Position numbers and translations under genes: made by a program
DNA from: Gemmatimonadota bacterium
Lineage (GTDB): Bacteria > Gemmatimonadota > Gemmatimonadetes > Gemmatimonadales > Gemmatimonadaceae
NCBI GenBank assembly: GCA_021324775.1
Contig: JAJPIM010000042.1
Location: 1-57,022 of the forward strand
DNA: 57,022 bases
Direction of reading: 5' to 3'
Notes under the pieces: generated by a model
Database searches by the model: none
Told to the model about the DNA's origin: nothing
What the model saw: the letters and a program-made list of their open reading frames with translations, nothing else
Shown here: positions 1 through 57,022 of the stretch, piece after piece
Layout of the letters: each line of letters opens with the position of its first letter
How positions within the stretch are numbered: position 1 is the first letter of the stretch

Positions 1-1
1 C

Positions 2-175
2 GAAGCGGACGGCCGCGCGCACCAGCGGCTGCTGCGCGAGTTCCTGGCGGAGCACCTGGGTGATGGCACGGCGATGCGGGCGTTCGATGTGTGGGAGCGA
101 GGCGGATGGCATGCGGCCCCGGGTGCCGGCCCGGTCACGGCCGCGGCCGTTCTAGCTCCGGGCGACGGCGGATGA
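2..175 (+). CDS. C-terminal end of a protein, possibly RecO (partial)
   Basis: An open frame enters from the left edge and stops with TGA, which overlaps the selB ATG as ATGA, so the two genes are probably translationally coupled. The visible 57 residues contain [16 protein letters not shown] and [11 protein letters not shown]. The pattern of an Arg-Leu-Leu helix followed by a short 'F..WERG.W' end resembles the C-terminus of the recombination mediator RecO in related phyla, which I recall rather than can align. It does not resemble the SelA C-terminus, which would be the other expected neighbour of selB. Only the last exon-sized piece is visible, so the name is tentative. Confidence 0.45.
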
Positions 176-2061
176 TCCTGGGCACGGCCGGCCACATCGA
201 CCACGGCAAGACGGCATTGGTCAAAGCGCTCACCGGGATCGATACCGACCGGTTGCCGGAAGAGCAGCGGCGCGGGATCACGATCGAGCTTGGGTTTGCT
301 CCGCTGCGGCTGGGGAAGGCCGGCACCATCGGCGTCGTCGACGTGCCTGGCCATGAAGCATTCGTCCGAACGATGCTCGCCGGGGCGTCCGGCATCGACC
401 TGGCACTCCTTGTGATTGCCGCGGACGAGGGCGTCATGCCGCAGACGCGTGAGCACCTGGCGATTCTGGATCTGCTCGCGGTGCGCGCCGGGGTCGTGGC
501 AGTCACCAAGTCCGACCTGGTCGACGCGGATTGGATGGAGCTCGTGCGGGAGGACGTGACGGGATTGGTCGCCGGTACCGGGCTCGCGCGTGCGGCCATC
601 GTACCGGTCTCGGCCACCACGGGTTCCGGGATGGATGCGCTTCGCGAAGCGCTCGCCGCGGCGGTCGCGGCAGTGCCATCACGAGACAGCGCGGACCTGT
701 TCCGTCTGCCTGTGGACCGGAGCTTCACGATCAAGGGCACCGGCACGGTGGTTACCGGGACCGTGTGGACCGGCCAGCTCGGGATCGACGAAGTCGTGCG
801 CATCCTGCCTGGCAGCCGTACGGCCCGGGTGCGCGGGCTGCAATCGCACGGCCAGGCGGTGAGAGCGATCGCTCCTGGGATGCGCGCCGCCGTAAGTCTC
901 GCGGGCATAGAACGAGGCGATGTCGCCCGCGGGTGCACGCTTGTCACCGACGCGGCCTGGAATGCGTCCACGCGTCTCAGGGCGGACGTCGCGCTCCTTG
1001 CCGGCGCGCGGCCGATCGGTCCCCGGACGCGCATCCGATTCCACCTTGGCACACAGGATGTGTCGGGTCGGGTCGTGGCAACGGGTGGCGCACTGAGTGC
1101 GGGCGAACTCACGCCGGCCCGAGTGGTGCTCGATGAGCCCGTCATCGCCCGCGGGGGGGATCGGTTCGTGATCCGGTCCGGATCACCCGCGGCGACCGTA
1201 GGCGGAGGCGTGGTCACCGACCCGCTGCCGGGTTATCGCCGCCTCAAGCCGTGGCCGGATGCGGCGCCCTCGCCTGCAGAGCGGATCGTGCTCATCGCGC
1301 GCGACGTGGGCGGCCGGGGGGTGCCGCGGGCGTCACTCCCAGTCCGGATCGGATCGCGGCCAGCCGATGTCGAACGCGATCTCGCGGACGCGGCGGACCG
1401 TATCGACGTGATTGGCGACACCCTGTACGAGCGCGGTGTCGTGGCGCACGCGACGGAGCAGATCCTGGCGGCGGTCGATGCGCACCATGCGCGCGCGCCA
1501 CTCGAGCCGGGCATGTCGCTGCAATCCGCCCGGGCGGCGAATCCGGCAGGGGCGGTGCTGGCCGAGGCGGTGATTGCGCGGCTGGAGGAGGCCGGCACGA
1601 TCGTGACCGACCACGGGGTGGTGCGGCGGGCTGGCTGGATGCCGCGTCCGTCGGCGGCTCAGCAGTCGGAGCTGGAGCGTCTCACCGCAACGATTCGGGG
1701 TGCCGGCCGCGAGCCTCCATCGGCCAGCGAACTGGCCCTCAGCGGCGTAGGTCAGACAGAGTCGGATGTGCTGACACTTTTACGATTGTTAGATCGTAGG
1801 GGTGTGGTGCGGCAGGTCGAGCCGAATCGCTTCTATTCGGTGGAAGCGTTGCGGGCGATGGCCGAGGCGCTCAGAACGGGGATGCAGGCGGGCCAGGAAT
1901 ATGGGCCTGCGGAACTTCGAGCATTTGTGGGGGTTTCGCGGAAGTATCTGATTCCGCTGCTGGAGTACTACGACCGGGTGGGAGTGACCGATCGGCGAGG
2001 GCAGGGCCGGGTCGTTCGGCAGGCTGGGTCAGGAGCGTCCCCGGGCGTTCCCGGGGCGTGA
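172..2061 (+). CDS. selB: Selenocysteine-specific translation elongation factor SelB
   Basis: A 629-residue GTPase that delivers Sec-tRNA(Sec) to UGA codons marked by a SECIS hairpin. The ATG at 172 starts [20 protein letters not shown], placing the P-loop (GHIDHGKT) at residues 7-14. G3 is DVPGHE, and G4 is the SelB form TKSD. The EF-Tu-like domains ([16 protein letters not shown], about residue 185) follow, then a long C-terminal half made of winged-helix repeats that in this family bind the SECIS loop. An upstream in-frame ATG at 91 would add 27 basic residues before the P-loop and was rejected. The start overlaps the stop of the preceding gene. Its evident client here is the UGA-containing formate dehydrogenase at 32.8 kb. 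selA, selD and selC are not in the window. Confidence 0.96.
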
Positions 2062-2184
2062 TAGGTGTGAGAAAATGAGACGGTTTGCGGGCGTAAATGG
2101 CGCATAGCGTGACAACGGAGCGATCAATGCCGGAGGAGCAGGGCGCACGGATAGAGTTGCTCGTCTGGGGCTCGCGCGCTTTGC

Positions 2185-2213
2185 TTGACAGCCTTGGCCT
2201 TGGACCCTATCGT
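2185..2213 (+). promoter_or_regulatory. Sigma-70-type promoter
   Basis: TTGACA at 2185-2190 is followed after 17 bases by TATCGT at 2208-2213. It lies 78 bases upstream of the sorting-domain gene, which explains why a TTG frame opening at 2213 cannot be the true start: it lies inside the -10 box. Confidence 0.5.
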
Positions 2214-2290
2214 TGCGGAACCGAAGAAAACCCGTGAACCATTCGACAGGAGTAGGCGGCGGACTTTTTTCGTCAGCGTGGAGTGTGCGT

Positions 2291-2836
2291 ATGGGTGCCC
2301 AATTGGGGACCGGCGCAAACCATCGAGTGCCTGAGCGGCGAACACGTGGCAGCTCGGCGGTGTGGATGCGAGTCGCGAGTCTGCTCGCGGCGGTGTTCGT
2401 AGCGTCGTTCGTTCCCAATCGCGCGACGGCCCAGACGGAGCAGCCTGGCGTCGTAGCGAATCAGAAGCGTCAAACGGGTGCGTTGCTGGGACTCGGCAAG
2501 AATTATCCGAGCCCATTCAGCGCGACCACGCGCATACCGTTCACGGTCGGTGACGCGCCCACGTGCACGGATGGCGGGCGTCGCTATCACGTCAATCTCC
2601 GCATCTACAATCTGGTCGCCCAGGTCGTCGCCGTTCCGGTGATGGCGGAGGGCGGACCGAGTGCGGCGGCGGTCGGCCAGCCCGTGCAGGGTATGGATCT
2701 GCCGTGCGGGCAGTACACCGCGTACTGGGACGGCGTCGGCCTCGCCAACAACCGCGAAGTGCCGCCCGGGATGTACCTCTATCGGCTCGAGGTCAACGGC
2801 AAAGCGGTTGGCCGGAAGATGCTGATCCAGCGGTAG
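2291..2836 (+). CDS. Secreted protein with a FlgD-like / type A sorting-like domain
   Basis: 181 residues from the ATG at 2291, which has GTGGAG about 8 bases upstream; the in-frame ATG at 2366 is an alternative. A hydrophobic signal segment (RVASLLAAVFVASF) ends near ATAQ. The rest is one immunoglobulin-like fold. It begins LGKNYPSPFSATTRIPF, continues NLRIYNLVAQVV, has YTAYWDGVG and PPGMYLYRLEV, and ends GRKMLIQR. This N-Y-P-x-P-F ... W-D-G ... G-x-Y-x-Y sequence is the hallmark of FlgD Ig-like and T9SS type A sorting domains, normally found as the tail of much larger secreted proteins. Here the domain is essentially the whole mature protein. Its role is unknown; an adaptor or a truncated cell-surface protein is possible. 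Confidence 0.7.
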   Translation: MGAQLGTGANHRVPERRTRGSSAVWMRVASLLAAVFVASFVPNRATAQTEQPGVVANQKRQTGALLGLGKNYPSPFSATTRIPFTVGDAPTCTDGGRRYHVNLRIYNLVAQVVAVPVMAEGGPSAAAVGQPVQGMDLPCGQYTAYWDGVGLANNREVPPGMYLYRLEVNGKAVGRKMLIQR

Positions 2837-3010
2837 GCACACCGCTGGACATCGTTCAACTGAACGCGCTCCCCACAACCGTTAGCGATGGCGAATCCTC
2901 GGCTCACTCGAGCATGGGGACAGCTCGTGGGGACAATTCAACCAGCCTACGAGTGTCCGCCGACACGGAGTGCCGTGCGTTCCGCGAGTGGCCGTGTGCT
3001 GCGTCCGCCG

Positions 3011-3652
3011 CTAACGGCGCAGCAGATGAAAAGCGTGGTCCCAGTCGTTGCTGCGGAATCCGGGAATGCACCATAGCATGGCCAGTGGCTCGATTGCTCG
3101 CGCCGCGCACGCGCCGCCCATGTCGGCGCCTTCCCATCCCAGTTGCGCGATCACGCCGGCCGCGGCCGACTTGGCTGAGGCGTCGTCGCCGCAATAGAAC
3201 ATCGTCGGCTTCACGCCGCCAAAATCCGGATCGACCATCAAGTCGCTGCCCACACTGTTGAACGCCTTGACGAAGTGGGCATCGGGATACGCCCGCTGCA
3301 GCGTCTCCATGAGCGACGAGCCGGGTCCGGTGAAGCACCGCAGAACGCCGTCCTCGGGCGGGGCATCGGTGATCGGGTTCGTGGTGTCGATCACGAGTTT
3401 GCCGCGAAGATTTGCGGCGCCCGCTTCCTTGAGTGCCGCGTCGGCCGCCGTGCCTTTCACTGCGAGCACGAGGACCTCACCCCACTTGGCGACGTCGGCG
3501 AACGTGCCGCTCTCGATGCCCGTCGTGGCACTGAATTCTCTCAACTTGCCTGGCGTGCGGCTTCCGATCTTCACGCGATGTCCCTTGGCATGCAGGCCGG
3601 TTGCGAGTGCTTGTCCCACCGCGCCAGAGCCGAGTATCCCGAAGCTGCTCAC
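3011..3652 (-). CDS. NADP-dependent oxidoreductase of the F420-reductase/pyrroline-reductase-like fold
   Basis: 213 residues from a GTG at 3652, chosen because AGGAGA sits 7 bases upstream and the protein then begins directly with the Rossmann motif SSFGILGSGAVGQALATGL. SRTPGK after the second strand is the usual 2'-phosphate binding pattern for NADP. Further family marks are VLVLAVKGTAADAAL, the DTTNPI loop, and KAFNSVG, which aligns with the NADPH-dependent F420 reductase (Npd/DUF) family. That family also contains many members not acting on F420, so the substrate is open. It is convergent with the gene on its left, and no operon partner is evident. Confidence 0.82.
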   Translation of the reverse strand: MSSFGILGSGAVGQALATGLHAKGHRVKIGSRTPGKLREFSATTGIESGTFADVAKWGEVLVLAVKGTAADAALKEAGAANLRGKLVIDTTNPITDAPPEDGVLRCFTGPGSSLMETLQRAYPDAHFVKAFNSVGSDLMVDPDFGGVKPTMFYCGDDASAKSAAAGVIAQLGWEGADMGGACAARAIEPLAMLWCIPGFRSNDWDHAFHLLRR

Positions 3653-3805
3653 TGGCTGTCTCCTGATTGTGGGTCCATCTAACGCGCTGTCACCCGACGA
3701 GTCGCGCGACGATGAAAGACGTTCGGATGCAAGCAGAGAACCGTGAGCCGAGTTCCTGCGGCCGGGCACGCCAGGCAGGCCTGGCGCGTGTCCTGAGGCC
3801 GCGCG

Positions 3806-4369
3806 TCAGGGAGGCGGCCCTGCTCCAGCGCTGGGCGGGATCTTGTGTCCGGAAGCGGTCGATTGCGCGCGCAAACTGTTGAGGAGGGCGCGCGCATCGG
3901 CATTGGACTGAGCGGTCGCGGCGGGATTCGGAGTAACGGCTGGTTCCGATCCGGTGGCGGCAGGCGGCTGCGGACCCGGCGGCGACGGCCCGGCTCGAAG
4001 CATGCCCGGCGGGACCACGCCGGCTGGACGGGGCGGGGCTGACCCCAGCGCGAGCTGCACGTGCCGGTCGACCGAGTGGAGGATCCGGGATGCCTGCTCG
4101 GGGTCCTGGGCGAGGCGGCGCGCGGTCTCTTCGAGACTCGCCTCTGTCACGCCATACTTCCGCAGGATCGAATCGCGGACCATGGCGCGTCCCGCGCTGT
4201 CGCGTGTCGTCTCTGCTCCGCCTGGCAGCACGGCGCGGCGAAGGTCGGCGAGGGCGCGGACAAACGTGGAGTCGGCTGCGCTGTCCGGTGCGGGCTGGGT
4301 GGGCCGGCACCCGGCAACACCTACCGTCGCACAGAACAGTAGTCCCGCTTGCCGGCGTGCGCGGCGCAT
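3806..4369 (-). CDS. Lipoprotein with a DUF4296-like helical core
   Basis: 187 residues. The N-terminus [20 protein letters not shown] is a lipoprotein signal with Cys21 as the likely acylated residue. The middle (residues about 35-105) is helical. [19 protein letters not shown] followed by [11 protein letters not shown] resembles the DUF4296 pattern 'IF.KYG.T...F......Y..NP.....IY', known mostly from Bacteroidota lipoproteins. The C-terminal 75 residues are rich in Pro and Ala and are probably disordered. Its frame is open far upstream, but that part is antisense to clpB and is spurious. It is divergent from clpB with about 120 bases between the starts. The family match was made by eye. Confidence 0.7.
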
Positions 4370-4489
4370 GCGAGCAGACAGGGCTGTTGGCGGGCCCGGC
4401 GCGTGTCGCCGCACCTCAGTGCGCCGGGACAGCACGCCTGGCGCAGAGGGGCGATATCTTTTCCAACTCACCATGGATGGGATGGACAC

Positions 4490-7165
4490 GTGGTCAATGC
4501 CGACCGGCTGACGGTAAAATCGACCGAGGCGCTCAACGACGCAATCGCGCTGGCGCGCCAGAATGGGAATCCGCTGGTGTACGATATGCACCTGTTGCTG
4601 GCGTTGCTGCGGCAGGACGAGGGCATTGTCGTCCCCATCCTGCAGAAACTCGGCGCGAATGTGGCCTCGCTGCGGGACCAGTTGGAGCGTGAAGCCGAGC
4701 GCCTGCCGAAGCAGAGTAACGCCCAGCCGTCGCTGTCGCGAGAGCTGAACGGTGTGCTCGACCGGGCTGAGGGTGAAGCGCGGCAACTGAACGACGAGTA
4801 CATCTCGACCGAGCATCTGTTGCTGGCGCTGGCCGACGCGCGCGGCACCGAGAGCAAGAGACTGCTCGAGGGCGTGGGCGCGACCAAGTCCGCCCTGCTG
4901 GACGCGCTCCGATCGATTCGCGGCTCGCACCGGGTGACCGACCAGACCCCGGAAAACCAGTATCAGGCACTCCAGCGGTATACCCGGGATCTCACGGACG
5001 TTGCCCGAAAGGGGAAACTCGACCCCGTGATCGGCCGGGACGAGGAGATCCGCCGGGTAATCCAGGTGCTGTCGCGGCGCACGAAGAACAACCCCGTCCT
5101 CATCGGCGAGCCCGGCGTGGGGAAGACCGCGATCGCGGAAGGCCTCGCCCAGCGCATCGCCAATGGCGATGTGCCGGAGGGACTCAAGAACAAACGGCTG
5201 ATCGCGCTCGATCTGGGCGCCTTGATCGCGGGCGCCAAATACCGCGGCGAGTTCGAGGAGCGGCTCAAAGCGGTCCTCAAGGAGATCACGGACGCGCAGG
5301 GCCAATTCGTGGTGTTTATCGACGAGTTGCACACCCTTGTCGGCGCGGGGAAGGCCGAGGGGGCGATGGATGCCGGCAATATGCTCAAGCCGGCGCTGGC
5401 ACGGGGCGAGTTGAGAGTGGTCGGCGCGACGACGCTCGACGAGTACCGGAAGTACATCGAAAAAGACGCCGCCCTAGAGCGGCGATTCCAACCCGTGTTC
5501 GTCGGAGAACCATCGGTGGAGAGCACGATCGCGATCCTCCGCGGCCTCAAGGAGCGCTACGAGGCGCACCACGGCGTCCGGATCACCGACGGCGCGGTAG
5601 TGGCGGCGGCGACGTTGTCCAATCGCTACATCGGCGACCGGTTCCTGCCGGACAAGGCGATCGATCTCATCGACGAAGCGGCATCGCGGCTTCGGATCGA
5701 AATCGATTCACTGCCGCAGGAGATCGACGAAGTCGAGCGGCGCATCATGCAGCTCGAGATCGAGCGTGAGGCGTTGCGCAAGGAGAAGGACAAGGCATCG
5801 GCGGAGCGGCGCGAAGCGTTGGAGCGCGAGCTGAACGAGTTGCGCGAGCGGTCTGACGGGATGAAAGCGCAGTGGCAGCAGGAGAAGGAGACACTCGGCA
5901 CCGTCGGCCGCATCAAGCAACAGATCGATGAGGCGCGAGTGCAGGCGGAGCAGGCCACCCGGGCCGGAGACCTCGGCAGGGCGGCGGAATTGAGCTACGG
6001 GCGGATTCCGCAGCTCGAGGGTGAGATGCGGGCGGCCGAGACACGGCTCGCGGCGGCTGCGGACGGCGGCGGGCCCCGATTCCTGCATCAGGAAGTCACC
6101 GCGGACGACGTGGCGGAAGTCGTCGCGAAATGGACGGGGATCCCAGTGCAGCGGATGCTGGAAGGCGAGCGCGAGCGGTTGACCAAACTGGACGAAGTCC
6201 TCGCGTCGCGGGTGATCGGACAGCGCGAGGCGGTGCACGCCGTGGCGGACGCTGTGCGGCGTGCGCGCGCGGGGCTGCAGGATCCCAACCGGCCGATCGG
6301 CTCGTTCATCTTCCTCGGGCCGACGGGTGTGGGCAAGACCGAGACGGCGCGCGCGTTGGCGGAGTTCCTGTTCGACAACGAGCAGGCGATGGTCCGCATC
6401 GACATGTCGGAGTACATGGAGAAGCACGCGGTCGCGCGGCTGATCGGCGCGCCGCCGGGGTATGTCGGGTACGAAGAGGGGGGACAACTGACCGAGGCGG
6501 TCCGCCGGCGCCCCTATTCGGTGCTGTTGCTCGACGAGATCGAGAAGGCGCATCCCGACGTGTTCAACATCCTGCTCCAGATTCTCGATGATGGCCGGCT
6601 CACCGATTCGCAGGGCCGCACGGTGGATTTCCGCAACACCGTGATCATCATGACGTCGAACATCGGGAGTCCCTACATCCTGGAGCACGCGACCGCGGAC
6701 TGGGGTGAGGTCGAGGCGCAGGTGCTGGCGGCGCTCCGGCAGCATTTCCGTCCCGAGTTCCTGAACCGGGTGGACGACGTGATCGTATTTCGTCCGCTGG
6801 GCGAGGAGCAGATCGAACGGATCATCGATCTGCAACTGCATCGGCTGGAGCGGCTGCTGGCGGAGCGGAAGCTCACGATCGAGCTGTCGCCCGAGGCGCG
6901 GCGGGCGATCGCGGCGGAGGGGTACGAGCCGGCGTACGGGGCGCGGCCGCTCAAGCGGGCGTTGCAGCGGATGGTACAGAATCCGCTCGCGCTCGGCGTG
7001 CTGGAAGGGAAGTTCAAAGACGGCGACCACGTCCTCGTGAATGCGGGCCCGGATGGGGCGTTGACGTTCGAAGTCGCGCCGGCATCGGCGGGCGATGGTA
7101 GTCGCCGCGGGGCTGAGAAGCGGGAAACCCGGGGTGAGCCTGCGGCGGCTGGCCGGCGACGTTAG
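4490..7165 (+). CDS. clpB: ATP-dependent disaggregase ClpB
   Basis: 891 residues from the GTG at 4490, giving [20 protein letters not shown], the normal ClpB N-terminus. The double Clp-N repeat occupies residues 1-150. NBD1 has Walker [14 protein letters not shown] near residue 205 and Walker [15 protein letters not shown]. The coiled-coil M domain follows (about 400-525), which distinguishes ClpB from ClpA and ClpC. NBD2 has Walker [14 protein letters not shown] near residue 609 and Walker [15 protein letters not shown]. The C-terminal domain ends [16 protein letters not shown]. The protein extracts polypeptides from aggregates together with DnaK in the cytoplasm. No CIRCE element is visible in the short divergent region. 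The frame upstream of 4490 to 4349 is antisense to the lipoprotein gene. Confidence 0.97.
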
Positions 7166-7172
7166 GCCGGCG

Positions 7173-7697
7173 GTGGCTGGATTGGGGACCCGTCACGCGG
7201 GCGGGGCGGTAGCGGAGACTGACGCGCGGTGGATGGCCGAGGCGCTGGCGGTCGCACTCGAAGCGGGTGCTGCGGGCGAGGTGCCGGTTGGCGCGGTGCT
7301 CGTGTCGAATGGGGCGATGGTAGCGTCCTCAGGGAACCGCTCGCGCCGCGACCGCGATGCGACTGCTCACGCGGAGCTGCTGGTCTTGCGTGCCGGGGCC
7401 GCGGCCGTGGCCGGCCCGGTGCTGACGGGCTGTACGTTGTACGTGACACTGGAGCCCTGTGCGATGTGTGCGGGCGCGATCGTGTTGGCGCGCGTCGATC
7501 GCGTGGTGTTTGGCGCGTGGGATGACAAGGCGGGGATGGCCGGGTCGGTGGGCGACCTGTTGCGGCATCCGCGGCTCAATCATCGGCCCGAAGTGACGGC
7601 CGGCGTGTGTGCCGATGCCAGCGCGGCGTTGCTGGCGGAGTTTTTCGCGGCCAGGCGGGCGGAGAAGCGAGAGGACACGCGCGGGCGGCCTGAATAG
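7173..7697 (+). CDS. tadA: tRNA-specific adenosine deaminase TadA
   Basis: A zinc-dependent enzyme converting A34 of tRNA-Arg(ACG) to inosine. The active site reads TAHAEL (His ligand plus catalytic Glu) and LEPCAMCAGA (Cys ligands). The TadA-type tail DDKAGMAGSVGDLLRHPRLNH and DARWMAEALAVALEA near the N-terminus separate it from cytidine deaminases. The start is uncertain: GTG at 7173 gives 174 residues, whereas the ATG at 7095 would overlap clpB by 71 bases and add 26 residues. The gene lies immediately after clpB. The TAG stop is followed in the same frame by a toxin remnant. Confidence 0.92.
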   Translation: MAGLGTRHAGGAVAETDARWMAEALAVALEAGAAGEVPVGAVLVSNGAMVASSGNRSRRDRDATAHAELLVLRAGAAAVAGPVLTGCTLYVTLEPCAMCAGAIVLARVDRVVFGAWDDKAGMAGSVGDLLRHPRLNHRPEVTAGVCADASAALLAEFFAARRAEKREDTRGRPE

Positions 7698-7706
7698 AGC
7701 CGGCCC

Positions 7707-7805
7707 GTGTTCTACGACGTCGGCGAAAGCAGTGTCGAAATCCTGGCGATCGTGGCGAAACCGGAGGCGGAGGCATGGCTCGCGCAATTCGGAAGCCCAG
7801 AGTAA
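7707..7805 (+). pseudogene. C-terminal remnant of a RelE/ParE-type toxin
   Basis: An open frame of 32 codons, in the same frame as tadA and beginning 9 bases after its stop. It translates as VFYDVGESSVEILAIVAKPEA and then EAWLAQFGSPE. 'VFYDV....VEILAIV.K.EA' is the last strand pair of RelE/ParE mRNA interferases. All upstream parts of the toxin fold and its catalytic residues are missing. The frame runs 31 bases into the following antitoxin gene, as in toxin-first operons. It is therefore read as a deletion relic fused behind tadA. Confidence 0.72.
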
Positions 7806-8050
7806 GAGAGGTTCCACTGTCGGTCATCAAGGACGACCTCTCTCGCTTTCTGCACGAAGCTGAAACTCAGGCGATTGTGATCACGCGTCACGGCAAGCCG
7901 GCAGGCGTCCTGGTGGGCTTCGAGTCAGAGGACGATTGGTTCGACTACCGGCTGGAGAATGACCCTCGGTTTCTGCGTCGCATCGATGAGGCCCGGGTGA
8001 GCGTTAGAGCTGGCCGAGCGGCGCGTCTCGAAGATCTCGATTCGGAGTGA
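7775..8050 (+). CDS. Phd/YefM-family antitoxin
   Basis: 91 residues starting MARAIRKPRVREVPLSVIKDDLSRFL. Family features are the 'VPLS..K..LS..L......I.ITRHGKPAGVLVGFE' core, including TRHGKPAGVLV, which forms the DNA-binding dimer of Phd/YefM proteins. The C-terminal part (DDWFDYRLENDPRFLRRIDEAR) is the toxin-neutralising region in this family. GGAGGCGGAGGC precedes the ATG. Only a 32-codon toxin tail lies upstream and no toxin lies downstream, so this is an orphan antitoxin. It may persist as a regulator or as protection against a related toxin elsewhere. Confidence 0.88.
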   Translation: MARAIRKPRVREVPLSVIKDDLSRFLHEAETQAIVITRHGKPAGVLVGFESEDDWFDYRLENDPRFLRRIDEARVSVRAGRAARLEDLDSE

Positions 8051-8120
8051 GCGATGGCTTGTGGGTCAAGGCGAAAGCCCGGCCCAAGACCATCCAAGCG
8101 CCGCCTCACCGGGGGCGGAG

Positions 8121-8783
8121 TTACGGCATCTCCGCCGCCACCTCCTTGGGCACGACGAACAGCCGGCCGACGATCATCCCGAAAACCGTGCCGACAACGT
8201 GCGCGACGTACGCCACTCCGCCCGTCTGGACCGCGGCCACCGAGCCGACGTTGACGAGCTGCATCAGGAACCAGACCCCGATGAGCAGCGCCGCCGGGAT
8301 CCGCGTCACCTGAATGAAGATGACGATGACGAGGAGCGAGCGGATCCGATCGCGTGGGTACGTGACGAGGAACGCGCCCATGACGGCGGCGATCGCCCCG
8401 CTGGCGCCGACGTTTGGCACCGTCGAGGCGGGGCTGGCCAGCACCTGAGCGAGCATGGCGACCAGGCCGCCCACGAGGTAGAACGTGAGGTACCGGCCTC
8501 GACCCATCGTGTCTTCCATCTCGGGGCCAAAGGCCCATAGGAATACCATGTTGCCGAGAATGTGCGACCAGCCGCCATGCAGGAACATCGCGGTGAAGAG
8601 CGTCACCCAATCATGACCGGCCATGATATTCGCTGGGACCGCCGACCATTTGAGCACGAAGGCGTCGCCATTGGCCAGCTCCAGTCCGAAGACGGCAAAG
8701 TTGACCAGAATGATGCACACGGTGACGAGCGGCACTCGCACCGGCCGACGCGTCGCATCGGTCAACGGGATCAAGGCTCCCAT
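8121..8783 (-). CDS. Rhomboid-family intramembrane serine protease
   Basis: 220 residues with six predicted membrane helices. The catalytic Ser is in VGASGAIAAVMGAFL and the catalytic His in VAHVVGTVFGMIVG. The L1 loop and second helix carry FTAMFLHGGWSHILGNMVFLW, the usual rhomboid HxxxxHxxxN motif. GAGGAGAG lies 3 bases before the ATG. The gene is separated by only 25 bases from the permease gene upstream on the same strand, so the two may be co-transcribed. Substrates cannot be inferred. Confidence 0.93.
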   Translation of the reverse strand: MGALIPLTDATRRPVRVPLVTVCIILVNFAVFGLELANGDAFVLKWSAVPANIMAGHDWVTLFTAMFLHGGWSHILGNMVFLWAFGPEMEDTMGRGRYLTFYLVGGLVAMLAQVLASPASTVPNVGASGAIAAVMGAFLVTYPRDRIRSLLVIVIFIQVTRIPAALLIGVWFLMQLVNVGSVAAVQTGGVAYVAHVVGTVFGMIVGRLFVVPKEVAAEMP

Positions 8784-8808
8784 GCTCTCTCCTCAGTGAT
8801 GGAGTCGG

Positions 8809-9852
8809 TCAACGCGGGGCCGCGGGTTGACTCGCAATGCCGTATTCGCGCTGGTACAGATCGAGGAGCTCGATGAACGCAGCGACCATGAGCGGTCCCA
8901 CAACGAGCCCCACGATGCCGAAGATCGGGATGCCGATAAGACTCCCGAGCAACGTCGTCACCGGATGCACGTTGCCGTGTCGCCGCGAGATGGTAGCGCG
9001 CGTGACCTTGTCGATGACGCTCGGCACGAGCCACCCGAAGGCGACGACCGCGAGCGCCGGGCCTCCCGCGTGCTCCAGGGCGAGCGTGACGACCGCCGGC
9101 ACCCATACCAGTGCAGTGCCCAGTACCGGCACCATCGACGCGAGCACGGTCACGACGCCCCAGAGCACCGGCGCCGGCAGTCCGGCGATGAAAAAGCCGA
9201 CGGCCATCGATGCCCCCTGGAGCACCGCGGAGACCAGCGTGCCAAGCACCGTGGCCCTGGTAACCTGCTGGAGCTCGTCTCCCAGCTTCTCGGTGCTCTC
9301 GAGAGAGAACGGTAAGATGCTCTGCACCCGCATCCAGATCGTGTCGCCCGACCGGAGCACGAAATACAGACAGAGGAACATCACAGCCAGATTGAGCACA
9401 TTGTGGGCGGCGCCCCCAGCGACCCAACTCGCCACCCCACCAACCGCGGCCGTGAGGCTAGTGGCCAGCCGGGGGACGACATCGCCGAGCCAATTCGCCG
9501 GCAGGTTGCCTGCACTGGCGAGCCCGCGGGACCAGGCGCTGCCCAATCGCTCCCAATCGACGTTCCGCAATTCTACCCACGCAACGCGCCCTATCAGGAG
9601 GGCGGGAACGAAGAGCAGCAACGATGCGCCGATCGACAACAGGCCGGCGGCGCGCCCCGGTCCGATGCGGGCGGCGAGGGTCCGGTACGGCCCCTCCAGC
9701 AGAACAGCCAAGACGAGTGCGCCGAGGAGGCCTCCGGCCAGCGGCGCGGCCGCAGCGACCAGGAGCATGCCGGAGACCACCACGAGCACTGCGGCCGCTC
9801 GTCGCGAGTCGGCCGCCGCCACACGATCACCGCCCTCGCGGATCGCGGACAC
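8809..9852 (-). CDS. AI-2E family transporter (YdiK/PerM-like permease)
   Basis: 347 residues from a GTG with GGAG a few bases upstream. About seven to eight membrane helices. The family pattern is clear: LGTLVSAVLQGASMAVGFFI, then GLPAPVLWGVVTVLASMVPV, LVPSVIDKVTRATI and the C-terminal GIPIFGIVGLVVGPLMVA. Members export diverse solutes, and the name AI-2E comes from one disputed autoinducer exporter. The actual substrate is unknown. It lies upstream of the rhomboid gene in the same direction. Confidence 0.92.
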   Translation of the reverse strand: MSAIREGGDRVAAADSRRAAAVLVVVSGMLLVAAAAPLAGGLLGALVLAVLLEGPYRTLAARIGPGRAAGLLSIGASLLLFVPALLIGRVAWVELRNVDWERLGSAWSRGLASAGNLPANWLGDVVPRLATSLTAAVGGVASWVAGGAAHNVLNLAVMFLCLYFVLRSGDTIWMRVQSILPFSLESTEKLGDELQQVTRATVLGTLVSAVLQGASMAVGFFIAGLPAPVLWGVVTVLASMVPVLGTALVWVPAVVTLALEHAGGPALAVVAFGWLVPSVIDKVTRATISRRHGNVHPVTTLLGSLIGIPIFGIVGLVVGPLMVAAFIELLDLYQREYGIASQPAAPR

Positions 9853-10018
9853 GACGACTCCAGCCTAGGTGTTGCCAGCGCTCGAGTGCCGCGCGCCAAT
9901 CTCCTTCATGTGCGCTGCGGGTGGCAGTGAGACCAGAGCGCCGGGGACGGACTGGCGGCGGGCGCGGGGCCGAACGGCCCGTGGCGCGAGCCGCCCGTCC
10001 GGGACATCGCGGTCTTGG

Positions 10019-10606
10019 CTACGCCTTGGCGGGCTGCACGGCGTCTGCCAGCCGTTCGTGGGCGGTGGTGAGCTTGAAGAACCCAAAAAGAAGCACGACC
10101 CCAGCGACGATCGCAAAGCCGGACATCAAACCCATGATCGCGGCGAGCGTCACGGGCGGCGCCGCGATCGCGTAGATGCCGGCGAGCGCGCTGATCACGC
10201 CGAATACCGCCGACCACGCCCACGGCATACCCATCCTCCGCTCCAGGATCGCCGCGTAGATCGCGAAGAATCCGGAGAGCAGCAACCAGTACGACGCCCA
10301 CACCACCGCGAAGGTGAGCGAGAGGCCCGGGTAGTAATAGAAGGCCGCGATCCCGAATCCCGCACTGACCACTCCGCTCAGGACCAGCAGCCACCAGTGC
10401 GGCAGAATCGACCGCATTTCCAGCCCATCGGCGATCTGGGCGATCCCGGTCACCAGCGCCCACACGGCGATGACGAGGGCGAACGCGGCGACAGATTCGA
10501 GGGGCCGCGCCAGGATGAAGATGCCGAGGGCCAGCGCGATCAGTCCGCGCACGAGGAGCCCCGACCGGGTACGGTTATATGCTCGATGCAAAGCGTCTGA
10601 CAGCAT
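10019..10606 (-). CDS. HdeD-family (DUF308) membrane protein
   Basis: 195 residues with six membrane helices arranged as three repeats of the DUF308 unit: WALVTGIAQIADGLEMR, SGVVSAGFGIAAFYYYPG and ISALAGIYAIAAPPVTL. HdeD of Escherichia coli is linked to acid resistance at high cell density, but most members have no tested role. The tail (TTAHERLADAVQPAKA) is soluble. The gene reads alone; a gap of about 165 bases separates it from the permease gene. Confidence 0.88.
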   Translation of the reverse strand: MLSDALHRAYNRTRSGLLVRGLIALALGIFILARPLESVAAFALVIAVWALVTGIAQIADGLEMRSILPHWWLLVLSGVVSAGFGIAAFYYYPGLSLTFAVVWASYWLLLSGFFAIYAAILERRMGMPWAWSAVFGVISALAGIYAIAAPPVTLAAIMGLMSGFAIVAGVVLLFGFFKLTTAHERLADAVQPAKA

Positions 10607-10935
10607 GACGACCCCCTGAGCAGGTGACCGGCAATGTTAATTGCGGGGCGGCGAATATACGGGTCCCGGGCGCCGGCTGCCAATCGAACCCCCGGAGGAA
10701 CGAAACCGTCACGGACGCCTGCGCCGTCGAGCCCGACGTTGGGCCAGAGGAGTCGCAGGGCGTGGCGTTGCAGCTCGGTATGACAGGGGAGCAGGTGACG
10801 ATGGTGGGGCCCCGGCACGCGGATTGGGCCGGTGCGCTCGGCCTTCCAAAGGGCCGCCGGTCATGCGAAACTTCCGACGGGAATTCTGCCCGGGGTGGGG
10901 CAGGCGAGGGTGTAAGTTGTTGTGATGTAACGTGA
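10607..10935. other. Intergenic stretch with no supported gene
   Basis: 329 bases between the divergent hdeD-like gene and tRNA-Ser. Short open frames on both strands give Arg/Gly/Pro-rich translations typical of GC-rich noncoding DNA and lack ribosome sites. I see no tRNA, strong hairpin or clear promoter here, although the promoters of both flanking genes should lie inside it. Confidence 0.5.
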
Positions 10936-11025
10936 GGACGGGTGGCCGAGTGGTTGAAGGCACCGGTCTCGAAAACCGGCATACCGGTGAACCCGGTATC
11001 GTGAGTTCGAATCTCACCCCGTCCG
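10936..11025 (+). tRNA. tRNA-Ser (anticodon CGA)
   Basis: A 90-base class II tRNA. Acceptor stem GGACGGG pairs with CCCGTCC plus discriminator G. D-arm TGGCCGAGTGG, then anticodon stem CCGGT/ACCGG with loop CTCGAAA giving CGA. It has a long variable arm ATACCGG...CCGGTAT and T-arm GTGAG-TTCGAAT-CTCAC. CCA is not encoded. It reads UCG codons. Confidence 0.95.
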
Positions 11026-11051
11026 TTGGGAGAAAGAGAAGGGAGCAAACC

Positions 11052-11126
11052 AGAAAGGTGAGAGGAGAACGAGCGGCGGAACTCGCGCTCTCCGTTCTCC
11101 TCTCTCCTTTCTCCTCTCTCCTTTCT
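11052..11126. repeat. Purine/pyrimidine heptamer repeat forming a long hairpin
   Basis: The left arm at 11052-11071 (AGAAAGGTGAGAGGAGAACG) is the reverse complement of 11093-11112 with one mismatch in 20, and GAGCG/CGCTC extends the stem inward. On the minus strand the right side reads as heptamers AGAAAGG-AGAGAGG repeated twice (11113-11126 and 11099-11112) and then AGAACGG. The same 14-base unit recurs at 29.17 kb. The hairpin may terminate tRNA transcription, though there is no T tract. Confidence 0.7.
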
Positions 11127-11202
11127 GCCTGGCCGATCAGACCCGGTAACTTGCCCCGGTGATCGCACCCACACGTTCCGCCAGTAGGCCGGCGCACGGC
11201 TC

Positions 11203-12642
11203 GTGATCACGGTCTTCATCACCCTCGCGCACGTTGCGCTCGCGATTGGCGTCTCGGCGCACATCATCCTCACGAAGGACGATGTCCGTTCGGCTATCGG
11301 CTGGGTAGGACTGGTCTGGCTCGCGCCGGTCCTGGGCTCCGTGCTCTACCTGGTGTTGGGGGTCAATCGCATTTCCCGGCGGGCAGGTGCGATGCGCGGC
11401 CGCGTGCCGCTGGATGCCGAGGACCGCGCGCAGATGGTGCGCGCCGGGACGGCTCAGGTCCCGGCGGTCGTGCTGGGGGCAGATTCGCCGGCCGAGCTCA
11501 ATGCCATCGCGCGCCTCGTTGGCACGGTGACGCGCCAGCCTCTCGCGCCCGGATGCGCGATCGATCCGTTACTCAACGGTGATGAAGCCTATCCGGCGAT
11601 GATCGCTGCCATCGATGCCGCGACGAGAAGCATCGGCCTCGCGAGCTACATCTTTGATCGCGGCGTGGCCGGTCAGATGTTCGTCGAAGCACTGGCGCGC
11701 GCCGTTGGTCGTGGAGTCGCGGTGCGCGTCCTCATTGACGGCGTGGGCGCGCGCTACAGCCACCCGCCAATCGTGCACGAGCTCCGAGCGCGTCACGTCC
11801 CGGTCGCCCGCTTTCTGCCACCCGCGGTCCCGATGCCGCTCCCGTACCTCAACCTTCGGAACCACCGCAAGCTGATGGTCATCGATGGCCGAGTGGGATT
11901 CTGTGGAGGCTTGAACATCAGGGACGCCTGTCTGCTGGCCCTTCACTCGCCGGACGCGACGCAGGACATCCATTTCCGAATCCAGGGACCTGTGGTTGGC
12001 CAGTTGCTGAGCGCCTTCCAGTTTGATTGGGCGTTTGCAACCCGTGAGCATCTGACCGGGCCGGCCTGGGCGCCTGCTGGCGAAGTCGCGGGCTCGCTGG
12101 TCGCCCGCGGCATTGCTGATGGGCCAGACGAGGATTTCGAGACGCTGGTCATGACGATCCTCGGCGCCCTCGCCGAGGCTCGCCGGTCGGTTCGTGTCAC
12201 CACGCCATACTTCCTCCCGGACCTTCCGCTCATCGCGGCGCTTCGAGTGGCGGCTCTCCGTGGTGTGCAGGTCGACATCGTGCTGCCCGAGCGCGGGAAC
12301 CTCCGGCTCGTCCAATGGGCGGCCGACGCTCAGATCGCACAAGTGCTTTCCTGGGGGTGCCGGGTCTACCTCACTCCTCCTCCGTTCGATCACTCGAAGC
12401 TGCTTGTCGTCGACAATGCCTGGTCGCTCGTTGGCTCTGCGAACTGGGACCCCCGCAGCCTGCGACTCAATTTCGAGTACAACCTCGAGTGCTACTCGGC
12501 CGAGTTTGCGGCGCGGCTCGACGCCATCATCGACGCCAAGATCGCCGGGAGCCGGTTGCTGCCACTCGCGGAGATCGAGGGTCGCTCGGTACTGCACCGC
12601 CTGCGGAACGGCGTCGCTTGGCTGGCGCAGCCGTATCTCTGA
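11203..12642 (+). CDS. cls: Cardiolipin synthase / phospholipase D-family enzyme
   Basis: 479 residues from a GTG. Two N-terminal membrane helices (residues about 1-55, containing GWVGLVWLAPVLGSVLYLVLG) form the PLDc_N anchor. Two HKD sites follow. The first is NHRKLMVIDGRVGFCGGLN near residue 222, and the second is FDHSKLLVVDNAWSLVGSAN near residue 396, each followed by the Gly-Ser/Gly-Gly and Asn of the PLD superfamily. The arrangement matches ClsA-type enzymes that condense two phosphatidylglycerols to cardiolipin in the inner membrane. The N-terminus carries two helices as usual and the ending WLAQPYL is typical. It lies downstream of tRNA-Ser as a single gene. Confidence 0.92.
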   Translation: MITVFITLAHVALAIGVSAHIILTKDDVRSAIGWVGLVWLAPVLGSVLYLVLGVNRISRRAGAMRGRVPLDAEDRAQMVRAGTAQVPAVVLGADSPAELNAIARLVGTVTRQPLAPGCAIDPLLNGDEAYPAMIAAIDAATRSIGLASYIFDRGVAGQMFVEALARAVGRGVAVRVLIDGVGARYSHPPIVHELRARHVPVARFLPPAVPMPLPYLNLRNHRKLMVIDGRVGFCGGLNIRDACLLALHSPDATQDIHFRIQGPVVGQLLSAFQFDWAFATREHLTGPAWAPAGEVAGSLVARGIADGPDEDFETLVMTILGALAEARRSVRVTTPYFLPDLPLIAALRVAALRGVQVDIVLPERGNLRLVQWAADAQIAQVLSWGCRVYLTPPPFDHSKLLVVDNAWSLVGSANWDPRSLRLNFEYNLECYSAEFAARLDAIIDAKIAGSRLLPLAEIEGRSVLHRLRNGVAWLAQPYL

Positions 12643-12773
12643 CGGCAGCCGCCCCTGCTGGCCCCGGGGGACGTCGAAGAAGCCGATCGTGCAAGCGAGT
12701 CTCCACGACAGATAACCTTCGCCGGTCATCACATTTCAGCGGCCCTGAGTCGCGCTACTCGCCTGGGACGGCT

Positions 12774-14237
12774 ATGAAGCAACTACTGCGGTTTGGACCA
12801 TTGGTAGCGCTGGCTGCATGGTTGGGCATGCCCGGCGGGGTGCCGCCGCACGCTGGCTCGCCTCCGCCGCCGCTCGTCATGGCCGCGTGCGCGCTGCCGG
12901 ACGTCAAGGGCGATGCTCAGTGCGGACATCTGGAAGTATTCGAGGATCGCCTGCGCGGATCGGGCAGAACGATCACGATCCAGGTGGCACGACTTCCCGC
13001 TGAATCCGCGTCGCGCCGGCCGGATCCGGTGTTCGTACTCGTCGGGGGTCCCGGACAGGGCGCGATCTCCAGCGCCGCGGATTATGCCCGGTTGCTGGCG
13101 CCCTTGCGGCGGTATCGGGACCTCGTCTTCGTCAACCAGCGTGGAACGGGTAGCTCGCACCCACTTCCGTGCGATCTGTATGGCGACAGCCTGCCCGGGC
13201 AGCTCGGCGATTTCATGCCGCTGGCGATCGTCGCCCGATGCCGCGATGCGCTGGCGGCTCACGCCTCGCTGTCGCTGTACTCGACCCCTCTTGCAATGGA
13301 CGATCTCGATGATGTGCGGGCAGCGCTCGGGTACGATCAGATCAATCTCGAATCCGCGTCGTACGGCACGCGCGCGGCCCTCGTCTATCTGCGCGCGCAC
13401 GGGCCGCATGTCCGTTCGGTCGTGCTCCGCAGCGTCTCGCCGACGTTCGTCAGGCAACCATTACACTTCGCGGAGGACGCCCAGGCGGCACTCGATTCGG
13501 CGTTCATCGCGTGTGAGCGTGACTCGGATTGTCACGGGTCTTTCCCGAACTTTCGTCTGGAGTTCGCGACCGTCCTGAGCCGGCTTGATGAACACCCCGC
13601 CGGGGTCTTCGGCGATTCCGTTCCGGGAGTGCTACGGCCCAGGGCGATGCTCGCTCGCGGCCCATTCGCCGAGAAGATCCGTCTCATGTTGTATGCACCG
13701 GAAGTCACGCAGTATCTGCCGTACATCATCCATCGGGCGGCGGCGGGCGATTTCGCGCCGTTCGTGGACGTCGCCACAGGAATGACGGCGGCGATCGCCC
13801 ATCAGGTGTCCGTCGGGATGTACCTGACGGTGACGTGTGCGGAAGATGTGGCACAGATCACTGCGGCCGATCTCGCGGCGCTTCCTGCCGGCACCTTCCT
13901 GGGCGACTATCGGGTGCGGCAACAACGCGCGGCGTGCGGCATCTGGCCGCGAGCCGTTCTGCCCGCGGGGTATGCCGCCCCGGTCCAGAGCAGCGTGCCG
14001 GCACTCATCATTTCTTCCGCAATCGACCCAGTGACTCCGCCACGGTGGGGGGACACGGTGCGTGCGACACTTTCGCGCAGCCGTCATGTGGTGCTGCTCG
14101 CAGCGCCGCACGCTCCGGCTAACTCGTGCGTGCAACAGATGGTCGTTCAGTTCATCGAATCCGCGGACGCCGGTGCGATTGACGCGAGCTGCGCCGCGAA
14201 CCTCAGGCGGCCGCCGTTCGCGCACTCGCTCGAATAG
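12774..14237 (+). CDS. Exported alpha/beta-hydrolase of the TAP/proline-iminopeptidase type
   Basis: 487 residues from the ATG at 12774; the longer frame to 12315 only overlaps cls. The N-terminus MKQLLRFGPLVALAAWLGMP is a signal peptide. The oxyanion region is VLVGGPGQG and the following strand is VFVNQRGTGSS, as in tripeptidyl aminopeptidase-like hydrolases. The nucleophile elbow reads SASYGTRAAL, so the first Gly of GxSxG is Ser. The acid is in SSAIDPVTPPRWGD and the His in AAPHAPANSCVQQM, in the TAP C-terminal domain. Cys pairs (CERDSDCHG, CGIW) suggest periplasmic disulfides. The family clips short peptides or esters; the substrate is unknown. Confidence 0.87.
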   Translation: MKQLLRFGPLVALAAWLGMPGGVPPHAGSPPPPLVMAACALPDVKGDAQCGHLEVFEDRLRGSGRTITIQVARLPAESASRRPDPVFVLVGGPGQGAISSAADYARLLAPLRRYRDLVFVNQRGTGSSHPLPCDLYGDSLPGQLGDFMPLAIVARCRDALAAHASLSLYSTPLAMDDLDDVRAALGYDQINLESASYGTRAALVYLRAHGPHVRSVVLRSVSPTFVRQPLHFAEDAQAALDSAFIACERDSDCHGSFPNFRLEFATVLSRLDEHPAGVFGDSVPGVLRPRAMLARGPFAEKIRLMLYAPEVTQYLPYIIHRAAAGDFAPFVDVATGMTAAIAHQVSVGMYLTVTCAEDVAQITAADLAALPAGTFLGDYRVRQQRAACGIWPRAVLPAGYAAPVQSSVPALIISSAIDPVTPPRWGDTVRATLSRSRHVVLLAAPHAPANSCVQQMVVQFIESADAGAIDASCAANLRRPPFAHSLE

Positions 14238-14395
14238 CCCGCCGGGCATCGACTCGGCCCCGGCGGCACCGCCACTGTTTGCCGCTGGCCCGACCCAGTA
14301 ACTTTTCTCCGACGTTTGTCTCGATCGCAGTTGTCAGGTCCTGATCCCGCGGCGGCACCGCGCGCGGGTTGGGCGCCGGAGTTGCGATCGTTCGA

Positions 14396-14482
14396 GGACG
14401 GGTGGCCGAGCGGTTTAAGGCGCACGCCTGGAAAGCGTGTGGGGCCGAAAGGCTCTCGTGAGTTCGAATCTCACTCCGTCCG
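14396..14482 (+). tRNA. tRNA-Ser (anticodon GGA)
   Basis: An 87-base class II tRNA. GGACGGG at the 5' end pairs with TCCGTCC (one G-T pair), discriminator G. Anticodon stem CACGC/GCGTG encloses loop CTGGAAA, anticodon GGA, reading UCC/UCU. T-arm GTGAG-TTCGAAT-CTCAC. Its 3' half is repeated in damaged form at about 16.26 and 17.82 kb, marking it as an integration target. Confidence 0.96.
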
Positions 14483-14503
14483 TCTTGTAACTGGTTGTGC
14501 TAC

Positions 14504-14539
14504 CGCCCGTTGGCGTGATGTGCGCCCAGCGGGCGTTTT
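14504..14539 (+). terminator. Rho-independent terminator of tRNA-Ser(GGA)
   Basis: CGCCCGTTGGCG at 14504-14515 pairs with CGCCCAGCGGGCG at 14523-14535 (one bulge and one G-T pair), with a 7-base loop and then TTTT. It starts 22 bases after the tRNA. Only its left arm (CCGCCCG) is present in the tRNA copy at 16.3 kb, so the duplicated segment ends within the terminator. Confidence 0.8.
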
Positions 14540-14553
14540 CACGCGGTGGCACA

Positions 14554-14579
14554 TGTGGTGTGTATTTGTGGTGTGTATT
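14554..14579 (+). repeat. Two tandem 13-bp repeats next to the tRNA (arm-site-like)
   Basis: TGTGGTGTGTATT occurs twice with no gap (14554-14566 and 14567-14579). A degenerate pair with the same spacing is found at 17691-17715, where the second copy has one mismatch. Tandem short repeats flanking a tRNA 3' end are typical of the arm-type binding sites of tyrosine integrases. Confidence 0.65.
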
Positions 14580-14632
14580 CGGACAACGGCCTCGCGACGT
14601 CCAAGAAGCGTAGCTTCGGTTACCTAGGGGGC

Positions 14633-15414
14633 TCACACGAGGCGGCGCCTGCCGATTGCTTCCAGCCCGTAATTGGCGAACCAGCATTGAAAATCGTGAA
14701 TGTCCCGGGTCATCTGCGCTACACTGAGGACGACCGGGGGTTCTGCGCGCGCGCCCGGAGTGAGCCGGACGATGAGGCTTAACTCATCGCCCGGAAAAGC
14801 GTGCCCAAACAGACGCATGTGGGGCGGCGAAGAGTGGACGATGTAGTATCGCGAACGTGCTTGATGGGCATGTCAAACCATTCGGTCTGGTCCCGGATAT
14901 ACCGCGCGTAATCCTCGTGGCCTCCATAGCTCGCGGTCCGTTTGACAAAGAACTTTCTATGATCGGAGAACGAGTGAAAACTCGGCAGCGTTTGACCGGT
15001 CAGGAAGTAGCGCGATAGCGCAACTATGCGATCAAGGAGGATGCGCGCCCACAAGAGGCAATTGTAGAAATCCAAGTATAGAAATGGGGCGATCGTGTTG
15101 AACCGGCGCGCCAGCTCACTATCGCGCGGAGTGTAGCGACGGCCATACCTCAGTCTGTAGTGTGGGCCATTACGCCATCGGGCGGCCAATGACTGCTCGG
15201 GAAGGAAGCGGCTCAGGCAGAGATAGTAGCATTCGTACGTTTCTTCGTATCGCGAAATGGTGTCTTGGAACACGCGTGGCAACCGGCGGTCGCCGCCGAA
15301 AGCTGCGATCAATGGAGCTAAGGGGTCATTGCGCAGGCGCCTTAGCTCCTTCCGGTAATTCAAACGCCGATGGAGCGGCTTGTGGCCGCGTAAATCGTGC
15401 ATGGGCGGGTTCAC
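14633..15414 (-). pseudogene. Frameshifted HEPN-like protein gene
   Basis: The first frame (GTG 15414) gives about 190 sensible residues, including YEETYECYYLCLSRFLPEQ, IAPFLYLDFYNCLLWARILL and TEWFDMPIKHVRD, then turns to nonsense. From about 14840 the next frame continues smoothly as YYIVHSSPPHMRLFGHAF, then DELSLIVRLTPGARAEPP, and ends at 14633. One missing T restores HVRD-YYIVHS, a protein of about 260 residues. The restored Arg-x5-His fits the RX4-6H motif of HEPN ribonuclease folds; that match is my inference. The start lies 3 bases after the GNAT gene's stop. Base composition is visibly less GC-rich than the core genes. It could also be a sequencing error in a live gene. Confidence 0.6.
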
Positions 15415-15417
15415 CGT

Positions 15418-16062
15418 CTAGTCGTCCTCCGTCACAAGGCACGGGTAGATGTGCGGCGAACCCGGCATGTAGGTGTCAAGCCGACGCGGCGAATGTGGCG
15501 TGCTGAGGCAGCGTCCCGCCAGCTTCTGGCGCTCATCGGTGGTCCCTGAGGGCTTTGCGACGGAGCGACTATACAGCGTCACTTGGCTAGTGAGTTCCAG
15601 CAGCGTTGTTGACTGGGAACCCAAAGCAACGAATCCGAGCATTTGCCAGAATTCGTGGGCGCGTGTGTTCTGTGCCTGAACACAGAGGCGAAGCTCGTTG
15701 GCACCCTGAGCAGCCGCCCATGATTCGAACGCCGCGTAGAGACGCCGTCCGAGTCCACGCCCCCGGGATTCCGGCGCGACGAGGAGCAGTCCGAGCCACC
15801 AAATACCAGCGTGTGGGTAGTCGCGAAGTGCGTCCGCGATTGCAACCAGACGGACACCGTCGCGAAGACCAAGCACAAGCTTGTTCGAGCGCGCGAGGGT
15901 TGGGGGCCGGTCGGCGAGTAGGCTCACTGCGTCCTCTTCACCCGCCGGGCGTCCGGCAACGAGGGTCCAGTAGTCGGCGCACTCACGATACAGCGACGCT
16001 ATGGCCGGGCCGTCAGTCTCCGACAGGCTTTCCATCTGGCGACCATCAACCATGAATGCCAT
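15418..16062 (-). CDS. GNAT-family N-acetyltransferase
   Basis: 214 residues. The acetyl-CoA site is LLLVAPESRGRGLGRRLYAAF (motif A, R/Q-x-x-G-x-G/A) around residues 110-130. It is followed by ANELRLCVQAQNTRAHEFWQ and MLGF, the usual motif B. Residues about 160-214 after the fold have no recognisable pattern and could be an extended tail from a nearby recombination. An alternative start is the ATG at 16053 with AGGATGG upstream. It is followed after 3 bases by the HEPN-like frame on the same strand, so both were probably one unit inside the tRNA-anchored island. The substrate is unknown; antibiotic, protein or small-molecule acetylation are all possible. Confidence 0.82.
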   Translation of the reverse strand: MAFMVDGRQMESLSETDGPAIASLYRECADYWTLVAGRPAGEEDAVSLLADRPPTLARSNKLVLGLRDGVRLVAIADALRDYPHAGIWWLGLLLVAPESRGRGLGRRLYAAFESWAAAQGANELRLCVQAQNTRAHEFWQMLGFVALGSQSTTLLELTSQVTLYSRSVAKPSGTTDERQKLAGRCLSTPHSPRRLDTYMPGSPHIYPCLVTEDD

Positions 16063-16204
16063 CCTGGTGTTCCGCCTCCGCCAAGGCTCGCTCTCTCCGA
16101 TCGTTCAGAAGCTACTTCAACAGAAAACCGGCAGCGACGCTGCGCACTGAACCAAGATCGAATGGTGTTTGATTGAGGACGGCATTCGGGGCGTTCGCGT
16201 CCCG

Positions 16205-16329
16205 AACCTCCGGCAGGTTGCGCGCTGCGCTATATGGAAGCCGGCATCGCGTCCGAGTTTTGGGCCGAAAGCCTCTCGTGAGTTCGAATCTCCCTCCGTC
16301 CGTCTTGCAACTGGTTGCGTTCCCGCCCG
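16205..16329 (+). repeat. Second, decayed tRNA-Ser 3' copy (attachment-site-like)
   Basis: Bases 16261-16329 repeat 14441-14509 (tRNA-Ser variable arm, T-arm, 3' end and the first part of the terminator) with roughly seven mismatches, one of which breaks the T stem (CTCCC for CTCAC). Just before it, 16205-16260 resembles 17748-17800 (TCCGGCAG-TTGCGCGCTGCGCT core), so a longer unit was duplicated twice. The 467-base gene-free stretch 16063-16529 contains nothing else I can name. Confidence 0.75.
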
Positions 16330-16529
16330 GAAAACCTCTGAGTCTCGCCGGGATCTGGTCTTCGCGGTAAATTTTATGCAGAGCAATGTGCCCGTTCCGG
16401 CGCTCGCCCCCGCGTCTTCACCTGTACGTGCCACCGCCGCGCTCGCCCAACGCGCCGGACGCTTTGGCTACCCTTCAACGGGTGCCGGGTCCGAGCCCTT
16501 GGTATTTATTGCGCCCGGGAACGGAGATC

Positions 16530-17219
16530 ATGGCGGCGGCCGGAGTGCTCCGTTGGCAATCCGCTGGCGAGGGTTCTCTTCACGCCGGGAAGACGCTTCT
16601 GACAACTCCGGCAGGCGGCGTTGTCGCCATTACTGACTTCCAATGTTACGTGAAGCCCTTGGCCGAGGGGCGTTTCTTGGTGTGGTATTCGGCAGGTGTT
16701 GATGCCGATCCGACCGGAGCTGGCCAGGTGTGGTTCCGGTTGTTCGATGCGAGCCAGCTTGTGCCGATCCCGGATGCTACTGCGGCTTATGCGAAATTAG
16801 GCTTCCAGTCGCGCTTCTATGCGGCGGCTGGCGAGGTAGCGAGCGTACCGCTTTCGACCGCATTGGAGGACGGCGTCCACAGCGTGTCCCTACCGGACCT
16901 CTTCCGCGGAATGGGCGAGCTGCTCGTTCTCGCAGCCTCAACCGCCGGTGGGCGCGATGGGAATCACTGGGACACGCCGCACCTCCGTCTTTGGATCCTG
17001 GACACCCAGGCAGGCCGCCTAGAAATCATCCCGCAGGACTGGTACAATGAGGGACCGTACGACTTCGGCTATCAGTGGGTTACTCGGGTCGCCCGCCTGC
17101 CCAATGGCGGCGCCATCGTCGGGGAGGGGATCCGCCTTGGGGTGTTCAGGCTAGATAGCAGCAATCGCCGCGTAGGCGAGTGGCTCGTTGAGGACACCTT
17201 CTACCACGGCGAGCACTGA
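16530..17219 (+). CDS. Unknown protein inside the tRNA-anchored island
   Basis: 229 residues from the ATG at 16530, preceded by CGGAGATC; the frame upstream to 16386 runs through repeat-like DNA and was excluded. No family was recognised. The sequence is mostly beta-strand-like with regularly spaced aromatic turns: VVAITDFQCYVKPLAEGRFL, VWYSAGVDADPTGAGQVW, FRLFDAS, LRLWILDTQAGRLEI and NGGAIVGEGIRLGVFRLD. This suggests a beta-propeller or beta-sandwich. It has no signal peptide or membrane helix and an acidic, His-containing C-terminus (DTFYHGEH). It sits between two tRNA-Ser copies with the next small gene, so it is cargo of the inner element. Confidence 0.65.
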   Translation: MAAAGVLRWQSAGEGSLHAGKTLLTTPAGGVVAITDFQCYVKPLAEGRFLVWYSAGVDADPTGAGQVWFRLFDASQLVPIPDATAAYAKLGFQSRFYAAAGEVASVPLSTALEDGVHSVSLPDLFRGMGELLVLAASTAGGRDGNHWDTPHLRLWILDTQAGRLEIIPQDWYNEGPYDFGYQWVTRVARLPNGGAIVGEGIRLGVFRLDSSNRRVGEWLVEDTFYHGEH

Positions 17220-17326
17220 TGCCAAAATGAAAGAATGACGGCGGCATGGCGACCTACATGCGATACAGGCACTGACTAACGGCGTTAGACGTCGCCGTGA
17301 TCGCTTGCCGGTCGTAGAATGTTCTC

Positions 17327-17626
17327 ATGCGCGAAGAGGAGTTCAGGCAGCGGCACTGGCACATCACAGGGCGATTCGTCAAGCATGAGGCGAGTTGGGA
17401 CGAACTCTGGCGGACCTTCTGCTTTGGATTCTACACGGATGAAACGCCGGATGGTCTGTCAGGCCCGATTGCGAAGTTCTGGGATGAGATTTATGAGCTG
17501 GTGTACATGTCGCAGCCTGGAACGCCATTTTCAGAAGATCGAGCTGTGGGGCTGATGGGTGAGGAAGAACTCCGCGAGGTGCTGGCGCGGTACCTAGCCC
17601 GCAGTGTGACCGAGGAATCGATCTGA
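17327..17626 (+). CDS. Small acidic unknown protein in the island
   Basis: 99 residues beginning MREEEFRQRHWHITGRFVKH and containing FGFYTDETPDG, AKFWDEIYELVYMSQPG and a Glu-rich helical end (MGEEELREVLARYLARSVTEE). Small size, acidity, many aromatic residues and the position behind another orphan gene in a mobile region recall immunity or antitoxin proteins, but no family was recognised and this is only a suggestion. There is no obvious ribosome site in front of its ATG. It lies about 107 bases after the preceding gene, same strand. Confidence 0.5.
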   Translation: MREEEFRQRHWHITGRFVKHEASWDELWRTFCFGFYTDETPDGLSGPIAKFWDEIYELVYMSQPGTPFSEDRAVGLMGEEELREVLARYLARSVTEESI

Positions 17627-17681
17627 GAGCGCAGCGTCAGTGACCGCGTCACTCAAGTGGGAGGAGCATTGGCACACCGGC

Positions 17682-17715
17682 GTGGCACGCGATGGTGTGG
17701 ATTGCGGTGTGTATT
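17682..17715 (+). repeat. Degenerate copy of the arm-like tandem repeats
   Basis: GTGGCACGCGATGGTGTGG at 17682-17700 and the following TGCGGTGTGTATT (17703-17715) match 14547-14579 with several substitutions, including the 13-base unit with one mismatch. It lies just upstream of the third tRNA-Ser copy, as expected if it marks the other end of an integrated element. Confidence 0.55.
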
Positions 17716-17747
17716 GGATCTGACCTAGTATGGCATTCCACCAACTG

Positions 17748-17876
17748 AACTCCGGCAGATTGCGCGCTGCGCTCTATAGAAAGGCGTCGTTGCGTCGGAG
17801 TTCGTGGTCGGCGGGACACGCGTGGAAAGCGTTTGGGGCCGACAGGCTCTCGCGAGTTCGAATCTCGCCCCGTCCG
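17748..17876 (+). repeat. Third, partial tRNA-Ser copy (3' half)
   Basis: From about 17815 the sequence follows tRNA-Ser(GGA) from the anticodon arm onward: CGTGGAAAGCG, GGGGCCGACAGGCTCTCG, T-arm CGAG-TTCGAAT-CTCG and CCCCGTCCG. The 5' half (acceptor strand, D-arm) is absent, so it is not a functional tRNA. The preceding 17748-17800 is shared with the copy at 16.2 kb. This lies within a 349-base stretch (17627-17975) that otherwise holds no gene. Confidence 0.72.
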
Positions 17877-17975
17877 TCCACTGGACCGAACCAGAGCCGA
17901 TTGTTTTCGGTCGGGCGGCTGAATTGGAAGACCGCGTGTGTTCTCACGAGAAAACCACGAATGAAAGGGACCGAT

Positions 17976-19046
17976 ATGACTGAAGAAGTGAAATCGTCGA
18001 AGCCTGCCAGCATGACGAAATCGCCTGACCGACCGTCTGCTGCATCGCTCGGCTCAAAAACAAGCTCAGGACAGCCTTACCTCTACGTGGTCGGGGCAAA
18101 CGGCACGGCGATCATCGACCCCTCGAACTGGCAGGTTATTGTCACTGCGCCCAGGATCCCTCCCGGAACGCACGACCTCGCTTTCGACAATCATTATCCT
18201 GATCGCTTGGGTCGCGTCTGGAGTGTTGCCTCGGCGGAGGAAGACGGTTCTGCTCTGGCCGGCGTCCACGTTGCGGACCCGAAGACTCTCACGAACGTCA
18301 AGACAATCTCACTTGGCCAGAACGTTGCCCACACACCGGGGCTCACGCCGGATCGCAAGTTTGCGGTTGTACCGGTCTCGTCGGAGAACAAGCTCCACGT
18401 CTACGATACGAACACCTTCGACGAGGTCGCCACGATAAACGTCGGCGCCCGTCCTTGGGACATGATGGTCAGCGCCGACGGAAAGTACTGCTGCGAGCCC
18501 GAGATGGACTCCGACACGCTCACGATAATCGACCCGAACACGTGGAAGGTCATTGGTACGGTTCCTACCGGCGAAGGGTCGGGCGCTTTCATGGTCACGA
18601 TCTGGCCGGACAACCACACGGCGTCCGTCGAGTGCAGCGGTCATCACGGAGCGGAATACCATCACCTCGGTCCTCCGGCAATCCCGACGGGGAAGGGGTT
18701 CTCGATCAGTTACGTGGACCTGGTCGCGCAGTCGGTCATCAAGAGCATCCCGCTGGACTTCCTCGCCGTGTGGGATGAATTCACGCCGGACGGAAAGTAC
18801 AACTTCATCTTTGGGTCCGAGGATGCGAAGGTCGTCTTTGTAGACACGGCCACATTGGAGGTGGTGAGAACGATTCCGCTTGAGTCGAAGCCAACGTTGA
18901 ACGGATACATCACCCCAGACCCGAACGGTAAGTATCTCTACGCGAGCGTCGAGACTGGGCTCCAAGTGATTGACACTCGCTCGCTTCAGGTTGTAGAAAC
19001 CATCCGCATAGGCGGAGTCGTAGGAACTCCATTCCTCCTCAAATAG
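17976..19046 (+). CDS. YVTN/YncE-like beta-propeller protein
   Basis: 356 residues from the ATG at 17976, which has AAAGGGA 5 bases upstream; an ATG 15 bases earlier is an alternative. About seven repeats of a propeller blade are visible, such as KLHVYDTNTFDEVATINVG, ARPWDMMVSADGKYCCEPEM, TLTIIDPNTWKVIGTVPTG, VVFVDTATLEVVRTIPLE and GLQVIDTRSLQVVETIRIG. The first 35 residues are Ser/Lys-rich and not a signal peptide, so it is probably cytoplasmic. Such proteins bind ligands or partners rather than revealing a reaction. Codon use is less GC-biased than in core genes. It is followed 14 bases later by a truncated crotonase gene, suggesting both came together. Confidence 0.78.
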   Translation: MTEEVKSSKPASMTKSPDRPSAASLGSKTSSGQPYLYVVGANGTAIIDPSNWQVIVTAPRIPPGTHDLAFDNHYPDRLGRVWSVASAEEDGSALAGVHVADPKTLTNVKTISLGQNVAHTPGLTPDRKFAVVPVSSENKLHVYDTNTFDEVATINVGARPWDMMVSADGKYCCEPEMDSDTLTIIDPNTWKVIGTVPTGEGSGAFMVTIWPDNHTASVECSGHHGAEYHHLGPPAIPTGKGFSISYVDLVAQSVIKSIPLDFLAVWDEFTPDGKYNFIFGSEDAKVVFVDTATLEVVRTIPLESKPTLNGYITPDPNGKYLYASVETGLQVIDTRSLQVVETIRIGGVVGTPFLLK

Positions 19047-19060
19047 AGAGACGGCCCGCC

Positions 19061-19213
19061 ATGCACTACGAGAACAAGTACAGGAATCTCAGCTTTTGCC
19101 GGGAGAACGGCGTCCTCGAAATCACACTCCACACCAACGGGCAGTCGCTGATTTTCAACGGGCAAACGCACGAGGAGTTGGTGGAGGCAGTCAGAGGGCG
19201 AGCTCGCCGGTAG
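19061..19213 (+). pseudogene. N-terminal fragment of an enoyl-CoA hydratase/isomerase family gene
   Basis: A frame of 50 codons: MHYENKYRNLSFCRENGVLE, ITLHTNGQSLIFNGQTHEEL and VEAVRG. 'Y.N..F.R..GVLEITLHTNG.......HEEL' is the first beta-hairpin and helix of a crotonase subgroup that includes 6-oxocamphor hydrolase-like enzymes. The catalytic oxyanion-hole and acid/base regions are missing. The match stops near 19195, where the 3' end of the opposing phzF-like gene begins, so a deletion or insertion breakpoint lies there. The last few codons (GRARR) come from the antisense of phzF. Confidence 0.72.
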
Positions 19214-20054
19214 CGACGGACGTGACGTACCCGCCGACGTCGATGGCGTCCCCGTCAATCACGACGTGCAGCATGCTGCGGCGGCCCATCTTGGTGCCTT
19301 GCTCGCTCGTCATGCGAGACCCCGTCAGGAGGCCGTGCCGCATCATGAACGACGCGAGCGGGCCGGTCGCGCTCCCGGTCCCGGAATCTTCGGGCATACC
19401 GAAGTCGGGCGCGAACATTCGCGAGTACGCGCCCGCCGGCGTCGGCGCGAAGACAAAGACGCCGAACGGATCGGCCATGTCGTCTCTGAGGGCGGCGAGA
19501 CGCTCCGGGTGCGCGCGATCCACGACGCCGGGGTCCTTGAGGGGGATGAACAGCATCGGGAGACCCGCAGTGGCGAACTGCGGCGCGATGTCGAGGAGAT
19601 CGTCGAGGCCAAGACCCAGCGCGGCGGCACAGGTTGCGCGGCTGCGGGTCGGGCCATACGTGATCGGCGGCGTCCGTAACCAGATCAGCGGCCGCTCGCC
19701 GGGGTCGACCCGGATGGGGACCGGGCCGATCTTTTCTTCCAGCGCGAAATTGGACGTGTTCCGCGGGACGAGGCCGTCGTCGAGGAGCACGAAACTGGTC
19801 CCGATGGTCGGATGGCCGGCGAACATCAACTCCTTGGCGACCGTGAAAATCCTGACCTGCGCCACGCAGTCGGGGCGCGTGGCCGGAAAGCAAAACGTCG
19901 TCTCCGAGAGGTTGAGCTCCCGGGCAATGAGTTGCATCGCGCGGTCGTCGAGGCCGTGGGCGTCGGTGAACACGGCGAGCGGATTCCCCTCGAACAGCTC
20001 CGTCGTGAACACGTCGACGAGGCGATACCGGTAGGGCCGGCGCACGTGACTCAT
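19191..20054 (-). CDS. PhzF-family isomerase
   Basis: 287 residues with the diaminopimelate-epimerase-like fold. Family marks are YRYRLVDVFTTELFEGNPLAV at the N-terminus, LNLSETTFCFPA with the conserved Glu next to the active site, TVAKELMFAGHPTIGTSFVL, and the second-half sequence DFGMPEDSGTGSATGPLASF. PhzF isomerises a phenazine precursor, but most homologues are uncharacterised and no other phenazine genes are present. The start overlaps the stop of the RidA gene by four bases (ATGA), so they form one transcript. Confidence 0.93.
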   Translation of the reverse strand: MSHVRRPYRYRLVDVFTTELFEGNPLAVFTDAHGLDDRAMQLIARELNLSETTFCFPATRPDCVAQVRIFTVAKELMFAGHPTIGTSFVLLDDGLVPRNTSNFALEEKIGPVPIRVDPGERPLIWLRTPPITYGPTRSRATCAAALGLGLDDLLDIAPQFATAGLPMLFIPLKDPGVVDRAHPERLAALRDDMADPFGVFVFAPTPAGAYSRMFAPDFGMPEDSGTGSATGPLASFMMRHGLLTGSRMTSEQGTKMGRRSMLHVVIDGDAIDVGGYVTSVATGELAL

Positions 20055-20428
20055 CGCGCCAGGACCTCTATCTCGACCAGCCCGCCCAGTGGCAGCGCGG
20101 CGACCGCCACGGTCGTCCGGGCCGGATGCGGGGCGCTGAACTGACGGGCGTACACCTCGTTCATCGCGGCGTAGTCCTTCATGTCCGTCAGGTAGACGTT
20201 CACCTTGATGACATGGTCCAGGCTCAAGGTCGCGGCGTGCAACACCGCTTCGATGTTGCGAAAGATCCGCTCCGTCTGTGCCGCGACATCGCCGGCGATC
20301 AGCCGGCCGGTCGCGGGATCTTGAGCGACCTGTCCACTCAGGTACAGCGTATCGCCAGCGCGAATCGCCGGCGAAAAAGGACCGGCGGGCTTGGCGATTT
20401 TATCCGTGGTAACGGCGTGTCTAGCCAT
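20051..20428 (-). CDS. RidA-family enamine/imine deaminase
   Basis: 125 residues. The pattern KPAGPFSPAIRAGDTLYLSG, then QVAQDPATGRL, NIEAVLHAATLSLDHVIKVN, VYLTDM, and ARTTVAVAALPLGGLVEIEV is diagnostic of the RidA/YjgF trimer. The Arg of ARTTVAV is the residue that holds the substrate carboxylate. The protein hydrolyses reactive enamines made by PLP enzymes. It is translationally coupled to the phzF-like gene. It lies downstream of a dead quinone-reductase fragment. Confidence 0.94.
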   Translation of the reverse strand: MARHAVTTDKIAKPAGPFSPAIRAGDTLYLSGQVAQDPATGRLIAGDVAAQTERIFRNIEAVLHAATLSLDHVIKVNVYLTDMKDYAAMNEVYARQFSAPHPARTTVAVAALPLGGLVEIEVLAR

Positions 20429-20439
20429 GAGGTACTCGA

Positions 20440-20645
20440 TTACAGGGTGAATACGATGGAGCCCTGGGTGCGGCGCGCTTCGAGATCGCAGTGTGCCGTT
20501 GCCGCATCGGCGAGCCCGTATCGTCCGCCAATGGTGGGCGTGATGGCGCCCGGCGCCTGCATGCCGAAGGCCGACGCCGCCGGCTGCTCAGGCCGGCGCG
20601 GCTCGCGACATAATGCCAGAGGCCCGGCCGCGTGAAGTGCAAGGA
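20440..20645 (-). pseudogene. C-terminal remnant of a quinone oxidoreductase (zinc-independent MDR) gene
   Basis: On the minus strand one frame reads HFTRPGLWHYVASRAGLSS. The neighbouring frame then reads MQAPGAITPTIGGRYGLADA, ATAHCDLEARRTQG and SIVFTL before a TAA at 20440. Together they match the end of NADPH:quinone reductases ('TRP.L..Y.A....L.......F......G......I..RY.LADAA.AH.DLE.R.T.G..V'). At least one frameshift lies between them, and everything upstream (Rossmann fold) is missing because the next gene starts at 20649. Its 3' end sits 11 bases before the ridA start on the same strand. Confidence 0.68.
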
Positions 20646-20648
20646 GCC

Positions 20649-21059
20649 TTACCGGGCCGCCGGGGCGCCCTCTGACACGACGATCAGTGTGGACTGATTG
20701 AGCACGGGGAGTAGGCGGAGGACCGCCCGGCCGCCGTCGTTCACGCTGACGACGTCGGACAGATAGGTGTCGGGCGCACCGACGCAGTAGACGTATAGTT
20801 GCGCGTGTCCCGGATCGAACAGGCCAGGCCGGACAAGGAGGGTCTGTGTGCTGCCGGCCGGGACGAACCCGATGTGGAACCGCACTCCGCCCCGGTAGGC
20901 ATAGACCTCGGCGTCGTGAAGGTTGCTGTTCGAGACTACCACGGACGTGGGGCCGTAGTCCGAGTGGGCCGCGATCGCGTCACCGCCAGCGGGAACGGTG
21001 GCGCACCCTGCGGCTATACCCACCACGAGCGCTACGGGGATGGCATACAGACGGTTCAC
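20649..21059 (-). CDS. Small lipoprotein of unknown function
   Basis: 136 residues from a GTG at 21059, preceded by GAGGTG. The N-terminus VNRLYAIPVALVVGIAAGCA is a lipoprotein signal with Cys19. The mature part is a single beta-sandwich-like region: TSVVVSNSNLHDAEVYAYRG, VRFHIGFVPAGSTQTLLV and AVLRLLPVLNQSTLIVV. A related style occurs in small outer-membrane lipoproteins of Gemmatimonadota, but I recognise no named family. The frame is open further upstream, but the extension lacks features of protein. Confidence 0.65.
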   Translation of the reverse strand: MNRLYAIPVALVVGIAAGCATVPAGGDAIAAHSDYGPTSVVVSNSNLHDAEVYAYRGGVRFHIGFVPAGSTQTLLVRPGLFDPGHAQLYVYCVGAPDTYLSDVVSVNDGGRAVLRLLPVLNQSTLIVVSEGAPAAR

Positions 21060-21363
21060 GGAGCACCTCGGCGACCAGGGATTGGAGGACGGGAACCGCC
21101 TAAGCCCGGGGCCGGGATTTCCGTCAGCCCGCCGGGGGGCGCATAGGCAGTGGCAGAACTCGGGGGCGCCCATCACCGCCCCGTTTGCCTCGCCACCGCA
21201 GACGACATCGACGCCACGACCGCCCGTGAGACTCGATCGTCTCCCAGCGAAGTAGCTCGGGGCCGCCCGTGGCAGTGACGCGAATGGCACCTGTCATGCC
21301 GTCAATCTGCGCCTCGTGTGGTGTTGCGTCAAATGCAATGTTCTCACTATTATGTTGCTCCAT

Positions 21364-22269
21364 ATGCTCGATGAAATCCGATCGTTCGTCGTGCTCGCGG
21401 AGTCCGGCTCGTTGCGGCGCGCCTCCGAGCGGCTGTTCCTGACGCCGTCGGCGCTCACGCGGCAGATCCAGCGCCTGGAGCAGGCGCTCGGGACATCGCT
21501 CCTCGATCGCGGGGTCAAGCCGGCGCGCATCACCCGCGCGGGCCGGGCGGTGCTCGATCGCGGACGGCACGTGTTGCGCGTCATGGATGAGCTCAAGGCC
21601 ACGGCGTCGCCGAATGCCGAGCCGTCCGGCACGTTCCGATTGGGGATTGCCCACGCGCTCGCACAGGCCAGTCTCGTGGGCGCGATTCAGCGATTGTCGA
21701 ATCGCTTCAGCGGATTGCGGCCGGTGATCACGACGGATCTCACCCGGACGCTCCTCGAACAACTGCGGACGGGCGGACTCGACGCGGCGCTGACGCTCAT
21801 GCCCGCCAGCGGGGGCGCGCCGAGCGACATGGACGCCGCCGTCGTAGGTACGGAACGGTTCGTGCTGATCGGCTCGCGCGACCGGGAACGCCGTTTGCCC
21901 GGGTTCGACCCCGACGCGCCGTGGGTGGTCAATCCACTGGGGTGTCTCATTCGGCAGACACTCGAAGTGAAGCTGCGCGAAATGGGATTACCGTTCCGCG
22001 TCGCCGCCGAGATCCACAACGTCGAGATGCAGCTGTCGCTCGTCGCCGGCGGATTGGGGCTCGGGGTCGTGCCGGCTCGCCTCCTCGCCACGCATCCGCG
22101 GCGCCGGCATCTGGAGCAGCTCACTCGTACCGGCGTGACGCTTTCGGCCGCGATTGTCTTCGTGCGGGCCGGTCACCTCGGACAGCTCGACCTGGCCGCC
22201 GCGTTTCTTCAGGACGCGCTCGCGGAGCACTTCGCGCCAGTCACTGCGACTCGGAAGCGAGCGCGGTGA
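21364..22269 (+). CDS. LysR-family transcriptional regulator
   Basis: 301 residues from the ATG at 21364; an ATG at 21352 is equally possible. The helix-turn-helix is IRSFVVLAESGSLRRASERL then FLTPSALTRQIQRLEQALG, followed by TSLLDRGVKPARITRAGRAV, a normal LysR N-domain. The effector domain begins FRLGIAHALAQASLVGAI. AT-rich DNA right before the start (21331-21365) would suit an autoregulatory site. Divergent neighbours are the lipoprotein, the QOR remnant, RidA and PhzF; whether it controls them cannot be told from sequence. Confidence 0.92.
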   Translation: MLDEIRSFVVLAESGSLRRASERLFLTPSALTRQIQRLEQALGTSLLDRGVKPARITRAGRAVLDRGRHVLRVMDELKATASPNAEPSGTFRLGIAHALAQASLVGAIQRLSNRFSGLRPVITTDLTRTLLEQLRTGGLDAALTLMPASGGAPSDMDAAVVGTERFVLIGSRDRERRLPGFDPDAPWVVNPLGCLIRQTLEVKLREMGLPFRVAAEIHNVEMQLSLVAGGLGLGVVPARLLATHPRRRHLEQLTRTGVTLSAAIVFVRAGHLGQLDLAAAFLQDALAEHFAPVTATRKRAR

Positions 22270-22335
22270 TTGCCGGCGTTACCCTGTAATCGAGCCGCAT
22301 CGTGTTGCCGAAGTCTCGCGAGGCGCAGTGTTGCC

Positions 22336-24453
22336 TCAGTGACGTAGCATTTCGACGCGCCAGTCGAACTCCTCCGCGAGCGCCCCACTCCAGCCTTCGC
22401 GGGTGAAGGCCACCCGGCCGCCACGGTCGATGAACCAGGTGGTCGGAAACGCGTGCACGCCGGCCTTGTCCACATAGTCATCATCGAGGAGAATCGGGAA
22501 CAGCAGGTGGCGCTGTTCGGCGAAGCGCTCGACCGCGCGACGATCTGCGTCCTGATAGTCGACAGTTATCACGACGACGGCCGTGTCACCGCGTGCCGAC
22601 TCGTACCAGCGCTCGAAATCGGGCAGTTCCGCCACACAGGCGCCACACCACATTCCCCAGAAGTGCAGCACGACGATCTTACCCCGGAGCGAATCGCTGG
22701 CCACCGGGCTTCTCCCGCCGAGAAGATGGAGCGTGAACGGAGGGAGAGGCATCGGATGTGCGGCCCGAGATGCGGCAATGGCCGCTTCGCGCCGGCGCCG
22801 GCCCTGACTGCGCAGCGTGTCGACGTAGGCGTCGAACCCGTCGCTGGAGCCGTGGTGGCCTAGATACAGCCGCCGAAGTGCGACGCCGTTGGCGCCGACG
22901 GACGTGCGCGTGAGTTCGAGTTGGTATCCGTTAGCGTAGCGCGCCTGCGCGCTGTCCAGCCGGCCGAGAGCCTCGGCCAGGCGGCCGAGGTGGTAATAAT
23001 TAATCGGGTTAGCGGGGGCGAGCGCACGGGCCCGGGTGAGCGCGCGCTCAGCTTCGGCCACGCGCCCTTCGTTGAAGTAGACCCACCCCAGCGCATCGCG
23101 TTGCTCGCCGAGCGCGAACGCCAGCTGCTGCGCGCGCTCTCGCGGATTCATCAAAGCAAACACGTCAGCGAACTGGCGACGAAGGAGCGAATCGCCTTCG
23201 CGGGCGAGGCGCTCGGCGTAGGGGAGGGCAACCCGCCGATCGGCGAGCGCGACCGGGGCGACTACGCGCGTCCACCGAGGATTGAACGCGTCGTAGCGGA
23301 CCATGCCGTCGACCGTGCGCAGGAGCGAGTCGCCGGTCACGGTTGAGTCATGCGATTCGCTCGCGAACAGCAGGAAGTACGCGGCGCCGAGCGTGGAGCG
23401 TTCGTGGTGTACAGGCCGAGCGATCAACTCGGTGAGACGCGTCCGATACGCCCGTGCTGCCCCGGCGCTGTCCGCGACCTCGTGCTGGCTGATCGAATCG
23501 CTCAGGGCGCGGATACGGTCCAAGAGGACCTGATCGGCCTCGGGGCTCGCGGGGTGTTCGCGCAGAATCTGATCCTGGAGCTGATACTGGCACGGCAGGC
23601 TGTCGAGCGTCTTGTACCCTTGGGCGGCCAAGTAGAGTGCGCCAGCGTAGTCACCACGCAGGCGAAGAATCGTCGCGACGTCTCGCGCGATCGCGGCGCG
23701 CGCGGTGTCGTCAGGGCGATCGCGGAGGCGCAAGAGCGCGTCCCAGTACTCGGTATGGATAGTCGGGGCGAGCGGAGAGAGTACCGCGGCCCGCCCGAGC
23801 CGGGCGACGGCGGCCGTGTCGGCAGCTCCGCTTGCAAGGTGGGCGCCCTCGAAGTAGTAGGCATCGACGTTCATTGAGTCGCGCCCCTGGGCATCGGCGA
23901 AGGCGGCCACGGCACGCGGGCGCGCGGTCGAGTCGGCCATCGGGCCCAGCGCCATCGAGGCCAGCGCGCTGCCCTGGAGCGCGCGGAACTCGGCCGTCTT
24001 AGGGACGCCCCACAGGGGCGCGGAGTCGAGTGCCGCGACGGCGGCCGCGGGGTGCCCATTTACCAGCAGCGCGTAGGCATACGCCCAGACGAAATCCGGC
24101 TGGATCGGCCGCGTGGCTATAAGTGAGCGAGCGAGAGGAAGAGCCGACCGCAGGTCTGGCGTCGCGCAGAGGGCGACGACGCGGGCGAACACTCGCCACG
24201 GCGACCGTGGGGGGATCGAGTCCGCGCCGGCGAGTGCCTCGTCAATCAGCCCGTAACGCGCTTCATTGGCGACGAACCAGGCACGCTGTTCGGGGGTGGC
24301 CGTCGCCCCCATGACCGGGAGTCCTGCCCGATAGCCCCCCTCGAAGTCACGCTGGAAGAAGAACGTTCGCAGGTCCGCAGTTGATTGCGCTCCAGCAGGA
24401 ATGGCGACAGCGAGAGCGGCGAACCTCGGGACGATCCGTCGAATGAGTGTCAC
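22336..24453 (-). CDS. Exported TPR protein with C-terminal TlpA-like thioredoxin domain
   Basis: 705 residues. The signal peptide (RRIVPRFAALAVAIPAGAQS) is followed by about 500 residues of TPR-type helices (for example EQRAWFVANEARYGLIDEAL and NPINYYHLGRLAEALGRLDS). The last 140 residues are a thioredoxin fold: GKIVVLHFWGMWCGACVAEL with the redox pair C-GA-C, a conserved VITVDYQD, and FPTTWFIDRGGRVAF with the cis-Pro. TlpA/ResA-like domains reduce or isomerise periplasmic disulfides, for instance in cytochrome c maturation. The next gene upstream on the same strand is a di-heme cytochrome c, 417 bases away. A TPR plus redoxin architecture suggests a dedicated protein partner. Confidence 0.85.
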   Translation of the reverse strand: MTLIRRIVPRFAALAVAIPAGAQSTADLRTFFFQRDFEGGYRAGLPVMGATATPEQRAWFVANEARYGLIDEALAGADSIPPRSPWRVFARVVALCATPDLRSALPLARSLIATRPIQPDFVWAYAYALLVNGHPAAAVAALDSAPLWGVPKTAEFRALQGSALASMALGPMADSTARPRAVAAFADAQGRDSMNVDAYYFEGAHLASGAADTAAVARLGRAAVLSPLAPTIHTEYWDALLRLRDRPDDTARAAIARDVATILRLRGDYAGALYLAAQGYKTLDSLPCQYQLQDQILREHPASPEADQVLLDRIRALSDSISQHEVADSAGAARAYRTRLTELIARPVHHERSTLGAAYFLLFASESHDSTVTGDSLLRTVDGMVRYDAFNPRWTRVVAPVALADRRVALPYAERLAREGDSLLRRQFADVFALMNPRERAQQLAFALGEQRDALGWVYFNEGRVAEAERALTRARALAPANPINYYHLGRLAEALGRLDSAQARYANGYQLELTRTSVGANGVALRRLYLGHHGSSDGFDAYVDTLRSQGRRRREAAIAASRAAHPMPLPPFTLHLLGGRSPVASDSLRGKIVVLHFWGMWCGACVAELPDFERWYESARGDTAVVVITVDYQDADRRAVERFAEQRHLLFPILLDDDYVDKAGVHAFPTTWFIDRGGRVAFTREGWSGALAEEFDWRVEMLRH

Positions 24454-24870
24454 CTCGTGCCTCCGTCAGTCCAGCTCCCGCTGACGGCACTGTCGGGTTA
24501 ACCGGTGGTCATCGTGGACTGGAACCGCCAGCAGTAGTGCCTTTCCACGTGCCGGACAATCAGGTCGTAATCGTAGTGAGCACACCGACCAGCGTAGTCC
24601 GCCGCATTCGCTCTCCGGCACGGAGTCGCCAGAACATAGCGTAGGGACATTCACGCGCGACCATGCGATGTAACCCGCTGTTACGCTATGTAACCAGTCG
24701 CGGCCAGAACTCGCGCCCGCGCTGCTTGCGTTTGGTGATGTGGCGACGCCGTCGCCGCTTCTCGCTCGTCTCCGTCACCTCGTCGTAGCGCGACCGGGTA
24801 CTCGTTCTTCTCCCGTTGGTGAAAACGACCCGGTCATCGCCGACGCGGCCATTCCGGTCCTGAAACGGGA
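24454..24870. other. Intergenic region with a GTAAC palindrome
   Basis: 417 bases between the cytochrome gene's stop and the start of the TlpA-like gene, both on the minus strand. GTAAC at 24670-24674 and GTTAC at 24680-24684 form an inverted repeat with a 5-base spacer (CCGCT), and a further ATGTAACC lies at 24688-24695. This could be an operator for the TlpA-like gene, about 215 bases from its start. The minus strand from about 24870 to 24686 is open and encodes an Arg/Lys-rich stretch, but it has no start codon and I do not call a gene. Confidence 0.4.
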
Positions 24871-25785
24871 CTACCTCCCCATCGGCGCCGGCGGCATCGT
24901 CCGGATGTACGCCCAGAGTGCATCGATTTCGGTATCGGTCATGTCCTTCGTCATCCGCACAGGCATCAGGGAATCGAGCGGCACCCCACCCGGTGTCACT
25001 CCCTGGCGGAGCGCGCGCACGAAGTCATCCTTGGTCCAGGTGCCAATGCCCGTTGGCGTGAGATTCGCCGCCGCCTTGAAGCTCGGCGGCGTGCCGGCAA
25101 CGTGCCCGCCTGAGAAATTGGCGCGATGGCACCCCTCACACCCCCCGATTCGGGCGATGTACGCTCCGTACTCCGGCGTGGGCCCAACCGGAGGCGCCGG
25201 CACGTGCGGCTGGCTCTCGTCGATGCGGGCGGCTGCGATGATCGGGAGCTTTCCAGCCACCAACAGCGCGCGGGCCACCGGCCCGACGCGGGTAGGGTCG
25301 AGCGTGTGATCGACCGGCGGGATCTGCTTGAGGTAGGCGATGATCTCCACCACGTCCTCATCGCTCATCCGGTTGAAGTCGCTCGACGGCATGAACAACA
25401 AGCCGCGTCCCGTGGTGTCGATCCCGTGACGAATGGCCAGCTCCCACGCCGCGTCGGTCAGCGTCGCGCCGACCCCGCCCACCCCGCGGGTCAAATTGGG
25501 GGCGACGAAGCGGCCGAATGCGGGATCATTGATGAAGGCCTGACCGGATAGATCACCGCCGTGACACGCCGTGCACTTGGCGATCGGCCCAACGAGATGT
25601 CGCCCTCGCTCGATGCTTGCAGAGTCCGGCGCGCCGTTGAGTGCGAACGCGGCATGACTCGGCAGCGCGTAGCGGCGACCGAGGATCACCGGGCTGCCAG
25701 CATAGATGACGAGACACGCCACGACGACGAGCGCAACGACCGCTCCCACGACGCGGGCGCCAGCACGGAGCGGTGATCGCGACAT
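24871..25785 (-). CDS. Membrane-anchored di-heme cytochrome c
   Basis: 304 residues. An N-terminal membrane anchor (GAVVALVVVACLVIYAGSPV) is followed by two cytochrome c domains. Heme sites are CTACH (about residue 71) and CEGCH (about residue 217). Each domain has a methionine-containing distal region: LLFMPSSDFNRMSDEDV in the first and LDSLMPVRMTKDMTDTEID in the second. The pattern matches the c-type subunits of alcohol/aldehyde dehydrogenases or oxidases. No dehydrogenase lies beside it here, so it may serve as a general electron carrier on the periplasmic side. Confidence 0.9.
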   Translation of the reverse strand: MSRSPLRAGARVVGAVVALVVVACLVIYAGSPVILGRRYALPSHAAFALNGAPDSASIERGRHLVGPIAKCTACHGGDLSGQAFINDPAFGRFVAPNLTRGVGGVGATLTDAAWELAIRHGIDTTGRGLLFMPSSDFNRMSDEDVVEIIAYLKQIPPVDHTLDPTRVGPVARALLVAGKLPIIAAARIDESQPHVPAPPVGPTPEYGAYIARIGGCEGCHRANFSGGHVAGTPPSFKAAANLTPTGIGTWTKDDFVRALRQGVTPGGVPLDSLMPVRMTKDMTDTEIDALWAYIRTMPPAPMGR

Positions 25786-25935
25786 GCCTCTTCCCTGCGA
25801 TGCAGGTGGGACCTGGAGCGTGGGCAGCTAACCTATACCGCTGGGTCACTGGGCACCAGATAGAGGTACACGGCCCGGCGAGGGGTTCGACCCACTTTCT
25901 ACGGCTGCCCCGCAGCACGGATGATCCACACTCGC

Positions 25936-26133
25936 ATCACGACCGCCGCCGGCTCTCCGTCGCTGCGCTCACGCCTGGCGGGTGAGCGCGACATGAAACA
26001 TCGTTGTCATTTCCCGCACCGATCGGACAGCTCTCCACCCCCGCCACCGGAAAAACCTGTGCATCGCGTCATCCGCCTACTTGCCCTCTCGCTCCTCGCG
26101 GTCACGGCGTACTCTGGTCGCGCGCCGGCCCAG
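25936..26133 (+). repeat. 198-bp direct repeat, copy A (upstream region plus signal peptide)
   Basis: This segment matches 29813-30010 without a gap at a constant offset of 3877 bases. By eye I count about 21 differences. The last 75 bases, encoding the signal peptide, differ at only three positions. Each copy is fused to an unrelated mature protein. Confidence 0.9.
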
Positions 26134-27282
26134 CCCACCCCGCCCGCGCAGCCCGGCCCCCAAGTGTCCGCGTCATCCGCTGCCAAGCACGCGGCGCCCG
26201 CCGCCAGCGCTGCTCCCGGCTCGTATCTGGTCCTGAAGAAAGTGCAGATCATGGTCAAATACGATGACCCCAATGAGGCGCTGTCACCCGCGATCGAAAT
26301 GTTGATTCCCGACACTTGGGGCTTCCAGGGCGCGATCCATATGTACGGCGGCAAGACGGGCTGTTTCAGCGAAGCTTTTTCGGTCTTTTGGGAGGCCAAA
26401 AGCCCGGATGGCGTGACCATACTTCACGGCTTTCCCAACTTCGCCTGGCAATATTCCGACGACCCGCAGGAGTTGCACAACCTCACCGATCCCAACCGGC
26501 GCACGCACACGGGGAACCAGACAAACGCTCTCTGCGCCGTGGCCAAGCCGTTGAGCGCCGAGCAGTATTTCCGCCAGATGGTGCTGAACGATCTGACGCC
26601 CGCGATGACGGTGGTATCAATCGAGCCGTACCCCGCGCTCGAGCAACTCGTGCGCCAGCGCAACGGACTGCCTCCGGCTGACGCCGGCAACGGCGGCGCC
26701 CGGATCGACGCGATCCGCGTACGCCTCGCGTTTCAAAAGGACAACCAGCCGATGGAACTGTGGTACTCCCTGGCGCTCGTGACCCAGACTTATCGCGTTG
26801 GCCGCGGATTTCTTTACGATATCCACGCCGTCGGCCAGGTGGCATTGGGAGCGCCCAACGGCAAGCTCGATGGCAACGATAGGCTCTTCAGGGTGGTAAT
26901 GAGTTCCATTCAACCCACGCCCCGCTATGCCGCCTATGCGAATAAATGGATTGCCAATTTCTACCAAATACAAGCCGATAAAGAGGTCAAGATGGATAGA
27001 ATCCAGGCGGACCTCGATAACACCATCACCCAGACGTACCAGCAAATGAGCGCCAACGCCCAGCGGGTTTCGGATATAGGCTTCCATGCCAACGAGCAGA
27101 ACCTTCGCGATGTGCGTACCTACCGCGATCCCTCCACGGGGCAAACCATGGAGCTGAGCAACCAGTACAACCACGCGTGGTTGAATGGCGCCAATCAGTA
27201 CATTATGAGCGATGATCCGAACTTCAATCCGAACTCGGCGCTGGCGGGACACTGGGACCAACTACAGCCCGTGCAGCCATGA
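26059..27282 (+). CDS. Secreted protein of unknown function
   Basis: 407 residues from the GTG at 26059, which yields a textbook signal peptide, VHRVIRLLALSLLAVTAYSG ending RAPAQ. The ATG at 25993 would add a Pro-rich leader (SDSSPPPPPEKP). The mature protein starts with a Pro/Ala linker and then VLKKVQIMVKYDDPNEALSP, DTWGFQGAIHMYGGKTGC, a long domain with ELWYSLALVTQTYRVGRGFL, a coiled segment (YQIQADKEVKMDRIQADLDN) and the C-terminal VRTYRDPSTGQTMELSNQYN and GANQYIMSDDPNFNPN. Similar C-termini occur, as I recall, in uncharacterised Acidobacteria proteins. No enzyme motif is evident. Its composition is slightly less GC-rich than neighbours, and its leader is shared with the S9 peptidase, so it may be an acquired gene placed behind a resident signal. 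Confidence 0.7.
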   Translation: MHRVIRLLALSLLAVTAYSGRAPAQPTPPAQPGPQVSASSAAKHAAPAASAAPGSYLVLKKVQIMVKYDDPNEALSPAIEMLIPDTWGFQGAIHMYGGKTGCFSEAFSVFWEAKSPDGVTILHGFPNFAWQYSDDPQELHNLTDPNRRTHTGNQTNALCAVAKPLSAEQYFRQMVLNDLTPAMTVVSIEPYPALEQLVRQRNGLPPADAGNGGARIDAIRVRLAFQKDNQPMELWYSLALVTQTYRVGRGFLYDIHAVGQVALGAPNGKLDGNDRLFRVVMSSIQPTPRYAAYANKWIANFYQIQADKEVKMDRIQADLDNTITQTYQQMSANAQRVSDIGFHANEQNLRDVRTYRDPSTGQTMELSNQYNHAWLNGANQYIMSDDPNFNPNSALAGHWDQLQPVQP

Positions 27283-27355
27283 ACTCGGGGACAGACGGAA
27301 CGTTGGACAGGTCGGATCGGGGCTCATCTCACCAACCGCGGCACGAGTGATTTGG

Positions 27356-29056
27356 TCACCTGCGGCTGTTTAGCCGTGAGCGGCCAACAATAGAGAGTAG
27401 CATCCCCACCGCCACCACCGTCGCCGCGCCCACGACATTGTACCAGAGGAACGACACGGCCGGCGCGTAGATGCTGACCGCGGCGACCGCGGCAATCCCC
27501 GCCAGCAGCCCTACGAACGCCCCGAAGGCCCTGGCGCCCGCCACCATCGCCAGCAGAAAGACGCCGAGGATCTCTCCATAAAAGAACGACCCGAATTTGT
27601 TCACTACTTCGATCAGCGAGCCAAGTGTCGCGGCGTGCGTGGCGACTACGCATGCGAACAGCCCCCAGAACCCGGTCGCCACCTTTGACACAGTGAGGTA
27701 GTGCGCATCGCTGCTTTCGGGCCGTACCCACCGCCGGTAGAAGTCGATCACCGTCGTGGTGGCCAGAGAGTTGAGCTCCGCTGCAATGGCCGACATTGCT
27801 GCTGCCAGCACAGCGGCCATAAACAGACCCGCCAGCCAGACGGGGAGCTCCGTGAGGACGAAGTGCGGAATGATGTAGTTGACGTCGCGGGCTGGTGCCT
27901 TTGGATCCTTCGTCGCGAGCGCCAACGCCGCTCCCCGCACGACCCGGACCGCCGAGTCGCTCGCCAGGAACGCGCTGGTTGCGCTCACTCGCGTCACCCT
28001 ATCGCGCGCGCTGGCCATGCGTGCTGCCGCGACGTGAAGATCAGCAGACGCGACGCGATAGTGTGCGTCGAGTTGCGCGAACAACGCGGTGTCGCTCTGT
28101 TGTGCCCGACGCGCGTCGGTCGGGTTGAAATAGAGTGGCGCTGCCTGGAACAGGTAGAACACGAACACGAGCACACCGACCAGCAACACCAACGCCTGAA
28201 GCGGAATCTTCCAGTACGCGCTCACCAGCAGCGATATCCGAGCCTGGTCGACCGATTTGGCCGCGAGGTAGCGCTGGACCTGGCTCTGATCGGTGCCGAA
28301 ATACGAGAGCATGAGGAAGCAACCTCCGATGAGACCCGACCAGAATGTGTAGGTCCTCGTCACATCAAAGGAAAAGTCGAAAACCTGGAGGCGGCCGACG
28401 GTGCCCGCCAGCCGGAGCGCATCGTCTGGCCCGACCGGGATGCGCATGATCAGGACGACGATTACGGCGACGAGCGAGAACGTGACGAGTGCCATCTGCT
28501 TGACATCCGCCCAGGCCACCGCCCCAACCCCGCCGAAGATCGTGTAGAGCACCGCCGGCACCCCCATCACCGCCACCGACCAGGTGATCGGCCATCCGAA
28601 CATCGCGGAAAAAACGACGCCGGGAGTGGCGAGGATCGTTCCAACCGATAGGCCCCGCGACATCAGGAACAGGAAGGCGGTCAAGGAGCGCGTCCTCGCA
28701 TCGAAGCGGCGCTCGAGATACTCGTAGGCCGTGTATACCTTCGCGCCGTGCAGGAACGGCACCAGCGTTACACCGAGGATCACCATGGCCAGCGGCAGCC
28801 CCAAGTAGAACTGCACGAAGCGCATCCCATCGACAGCGCCTTGCCCCGTGGTGCCGATCAGGGTAATGGCCGAGAGCTGCGTCGCCATGACCGAAAGTCC
28901 GACCGCCCACCAGGGCAGGCTCCGGTTGGCGAGAAGATAGCCCTCGAGCCCCTTCGACCGCCGCGCACGCCTCAACCCATCGACGGCGACATACGTCAGG
29001 TACGCGACAATGATGATCCAGATGAGCGGGCGCATGGCGCCCGGCTCAGCGTGCAT
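27356..29056 (-). CDS. Sodium:solute symporter (SSS family)
   Basis: 566 residues, about 13 membrane helices. Family features are GYLLANRSLPWWAVGLSVMA with TQLSAITLIGTTGQ, the Na-site helix AYEYLERRFDARTRSLTAFL, TIFGGVGAVAWADVKQMALV, and LSYFGTDQSQVQRYLAAKS. A roughly 70-residue insertion (DARRAQQSDTALFAQLDAHY onward, largely helical and hydrophilic) lies between helices in the second half. The substrate could be a sugar, amino acid or nucleoside; the Gln/Tyr pattern suggests a SGLT-like sugar transporter, but this is uncertain. Its start overlaps the stop of a 32-residue gene. An ATG at 29035 is an alternative start. Confidence 0.9.
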   Translation of the reverse strand: MHAEPGAMRPLIWIIIVAYLTYVAVDGLRRARRSKGLEGYLLANRSLPWWAVGLSVMATQLSAITLIGTTGQGAVDGMRFVQFYLGLPLAMVILGVTLVPFLHGAKVYTAYEYLERRFDARTRSLTAFLFLMSRGLSVGTILATPGVVFSAMFGWPITWSVAVMGVPAVLYTIFGGVGAVAWADVKQMALVTFSLVAVIVVLIMRIPVGPDDALRLAGTVGRLQVFDFSFDVTRTYTFWSGLIGGCFLMLSYFGTDQSQVQRYLAAKSVDQARISLLVSAYWKIPLQALVLLVGVLVFVFYLFQAAPLYFNPTDARRAQQSDTALFAQLDAHYRVASADLHVAAARMASARDRVTRVSATSAFLASDSAVRVVRGAALALATKDPKAPARDVNYIIPHFVLTELPVWLAGLFMAAVLAAAMSAIAAELNSLATTTVIDFYRRWVRPESSDAHYLTVSKVATGFWGLFACVVATHAATLGSLIEVVNKFGSFFYGEILGVFLLAMVAGARAFGAFVGLLAGIAAVAAVSIYAPAVSFLWYNVVGAATVVAVGMLLSIVGRSRLNSRR

Positions 29057-29144
29057 AGCGTGTCTGGAGCAGCCAGAGGAGGAACAGGGTCACGACCTGC
29101 ACGCCCAGCACCAGCACGAGTGTGCGGCGGAACTGGCTGTTCAC
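29046..29144 (-). CDS. Small membrane protein upstream of the symporter (accessory-protein-like)
   Basis: 32 residues from a GTG: VNSQFRRTLVLVLGVQVVTL then FLLWLLQTRYAR. It is a single hydrophobic helix with basic ends. Its stop codon lies inside the first codons of the symporter gene (11-base overlap), so the two are translationally coupled. Tiny one-helix genes of this kind are described as symporter small accessory proteins beside SSS transporters in several phyla, which is the basis for the call. A perfect hairpin lies just upstream of the start at 29149-29165. Confidence 0.65.
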   Translation of the reverse strand: MNSQFRRTLVLVLGVQVVTLFLLWLLQTRYAR

Positions 29145-29148
29145 GGGA

Positions 29149-29200
29149 CGCCGGCTTCGCCGGCGTAGGGAGGAGAAAGGAGAGACGAGAAAGGAGAGAC
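29149..29200 (+). repeat. Hairpin plus 14-bp purine tandem repeat
   Basis: CGCCGGC-TTC-GCCGGCG (29149-29165) is a perfect stem-loop. It is followed by GAGAAAGGAGAGAC twice in tandem (29173-29186 and 29187-29200). The 12-base core AGAAAGGAGAGA equals the repeat at 11.1 kb on the other strand. The gap 29145-29365 holds no other recognisable element. Confidence 0.7.
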
Positions 29201-29365
29201 CAGAGCTGGGATCGGCCTACGTCGCAGGATCGACGGTCGCATCGGCAAGAGTTTACGGGGCGGGGCCGACGCCGCAAGCACCGCCGCATCAGCCCGGATG
29301 CATCCGCTCCATGCTCGGGCTCCGCTGGTTCGCGGTCGCCCGGGGTTGTTCAACGAATTGGGTGA

Positions 29366-29746
29366 GCCATACATTCTGCACGTGTTTGTGCCCTAGTGGC
29401 ATGCGCCAAGAACATTGTGAAATCGGACAAGACCATCCGCAACGGGGGATGGCAACCGATGGACCTTGGAGTCGAATTACAGAATAAGACGCTGGGAATC
29501 GTAGGGTTCGGCAGAATAGGAAGAGAGGTAGCAAGTAGAATGAACGCATTTGGGATGACGATTCTTGTGGATAGCCCGAATGTAACGGACGACCACGCGA
29601 ACGAGATGGGATGCAAGAAAGTTGATCTCCAGGCCCACCTCAAGGAATCCGATGTCATTACACTCCACACCCCACTCATCCAAGAGAGAAAGGGTTTGAT
29701 CGGAGAAGCCGAATTTGAGGTCATGAAGACACGGCCATACCTGTAA
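29366..29746 (+). pseudogene. Fragment of a D-2-hydroxyacid (phosphoglycerate-type) dehydrogenase
   Basis: About 125 codons, with clear homology from ACAKNIVKSDKTIRNGGWQP through ELQNKTLGIVGFGRIGREVA (the NAD-binding Gly motif GxGxxG) to KKVDLQAHLKESDVITLHTP. The match ends at LIGEAEFEVMKTRPYL where the catalytic Arg/Glu/His half should begin, and it lacks the N-terminal substrate domain. Base composition is near-balanced and clearly less GC-rich than all neighbours, indicating an outside source. It is not expected to be active. Confidence 0.82.
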
Positions 29747-29812
29747 ACACTGCAAGCGGAGATAAGGTAGGGCGTCCGTCGCAGCGCCGCAGTAGACTGG
29801 CGAAGTGGGGAC

Positions 29813-30010
29813 ATCACGCTCGCCACCGGCTTTCTGTAGCTGCGCTCACGCCTGGCGGGTGGGCCCAACATGAATCATCGTTGGGAGCCCCCGCACCAAT
29901 CGGACAGCTCTCCACCCCCGCCACCGGAAAGGCCTGTGCATCGCGTCATCCGCCTCCTTGCCCTCTCGCTCCTCGCGGTCACGGCGTACGCTGGTCGCGC
30001 GCCGGCTCAG
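29813..30010 (+). repeat. 198-bp direct repeat, copy B (upstream region plus signal peptide)
   Basis: Partner of 25936-26133 with no indels. Here the signal peptide belongs to an S9 peptidase. The two copies enclose 3.7 kb containing an unknown secreted protein, the symporter pair and a dehydrogenase fragment, so recombination between them could delete that block. Confidence 0.9.
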
Positions 30011-31897
30011 GCAGCCGCCACGATCGCCCCCAACGATCGGCTGGTCGCGCAAGGCATCCCGCCGATTCCCGCCGCGGTCGCGGACGCGGTCGGCCGCTAC
30101 ACCGAGTTTCGGAGCGCCACGCTGTGGGACTGGCATCCCACGCGGCGAGAGATCGTGATCGCCACCCGGTTCGCCGACGTGAACCAGGTACACGCCGTCC
30201 GTTTCCCGAGCGGGGACCGCCGGCAACTCACGTTCTTCCGCGATCGTGTGCTGGATGCCCGGTACCAGCCAACGGCCGGCACGTACATGGTCATCGAGCG
30301 CGATGTGGGTGGCGGTGAATTCAACCAACTCTACCGGTTCGACGTGGCGAGCGGCTCCGCCACGTTACTCACGGATGGCAAGAGCAAGAATGACCTGGGC
30401 CCGTGGTCGCGCGACGGCACCCGCATCGCGTATAGCTCGACGCGCCGCAACGGCACCGATACCGATATCTATATCATGGATCCGGCTGCGCCATCCACGG
30501 ACCACATGATCGCGCAGGTCGACGGCGGCGGATGGACGGCGCTCGACTGGTCGCCCGACAACACGTCGTTGCTCGTCCTGCAGTACATCTCGGTCAACCA
30601 GAGCGCGCTCTGGATCGTCGATGTCGCCTCGGGCCGGAAGACCCAACTCACGCCCGCCAGCAGCGAGCCCGTGTCCTACGCCGGCGGCCAGTTCAGCCGC
30701 GACGGCCGCGCCGTCTATACGACGAGCGACGAGGGTTCGGAATTCCAGCGGATGCGCCGGATCGATCTCGCCACGAAGGCAAGCCGGGCGGTGACGGGCC
30801 CGATCAAATGGGACGTCGAAGCGTTCCGGCTATCGCCCGACGGCCGGACCCTGGCCTATGTGACCAACGAGGACGGGATCGGTGTGCTCCACCTCATTGA
30901 CGCGGCAACGGGCGCCGCGCGGCACACGCCCGCGCTCCCGGTCGGCGTCATCTCTGGCCTCGTGTGGCGCCGCAACAGCCGGGAGATCGGGTTCACGATC
31001 AACTCGGCGCGGGCCCCGCGCGATGTCTACTCGCTTGACGTCGCGCGCGGAAAAGTCGATCGATGGACGGAAAGCGAAACTGGCGGCCTCGATCCGGCAA
31101 CCTTCGTGGAGCCGCAGCTCGTCCACTGGAAAGCCACCGACGGCCTGGCCCTGTCGGGATTCCTGTATCGGCCGCCCGCGCGGTTCGCGGGCAAACGGCC
31201 GGTCATCATCGATATCCACGGTGGCCCCGAAGGCCAGTCACGTCCCGGATTCCTCGGGCGCGACAACTACCTGCTCGACGAGCTCGGCGTCGCGCTCGTG
31301 TTCCCCAACATCCGGGGGTCAACGGGCTACGGAAAATCGTTCGTCGCGGCCGACAACGGCGTGAAGCGCATCGATGCCTATCACGACATCGGGGCCCTGC
31401 TCGACTGGATCGCCACGCAGCCCGATCTCGACGCTGCGCACGTGATGGTGACCGGCGGAAGCTATGGGGGCCACATGACGCTCGTCACCGCGAGCCTCTA
31501 CGCCGATCGCATCGCCTGTGCGGTCGACGTCGTGGGCATGTCCAACCTCGCGACGTTCCTCGAGCACACGGAGAGCTATCGCCGCGACCTCCGTCGCGTC
31601 GAGTACGGCGACGAGCGCGATTCCACGGTGCGCGCATTCATGGAGCGGACCGCACCGCTCAACAACGTGGACCGCATGACGAAGCCGCTCTTCGTCGTCT
31701 CAGGGGCCAATGACCCACGCGTTCCCAAGTCGGAGGCTGACCAGATGGTCGCCGCGGTCAAGCAGCGCGGCACGACGGTGTGGTATCTCGTCGGCCTGGA
31801 CGAGGGCCACGGTTTCGCCAAGAAGAAGGATCAGGACTTCCAGCAGTACGCGACGGTGGCGTTCATCCGGCAGTACCTGCTGGGGGAAATGCAGTAA
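29936..31897 (+). CDS. Exported S9-family prolyl oligopeptidase-like peptidase
   Basis: 653 residues from the GTG at 29936, with GGAAAGG just upstream and a normal signal peptide (HRVIRLLALSLLAVTAYAG); the ATG at 29870 is less likely. A seven-bladed beta-propeller (TolB/WD-like blades such as DLGPWSRDGTRIAYSSTRRN and MDPAAPSTDHMI) covers residues about 50-400. The hydrolase domain has VIIDIHGGPEGQSRPGFLGR (oxyanion), VTGGSYGGHMTLV with the nucleophile Ser, GANDPRVPKSEA with the Asp, and DEGHGFAKK with the His. Enzymes of this type cleave after Pro or act as acylaminoacyl peptidases, here in the periplasm. The mature protein is unrelated to the other user of the same leader. Confidence 0.93.
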   Translation: MHRVIRLLALSLLAVTAYAGRAPAQAAATIAPNDRLVAQGIPPIPAAVADAVGRYTEFRSATLWDWHPTRREIVIATRFADVNQVHAVRFPSGDRRQLTFFRDRVLDARYQPTAGTYMVIERDVGGGEFNQLYRFDVASGSATLLTDGKSKNDLGPWSRDGTRIAYSSTRRNGTDTDIYIMDPAAPSTDHMIAQVDGGGWTALDWSPDNTSLLVLQYISVNQSALWIVDVASGRKTQLTPASSEPVSYAGGQFSRDGRAVYTTSDEGSEFQRMRRIDLATKASRAVTGPIKWDVEAFRLSPDGRTLAYVTNEDGIGVLHLIDAATGAARHTPALPVGVISGLVWRRNSREIGFTINSARAPRDVYSLDVARGKVDRWTESETGGLDPATFVEPQLVHWKATDGLALSGFLYRPPARFAGKRPVIIDIHGGPEGQSRPGFLGRDNYLLDELGVALVFPNIRGSTGYGKSFVAADNGVKRIDAYHDIGALLDWIATQPDLDAAHVMVTGGSYGGHMTLVTASLYADRIACAVDVVGMSNLATFLEHTESYRRDLRRVEYGDERDSTVRAFMERTAPLNNVDRMTKPLFVVSGANDPRVPKSEADQMVAAVKQRGTTVWYLVGLDEGHGFAKKKDQDFQQYATVAFIRQYLLGEMQ

Positions 31898-31902
31898 CTG
31901 AC

Positions 31903-31923
31903 GATTGGCGATTGGCGATTGGC
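31903..31923 (+). repeat. GATTGGC heptamer repeated three times
   Basis: Three perfect tandem copies at 31903-31909, 31910-31916 and 31917-31923, starting 5 bases after the peptidase stop. Same 7-base period as the purine repeats at 11.1 and 29.17 kb but a different sequence. Confidence 0.9.
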
Positions 31924-31969
31924 AAAGAAACCTGAAGCGTCGGCGCAGCCCGTCGGGCCAATGGCGTGA

Positions 31970-32500
31970 TCAGGCAGGGACGTAGGTCAACCTGATCACA
32001 TCGTCGCCGATCGGCTCGCTGGCCACGAGGCGGAGCGGCGGCCGGCGGCCGGCGAAGAATGGCGTGCCGCGCCCAAGCACGACGGGGTGGAGGTAGAGTC
32101 GATACTCATCAATAAGACCAAGATCGGTCAGACTTCCTGCCAACACTGGTCCGGCAACTTCAATCTCCCCAACTCGCTGAGCCTTCAGCTGACGCATCAC
32201 GGTCTCGACGTCATCCTCGACGAGCGTGGCGTTGGGCCCGACCGACTTCATCGAGCGCGACACGACCCACTTCGGCTGTTTCCGCCAGGCCGCCGCGAAG
32301 TCGCGTTCCTCCGAGTCCCACTCCGGACGGTCTTCGTCCCAATAACGCATTACCTCGTACATGCGGCGACCGTACACACTGCCCGTCAAGTCGCGCACTT
32401 GCTCTATGAAGTGACGAAAGAGCGCAGGGCTTGGCCTGAATTCCAGGTGGTCAACGTAGCCGTCCAGCGACTGGTTCATTCCGAAGACGAACTTCGCCAT
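31970..32500 (-). CDS. Dihydrofolate-reductase-fold (RibD C-terminal/YyaP-type) protein
   Basis: 176 residues from the ATG at 32500, which has GGAGG 9 bases upstream. MAKFVFGMNQSLDGYVDHLE at the start, LTGSVYGRRMYEVMRYWDED, PKWVVSRSMKS, and the C-terminal EIEVAGPVLAGSLTDLGLID with LYLHPVVLGRGTPFF are typical of the small DHFR-like family annotated after RibD and YyaP/YwjB. These bind NADPH-like cofactors, and the physiological substrates are mostly unknown. The gene stands alone, divergent from the formate dehydrogenase operon. Confidence 0.9.
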   Translation of the reverse strand: MAKFVFGMNQSLDGYVDHLEFRPSPALFRHFIEQVRDLTGSVYGRRMYEVMRYWDEDRPEWDSEERDFAAAWRKQPKWVVSRSMKSVGPNATLVEDDVETVMRQLKAQRVGEIEVAGPVLAGSLTDLGLIDEYRLYLHPVVLGRGTPFFAGRRPPLRLVASEPIGDDVIRLTYVPA

Positions 32501-32679
32501 GCCGCAAAACCTCCATCCCGGGGTCTTCAGAATAGCATTGGCCGCCTGGACGCGGAAGCGAGTTTGGGCGCGATTCTGCACACCGTAACGGCGATGTCAC
32601 GGAAGAGCCGCTTTGTCAGCGTGAGAGACCTGCACCGGCGACGGGGGCTGCTGCTCAAACCGTCGATCGTCCCGGGCTC

Positions 32680-32709
32680 TTGACACTGCGCACTGTTCAT
32701 GGCTTATAT
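32680..32709 (+). promoter_or_regulatory. Promoter candidate for the formate dehydrogenase operon
   Basis: TTGACA at 32680-32685, an 18-base spacer, then TTATAT at 32704-32709. This leaves a 5' leader of about 75 bases before the fdh catalytic gene at 32791. The rest of the 290-base intergenic stretch shows no other feature. Confidence 0.5.
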
Positions 32710-32790
32710 GCCGTGGGCCCAGCTACGGACGGAGCCACGAACCGGACGATTCGCTAGGCGTCGGCAACAGACCTCTGCACCCGATTGGTC

Positions 32791-35700
32791 ATGTCTTCAA
32801 CGCTGACTCGCCGCCAGTTCCTGCAGCGGACGGGGCTCGCCACCGGAGGCGCCGCGCTTGGCAGCCTCGTGGCACTCGGACTGGATCCCGAGCCTGTGCG
32901 TGCCGCCACCGTCCCGCTCGACTGGAAGCTCGCCGAGACCAAAACGGTCCCGTCGGTGTGTCCATACTGCGCCGTCGGGTGCGGTACTCTCCTCTCCTCT
33001 CGCAACGGCAAACTCGTCAACGTCGAGGGGAATCCCGACTCGCCGATCAATCACGGTACCCTCTGTCCCAAGGGCGCGAGCAGCTTCCAGCTCACGGTCA
33101 ACCCCGAGCGACAGAAGACCTGTCTCTATCGTCGTCCCGGTGGGACCGCGTGGGAACCGATCGAGCTCGAAAAGGCGATGGACATGATCGCCGACCGCGT
33201 GAAAAAAACGCGCGATCAGACCTTCAAGCAGACAGCGGAGATCAACGGCCGCACGGTCACCGTCAATAACTGCCTCGGCATCGCATCACTCGGCGGCGCA
33301 ACGCTCGAGAACGAATGGAACTACGCCCACTTGAAGCTCTGGCGCGGGCTCGGCGGGGTCTTTCTCGAGAATCAGGCCAGGATATGACACTCCGCCACCG
33401 TCCCCGGTCTGGGGACGTCGTTCGGCCGGGGCGGGGCCACCATGTTCCAGCAGGATCTGCAGAACGCGGATTGCATCATCGTCATGGGGTCCAACATGGC
33501 GGAATGCCATCCAGTTGGATTCCGCTGGGTGATGAAGGCGCGCGAACGCGGTGCGACCATCATCCACATCGACCCCCGGTTCACGCGGACGAGCGCGATG
33601 TCCAACCAGCACGTCGCCATCCGCTCGGGCTCCGACATTGCGTTTCTTGGCGGACTCGTCAACTACATCATTCAACACGACCGGTGGTTCAAGGAATACG
33701 TTCACGCATACACCAACGCGTCGACGATCGTAGGTCCTGATTTCAAGGACACGGAAGAGCTGGATGGGCTCTTCTCGGGGTTCGATCCCGCGAAGCGCGC
33801 GTACACGACGACCTCGTGGGCGTACGATGGGACGCTTGCACCGCCGGCACCGGCAGGAAGCTCGACGAACCAGAACGGCGCGCACGCGCCGCCAGCCGCG
33901 CCCAAGCCGGCCGTGGACTTCCGCGTCCGCCCGCCGCATACCGATCCCACGCTTCAGCATCCGCGCTGCGTCTTCCAGATCCTGAAGCGCCATTACGCCC
34001 GCTACACGCCCGAGATGGTGTCGCGGGTATGCGGGTGTTCGCCGGAGGAATTCGAGCGGGTCGCCAAGACACTGTGCGATAACTCGGGACGCGAGCGAAC
34101 GTCATCGTTCTGCTACGCGGTTGGCTGGACCCAGCATACCGTGGGCGTGCAATACATCCGCACCGCGAGCATCGTCCAGGCGCTGCTCGGCAACATGGGA
34201 CGTCCGGGCGGCGGCATCCTCGCGCTCCGCGGGCACGCGTCGATCCAGGGCTCGACCGACGTGCCGACGCTCTACCATCTGCTGCCGGGCTACCTCCCCA
34301 GTCCGAGCGCCGCGGCCCCGCAGCACGATACGCTCGATGGGTGGGTCGCCAACACGATGCCCACGACGGGGTGGTGGGCGAACGGGCGCAAATACATGGT
34401 GTCGCTCCTCAAGATGTGGTATGGCGACGCGGCGACGCCGGACAACCAGTGGGGCTACGAGTTCCTGCCCAAGTCGGTCGGCGACCACTCGCACATCCCG
34501 ATGTTCAAGGCAATGAGCGACGATGTGGTCAAAGGGTTCATGTGCATCGGGCAGAACCCAGCGGCCGGCGGCCAGAACGCGATCTACAATCGGGCCGCGA
34601 TGGCACACCTCGACTGGTTCGTCGTGCGTGATCTCTTCCGCATCGAGACCGCGGAGTTCTGGAAGGCACCGGACATCCCGGACCCGTCCGTGATCAAGAC
34701 CGAGGTCTTCTTCCTCCCGTCAACGTCCGTCACCGAGTCGGACGGGTCGTTCACGAATACGCAGCGGATGCTGCAGTGGCACGACAAGGGCGCCGAACCC
34801 ACCGGCGACTGCCGGTCGGACCTCTGGTTCAGCCACCATTTGTACAAGCGGCTCCGCAAGCTCTATGAGGGATCGACCGACCCCAAAGACGCCGGATTCC
34901 TGGCCATGACCTGGAATCTCGATGTCGAAGGCCCGATGCAGGAGCCCAAAGCCGTCGACGTGCTGGCCGAGATCAACGGCTGGACCACGGCCGATCGCGT
35001 GCCGGTGAAGACGTTCCTCGATTTGAAGGATGATGGATCGACATCGTGCGGTGTCTGGATCTATACGGGCGTCGCTCCCGCCCCAGGGGTGAACAAGGCG
35101 CGGGCCCGTGTCGCCGATGCCTATACGTCACTCGGTTGGGGGTATGCGTGGCCAGCGAACCGCCGCACGCTGTACAATCGGGCCAGCGCCGACCCCGAGG
35201 GGAAGCCGTGGTCCGAGCGCAAACGCTACGTGTGGTGGGACGAGACGCAGAAGAAGTGGGTGGGGTACGACGTGCCCGATTACCCGGCCACCAAGGCGCC
35301 ATCGTCCAAGGGCGACTGGGCCAAGGGCGGCATGGACGCGCTCGACGGCTCGACCGCCTTCATCATGCAGCGGGATGGCAAGGCCTGGCTCTTTGCGCCG
35401 AGCGGGATCGTGGATGGGCCGTTGCCGGCGCACTACGAGCCGTGGGAGACGGGGGTCAAGAACCCCCTCTATGGCACCCAGGCGAACCCGGTGGCGAAGG
35501 TCTGGAACATCGTCGGCAATCGCTACATCGATGCCGGCGACCCGAACTACCCGATCATCATCACGACCTACCGGCTCACCGAGCACCACCTGAGCGGGCC
35601 CATGAGCCGATGGTCACCATGGCTCACCGAGCTGCAGCCGGAGATGTTCATCGAGATCTCGCCCGAGCTGGCGGCTGAGAAGGGGATCGAGAACGCCGGA

Positions 35701-36108
35701 TGGTGTACCGTGTACACGCCGCGCGCGGCGATCGAGTGCAAGACACTCGTCACGCGCCGAATGCGGCCGTTCACGATCGCCGGGCAGCGCATCCATCAGG
35801 CGGGCGCGCCATTCCACTGGTCGTGGGCCGGCGTGGTGACGGGTGGGAACGCGAACGACCTGATCGCCCTCGTCGCCGATCCCAACGTGACGATCCACGA
35901 AGGGAAAGCCTTCATGTGCCAGATTGTCGCCGGGCGTAAGCAGGCCGAGATCCTGGCGAAGCTACCCGATCAGACGCGCCCGCTTCCGTTGGTGGGTCGC
36001 CGCGAGAAACGGGCCGCCGAGTCAGCCATCGACGAGGGGATCGAGCTGGCCGAGCGCGTCGGACAATACTTGCCGCTCGACCACCCCGAGGGAGTCTATC
36101 ATGGCTAA
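32791..36108 (+). CDS. fdnG: Selenocysteine-containing formate dehydrogenase, catalytic (alpha) subunit
   Basis: One gene interrupted in naive translation by TGA at 33385-33387, read as Sec199; the total is 1105 residues. A Tat signal is at the start (TRRQFLQRTG, RR at 7-8). The [4Fe-4S] site is CPYCAVGCG plus LCPKG (Cys57, 60, 64, 92). Around the Sec the order is ENQARI-U-HSATVPGLGTSFGRGG, followed by NADCIIVMGSNMAECHPVGF, exactly the arrangement in E. coli FdnG/FdoG (Sec196, with the His next to it). The downstream molybdopterin domains (AVGWTQHTVG, NMGRPGGGI, GQNPAAGGQN, WSWAGVVTGGNANDL) are complete. It oxidises formate at the periplasmic face with a Mo/W-bis-MGD cofactor. It overlaps the beta subunit gene by 8 bases. 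Confidence 0.96.
33385..33417 (+). promoter_or_regulatory. Sec UGA codon and SECIS hairpin
   Basis: TGA at 33385-33387, then an 11-base spacer and a perfect 7-bp stem: CGTCCCC (33399-33405) with GGGGACG (33411-33417). The loop is GGTCT (33406-33410). The apical loop of the E. coli fdhF SECIS, which SelB recognises, likewise contains GGUCU, at a similar distance from the UGA. The hairpin lies in coding sequence and encodes TVPGLGT. Confidence 0.88.
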
Positions 36109-36913
36109 GGGGTTCTACACCGACACCACCGCGTGCATCGGCTGCAAGGCATGTCAGGTCGCGTGTCATCAGTGGAACGACATCCCGGCCGCGGAGGGAG
36201 GACGGACGGAGCTCAGCGGCGACTCGTACGACAACACCCAAACGCTGTCGGCTGAGAACTGGCGGCACGTGAAGTTCATCGAGCAGATCACTGAGGACCG
36301 GACCCAGGAGGGATTCCTGCAGGGGTCGCGGTGGCTCATGATGTCGGATGTCTGCAAGCACTGCGTGCACGCGGCATGTCTCGAAGTGTGCCCCACCGGC
36401 GCGATCATCCGGACCGAGTTCGACTCCGTCTTCATCCAGCAGGACGCGTGCAACGGATGCCGCGCCTGTGTGGCGGCGTGCCCCTTCGGCGTCGTCGACA
36501 TCGGCCGCGATGGCAAAGCCCACAAGTGCACGATGTGCTACGACCGGCTGCAGAACGGCCGCGAGCCGGCTTGCGCCCAGGCGTGCCCGACGGAGTCGAT
36601 CCGGTTCGGTGACATCCCGGATCTCATGAAGCTGGCCGACGCGCGGGTCGCGCAGCTCAAGGAGCAGCACATCGACGCCTACGTCTACGGCAAGGAAGAC
36701 ATCGTCGGCGGGCTCAACGCGTTCTATGTGCTGGTCGATGAACCTCACGTCTACGGTCTGCCGGAGAAGCCCGAGTTGGGGTCCAAGAACGTCGACGAGG
36801 GGTTCGCGCTGAGCGGTGTCGCGGCGGCCGCGTTGGCCGTCACCGGACTTGTGAGCTTCCGCAAGTCGCGCATGGATGAGAAGGCGGGGGCAGCGACGGA
36901 GGATCATCACTAA
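36101..36913 (+). CDS. fdnH: Formate dehydrogenase iron-sulfur (beta) subunit
   Basis: 270 residues. Four ferredoxin-type [4Fe-4S] motifs: CIGCKACQVACHQW, CKHCVHAACLEVCPTG, CNGCRACVAACPFG and CTMCYDRLQNGREPACAQACPTE. A single membrane helix near the C-terminus (FALSGVAAAALAVTGLVSF) anchors it, as in FdnH. It passes electrons from the catalytic subunit to the membrane subunit. The ATG overlaps the end of the catalytic gene (8 bases, GAGGGAG upstream), and the TAA overlaps the next ATG by one base, so all three are coupled. The start within the longer open frame is fixed by these overlaps. Confidence 0.95.
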   Translation: MAKGFYTDTTACIGCKACQVACHQWNDIPAAEGGRTELSGDSYDNTQTLSAENWRHVKFIEQITEDRTQEGFLQGSRWLMMSDVCKHCVHAACLEVCPTGAIIRTEFDSVFIQQDACNGCRACVAACPFGVVDIGRDGKAHKCTMCYDRLQNGREPACAQACPTESIRFGDIPDLMKLADARVAQLKEQHIDAYVYGKEDIVGGLNAFYVLVDEPHVYGLPEKPELGSKNVDEGFALSGVAAAALAVTGLVSFRKSRMDEKAGAATEDHH

Positions 36914-37935
36914 TGCACCCGGCCCTCCTGCAGATCCTCGCCGCCAATCCGCAGTCCGGCGTGGCGTTGCCGCCTCGGTGGGGGTGGTACGTCATCCTGT
37001 ATTTTTTTCTCGGCGGTCTCGCCGGCGGGCTCTTAGCAATCGCGGCGGCGCTGGACGCGGTGGGGGACGACCGGGACCGCGAGGCCGTGCGGCTCGCGCA
37101 CCGGCTCGCGTTTCCGCTCGTTCTCGTATGCGGGGCGTTGTTGACCATCGACCTGGGCCAGCCGCTCCGCTTCTGGCACATGCTCATCAAGTCCAATCGT
37201 TTCCCCGAACCCCTCCTCAAGCCGTGGTCCCCGATCTCGCTCGGCAGCTGGATCGTCATGGTGTTCGCGATCATCGCGTTCGTCGAGTTTCTCGGTACGC
37301 TGGCCGATGCGCCGGGCGACAATGCTGGCGACGATGTCCTCACGAAGTGGGCGTGGTTGGCCAAATTCCGGCGCGATACGCTCGTTCCTGCTCGTGAGCG
37401 CGTGCGGTCCTGGCCGAGTGCGGTCCACCGCACCTGGCAGGCGCTGGCCGCGCTCGCGGGATTAGCCCTCGCCGGGTACACGGGCGTGCTGGTCACCGGT
37501 ACGAGCCGCGTCGCCTGGCACAACGCGCGTCTCATGGGCGCGCTCTTCCTCCTCTCCGGCGCATCGACCGCCTACGCACTGCTCATGCTGCTGCTCGTTC
37601 GCCGAGGGCGCGGGGCGGCCGACACGACCGTCCGCAAGCTCGGAGCCGCCGACCAGTGGGCCGTCGGGTTCGAACTGCTGGTGCTCGCGCTCATGCTCAT
37701 CTCACTCGGCGCCTTGGGCAGACCGTTCTGGAGCGGCGGCTTCGGGGTGGTGTTCTGGCTGGGTGTCGTCGGCATCGGCCTGATCATTCCGCTGGCGCGG
37801 CACTGGATTGCGCTTGGCCCCGGTGAGCACGGGGTTACGCGCGCAGCGCGCTGTGTCCTGATCGGCGGTTTCCTGCTGCGCGTCGTAATCGTGATGTCGC
37901 CACAGTATCCGGCCGTGCCCCTGTGGCATCTTTAG
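36913..37935 (+). CDS. nrfD: NrfD/PsrC-type membrane quinone-reducing subunit
   Basis: 340 residues, about nine membrane helices. PPRWGWYVILYFFLGGLAGG then LLTIDLGQPLRFWHMLIKSN and LKPWSPISLGSWIVMVFAII are the recurrent NrfD/PsrC motifs, including the conserved Asp/Gln of the quinol site region. The C-terminal half repeats the bundle (HNARLMGALFLLSGASTAYA). It occupies the place of the cytochrome b556 (FdnI) in E. coli formate dehydrogenase-N, so electrons are probably passed to menaquinone without heme. It has no separate promoter. Confidence 0.9.
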   Translation: MHPALLQILAANPQSGVALPPRWGWYVILYFFLGGLAGGLLAIAAALDAVGDDRDREAVRLAHRLAFPLVLVCGALLTIDLGQPLRFWHMLIKSNRFPEPLLKPWSPISLGSWIVMVFAIIAFVEFLGTLADAPGDNAGDDVLTKWAWLAKFRRDTLVPARERVRSWPSAVHRTWQALAALAGLALAGYTGVLVTGTSRVAWHNARLMGALFLLSGASTAYALLMLLLVRRGRGAADTTVRKLGAADQWAVGFELLVLALMLISLGALGRPFWSGGFGVVFWLGVVGIGLIIPLARHWIALGPGEHGVTRAARCVLIGGFLLRVVIVMSPQYPAVPLWHL

Positions 37936-37961
37936 AAGCGGTTTGGGCCGCTTGCGGTAGC

Positions 37962-38207
37962 ATGTCGGCTCGCGTTGTCCGCCGCGAGTCGCTCGTCCTG
38001 CTCGCTGTTGCTATACTCGCGGCCTGCTCACCGGAAGCCGTGCGCATGCGAGATGGCGGCCCGGGAGCCGATCCGCAGAACTACCCGCGTCAAGCGGTGG
38101 TGGCGCCTCCGGCGAATCCTGAAACGGCTGACACGTCGCTCTGGCCCGGCAAGGCGATGGCGCCGGTGGACCGGTTGGCGAGAGGCGACACCCTCCCGCA
38201 CTCGTAG
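37962..38207 (+). CDS. Small lipoprotein in the formate dehydrogenase operon
   Basis: 81 residues from the ATG at 37962: SARVVRRESLVLLAVAILAA, Cys at 22 (LAAC lipobox). The mature part is short and rich in Pro and Asp (RMRDGGPGADPQNYPRQAVV, ETADTSLWPGKAMAPVDRLA). No family recognised. Its TAG is immediately followed by the fdhE ATG, so it belongs to the operon and probably to periplasmic assembly or anchoring of the enzyme. That role is inference from position only. Confidence 0.72.
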   Translation: MSARVVRRESLVLLAVAILAACSPEAVRMRDGGPGADPQNYPRQAVVAPPANPETADTSLWPGKAMAPVDRLARGDTLPHS

Positions 38208-39038
38208 ATGGCGGTGCATGACGGGCTGCGTCCGGCGAGTGCCGTCGTGCGGGCGCTCGCCGCCGAGGTGTCTCGCCGGTCCGAGGGGGTAGCTGCGCGC
38301 TGGCCCGACGGTGTACCGGACCTATTGGCCGCCAAGACTCGGCTCGCCGCGGGAGTCACCGCGCTGGAGGGCGAGCCGTTGCTCGATGGCGCGGAGCTCC
38401 TGCGCGGAGGCCGAGCGCTTGCCGCGGCGGTCGAGGCGGTGGAACCAGCAGTGGGTCAAACAATGCTGGCCATCGTAGAACGGCTCGAGGGGCTGGACGA
38501 GCATTCGCTCAATGAGCTTGCGCGAGCAGCGCTTGCCGGTGCGTGGGAGCCGTGCGCGTCCCTGGCCTCGATACTCGGCCTGGATGAGTACGCGCTCGTT
38601 TCGGTGGTCGATTACGCTGCGCGACCGGCTCTCGTAGCGGCGGCGAGACGCGTGGAGCATCTGCTCACATCGTACGATCGGGCATCCTCGCACTGTCCGG
38701 TCTGCGGCTCGTCCCCGCTCCTGGCCGAGCTCTCGGGAAAAGAGGCTGCGCGGTCGCTCCGCTGTGGCCGGTGTGGCGCGCGCTGGCGATACCCGCGGCT
38801 CGCGTGCGCGTGGTGCGGCGAACGGGACCATCACGCACTGAGCGCGCTCCACGGCGAGGGCGAGGCGGGTGTCCGGCAAGCCGACTGCTGCAGTACCTGC
38901 CACGGCTATCTCAAGGCCGTCTCAGTGCTGGATCCGCTCGACTATGTCTCGCTCCTGAAGACCGACATCGAGACCGCGGGGCTGGATCTCGTGGCGGTGG
39001 ACCGTGGATACGCGCGAGGAACCGGCCAGCGCGCGTAG
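38208..39038 (+). CDS. fdhE: Formate dehydrogenase accessory protein FdhE
   Basis: 276 residues. The N-terminal half is helical, and the C-terminal half carries four zinc/rubredoxin-type Cys pairs: HCPVCGSSPLLAEL, RCGRCGARWRYPRLACAWCG and CCSTCHGYLKAVSVLDPL, in the order seen in FdhE. FdhE is needed for formation of active Tat-exported formate dehydrogenases and binds the catalytic subunit through its Cys motifs. Adjacent placement to the three structural genes supports the call. FdhD, the sulfurtransferase, is not in the window. Confidence 0.93.
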   Translation: MAVHDGLRPASAVVRALAAEVSRRSEGVAARWPDGVPDLLAAKTRLAAGVTALEGEPLLDGAELLRGGRALAAAVEAVEPAVGQTMLAIVERLEGLDEHSLNELARAALAGAWEPCASLASILGLDEYALVSVVDYAARPALVAAARRVEHLLTSYDRASSHCPVCGSSPLLAELSGKEAARSLRCGRCGARWRYPRLACAWCGERDHHALSALHGEGEAGVRQADCCSTCHGYLKAVSVLDPLDYVSLLKTDIETAGLDLVAVDRGYARGTGQRA

Positions 39039-39174
39039 CCGGTTGCCGCCGGGCCGGAGATCGACTGGCATACGGTGGCGCGCACGCTGGCTCCACGGCC
39101 GCGTCGTATTGCTACGCCGCCTCAACCGGACGTGCGCGTTCGATCCGTACACGCCCCAGCTCGATTTGCCCCGC

Positions 39175-40851
39175 TCACTGATCGCGCCGGCCCGCGGCGC
39201 GGCGCGCCTCCTCGAGCGCCGGGAGTCCAGCATCGGCCTCGCTCCAGTTGGCGAGGAGCCGCCGGTATGCGGCGGACGCATTCGCACTGTCACCCGTCGC
39301 GGCACGCGCACGTGCAAGGCCCAGCAGCGCCTCCGATCGGTTAGGAAGATGGGCCAGTGCGCTCTCGTACTGCGTCGCGGCCTCCGGCGCCCGGCCCGCT
39401 GCCAGGAACCGAGCGCCCAGGACCTCGTGGGCGACGAGAGCGAGCGGAGGACCGACCGGCGGCTGGCTGTCCGCCATCGCTGCGGCCCGCATCCACAGCG
39501 TTGCCGCGCTGTCCCCGCCGCCCCGCGCCCGCGCGAGTATGGCCTCGAGCTCGGTCGTGAGGATGTCGAGCACCAGTCCGGGGGGCCCGGTGCGAACGCC
39601 GATCCGAGCCCGCAGTTTGGCTGCTCCATCGGCGAGGCCGGTCGTGTCGCCTCGCATTGCGCCGATCACGAATCGCTGGTAGTTCGCCAATGTCGCGAAG
39701 CTCCGCTCGCGCCAGCTAGATGGTGGCCCGGAACTCTGGGGCGCGATGACCGCATCCGCCCACCGGCCAGTCTCGGCCGCGTAGAGAAATGCCAGGTCAG
39801 ATACAGCGAAGCGGGCGTCGGCATGTTCGGCATTCGAGACATCGGCACCAGCGAGCACCGACCGCGCGGTGTCAATGAGAGCCCGCGCCGCCGCCCACCG
39901 TCCTTCCTGGAGGTAGCCGTACTCCAGCCAGGAGAGGCTGTGAAAGTCGAGCTCCGCGCCACTCAGCCCGTGTTTCGCGACCCACGCGCGCGATGCGGCC
40001 CATGCCCGCTCGTTCGACGCCGTGAGATCGCTCCACAGCCCAAGCGGAAGAAACACGTGCGACGGCATGTGGAGCGCATGCTCGGCATCTGGCGCGATCC
40101 GCGCATAGGCGCGGGCGACCGGTAGCGCGGCCGCCGCGTACGAGGGATCCATGTCCACGACGTGGATGAGATAGTGCGCCGCACCGGGATGCTTCGGGTC
40201 AGCCTTGAAGACGCGCTCCGCCAACGCGATCGCGTCACGCTCGTTGGCATTTCGTTCGGCGGGTGTCACCGCGCCCGCCTCATCCGCCAGCAGCAGCGCG
40301 AGCGACGCGAACGCGGCGGCTTCGAGGTCCCGCGGATCGCGCGCCGCCAGATGCGTCATGGAATCAGCAAAGGCGCGGCAGCGGGTGGCCTCGTCCGTGT
40401 CGGCGTAGAACGCCTCGATCGCCGCGGCGTAGCTTCGTTCCCGCGACGTCCGCACGCGCGCCAACCGGGTCGCCGGCGTGCGATCCAGCCGCGCCAGCAC
40501 GGCGTGCGCACCGGCGGTATCATCTTCTCCCCACAGCAGGTGCGAGTGGGTGAACGCCTCGAACCAGTAAGGAAGCGCGAAGGATCGATCCGCAGCCTCG
40601 GCCGCGCGAAAGGCGTCGGCGGCGTCGTCGTACTCGAAGCTGTGGAGCAGCGCGATGCCCCGAAGAAACGGGACCTGCGCCCCGGTCGCGCCCGAGTTCG
40701 CGAAGTGCACGTGGCCGAGGTGCGAGGCGGCGTCGTGCTCGTGCGCGGCCGGCTCTCCAGACTGCGCGAGGAGTGTCGCGGGCACCGCCCAGACACGCAG
40801 CGCGGCGGCGGCCACGCCGCACCTTACGAAGCTCCGAAGCGCTCGATTCAC
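39175..40851 (-). CDS. Exported TPR-repeat protein
   Basis: 558 residues from the GTG at 40851 with GGAGG 4 bases upstream; the frame extends 80 codons further but without coding character. A signal peptide (RCGVAAAALRVWAVPATLLA) precedes AAHEHDAASHLGHVHFANSG, a His-rich stretch. Then come TPR-like helices with FLRGIALLHSFEYDDAADAF, ADSMTHLAARDPRDLEAAAF, HYLIHVVDMDPSYAAAALPV, HMPSHVFLPLGLWSDLTASN and LLGLARARAATGDSANASAA. The HYLIHxxD and HMPSHVFLPLG pairs recur in a family of uncharacterised TPR proteins. It is convergent with fdhE. Confidence 0.8.
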   Translation of the reverse strand: MNRALRSFVRCGVAAAALRVWAVPATLLAQSGEPAAHEHDAASHLGHVHFANSGATGAQVPFLRGIALLHSFEYDDAADAFRAAEAADRSFALPYWFEAFTHSHLLWGEDDTAGAHAVLARLDRTPATRLARVRTSRERSYAAAIEAFYADTDEATRCRAFADSMTHLAARDPRDLEAAAFASLALLLADEAGAVTPAERNANERDAIALAERVFKADPKHPGAAHYLIHVVDMDPSYAAAALPVARAYARIAPDAEHALHMPSHVFLPLGLWSDLTASNERAWAASRAWVAKHGLSGAELDFHSLSWLEYGYLQEGRWAAARALIDTARSVLAGADVSNAEHADARFAVSDLAFLYAAETGRWADAVIAPQSSGPPSSWRERSFATLANYQRFVIGAMRGDTTGLADGAAKLRARIGVRTGPPGLVLDILTTELEAILARARGGGDSAATLWMRAAAMADSQPPVGPPLALVAHEVLGARFLAAGRAPEAATQYESALAHLPNRSEALLGLARARAATGDSANASAAYRRLLANWSEADAGLPALEEARRAAGRRDQ

Positions 40852-41141
40852 GAGACCTCCCTCGCCACGCCGGCGACCGCGTAGCGCACCACGTACCGCC
40901 GCGCGTGAGGAATAATGCCGCGCGATGGATCGGAGTGCCAGGCGCCCGCGGCGGGCCCCGCGCCAACGGCGGCGTCTGCGTCGCGATGCCGCATTGCGTG
41001 CAGGCGAGTTGCTGCGGTAAACACCCCGTTCCGCACAATTCGCCCTCTCATTTTCTGGAACTCCGCGCTTTCCGTACCACTGACGTTGCATCGCCGCTGG
41101 CGGCCGGGTTACGATCGTAGGTCTCTTTCTGGGGTGGCGAG

Positions 41142-42131
41142 ATGGGCGGCGGCGTGCTCGAAACCGTGACCGGCGGTGGCCTCGTCTGGGATAATCACAG
41201 CTGCATGCCGCTGCGACCGGACGACTACGCCTTCCTCCCGCAGCTCGGCCAATGCCGCGCCGCCGGAATCGATGTCGTCACTCTCAACGTCGGCTTCGGC
41301 GTGATGACGATCAAGGATCACATCTCCATGCTCGCCACGTTTCGGCGATGGGTGACACAGCACCCGGAGACGCTGATGCTGATCGGCACGGCGGCCGATG
41401 TCGTCAAAGCCAAACGGGAGAAACGCCTCGGCGTCTGCTTCGACATCGAAGGCATGACCGCGCTCGAAGGCCGCATTGAGATGGTCAGCCTCTACTACGA
41501 CCTTGGCGTTCGCTGGATGCTGGGCGCATACAACGTGGCCAACGAGGCTGCGGGCGGCTGTCTCGATCCCGAGGACAAGGGACTCACGCCGTTCGGACGC
41601 CGGGTGGTGGCCGAGATGAACCGCGTCGGGATGGTGGTCTGCGGTACCCACACCGGCTACCGGACCGCGCGGGAGATGATCGACCTGTCGTCCCAACCCA
41701 CGATCTTCTCGCACTCCAACCCGCGAGGGGCCTGGGACCATCCGCGCAACATCCCGGACGATCTGATGAAAGCGTGTGCCGCACGGGGCGGCGTCATCGG
41801 CCTCTGCGGGATCGGGCTGTTCATGGGGCGGAACGACACCAGCACCGAGACGTTCGTGAAGCACGTGGACTACGCGCTCGATCTCGTCGGCGAGGACCAC
41901 GTCGGCATCGCCCTCGACTACGTCTTCGACGTCGAGGAGATGCACGCGTACTTTCTGGCGAACCGGGCCGCGTTTCCGCCCAGTCTCGGATTCGCCGACG
42001 GGATCCGGATGATCCCTCCGGCGCAGCTTCCCGAAATCGGCGAGGCCCTCGCCACGCGGTATTCGTCCACGACTCTCGCGAAGCTGTTCGGCGGTAACCA
42101 CCTCCGCATCGCGCAGCAGGTCTGGCGCTGA
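41142..42131 (+). CDS. M19 (renal dipeptidase-type) peptidase
   Basis: 329 residues in the amidohydrolase (beta/alpha)8 fold. Metal-site signatures are WDNHSCMPLRPDDYAF at the N-terminus, GVCFDIEGMTALEG (bridging Glu), VVCGTHTGYRTAREM and TIFSHSNPRGAWDHPRNIPD (two His), and VGIALDYVFD. The usual first motif is HxD; here it is HSC. The family hydrolyses dipeptides with a C-terminal D-residue. No signal peptide, so it is cytoplasmic. It heads a closely packed three-gene unit with a D-amino-acid oxidase-like gene 22 bases on and an MFS carrier. Confidence 0.92.
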   Translation: MGGGVLETVTGGGLVWDNHSCMPLRPDDYAFLPQLGQCRAAGIDVVTLNVGFGVMTIKDHISMLATFRRWVTQHPETLMLIGTAADVVKAKREKRLGVCFDIEGMTALEGRIEMVSLYYDLGVRWMLGAYNVANEAAGGCLDPEDKGLTPFGRRVVAEMNRVGMVVCGTHTGYRTAREMIDLSSQPTIFSHSNPRGAWDHPRNIPDDLMKACAARGGVIGLCGIGLFMGRNDTSTETFVKHVDYALDLVGEDHVGIALDYVFDVEEMHAYFLANRAAFPPSLGFADGIRMIPPAQLPEIGEALATRYSSTTLAKLFGGNHLRIAQQVWR

Positions 42132-42153
42132 GCCCTCACCGGGAGGCTCGCGC

Positions 42154-43404
42154 ATGAGCCGGACAGTGGTCGTCGGCGGGGGCGTGATCGGCCTCGCGTG
42201 CGCCTATGCGCTCCGCAAACAGGGCGAAGAGGTCACGGTCGTTGATGCCGCCGAGCCAGGGGCCGGATGCTCGAAGGGGAACGCCGGGTGGATCGTACCG
42301 ACACTGGCCGAGCCGCTGCCGACACCGGGGCTGACGTGGATATCGATGCTCTGGCTCCTCAGGCGCGACAGCCCGCTGCACATCGATCCGCGCGCCGTGC
42401 TCGGGCTCGCCCCCTGGCTCTGGACATTCTGGCGCCACTGCAACGCGGACGACTTCCGATCCGGACGGCGAGCCTGGGAGATCGTCGCGACCAACGTGAT
42501 GGAATCCTTCGACGCGCTGGCCGCCGACGGTGTGACCCTCGAGATGCACCGCGCCGGATTGCTGTTCGTGTTCCTTCGAGAGTCCGCGATGCGGGCGATG
42601 CTGCACGAGGCCGGTGACGGCCCAGCTCCCCATGGGACCGAGCCCCGCATTTTCACGGGGAATGAGCTTCGTGAGTTCGAGCCGTCGGTCTCGGACGCCG
42701 TGACTGCCGGGATGTGGATCGAGCAGGAACGCCACGTGCGTCCCGAGACGCTGTGCGGCGGTCTGGCACAATGGCTTACAGCACACGGCGTCGAGATACG
42801 CGCCGGCGGAGCGGTGACCGGCGGGCACCTCGACGGCAGGACCCTCAGGGCCGTTCGCACGACGCACGGCGACGTCGCCGGGGACCGGTTTCTGATTGCG
42901 GCCGGTGCGCGATCGGGGCTCGTAAGCGAGGCGATCGCCGGAGTGCCGCTCCCGATTCAGGCCGGCAAGGGCTACAGTATCACCGTTCCGGCCAGCAAGT
43001 CCCGGTATCGGCGCCCGCTCTATCTCGAGGAGGCAAGGCTCGCCGTCACACCATTCGAGGGCGGATACCGATTCGCCGGCACTATGGAACTGTCCGGCAT
43101 CAACGAGCGGCTGGTCTCCGATCGCATCTCCGCCATCCGCCAGTCGGCGCAGCGGTATCTCACACTCTCGGCCGGGGAAATGACCGGGATTGAGTGGGTC
43201 GGCATGCGGCCGCTCGCTCCGGACGGATTGCCGGTCATGGGGCCAATACCCGGCCGGCCCAATGTCTTCGTCGCCACGGGGCACGGGATGCTGGGCGTGA
43301 CGACCGCGTTGACGACGGCACGACTGATGGCCGACCTCATCGTGCGCGGCAGCACGTCCGTCAGCCTCTCGGCACTCGATCCGGGCCGGTTCGCGTCGCG
43401 ATGA
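42154..43404 (+). CDS. D-amino acid dehydrogenase (DadA)-like FAD oxidoreductase
   Basis: 416 residues of the DAO superfamily. The FAD motif is at the N-terminus (VVVGGGVIGLACAYALRKQG, then GCSKGNAGWIVPTLAEPLPT, the DadA-specific loop). The substrate half includes IQAGKGYSITVPASK and EWVGMRPLAPDGLPVMGPIP with ATGHGMLGVTTALTTA, all DadA hallmarks. It oxidises D-amino acids to 2-oxo acids and passes electrons to the quinone pool. GGGAGG precedes the ATG. It sits between the M19 peptidase and the carrier, so it probably acts on D-residues the peptidase releases. Confidence 0.9.
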   Translation: MSRTVVVGGGVIGLACAYALRKQGEEVTVVDAAEPGAGCSKGNAGWIVPTLAEPLPTPGLTWISMLWLLRRDSPLHIDPRAVLGLAPWLWTFWRHCNADDFRSGRRAWEIVATNVMESFDALAADGVTLEMHRAGLLFVFLRESAMRAMLHEAGDGPAPHGTEPRIFTGNELREFEPSVSDAVTAGMWIEQERHVRPETLCGGLAQWLTAHGVEIRAGGAVTGGHLDGRTLRAVRTTHGDVAGDRFLIAAGARSGLVSEAIAGVPLPIQAGKGYSITVPASKSRYRRPLYLEEARLAVTPFEGGYRFAGTMELSGINERLVSDRISAIRQSAQRYLTLSAGEMTGIEWVGMRPLAPDGLPVMGPIPGRPNVFVATGHGMLGVTTALTTARLMADLIVRGSTSVSLSALDPGRFASR

Positions 43405-43416
43405 TCGCTGGCGCCG

Positions 43417-44715
43417 ATGGCCGCTGACGCCGCGGAGCAGGGAAAAACCAACACCAGCCTCTTCGCGCTGCTGTGCCTGATCAACCTGCTCAATTATGTC
43501 GATCGTCAGGCCGTGACCGGCCTGCTCGAACCGATTCGCCGCGATCTGCGTGCCACCGACGCGCAGATGGGTCTCGTCGGTCTCGCGTTTCTGCTGACCT
43601 ATACCATATTGCCGCCGGTCTTCGGCTGGCTCGGCGACCGCTTCGCGCGCACCCGCATCATCAGCGGAAGCGTCGGGTTCTGGAGCATCGCGACCGCGTG
43701 CACCGGATTGGTGAACGGGATCCTGCCGCTGGCGGCGCTTCGGGCTGCGGTTGGCGTGGGCGAGGCCTCGTATATGGCCAACTCGCCAAGCCTGATTCTC
43801 GACCTGGTGACGCCGCCCAAACGTGGGCGTGCCATGTCGCTCTTCTACACGGCGTCGCCCGTCGGTGCGGCGCTCGGCGTGGCGCTGGGCGGGGCCCTCT
43901 GGCCTCATTTCGGCTGGCGTGGCGCCTGCGTGATCGTCGGCCTGCCGGGCCTCGTGGCCGCGGTGCTGATCGGCCGCTCCCGCGAGCCGCGGCGCGGACA
44001 GCACGATCCTGATGTCGCCACGCCGGTCCGGCGCGGATTCACTGCGACGATCGGCTACCTGGCGCGGAACCGCCTCTACGTGCTCCTGGTCCTCGGATAC
44101 GGTGGCCTGGTCTTCACGCAGAACGCCATCGAATTCTGGCTGCCGACCGTGTTGCAGCGCGACAAGCACGTGCCGATCAGCGAGGCCAACGCGACCTACG
44201 GCGCCGTCGTGTTGGCCGCGGGGATCATGGGTCCCTTGATCGGCGCGGGCCTCGCCGACCGCATGCGACGGACGAACGCGCGCGCGTACTTCCACGTGGC
44301 GGCACTCGCGGCGCTGCTGGTGACCGTGCCACTGGCTGGCCTCATGGCCAGCATGAGCCGGCTGCCCGTGTTCGCGAGCGTCTTCGCCCAGGCGTTCCTC
44401 GGGAATGCGTCGATCGGCATCATCATCACGCTCATCGTCGCGACGGTCGTCCCGGAGCTTCGGGCGACGGCGACGGCGGTCGCTCTCACAAGCGTGCACC
44501 TCATGGGGGATGTCATCTCCCAGCCGCTCGTGGGGAAGGTCTCGGACGTACTCGGACGGCTGCGTCCCTCGGCAGCAGTCTGGACTCTCTTGCAGCCCTT
44601 CGGTGTGATGCCCGACGAGCATCTCGTCGTCGCGCTGATCGCCGTCACGATCCCCGGGGCGCTAGTGACCGCCGCGCTGTTCAGGCGCGCCGCGCGCGCG
44701 GCTCCGGCTGAGTAG
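43417..44715 (+). CDS. MFS transporter (spinster/ACS-like)
   Basis: 432 residues, 12 membrane helices. LLCLINLLNYVDRQAVTGLL at helix 1 and PPVFGWLGDRFARTRIISGS (the A-motif between helices 2 and 3) define the family; RAAVGVGEASYMANSPSLIL is the helix 4/5 signature of spinster-like carriers. Downstream are SPVGAALGVALGGALWPHFG and ISQPLVGKVSDVLGRL. The gene lies 12 bases after the dadA-like gene. Given the context it may take up D-amino acids or D-residue peptides, which is inference. Confidence 0.9.
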   Translation: MAADAAEQGKTNTSLFALLCLINLLNYVDRQAVTGLLEPIRRDLRATDAQMGLVGLAFLLTYTILPPVFGWLGDRFARTRIISGSVGFWSIATACTGLVNGILPLAALRAAVGVGEASYMANSPSLILDLVTPPKRGRAMSLFYTASPVGAALGVALGGALWPHFGWRGACVIVGLPGLVAAVLIGRSREPRRGQHDPDVATPVRRGFTATIGYLARNRLYVLLVLGYGGLVFTQNAIEFWLPTVLQRDKHVPISEANATYGAVVLAAGIMGPLIGAGLADRMRRTNARAYFHVAALAALLVTVPLAGLMASMSRLPVFASVFAQAFLGNASIGIIITLIVATVVPELRATATAVALTSVHLMGDVISQPLVGKVSDVLGRLRPSAAVWTLLQPFGVMPDEHLVVALIAVTIPGALVTAALFRRAARAAPAE

Positions 44716-44851
44716 CCGGCCGCAACGTCCCGCGGACCGGCACGGTTCCTAGCGCGCTCATGCGCGGCCGGCCGGATGATCGGTTGCGGGCATCCGTCGC
44801 CTCTCGCAACTTGAAGCGAGACGACGCCATCACTCCGTCTTGGGGGGCCTC

Positions 44852-45127
44852 ATGTCGCACAAGAAGCAGAAAAAACAGGTAAAGCCACACGACCCGAACA
44901 CGTTCGCCGATCTGTTCGCGGAGGACCTCGCACGCGATTCGTCAGGCAAGCGATCCACCTCCATGGAAGGGCTGGTCGAGGACGATGCGAAGCCGGTCCC
45001 CGGACCTGTCGAGGAGGAGTATCTGGCCGACCCGGAACCGCACCGGCAGCACAGCCGGAAGGGACAGGCCGAAAGCCCGCGCGAGGCGACGCCCAACCAG
45101 CCGGAGCACAAGAAGCGCAAGCGCTAG
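44852..45127 (+). CDS. Small highly charged protein, function unknown
   Basis: 91 residues from the ATG at 44852 (GGGGGG 4 bases upstream): MSHKKQKKQVKPHDPNTFAD, then LFAEDLARDSSGKRSTSMEG and a Glu/Pro-rich second half ending EHKKRKR. Low complexity, no membrane segment and no recognised family. Codon usage and the ribosome site support expression. It may bind nucleic acid through its basic ends, but this is a guess. Confidence 0.5.
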   Translation: MSHKKQKKQVKPHDPNTFADLFAEDLARDSSGKRSTSMEGLVEDDAKPVPGPVEEEYLADPEPHRQHSRKGQAESPREATPNQPEHKKRKR

Positions 45128-45223
45128 CTCCGCGCGGTGGCCGGCGGGTGTTACCGGTGGCCATCAGAGGCGTCACCCCGGTACTGTCGTTACACTCACC
45201 GCCCAGACCGGGCCGCGTAGCGA

Positions 45224-46726
45224 ATGCATCGGTACCACAATCTGCGGCTGCGTACGAAAGTGGGCGCCGCTCTGGTCTGCCTTGTCGCCGTGATGGCGAT
45301 CGACGCCATCTTCGTGAATCGCGCGATGGCGGCGCAGCACTGGGCGCAGGCGCAGACAATAATGAATGTGGGCGTCGCCGCCGCGCTGGCGGTGGCGCTC
45401 ATGAGCTGGTGGCTGATCGTCCAGAGCGTTGCGTGGCCTGTTCGCGAGCTCACGGACAAGATGGAGCGGCTGGCCCTCGGTGATGTCGACGTCGAGGTGT
45501 GGATTACCTCCTCGGATGATTTCGGCGTCCTGGCCCGGGCGCTCGAGCGGATCATCGAATCCCAGAAGAACATCGCGCGCGCGGTGACCATCCTCGCCGG
45601 CGGCGAGGTCGGGCAGATCGTGATCCCGCGCAGCGATCACGATGCCACCGGTGTCGCGGTCGCCAACCTCCAGGACACGGTGCGGAGTCTGCTGGCGACG
45701 ATGGCCGGTCTCATCGCCGCCGCGAAGGCGGGGCGCTTTGGCGAGCGGGCCGAGGCCACAAAATACCGGGGCGCGTTTCACGACGTCGTGCAGGGGATGA
45801 ACGACACCCTCGACACCGTGCTACGCCCGCTCATGGAAGCCTCGACGGTGCTGACGCGCGCCGCACAGCGCGACGTCCGCGCGCGAATGCTGAATACGTA
45901 TACTGGCGAGATGGCGCAGTTCCAGATCACGCTCAACGCCGCCGTGCACAATCTCGACGAAGCGCTGCTGCAGATGAGCGGATCCGCCGATCAGGTGGCG
46001 GCGGCATCGGATCAGATCCGGACCGGCAGCGAAGCGCTGGCCGGCGGAGCCGGCGAGCAGGCGTCCGCCGTGGCATCCGTCTTCGAGGAGCTGAAGCGGC
46101 TTGCGACGGACATCCAGGACAATGCCGCACATGCCAACGCGGTTCGCGGGGCAGGGTTCACAGGCTCAGGACCCGTTCGGACGACGGCGGGGATGCGGGA
46201 GCTTACCGAAGCCATGCGCCAGATCGAGGCGTCGTCGGCCGCCATCGCCGGGATCGTCCACGCGATGGACGACGTCGCCACCCAGACCAACGTGCTCGCG
46301 CTCAACGCGGCCATCGAGGCGGCCCGCGCGGGCGAGTATGGCCTCGGCTTCGCGGTCGTCGCGCAGGAAGTGCGCAATCTGTCCGCACGCAGCGCCGAAG
46401 CCGCGCGGAGCACGGCGCGGTTGATCGAGGAGGCCAGGCGGAGTGCGCTCAGCGGATCGGCGATTGCGCAGCAGGTGACGACGGTCATGGACGTCATCGC
46501 GGAATCGAGCGACCGGCAGCGCGAAGGCGTCGAGGTGATTCGCGTCGCCCTCGAGCAGCTCAGTCACGCGACCCAGAACATCGCTGCGAGTTCCGAAGAG
46601 TCAGCGGCCGCCGCGCAGGAGTTGCAAAGCCAGGCCGAGGAGATGCGTGGGCTTGTGGGGCAATTCCGTCTGACCCGGCAGGGCGATACCGATCAGTCCG
46701 CCGAGGAGACACAGCAGGCAGCCTGA
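45224..46726 (+). CDS. Methyl-accepting chemotaxis protein without a periplasmic sensor domain
   Basis: 500 residues. Two membrane helices lie close together (residues about 12-32 and 44-66) with only about 12 residues between, so no external sensing domain. A HAMP linker follows ([20 protein letters not shown]), then a second HAMP-like/helical part and the signalling coiled coil. The hairpin tip is [20 protein letters not shown] with [20 protein letters not shown], the canonical contact to CheA/CheW. It has no CheR-binding pentapeptide at the end (EETQQAA). No other che gene is nearby, so it would feed a chemotaxis pathway encoded elsewhere, sensing membrane or cytoplasmic state. Confidence 0.93.
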
Positions 46727-46761
46727 CCGGGTGGCGAGGCAGGCGCGCACACGTCGGTTAC

Positions 46762-47634
46762 TTAACTGGCCGCCAGTTTCTTCTGCGCGAGCGGGCGTGC
46801 GAACGCGTTGGGTGGATTGTGATTGTCGAGCGTGAGTACCTTGCGGTAATACATCATGGCTTGTGCCTTATCGCCTGACCGCTCATAGGCTTGCGCGATG
46901 AGAGCCAGAATGAAGGGATCCTTCTGATCGGCGCGCTGCAACTCGGCGATGGCGGTCTTGGCGTCACCGGTATACAGGGCGACGTAGCCAGTGAGATAGG
47001 GGTAGAACCGCGCCTGGTCCGGGATCTTGCCCTTGTCGAGGATCGCCTTCGCGGCAGCGACATGCTGCATCGCGTCGGCGCGGTCTCCGCGTCTCGCGGC
47101 GACGCGTGCCTGGGCATGCTCCCACCGGAAATCCCACAGGTCGTGCGCGGAGTCGGGGAGGTTCGGTATGTGGAGCGCGGCGTCGTGGCCAGCACGGTAG
47201 GTGTCCAGGGCCTGGCCCGCGTCGCCGCATTCGAGCAGGATCCTGGCGAGTTCGTTGTCCACATCGGCGGCGGTATTGAAGTCATGGGCCGCTATCGCCG
47301 CGGCGATCAGTTGATGCTCCACCGTCGTGACGCCCTTCACGTCGCAGGTGAAGGCATACGACACGGCTAGTGTCCGTCGCGCGCGTGCCTTCGCGGAGTC
47401 GGCCGATTCGAGATCGATGGCTTTCATCAGGTCCGTCCGAGCGGCCTCGTATTTCCCGTCGAGGTCCAACGCGGCGGCCGACTTGATGAGGGCCGCACCT
47501 TCGGATGACTGCGCGAGCGCCGGGGTCCCGATGGAGACGGCAGCCAGAACGGCGCAGATGCAGCAGCACTGGTGATGCGACCAGCGGCGCGAACGCCAGA
47601 ACGTGGAGCCGCGTATCGGTGAGAGTGATGGCAT
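46762..47634 (-). CDS. Exported TPR-like protein
   Basis: 290 residues. A signal peptide with Cys-rich h-region (HHQCCCICAVLAAVSIGTPALA) is followed by TPR-like helices: ALIKSAAALDLDGKYEAART, SADSAKARARRTLAVSYAFT, FNTAADVDNELARILLECGD and LALIAQAYERSGDKAQAMMY. No catalytic motif. Divergent from tolC. It probably binds a partner in the periplasm. Confidence 0.75.
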   Translation of the reverse strand: MPSLSPIRGSTFWRSRRWSHHQCCCICAVLAAVSIGTPALAQSSEGAALIKSAAALDLDGKYEAARTDLMKAIDLESADSAKARARRTLAVSYAFTCDVKGVTTVEHQLIAAAIAAHDFNTAADVDNELARILLECGDAGQALDTYRAGHDAALHIPNLPDSAHDLWDFRWEHAQARVAARRGDRADAMQHVAAAKAILDKGKIPDQARFYPYLTGYVALYTGDAKTAIAELQRADQKDPFILALIAQAYERSGDKAQAMMYYRKVLTLDNHNPPNAFARPLAQKKLAAS

Positions 47635-47790
47635 AGCGTGCTAGTTACATCGGACACATGAGGTCGGCAAGCTCAACGGTCTCGGGTCTGGTTTGCCTGG
47701 CCGCAAGCGGTGGGCCCTCCGCGCGCGAACGTTTTGCGCGCGCACAGCCCCCGCCATCTGGCGCGATGCTTGCCGGCAGCGGGGCGGGGA

Positions 47791-49419
47791 ATGGAGTGGA
47801 TGCCGAGATGTGCCCGGGTCGTCGCGATATATGCGTTTCCCGTCGTCGCGGGCGTGACGACGGGAGTGTGTTGCGCATCGCGGGTGCTGGCACAAACCCC
47901 CGTAGTGCCGCCGGCGCCGCCGGGTAACCCACTTCCCCCGCTCACGGCGGCCGAGAGGGCGGACGCGGCGGCGCTGGCGTCCGATTCCGCGATTGCCAGC
48001 ACGGACACGATCCGGTTCACCGCCGATACGACCCTGCGTCTGGGTGACGCAATCGCGTTGGCGCTGCGCGTGAACCCGGCAGCCGCCGCAGCGACCGCCG
48101 GCGTTCGGATCGCCCGGGCCAATCAGCGGGTCGCGACCGGCGAGTTTCTGCCGACGCTGTCGGTGACGTCGAGTATTCTCCACAATGGAACGCCATCGCT
48201 GGACGGACTCTCGACGGCCGGCGCGGTGACCGGCACCGAACCCAACGCGACGACGGGCCCAGTGACGGCATCAGATGCCGCGTTACACAGCATCGCCAGC
48301 GCGAGCCGCCCGACGGTGTTGGGCGGGGCGCCTAGCCCGTCGCTCGGGCCCCTTCAATCCGGCGCGGGCTCGGGAGCCCCGGCGTCGGCCGGTGCCGGAT
48401 CGCCGAATTACTTCAACGGATACGCCCAGGCCTTCGCGGCCTGGGACGTGTTCACGGCCGGCCGGCGCAACGCCGATCTCCGGTTCGGCCGGGCACTCGA
48501 GCGCAGCGCCGAATCCTCGCGGATCGAACAGAACTTCTTCGTCATCGCGGCCGTGAAGACCGCCTTCTACAATGTGCTCCGAGCGGAAGATCTGGAGGCG
48601 GTAGCCCGGGTCGAGATCGCGCGCGCCCAGCAAGACCTCCAGGCCGCGCGGCACCGGCGCGACGTCGGCACGGCGACGACCGCCGACGTGCTGCAGTTCC
48701 AGCTCGATCTGGCGACTGCGCTGCAGGCACTGATTCAGGCGAGGATCAACCGCCGGACCAACGCGTATGAACTGGGCCGGTTGGCGGGGATCGACGGCGC
48801 GGCCGAGGCTCTGCGCGAGGGAACGTACGACCCTACGCCGCTCAGCCTCCCGGACTCCGCCATCGTGACGCTCGCCGTGCGCGAGGCGCCGGCCCTGCTG
48901 GCGGCTCGCGATTCATCGCGCGCCGCCGACGCGGCACTTGCGGCCGCACGCACCCAGTACGTCCCCACGCTGACACTCGGCGGCAGCTATACGTGGGTGT
49001 ACACGCCGGCTACGAACGGTAATCTGGTCCCCGGCTGGGCCGTCGACCTGGGCACCAGTTTCCCGATCTTCAATGGGTTCCTGCGCGAGGCCAGCGTGGA
49101 GCGGGCGTCCGCCGCGTCCTACGCCGCGACGTATGCGGCGCGCGATGCCGAGCGTAACGCACGCTCCCAGGCGCACGCACTGCTCGGAGCGGTCGGCCTG
49201 GCGCTGGAGGAGGTGACGATCACCCGTGGATCGGTGGTCGTCGCGACCGAGAACTACCGGGTGGTCAGCTCGCGCTACAGCGTCGGGGTCGCGACCGTCC
49301 TGGATCTGTCGGTAGCCGAGCAAACCCTCGCGACCGCCGAGCAGCAACTCGTGAACGCCAGGTACGACTATCAGCTTGCGCGAGCCGACCTGCAGTCGCT
49401 CATTGGGCGGGACGTGTGA
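47791..49419 (+). CDS. TolC-family outer-membrane efflux protein
   Basis: 542 residues from the ATG at 47791 (GGGGCGGGGA upstream; an ATG at 47800 is an alternative). Signal peptide RVVAIYAFPVVAGVTTGVCC. Two TolC repeats are visible, each with a long coiled-coil: RLGDAIALALRVNPAAAAAT and ARANQRVATGEFLPTLSVTS in the first, LPDSAIVTLAVREAPALLAA and LTLGGSYTWVYTP in the second; the second ends with VLDLSVAEQTLATAEQQLVN and LARADLQSLIG. It forms the trimeric exit channel of the following RND pump. Gene order is channel, pump, adaptor. Confidence 0.93.
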   Translation: MEWMPRCARVVAIYAFPVVAGVTTGVCCASRVLAQTPVVPPAPPGNPLPPLTAAERADAAALASDSAIASTDTIRFTADTTLRLGDAIALALRVNPAAAAATAGVRIARANQRVATGEFLPTLSVTSSILHNGTPSLDGLSTAGAVTGTEPNATTGPVTASDAALHSIASASRPTVLGGAPSPSLGPLQSGAGSGAPASAGAGSPNYFNGYAQAFAAWDVFTAGRRNADLRFGRALERSAESSRIEQNFFVIAAVKTAFYNVLRAEDLEAVARVEIARAQQDLQAARHRRDVGTATTADVLQFQLDLATALQALIQARINRRTNAYELGRLAGIDGAAEALREGTYDPTPLSLPDSAIVTLAVREAPALLAARDSSRAADAALAAARTQYVPTLTLGGSYTWVYTPATNGNLVPGWAVDLGTSFPIFNGFLREASVERASAASYAATYAARDAERNARSQAHALLGAVGLALEEVTITRGSVVVATENYRVVSSRYSVGVATVLDLSVAEQTLATAEQQLVNARYDYQLARADLQSLIGRDV

Positions 49420-49423
49420 CGCC

Positions 49424-49459
49424 GCCTGTGACACCGCCTGTGTCAGCGCCGGTGACACC
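49424..49459 (+). repeat. Three imperfect 12-bp tandem repeats after tolC
   Basis: GCCTGTGACACC (49424-49435), GCCTGTGTCAGC (49436-49447) and GCCGGTGACACC (49448-49459) follow the TolC stop. Each contains or inverts TGACAC. The unit may be a slipped-strand expansion or a binding site in the 86-base space before the RND gene. Confidence 0.55.
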
Positions 49460-49505
49460 ACGACGGTATGGATGGCCGCCCAGCCGGATGTGGAGGGCTT
49501 GACCG

Positions 49506-52500
49506 ATGTGGATCGTACGACTGGCGCTTCGGCGCCCCTACACCACGCTGTGCATGGCGCTCCTGATGCTCCTCATTGGCATCGTCGCCTCGGTGTCCAT
49601 GTCGACCGACATTTTCCCGGCGACGAACATTCCGATCGTCTCGGTGGTGTGGTTCTACAACGGCCTGCCGGCCACCCAGATGGCGGGGCGGATCATCACG
49701 ATCAGCGAGCGGGCGTATACCACTGGCGTGGCGGACATCGAGCACCTCGAGTCCGAGTCGCTCGACAACATCGCCGTCATCCGGATCTACATCCAGCCAT
49801 CCGGCAACGTCGCGGCGGCCATCGCTCAAGTCGCGAGTACATCCCAGGCGATTCTGCGGCAGTGTCCGCCCGGTACGACGCCGCCATACGTCATCCAGTA
49901 CAGCGCCACCGACGTGCCGATCCTCGAAGTCGGGATCTCCAGCGAGAGCGCGAACGAACAGGAGCTGAACGACAACGGCAATAATTTCGTCCGGCCGTTC
50001 CTGGTGACGGCTCAGGGCGCGAACCTCCCGCCGGTATTCGGGGGACCGCCGAAGCAGGTCAACGTGGATCTCGATCCCGCACTGCTGGAGGCCAAGGGGC
50101 TCTCTCCGATCGACGTCAGTAACGCCATCAACGTGCAGAACATCATCCTGCCGTCGGGCACCGAAAAGATGGGGACGCGGGAGTATCAGGTCGCCCTCAA
50201 CTCCAGCCCCGACGTCGTAAGCGAGTTGGACGATGCCCCGATCAAGATGGTGAACGGGCAGATGGTGTTCATCCGGGACGTGGCGCACGTCCGCGAGGGG
50301 GCGGGCGTCCAGACGAACATCGTCCGGATCAACGGCCGCCGTGCGGCCTATCTGCAGGTGCTCAAGTTCGGCAGTGCGTCGACGATCGCCGTGGTCAACG
50401 AGGTCAAGAACCTGCTGCCCCTCGCGCAGAACGCCATCCCGAGCGGGATCAAGCTCGGGGTCGTTCAGGATCAGTCCATCTACGTCCGCAATGCCATCAG
50501 TGGCGTGATTCGCGAGGGCGTATCAGCCGCGTGCCTGACGGCCATCATGATTCTGCTGTTCCTCGGCAGTTGGCGCAGTACCGTGATCGTCGCGATCTCG
50601 ATCCCCTTGTCGATCCTGACCTCCCTCATCGCGCTCTGGGCGTTCGGCCAGACCATCAATATCCAATCGCTGGGCGGCCTCGCGCTCGCGGTCGGTATTC
50701 TCGTGGACGATGCGACCGTCGAGATCGAGAACGTCCACCGCAACATGTCGCAAGGGAAGAACCTGCTGCAGTCTATCATCGATGGGGCATCGCAGGTCGC
50801 CGTGCCGGCGATCGTGGCCTCGCTGTCGATATGCATCGTCTTCGTGCCGATCTTCTTCCTGAGCGGGGCGTCCGCCTCGCTGTTCCGGCCGCTCGCGCTG
50901 GCGGTGATTTTCGCAATCCTTGCATCCTATCTCCTCTCGCGCACACTCGTCCCGACGATGGTGCGGTTCATGTTGGACCGCGAGATCGAGATGTACCAGG
51001 GCACGGAGGCCGAGCAGCTCGGGAAGCGCCGGAGCGCGGGGTGGATCTGGCGCGTCAACGCCTATGTCGAGGAGGGGCTCGAGCGATTCCGGCAATGGTA
51101 TGCGGGCCTGTTGGGTGTGGCGCTGGCCCACCGGGGTATCACCCTCGGGCTGGCCGCCGCGTTCGTCGGCGGAAGCATGCTACTCATTCCCGCGATCGGG
51201 GAGGATTTCTTTCCGGCGGTAGATGCCGGTGTCTTTCAACTACACATCCGGGCGCCCGCCGGCACCCGGCTCGAGCAGTCCGAGCTCGTCTTCGGCGCGG
51301 TGGAGCGCGCGATCAAACGGGTGATTCCGCCGGCTGAGATCCAGCTCATGCGCGACAACATCGGCCTCGCGGGCGGCGGCGTGGCGCTGGCTACGGGTGA
51401 TCTCTCCGTCATCGGGCCTGCCGACGGGCAGATCCTCGTGTCGCTCACACCGAAGCACACCCGGCCAACGGAGGTTGACCAGCGCATCGTGCTCGATACG
51501 CTCCAGCGCGAGTTCCCTGAGGAGCAATTCTGGTATCAGCCGGCTGACATCGTGACGCAGGTGCTGAATCAGGGGCTGGCGGCCCCGATCGACGTCCAGA
51601 TTACCGGGCGGCAGACCGACAGTAACTACGCGCTCATCCGGCGGCTCGCCTCCGAGATTCGGAAGGTACCGGGCGCGGCGGATGTGCGCATCAGCCAGGT
51701 CATGGACGAACCGGAGATCTATTTCACCGTGAATCGCGACCGTGCGCAGCAGATGGGGCTGACGCAGTCGAATATCGCCCAATCCCTGCTGGTGTCGCTC
51801 AGCGGAAGCTTCCAGAATGCGCCCAATTTCTGGCTCGACCCGACGAACGGCGTCAATTACACCATTTACGTGCAGACGCCGCAATACCGCCTGCGGTCGC
51901 TCGATGACCTGGCACAGACGCCAGTCACGACGAGTGATGCGACCGGACCGGCTGCGGTGCCGGAGTTGTTCGCGAATCTTGCCACGACGGCCCGGCGCAC
52001 CGTCCCGGCGGTCGTGAACCACTATAACATCCAGCAGGCATTCGATGTCTACGCCCAGCCCGACGGCCGCGACCTCGGTGGCGTCGCGAACGACATCGAC
52101 CAACTGGTTACGCAGATCAAGCCGAAGCTGCCACGCGGGTCGACGATCATGGTGCGCGGGCAGGTGCAGAACATGCGCAGTTCGTTCAACGGCCTCATTG
52201 GTGGAATTCTGGCTGCACTCGTCCTGGTGTTCATCATCCTGATGGTCAACTTCCAGACAGTGCTCGATCCGCTGGTGATCATCATCGCGCTGCCGGGCGC
52301 CGTCGCCGGCGTGCTGTGGGCGCTGTTCGTGACCCACACCACGTTCAACGTCCCGTCGTTGATGGGGATGATCATGGCGCTCGGCGTCGCCACGTCCAAC
52401 AGCGTGCTCCTCATTACGTTCGCCGACGATTCGCGGCGCGGCGGGTTCAATGCACACGATGCCGCGATCGAGGCCGGTGTGACGCGGCTCCGGCCCGTCA

Positions 52501-52799
52501 TCATGACGGCGCTCGCCATGATCATCGGGATGGTTCCGATGGCGCTGGCGCTCGCGGAGGGCGGGGAGGAGAACGCGCCACTCGGCCGGGCGGTGATCGG
52601 CGGCCTTCTGGTGGCCAGCGTCTACACGCTCATCGTCGTGCCCGTGATGTATGCGACGATCCGGAAGACGGAGCCGATGGAAGAGATCACCTTGCCCGAG
52701 GCGACGCCGATCGAGGAGCAGTTCGCAGCGCCCGGCCGAGAGGCAGGCCGCGCCCCGAACGCGCACCCCGCCACCGCTGCACACCCAAGCCATGGCTAA
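49506..52799 (+). CDS. RND-family efflux pump, inner-membrane permease
   Basis: 1097 residues, the AcrB/CusA type with 12 membrane helices and two large periplasmic loops. The start is MWIVRLALRRPYTTLCMALL with GGAGG 9 bases upstream. The proton relay is in LGGLALAVGILVDDATVEIE (the Asp pair of TM4, TM10 partner region FNVPSLMGMIMALGVATSNS). DIFPATNIPIVSVVWFYNGL is the classic porter-domain motif. TSL/HAE-1-like rather than heavy-metal features dominate, so it probably exports organic compounds. The length is about 50 residues above the usual, due to a C-terminal hydrophilic tail. Confidence 0.93.
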   Translation: MWIVRLALRRPYTTLCMALLMLLIGIVASVSMSTDIFPATNIPIVSVVWFYNGLPATQMAGRIITISERAYTTGVADIEHLESESLDNIAVIRIYIQPSGNVAAAIAQVASTSQAILRQCPPGTTPPYVIQYSATDVPILEVGISSESANEQELNDNGNNFVRPFLVTAQGANLPPVFGGPPKQVNVDLDPALLEAKGLSPIDVSNAINVQNIILPSGTEKMGTREYQVALNSSPDVVSELDDAPIKMVNGQMVFIRDVAHVREGAGVQTNIVRINGRRAAYLQVLKFGSASTIAVVNEVKNLLPLAQNAIPSGIKLGVVQDQSIYVRNAISGVIREGVSAACLTAIMILLFLGSWRSTVIVAISIPLSILTSLIALWAFGQTINIQSLGGLALAVGILVDDATVEIENVHRNMSQGKNLLQSIIDGASQVAVPAIVASLSICIVFVPIFFLSGASASLFRPLALAVIFAILASYLLSRTLVPTMVRFMLDREIEMYQGTEAEQLGKRRSAGWIWRVNAYVEEGLERFRQWYAGLLGVALAHRGITLGLAAAFVGGSMLLIPAIGEDFFPAVDAGVFQLHIRAPAGTRLEQSELVFGAVERAIKRVIPPAEIQLMRDNIGLAGGGVALATGDLSVIGPADGQILVSLTPKHTRPTEVDQRIVLDTLQREFPEEQFWYQPADIVTQVLNQGLAAPIDVQITGRQTDSNYALIRRLASEIRKVPGAADVRISQVMDEPEIYFTVNRDRAQQMGLTQSNIAQSLLVSLSGSFQNAPNFWLDPTNGVNYTIYVQTPQYRLRSLDDLAQTPVTTSDATGPAAVPELFANLATTARRTVPAVVNHYNIQQAFDVYAQPDGRDLGGVANDIDQLVTQIKPKLPRGSTIMVRGQVQNMRSSFNGLIGGILAALVLVFIILMVNFQTVLDPLVIIIALPGAVAGVLWALFVTHTTFNVPSLMGMIMALGVATSNSVLLITFADDSRRGGFNAHDAAIEAGVTRLRPVIMTALAMIIGMVPMALALAEGGEENAPLGRAVIGGLLVASVYTLIVVPVMYATIRKTEPMEEITLPEATPIEEQFAAPGREAGRAPNAHPATAAHPSHG

Positions 52800-54411
52800 C
52801 GACGACCGGCCGGACCTCACCGATGTGCTCGCGGCGCAGGCATTGGCTCCCGACGGTTCCTCGCCGGACCGCCGACCAACGCTGCAGACCGGGACCGCAG
52901 ACCCCGGCAGGAAGCCAGACGCGCAAACGGGACCGAAGCCGGCCCAACCGGATCAGACGAAGCACGCAACCGCGCCCGGTCCGTCTCCCCGGTCGCTGCT
53001 GACGGTCGGGATCGTTGCCGGTGCGCTGATCGTGGTGTTCATCCTGGTCGCAGTGCTGCCCGACCGGGCAAACAAACGCCAGCTCGCAGAGCGGTCGAAA
53101 CGGGCGGCGGAGGCGGACAGCGTGCCCCTGGTCGGGATCCAGCGCGTCGCGCGTGCGGGGGCGAGTAGTGACCTCATGCTGCCAGGGACACTGCAATCGA
53201 ACCACGAGACGCCCGTCTACGCTCGCGCCTCAGGATATATCAGCCACTGGTACGCCGACATCGGACAACGCGTACACGCCGGCCAGCTCCTGGCGACGAT
53301 CGACGCGCCCGACCTCGACCAGCAGCTCTCGCAGGCGCGCCAGCAATCGGCCAACGCGAGCGCGACGCTCCAACTCAACCGGGTCAATCTGGACCGGTGG
53401 AAGATCCTGTACCGCGACAGCACCGTCACCAAGCAGGAGCTGGATACATTCCAGTCGAATTACGACGCGTCGGTGGCAAGCGTGGCCGGAGCAGACGACA
53501 ACGTGCGGCGGCTCGAGTCCCTGGTCGCGTACGAGCGGGTCACCGCACCCTTCGACGGCGTCGTGACCGCCAGAAACGTCGAGAACGGCGTGTTCATCAC
53601 GCCTGCCGGCACGACCACGACGCCGCAGGCGGCGGGCGCCGGAGGCAACACGCTCATCGGATCCACGCCGACGACCGAATTGTTCCGGGTGGCGCGTACC
53701 GACACCGTCCGCGTGTACCTCGGTGTCCCGCAGGCCTATGCGCCGTCGGTCCACACCGGGCTCCCGTCGACGCTCGAGATCCAGGAGTTGGCAGGGCGTA
53801 CGTACTCGGGACACGTCGTTCGGACTGCGAGTGCGGTCGACGCCGCGTCGCGGACCCTGCTGACCGAGGTGGATGCGCTCAACAGGGACGGATCGCTGCT
53901 GCCCGGGATGTATGCGGAGGTACACTTCCAGTTCGCGCGCGCGACACCACCGATGCTCATCCCAGCGACCGCGATGATTTTCCGGACCGGATCGGCGCAG
54001 GTGGCGGTCGTGGGCTCGGACTCGATCGCGCGTTTCCACAACCTCCGGATCGGCCGTGATTTCGGCGACGTGATGGAAGTCGATTCGGGACTGGCGGACG
54101 GTGCGTTCGTGGTGACCCAGCCGTCGGACGACCTGCGAGACGGTGAGCGTGTCCACGCGCGTCGGGAATCAGGGGGCGCCGCTCCAGGCGGCGGGTCGCC
54201 GGCCGGCCGGCCACAGAACTCTGGCGGCGGCGACAGTGCCAACCCGAAGCCGGTGCCGTCGACGCCTGGTGCGCCGCCGCAGGCACCGGGCGCCGCGGCC
54301 GTCGTCTCACGGCGTGCGGCGCCGCAGCTTCGGGAAGGGTTCCCGGGAAGCCCGGCTGGAGATCCGTCGCCGCGACCCCAACCGAGGACGCCGTCTCGAC
54401 CCACGCCGTGA
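52792..54411 (+). CDS. Periplasmic adaptor (HlyD/MFP family) of the RND pump
   Basis: 539 residues; the ATG at 52792 overlaps the pump gene by 8 bases. A cytoplasmic, Pro/Thr-rich N-terminal part (about 1-65) precedes a single helix (LLTVGIVAGALIVVFILVAV). The lipoyl/hairpin region reads ETPVYARASGYISHWYADIG and GQLLATIDAPDLDQQLSQAR, the barrel YERVTAPFDGVVTARNVENG, and then ATAMIFRTGSAQVAVV. The final 80 residues are a Gly/Pro-rich tail. The adaptor links the pump to TolC. Compared with AcrA it is longer at both ends and is membrane-anchored rather than lipid-anchored. Confidence 0.92.
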   Translation: MANDDRPDLTDVLAAQALAPDGSSPDRRPTLQTGTADPGRKPDAQTGPKPAQPDQTKHATAPGPSPRSLLTVGIVAGALIVVFILVAVLPDRANKRQLAERSKRAAEADSVPLVGIQRVARAGASSDLMLPGTLQSNHETPVYARASGYISHWYADIGQRVHAGQLLATIDAPDLDQQLSQARQQSANASATLQLNRVNLDRWKILYRDSTVTKQELDTFQSNYDASVASVAGADDNVRRLESLVAYERVTAPFDGVVTARNVENGVFITPAGTTTTPQAAGAGGNTLIGSTPTTELFRVARTDTVRVYLGVPQAYAPSVHTGLPSTLEIQELAGRTYSGHVVRTASAVDAASRTLLTEVDALNRDGSLLPGMYAEVHFQFARATPPMLIPATAMIFRTGSAQVAVVGSDSIARFHNLRIGRDFGDVMEVDSGLADGAFVVTQPSDDLRDGERVHARRESGGAAPGGGSPAGRPQNSGGGDSANPKPVPSTPGAPPQAPGAAAVVSRRAAPQLREGFPGSPAGDPSPRPQPRTPSRPTP

Positions 54412-54496
54412 CGGCGCGGGCACACGCCGAGTCGCCCGAAGCCGATGGCCATTGGCTGATCGCCGTGGACGGGCCATTTTGGTAGCACCTGGCGAC

Positions 54497-54520
54497 GCGA
54501 GACGACATGCGAGACGACAT
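54497..54520 (+). repeat. Tandem GCGAGACGACAT pair
   Basis: Two perfect 12-base copies (54497-54508, 54509-54520) directly upstream of the GTG of the PH/SHOCT gene; the second ends 14 bases before it. Possible operator or slipped-strand duplication in the leader. Confidence 0.75.
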
Positions 54521-54534
54521 CTGAGGCAACAATC

Positions 54535-55221
54535 GTGACGACTGACGAGCTGCCGGGGCCCGGCGGCGTGCCGGGCCCACCGTCGAACACCGGACCGTCT
54601 TCGTCGCGGCAACTCGCGGCGCCGGCGGAGAGTCCCCACATACTCGCGGCACTCGAGCAGTTGAGGGGCGTACTGGTGCCGGGCGAGACCCTGGAGGCGT
54701 ACGCCGTCCAGCGGCGCATCTTCGCGTTGACGAAGCGGCGGGCGCTGGTTGCTGCGACGAGCGGACGATTCATCGCGCTCCTCCGCGGGTTCTTCGGCGG
54801 CTTCACGCCGATCGATCTGCGGTGGCAGGACATTGAAGAAGCCCACTTGAGAGTCGGCATCATCGGTGCCGATATCACCGTGCGAGCAATGCGCCGCGAA
54901 GATCTCGCATCGGCGAATCTTGCCGGCGGCGTCTTTTTCACGGGCGGGCTGCGCAAAGACCAGGCGCAGGGGGTCTATCGCGTGTGCCAGGCGCAGAGCC
55001 AGTCGTGGCGTGAGAAACGGCGCATCCGCGACCTCGACGAGCTGCGCGCCAAGTCGGGCGGCATCCAGTTCGGCAGCGCGGGGTCCGTCCCGGGCGGGAC
55101 AGGTCGCGAGGACGGGGATCCCGTCGCCCGGCTTCAGCGGGCGAAAGAGATGCTCACGGAGGGCCTGATTACCGACGCCGAGTACGAGTCCATCAAGGCG
55201 AAGATCGTCGATCGCCTCTAG
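54535..55221 (+). CDS. Bacterial PH-like domain protein with C-terminal SHOCT motif
   Basis: 228 residues from a GTG. Residues about 45-130 form a bacterial PH-type fold (LEAYAVQRRIFALTKRRALV, AATSGRFIALLRGFFGGFTP, DIEEAHLRVGIIGADITVR). The C-terminus VARLQRAKEMLTEGLITDAE and YESIKAKIVDRL is a SHOCT (short C-terminal) motif: a helix pair with 'L..L...G.I...EY...K..IL'. Such proteins are often membrane- or polymer-associated regulators, but no function is known for this arrangement. The first 40 residues are Pro-rich and unstructured. Confidence 0.8.
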   Translation: MTTDELPGPGGVPGPPSNTGPSSSRQLAAPAESPHILAALEQLRGVLVPGETLEAYAVQRRIFALTKRRALVAATSGRFIALLRGFFGGFTPIDLRWQDIEEAHLRVGIIGADITVRAMRREDLASANLAGGVFFTGGLRKDQAQGVYRVCQAQSQSWREKRRIRDLDELRAKSGGIQFGSAGSVPGGTGREDGDPVARLQRAKEMLTEGLITDAEYESIKAKIVDRL

Positions 55222-55260
55222 GCTGTGATCGACGGCAATGCCGCGAGCAGCTCCGCAGCC

Positions 55261-55860
55261 TCAGGCCGTCTGCAGCATCCCCGCCGGAGTGTGGCGGGCG
55301 CCGCGCGCGCCTTGCGGGAATCCGGACATGCGGGTGATCGCTTCGGCCTGAGCGACCCCGTGACGCTGGCGCGCGATCAGCCGCTCCAGGACGTCGCCGA
55401 GGCATGGCCCCATGAGGCGGCTGAACAGCGATCCGATGTGGATGCCGCGCAGGTCGACCTCGCGCGCCTCATCGAGCAGATCGAGTAGTTCGGATTGTTG
55501 GGCCACGAAACGGGCGGCCGAGGACACGGTGGCGGGGGGAGGCACGACGTGTCCGCGGTCGCGCTTGCCGCGCACCCTGGCACCGAGCGCCGACCACCCT
55601 CCGATAAGCGTTCGCTTGTAGGGGGCGTCCTCGAACGCCGGATCGTGCCAGGCAGCGAGCATTGGTTCGCGGATTCGCGCCTGGCAATCTTCACCGAAGG
55701 CCACCAAGTACTCGAACCACTCGGCAACACTCCATCGATGCGGCGACGGACGCCACAAGAGTTGGTCGCTCGAGAACTCGTGGATCAGACGGTCCGCGTC
55801 ATCGCTGTTCTGCAGCACGACGCGAGTCAGCGAATCGAGATGGGTTCCGGCAGTTGGCAT
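55261..55860 (-). CDS. DinB-family protein
   Basis: 199 residues from the ATG at 55860 (no strong ribosome site; a TTG 10 codons upstream is possible). DADRLIHEFSSDQLLWRPSP followed by HRWSVAEWFEYLVAFGED is the DinB/YfiT-like four-helix bundle signature (metal-binding His at the 'W S' helix). The second half has FVAQQSELLDLLDEAREVDL and LGDVLERLIARQRHGVAQAE, containing the third His. Members are thiol transferases or unknown enzymes with a divalent metal. The frame continues upstream to 56253 but lacks coding character. Confidence 0.85.
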   Translation of the reverse strand: MPTAGTHLDSLTRVVLQNSDDADRLIHEFSSDQLLWRPSPHRWSVAEWFEYLVAFGEDCQARIREPMLAAWHDPAFEDAPYKRTLIGGWSALGARVRGKRDRGHVVPPPATVSSAARFVAQQSELLDLLDEAREVDLRGIHIGSLFSRLMGPCLGDVLERLIARQRHGVAQAEAITRMSGFPQGARGARHTPAGMLQTA

Positions 55861-56077
55861 CAGCGGCGACTTGAGGTGGTGGACGTGCAACGCACCCCGC
55901 GACCGAGGCCGCGCAATCCAGACAGCGAACGCGGCTGCGACCTCGTCGCGGTACTCTCTCATGCGACAGTCGTGCGAAGACCATGCCACCGCCGCGCCGG
56001 CTGATCCGTGTGCGGAAGAGCCCGTGTCGCCTGAGCATCGCGCATCGCCGGCGCCGCGTTGAGCCGTGATGCGGTCC

Positions 56078-56335
56078 TCACACCGATCGTCGTCCCGAGA
56101 ACAGCCGCGACAGTCCGATGAGGACACACGCACCGATGATCGCCACGATGATGCTGGCGATGAGACCGCCGCCCGTGGTGACGCCAAGGATTCCGAACAG
56201 GTAGCCGCCGATGATTGCGCCGGCGATGCCGAGGACGATGTCCCACAGGGCACCGAACCCCGAACCCTTCATGAGCTGTCCGGCGGCCCAGCCAGCGATG
56301 AGGCCGACGACGATCCACCAAATGAGACCACCCAT
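56078..56335 (-). CDS. GlsB/YeaQ/YmgE-family stress-related membrane protein
   Basis: 85 residues: MGGLIWWIVVGLIAGWAAGQ, LMKGSGFGALWDIVLGIAGA and IIGGYLFGILGV. Three hydrophobic segments with the repeated Gly-rich pattern 'GLIAGW.A....G.GFG...D...G..GA..GG' identify the transglycosylase-associated (YeaQ) family. Members are often induced by osmotic or acid stress, though no enzymatic activity is demonstrated. It stands alone. Confidence 0.93.
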   Translation of the reverse strand: MGGLIWWIVVGLIAGWAAGQLMKGSGFGALWDIVLGIAGAIIGGYLFGILGVTTGGGLIASIIVAIIGACVLIGLSRLFSGRRSV

Positions 56336-56735
56336 GAGTCGCTCCAGTCGAGAGATTGGCCCCCCGCAACGGCGGAGAGCCGGGATGCCCTCACTGAACG
56401 CATAAGGCGCACCACCGGACTGAGGCGAGCCTGGTCTAGCTCGGTTGCCCGGCGCGCTGCGTCACCAGGACCGCTTTCGCGAGCGCGCGCGAGCCCTCCC
56501 GCGCGCTCGCATCTCGCGACTCGGCAGGCGACAGAACGCCGTACCAATAAATGGCACCGACGCCCATATCTGTTGCGTATTGCGTGCGCCACGAACATCC
56601 TTTGCGCGCCTTCTGAATCAGATCACGCGTGGGTCACGTGCGTGCTGTACGTCGCAAATGATTTGCACGATCGCCGCCGAGCACCGTCGCGCTCCGCCGC
56701 GTTTCCACTCGCTTGACTGACGAGGATTCCGTCAC
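56336..56735. other. Intergenic region with a strong hairpin
   Basis: 400 bases between the divergent GlsB-type gene and the next gene. A perfect 11-bp stem, GCGAGCGCGCG (56479-56489) with CGCGCGCTCGC (56500-56510), encloses a 10-base loop and has no T tract. I see no convincing open frame. The promoters of both flanking genes should lie here. Confidence 0.5.
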
Positions 56736-57022
56736 ATGACCGACGCCTCCCACACGCCTGATCCGGAGCTGAGCGCCGAAGAGCGCGACCTCGGCATGGA
56801 CCGCGACATCACCCGCCGCGACTTCCTCAACACCGTCGCGCTGGGGACCGGGGCAGCACTGCTCGGCGCGGCCGCCCCGGGACTCGCGGGCAAACTCTCG
56901 GCGCAGGCAGCGCCCGATCCGGCGCCGCCGTGGCATCCGTTCACGGGCTACTCGGGCATCGGCGACTATGCGCGCTCGAACGGCAACACGTGGGACGTGG
57001 TGTCGGCCGGGCACGGCATCCG
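56736..57022 (+). CDS. Tat-exported FAD-dependent oxidoreductase, 5' end (partial)
   Basis: 95 codons to the window edge from the ATG at 56736. A Tat motif is present (TRRDFLNTVALGTGAALLGA, RR near residue 28). The segment after it, WHPFTGYSGIGDYARSNGN and TWDVVSAGHGI, resembles the start of large FAD/NAD(P)-binding proteins annotated as spermidine-dehydrogenase-like, where 'GYGGVGDYARSNGNTW.VV..AH.I' precedes the FAD fold. The catalytic parts lie beyond the window, so the substrate is not determinable. Confidence 0.75.
   Translation, partial: MTDASHTPDPELSAEERDLGMDRDITRRDFLNTVALGTGAALLGAAAPGLAGKLSAQAAPDPAPPWHPFTGYSGIGDYARSNGNTWDVVSAGHGI

Follow-up and report, generated by a model that had tools for sequence, protein, structure and literature searches.

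A formate dehydrogenase gene with an in-frame UGA probably read as selenocysteine, in an operon with an NrfD-type membrane subunit

A formate dehydrogenase operon with an in-frame TGA

The window (the whole stretch of 57,022 nucleotides that was analysed) encoded on its forward strand for an fdnG-like formate dehydrogenase alpha subunit (fdhA, 32791..36108), which begins with an ATG at 32791, ends with a stop codon at 36106-36108 and carries a TGA at 33385-33387 in frame with this ATG. Read through this codon, the gene encodes a protein of 1105 aa with selenocysteine (Sec) at position 199 and a Tat-type N-terminus (TRRQFLQR). The 906 codons 3' of the TGA are open, and the chance of this from base composition alone is about 2e-10. 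In profile searches the read-through protein matched its nearest curated model, NF041513 (formate_DH_Act), in one stretch across the TGA (1503.2 bits, cut-off 1400) and TIGR01553 with 1013.7 bits (curated cut-off 814.2); the domains PF04879 (Fe4S4), PF00384 (molybdopterin) and PF01568 (molybdopterin-dinucleotide) were all above cut-off. The initial annotation had proposed that reading through the TGA joins two halves of one FdnG-like protein with Sec199, and that a naive annotation would split the gene with a second piece from 33442; the family match across the TGA bore out the former, and the start of the second open reading frame was found at that position.

Codon 199 (forward strand, context NQARI-U-HSATV) aligned opposite the modified residue X, which is Sec, in chain A of the D. 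gigas structure PDB 1h0h. The flanks were identical (QARI-x-HSATV). The codon is followed by His, as in Sec formate dehydrogenases. The motif of the alpha protein reads UHSA in place of the tabulated UHxP (PMC13188914); since the D. gigas enzyme also has HSAT after its Sec, the Pro of UHxP is common but not required.

The end of the alpha gene is overlapped by 8 bases by a gene for a formate dehydrogenase beta subunit of the 4Fe-4S ferredoxin type (36101..36913). It is followed on the same strand by genes for an NrfD-type integral membrane subunit (36913..37935; PF03916, 100.8 bits) and for an FdhE-like formate dehydrogenase accessory protein (38208..39038), which scored under the NCBIfam cut-off and just over the Pfam FdhE_C cut-off. 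No cytochrome b match was found for the third gene of the operon, and its product is not the FdnI-type membrane subunit of the fdnGHI operon. The earlier description of a full Sec-type respiratory formate dehydrogenase operon thus held as far as alpha, beta, membrane and FdhE-like genes are concerned, but the membrane subunit is NrfD-like and not FdnI-like. Together with the twin-arginine type N-terminus of the alpha subunit, this gene content fits a respiratory formate dehydrogenase that faces the periplasm and is anchored by NrfD instead of FdnI.

A hairpin (33399..33417, forward strand; CGTCCCC-GGTCT-GGGGACG in the DNA) starts 11 nt 3' of the TGA, as the initial annotation had described. 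Published models of the bacterial SECIS element call for a short apical loop with G first, a stem of 4-16 bp and a distance of 16-37 nt from UGA to loop (PMC13188914). The apical hairpin found here agreed with all four published constraints, having a 5-nt loop (GGUCU) with G first, a stem of 7 bp (CGUCCCC/GGGGACG), 18 nt from UGA to loop, and an energy of -13.7 kcal/mol where -7.5 is required. Rfam SECIS_3 matched it below threshold (18.8 vs 63 bits). The fold of the 46-nt stretch was not unusually stable for GC-rich DNA when compared with shuffles (z -0.26), and synonymous recoding of the site yielded both hairpin and loop in about 2% of cases; the single sequence is therefore only suggestive. 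We take the significance of the hairpin to lie in its conservation across species and not in this one sequence.

Selenocysteine machinery and a second formate dehydrogenase

The gene selB, for the Sec-specific elongation factor with its winged-helix SECIS-binding domain, was located at 172..2061 on the forward strand (about 339-341 bits, over the cut-off), on the same contig about 31 kb from the formate dehydrogenase gene and outside the operon. With this match, the positions given earlier for TGA, hairpin and selB were all confirmed. Whether selA, selC and selD are present, on which the initial annotation had made its reading depend, was answered by a search of the genome (46 contigs, 98% complete). 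It encoded selA on contig C32 (541 bits), a tRNA-Sec gene with UCA anticodon on contig C33 (72.5 bits) and, adjoining the latter, selD (370 bits), so that with selB the Sec-decoding trait (selA, selB, selC, selD) is complete. Some 130 bases separate the tRNA-Sec gene from selD, which has the same orientation (C33:24720-25874); selA and selB map to contigs other than C33. The window itself also contains two tRNA-Ser genes (10936-11025 and 14396-14482, anticodons CGA and GGA), neither of which is tRNA-Sec.

A second Sec formate dehydrogenase was encoded at C20:17159-19108 (L036:7160-9109), with a TGA at 17408, the motif UHAPSV and the same GGUCU SECIS. This gene is split: it matched only positions 53-671 of TIGR01591, and positions 1-51 (the Fe4S4 domain) form the C-terminal end of a NuoG/HoxU-like protein (C20:21035-22162), whose gene lies two genes downstream and follows a NuoE-NuoF fusion. 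Four further loci (L118, L119, L120 and L121) showed this separation of the Fe4S4 domain too, and a short literature search found no split formate dehydrogenase. One genome, G037 (95% complete), carries a TGA copy of the second formate dehydrogenase (L121, contig C98), and neither tRNA-Sec nor an over-cut-off selA was found in it. Probably the sequence is missing or was misbinned; the L121 contig is only 5.6 kb long. As there is a second Sec formate dehydrogenase in the genome, the alpha gene at 32791 is not the sole reason for keeping the Sec machinery. Other selenoproteins were sought via the SECIS pattern and model only, and the list of two may accordingly be incomplete.

Conservation of codon and hairpin among relatives

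A strong homologue of the alpha gene was found in 33 out of 298 genomes from the phylum. Two congeneric genomes had none at E 1e-150, and the nearest copies (70-71%) belong to another family of the order, which makes transfer or repeated loss likely. Of the named relatives, the closest was a genome from the Gemmatimonadales, with 69% in its best segment, and the probable assignment of the window to the phylum is based on this match. Such patchiness might speak for a recent relic that has given up Sec decoding, or for an enzyme whose main work is the reduction of CO2 or the conversion of some other substrate and not respiratory formate oxidation. We regard this as improbable, given that the frame of 1105 codons, the operon, and the SECIS with its machinery are all intact.

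For Sec decoding at codon 199, the comparison of related sequences gave strong evidence. Among near relatives (at least 54% identity) in which the site could be read, every copy had TGA except the one in G033. All 24 distinct Sec-type sites wrote the Gly-Leu of the loop as GGT-CTG and thus kept the GGUCU loop, while GGT made up only 3-27% of the Gly codons in the genes concerned; relatedness among the sequences inflates this count as well as those for covariation. In 34 sequences drawn from the two Sec formate dehydrogenase families, a six-pair stem was paired in 99% of its cells. Both-sided changes occurred at three of the six pairs (16 cells), a number reached in none of 500 shuffles and compared with at most 8 for slid partners. 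The rival reading as a true nonsense mutation or a sequencing error in a formerly normal gene, which a standard-code gene caller would indeed break here, is refuted by the conservation in independent genomes: the same TGA stands at the same codon in all but one of the near relatives read, the long frame beyond it is open, and the conserved loop is maintained by a rare codon. Its probability seems to us negligible beside that of a Sec codon.

A covariance model of the element, built from these 34 sequences, found two strong places in the genome of the window (60.7 and 58.9 bits), which are the two formate dehydrogenase sites, the next match being at 22.4 bits; the sequences used for building the model match it by construction, and the informative part is only the absence of further strong places. 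In four genomes without detected tRNA-Sec the model gave weak matches or none.

The exceptional copy in G033 (L048) has TGC (Cys) at the Sec position and spells Pro-Gly-Leu-Gly as CCC-GGA-CTC-GGC, so that the protein is kept and the hairpin is lost by synonymous changes. Neither tRNA-Sec (at E 1e-9) nor selA was found in this genome. Because this Cys form keeps the residues and recodes the loop synonymously, selection on the RNA, and not on the protein, appears to maintain the loop. A UAG-Sec codon in G033 was considered and rejected, the Sec position being TGC and the TAG lying elsewhere in the open frame. A more distant Cys form (HARICHSSTV, 44% identity) was found in G247 (L122), whose genome has tRNA-Sec. 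Most genomes with the TGA form also have tRNA-Sec; none was found at the strict setting in G265, which has a TGA copy, and a gap in the assembly is the most likely cause. Read-through by another route, such as decoding of UGA as Trp or suppression by a near-cognate tRNA with no Sec involved, has next to no probability in view of the complete selABCD with tRNA-Sec(UCA), a SECIS under selection, and a residue whose counterpart is Sec in the solved homologues and Cys in the exceptions, never Trp.

Proposed decoding and relation to known systems

Homology across the TGA, the SECIS, selABCD, conservation, compensatory changes and the Cys control all agree with the initial reading of this UGA as Sec. 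On this evidence we hold it to be very nearly certain that the TGA at 33385-33387 is a selenocysteine codon, most likely served by standard SelB/SECIS-directed Sec insertion in a respiratory formate dehydrogenase. From established knowledge of these families we infer that Sec is inserted and binds the metal, that the protein is exported and by what route electrons leave it, as follows. SelA would make Sec-tRNA-Sec(UCA) from seryl-tRNA and selenophosphate, the SelD product, and SelB, by its predicted binding to the GGUCU hairpin, would bring it to the ribosome at UGA-199. Sec199 is predicted to ligate the Mo or W of this bis-MGD enzyme. Tat export of the alpha subunit together with the 4Fe-4S beta subunit is probable, and the NrfD-type membrane subunit would hand the electrons on to the quinones.

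For annotation this means that a standard gene caller would break an enzyme of 1105 residues into two pieces and overlook the residue at its active site. The organism is indicated to use selenium for formate metabolism, and among its relatives Sec and Cys versions occur as a natural pair, the one accompanied by SECIS and machinery and the other not. No bacterial selenoprotein is more widespread than the formate dehydrogenase alpha subunit (PMC13188914). In the literature searched, as far as titles, abstracts and one text look-up show, we found no selenoprotein report for Gemmatimonadetes/Gemmatimonadota; the lineage may therefore be undocumented for selenoproteins, but the system itself is standard, well-supported but ordinary. 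We lean towards the view that this lineage, most likely Gemmatimonadota, keeps a Sec trait that two formate dehydrogenase families sustain, of which one is patchy and possibly transferred between families.

The present enzyme resembles the Sec formate dehydrogenases of the FdnG/FdhA type (TIGR01553; 1h0h of D. gigas, the 8cm4/6sdr group, 1kqf for E. coli FdnG) in domains, Sec position and flanks, and shares with them the in-frame UGA followed by a SECIS, the Tat-type signal and the adjoining beta subunit. It differs from them in being nearest to NF041513, in having UHSA for the tabulated UHxP, and in its NrfD-like membrane subunit. The hairpin is like the bSECIS consensus and those of E. coli fdhF and fdnG in its short GGUCU loop with G first and in stem and spacing within range. 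It is unlike the E. coli fdhF SECIS in its perfect 7-bp stem, from which the bulged U of the latter is absent, and it also falls under the gathering threshold of Rfam SECIS_3. Replacement of Sec by Cys in FdhA has been described before (PMC1794560); the G033 copy is like those conversions in being a Cys version in a genome where tRNA-Sec and selA were not found, and unlike them in that the hairpin is lost and not kept as a remnant.
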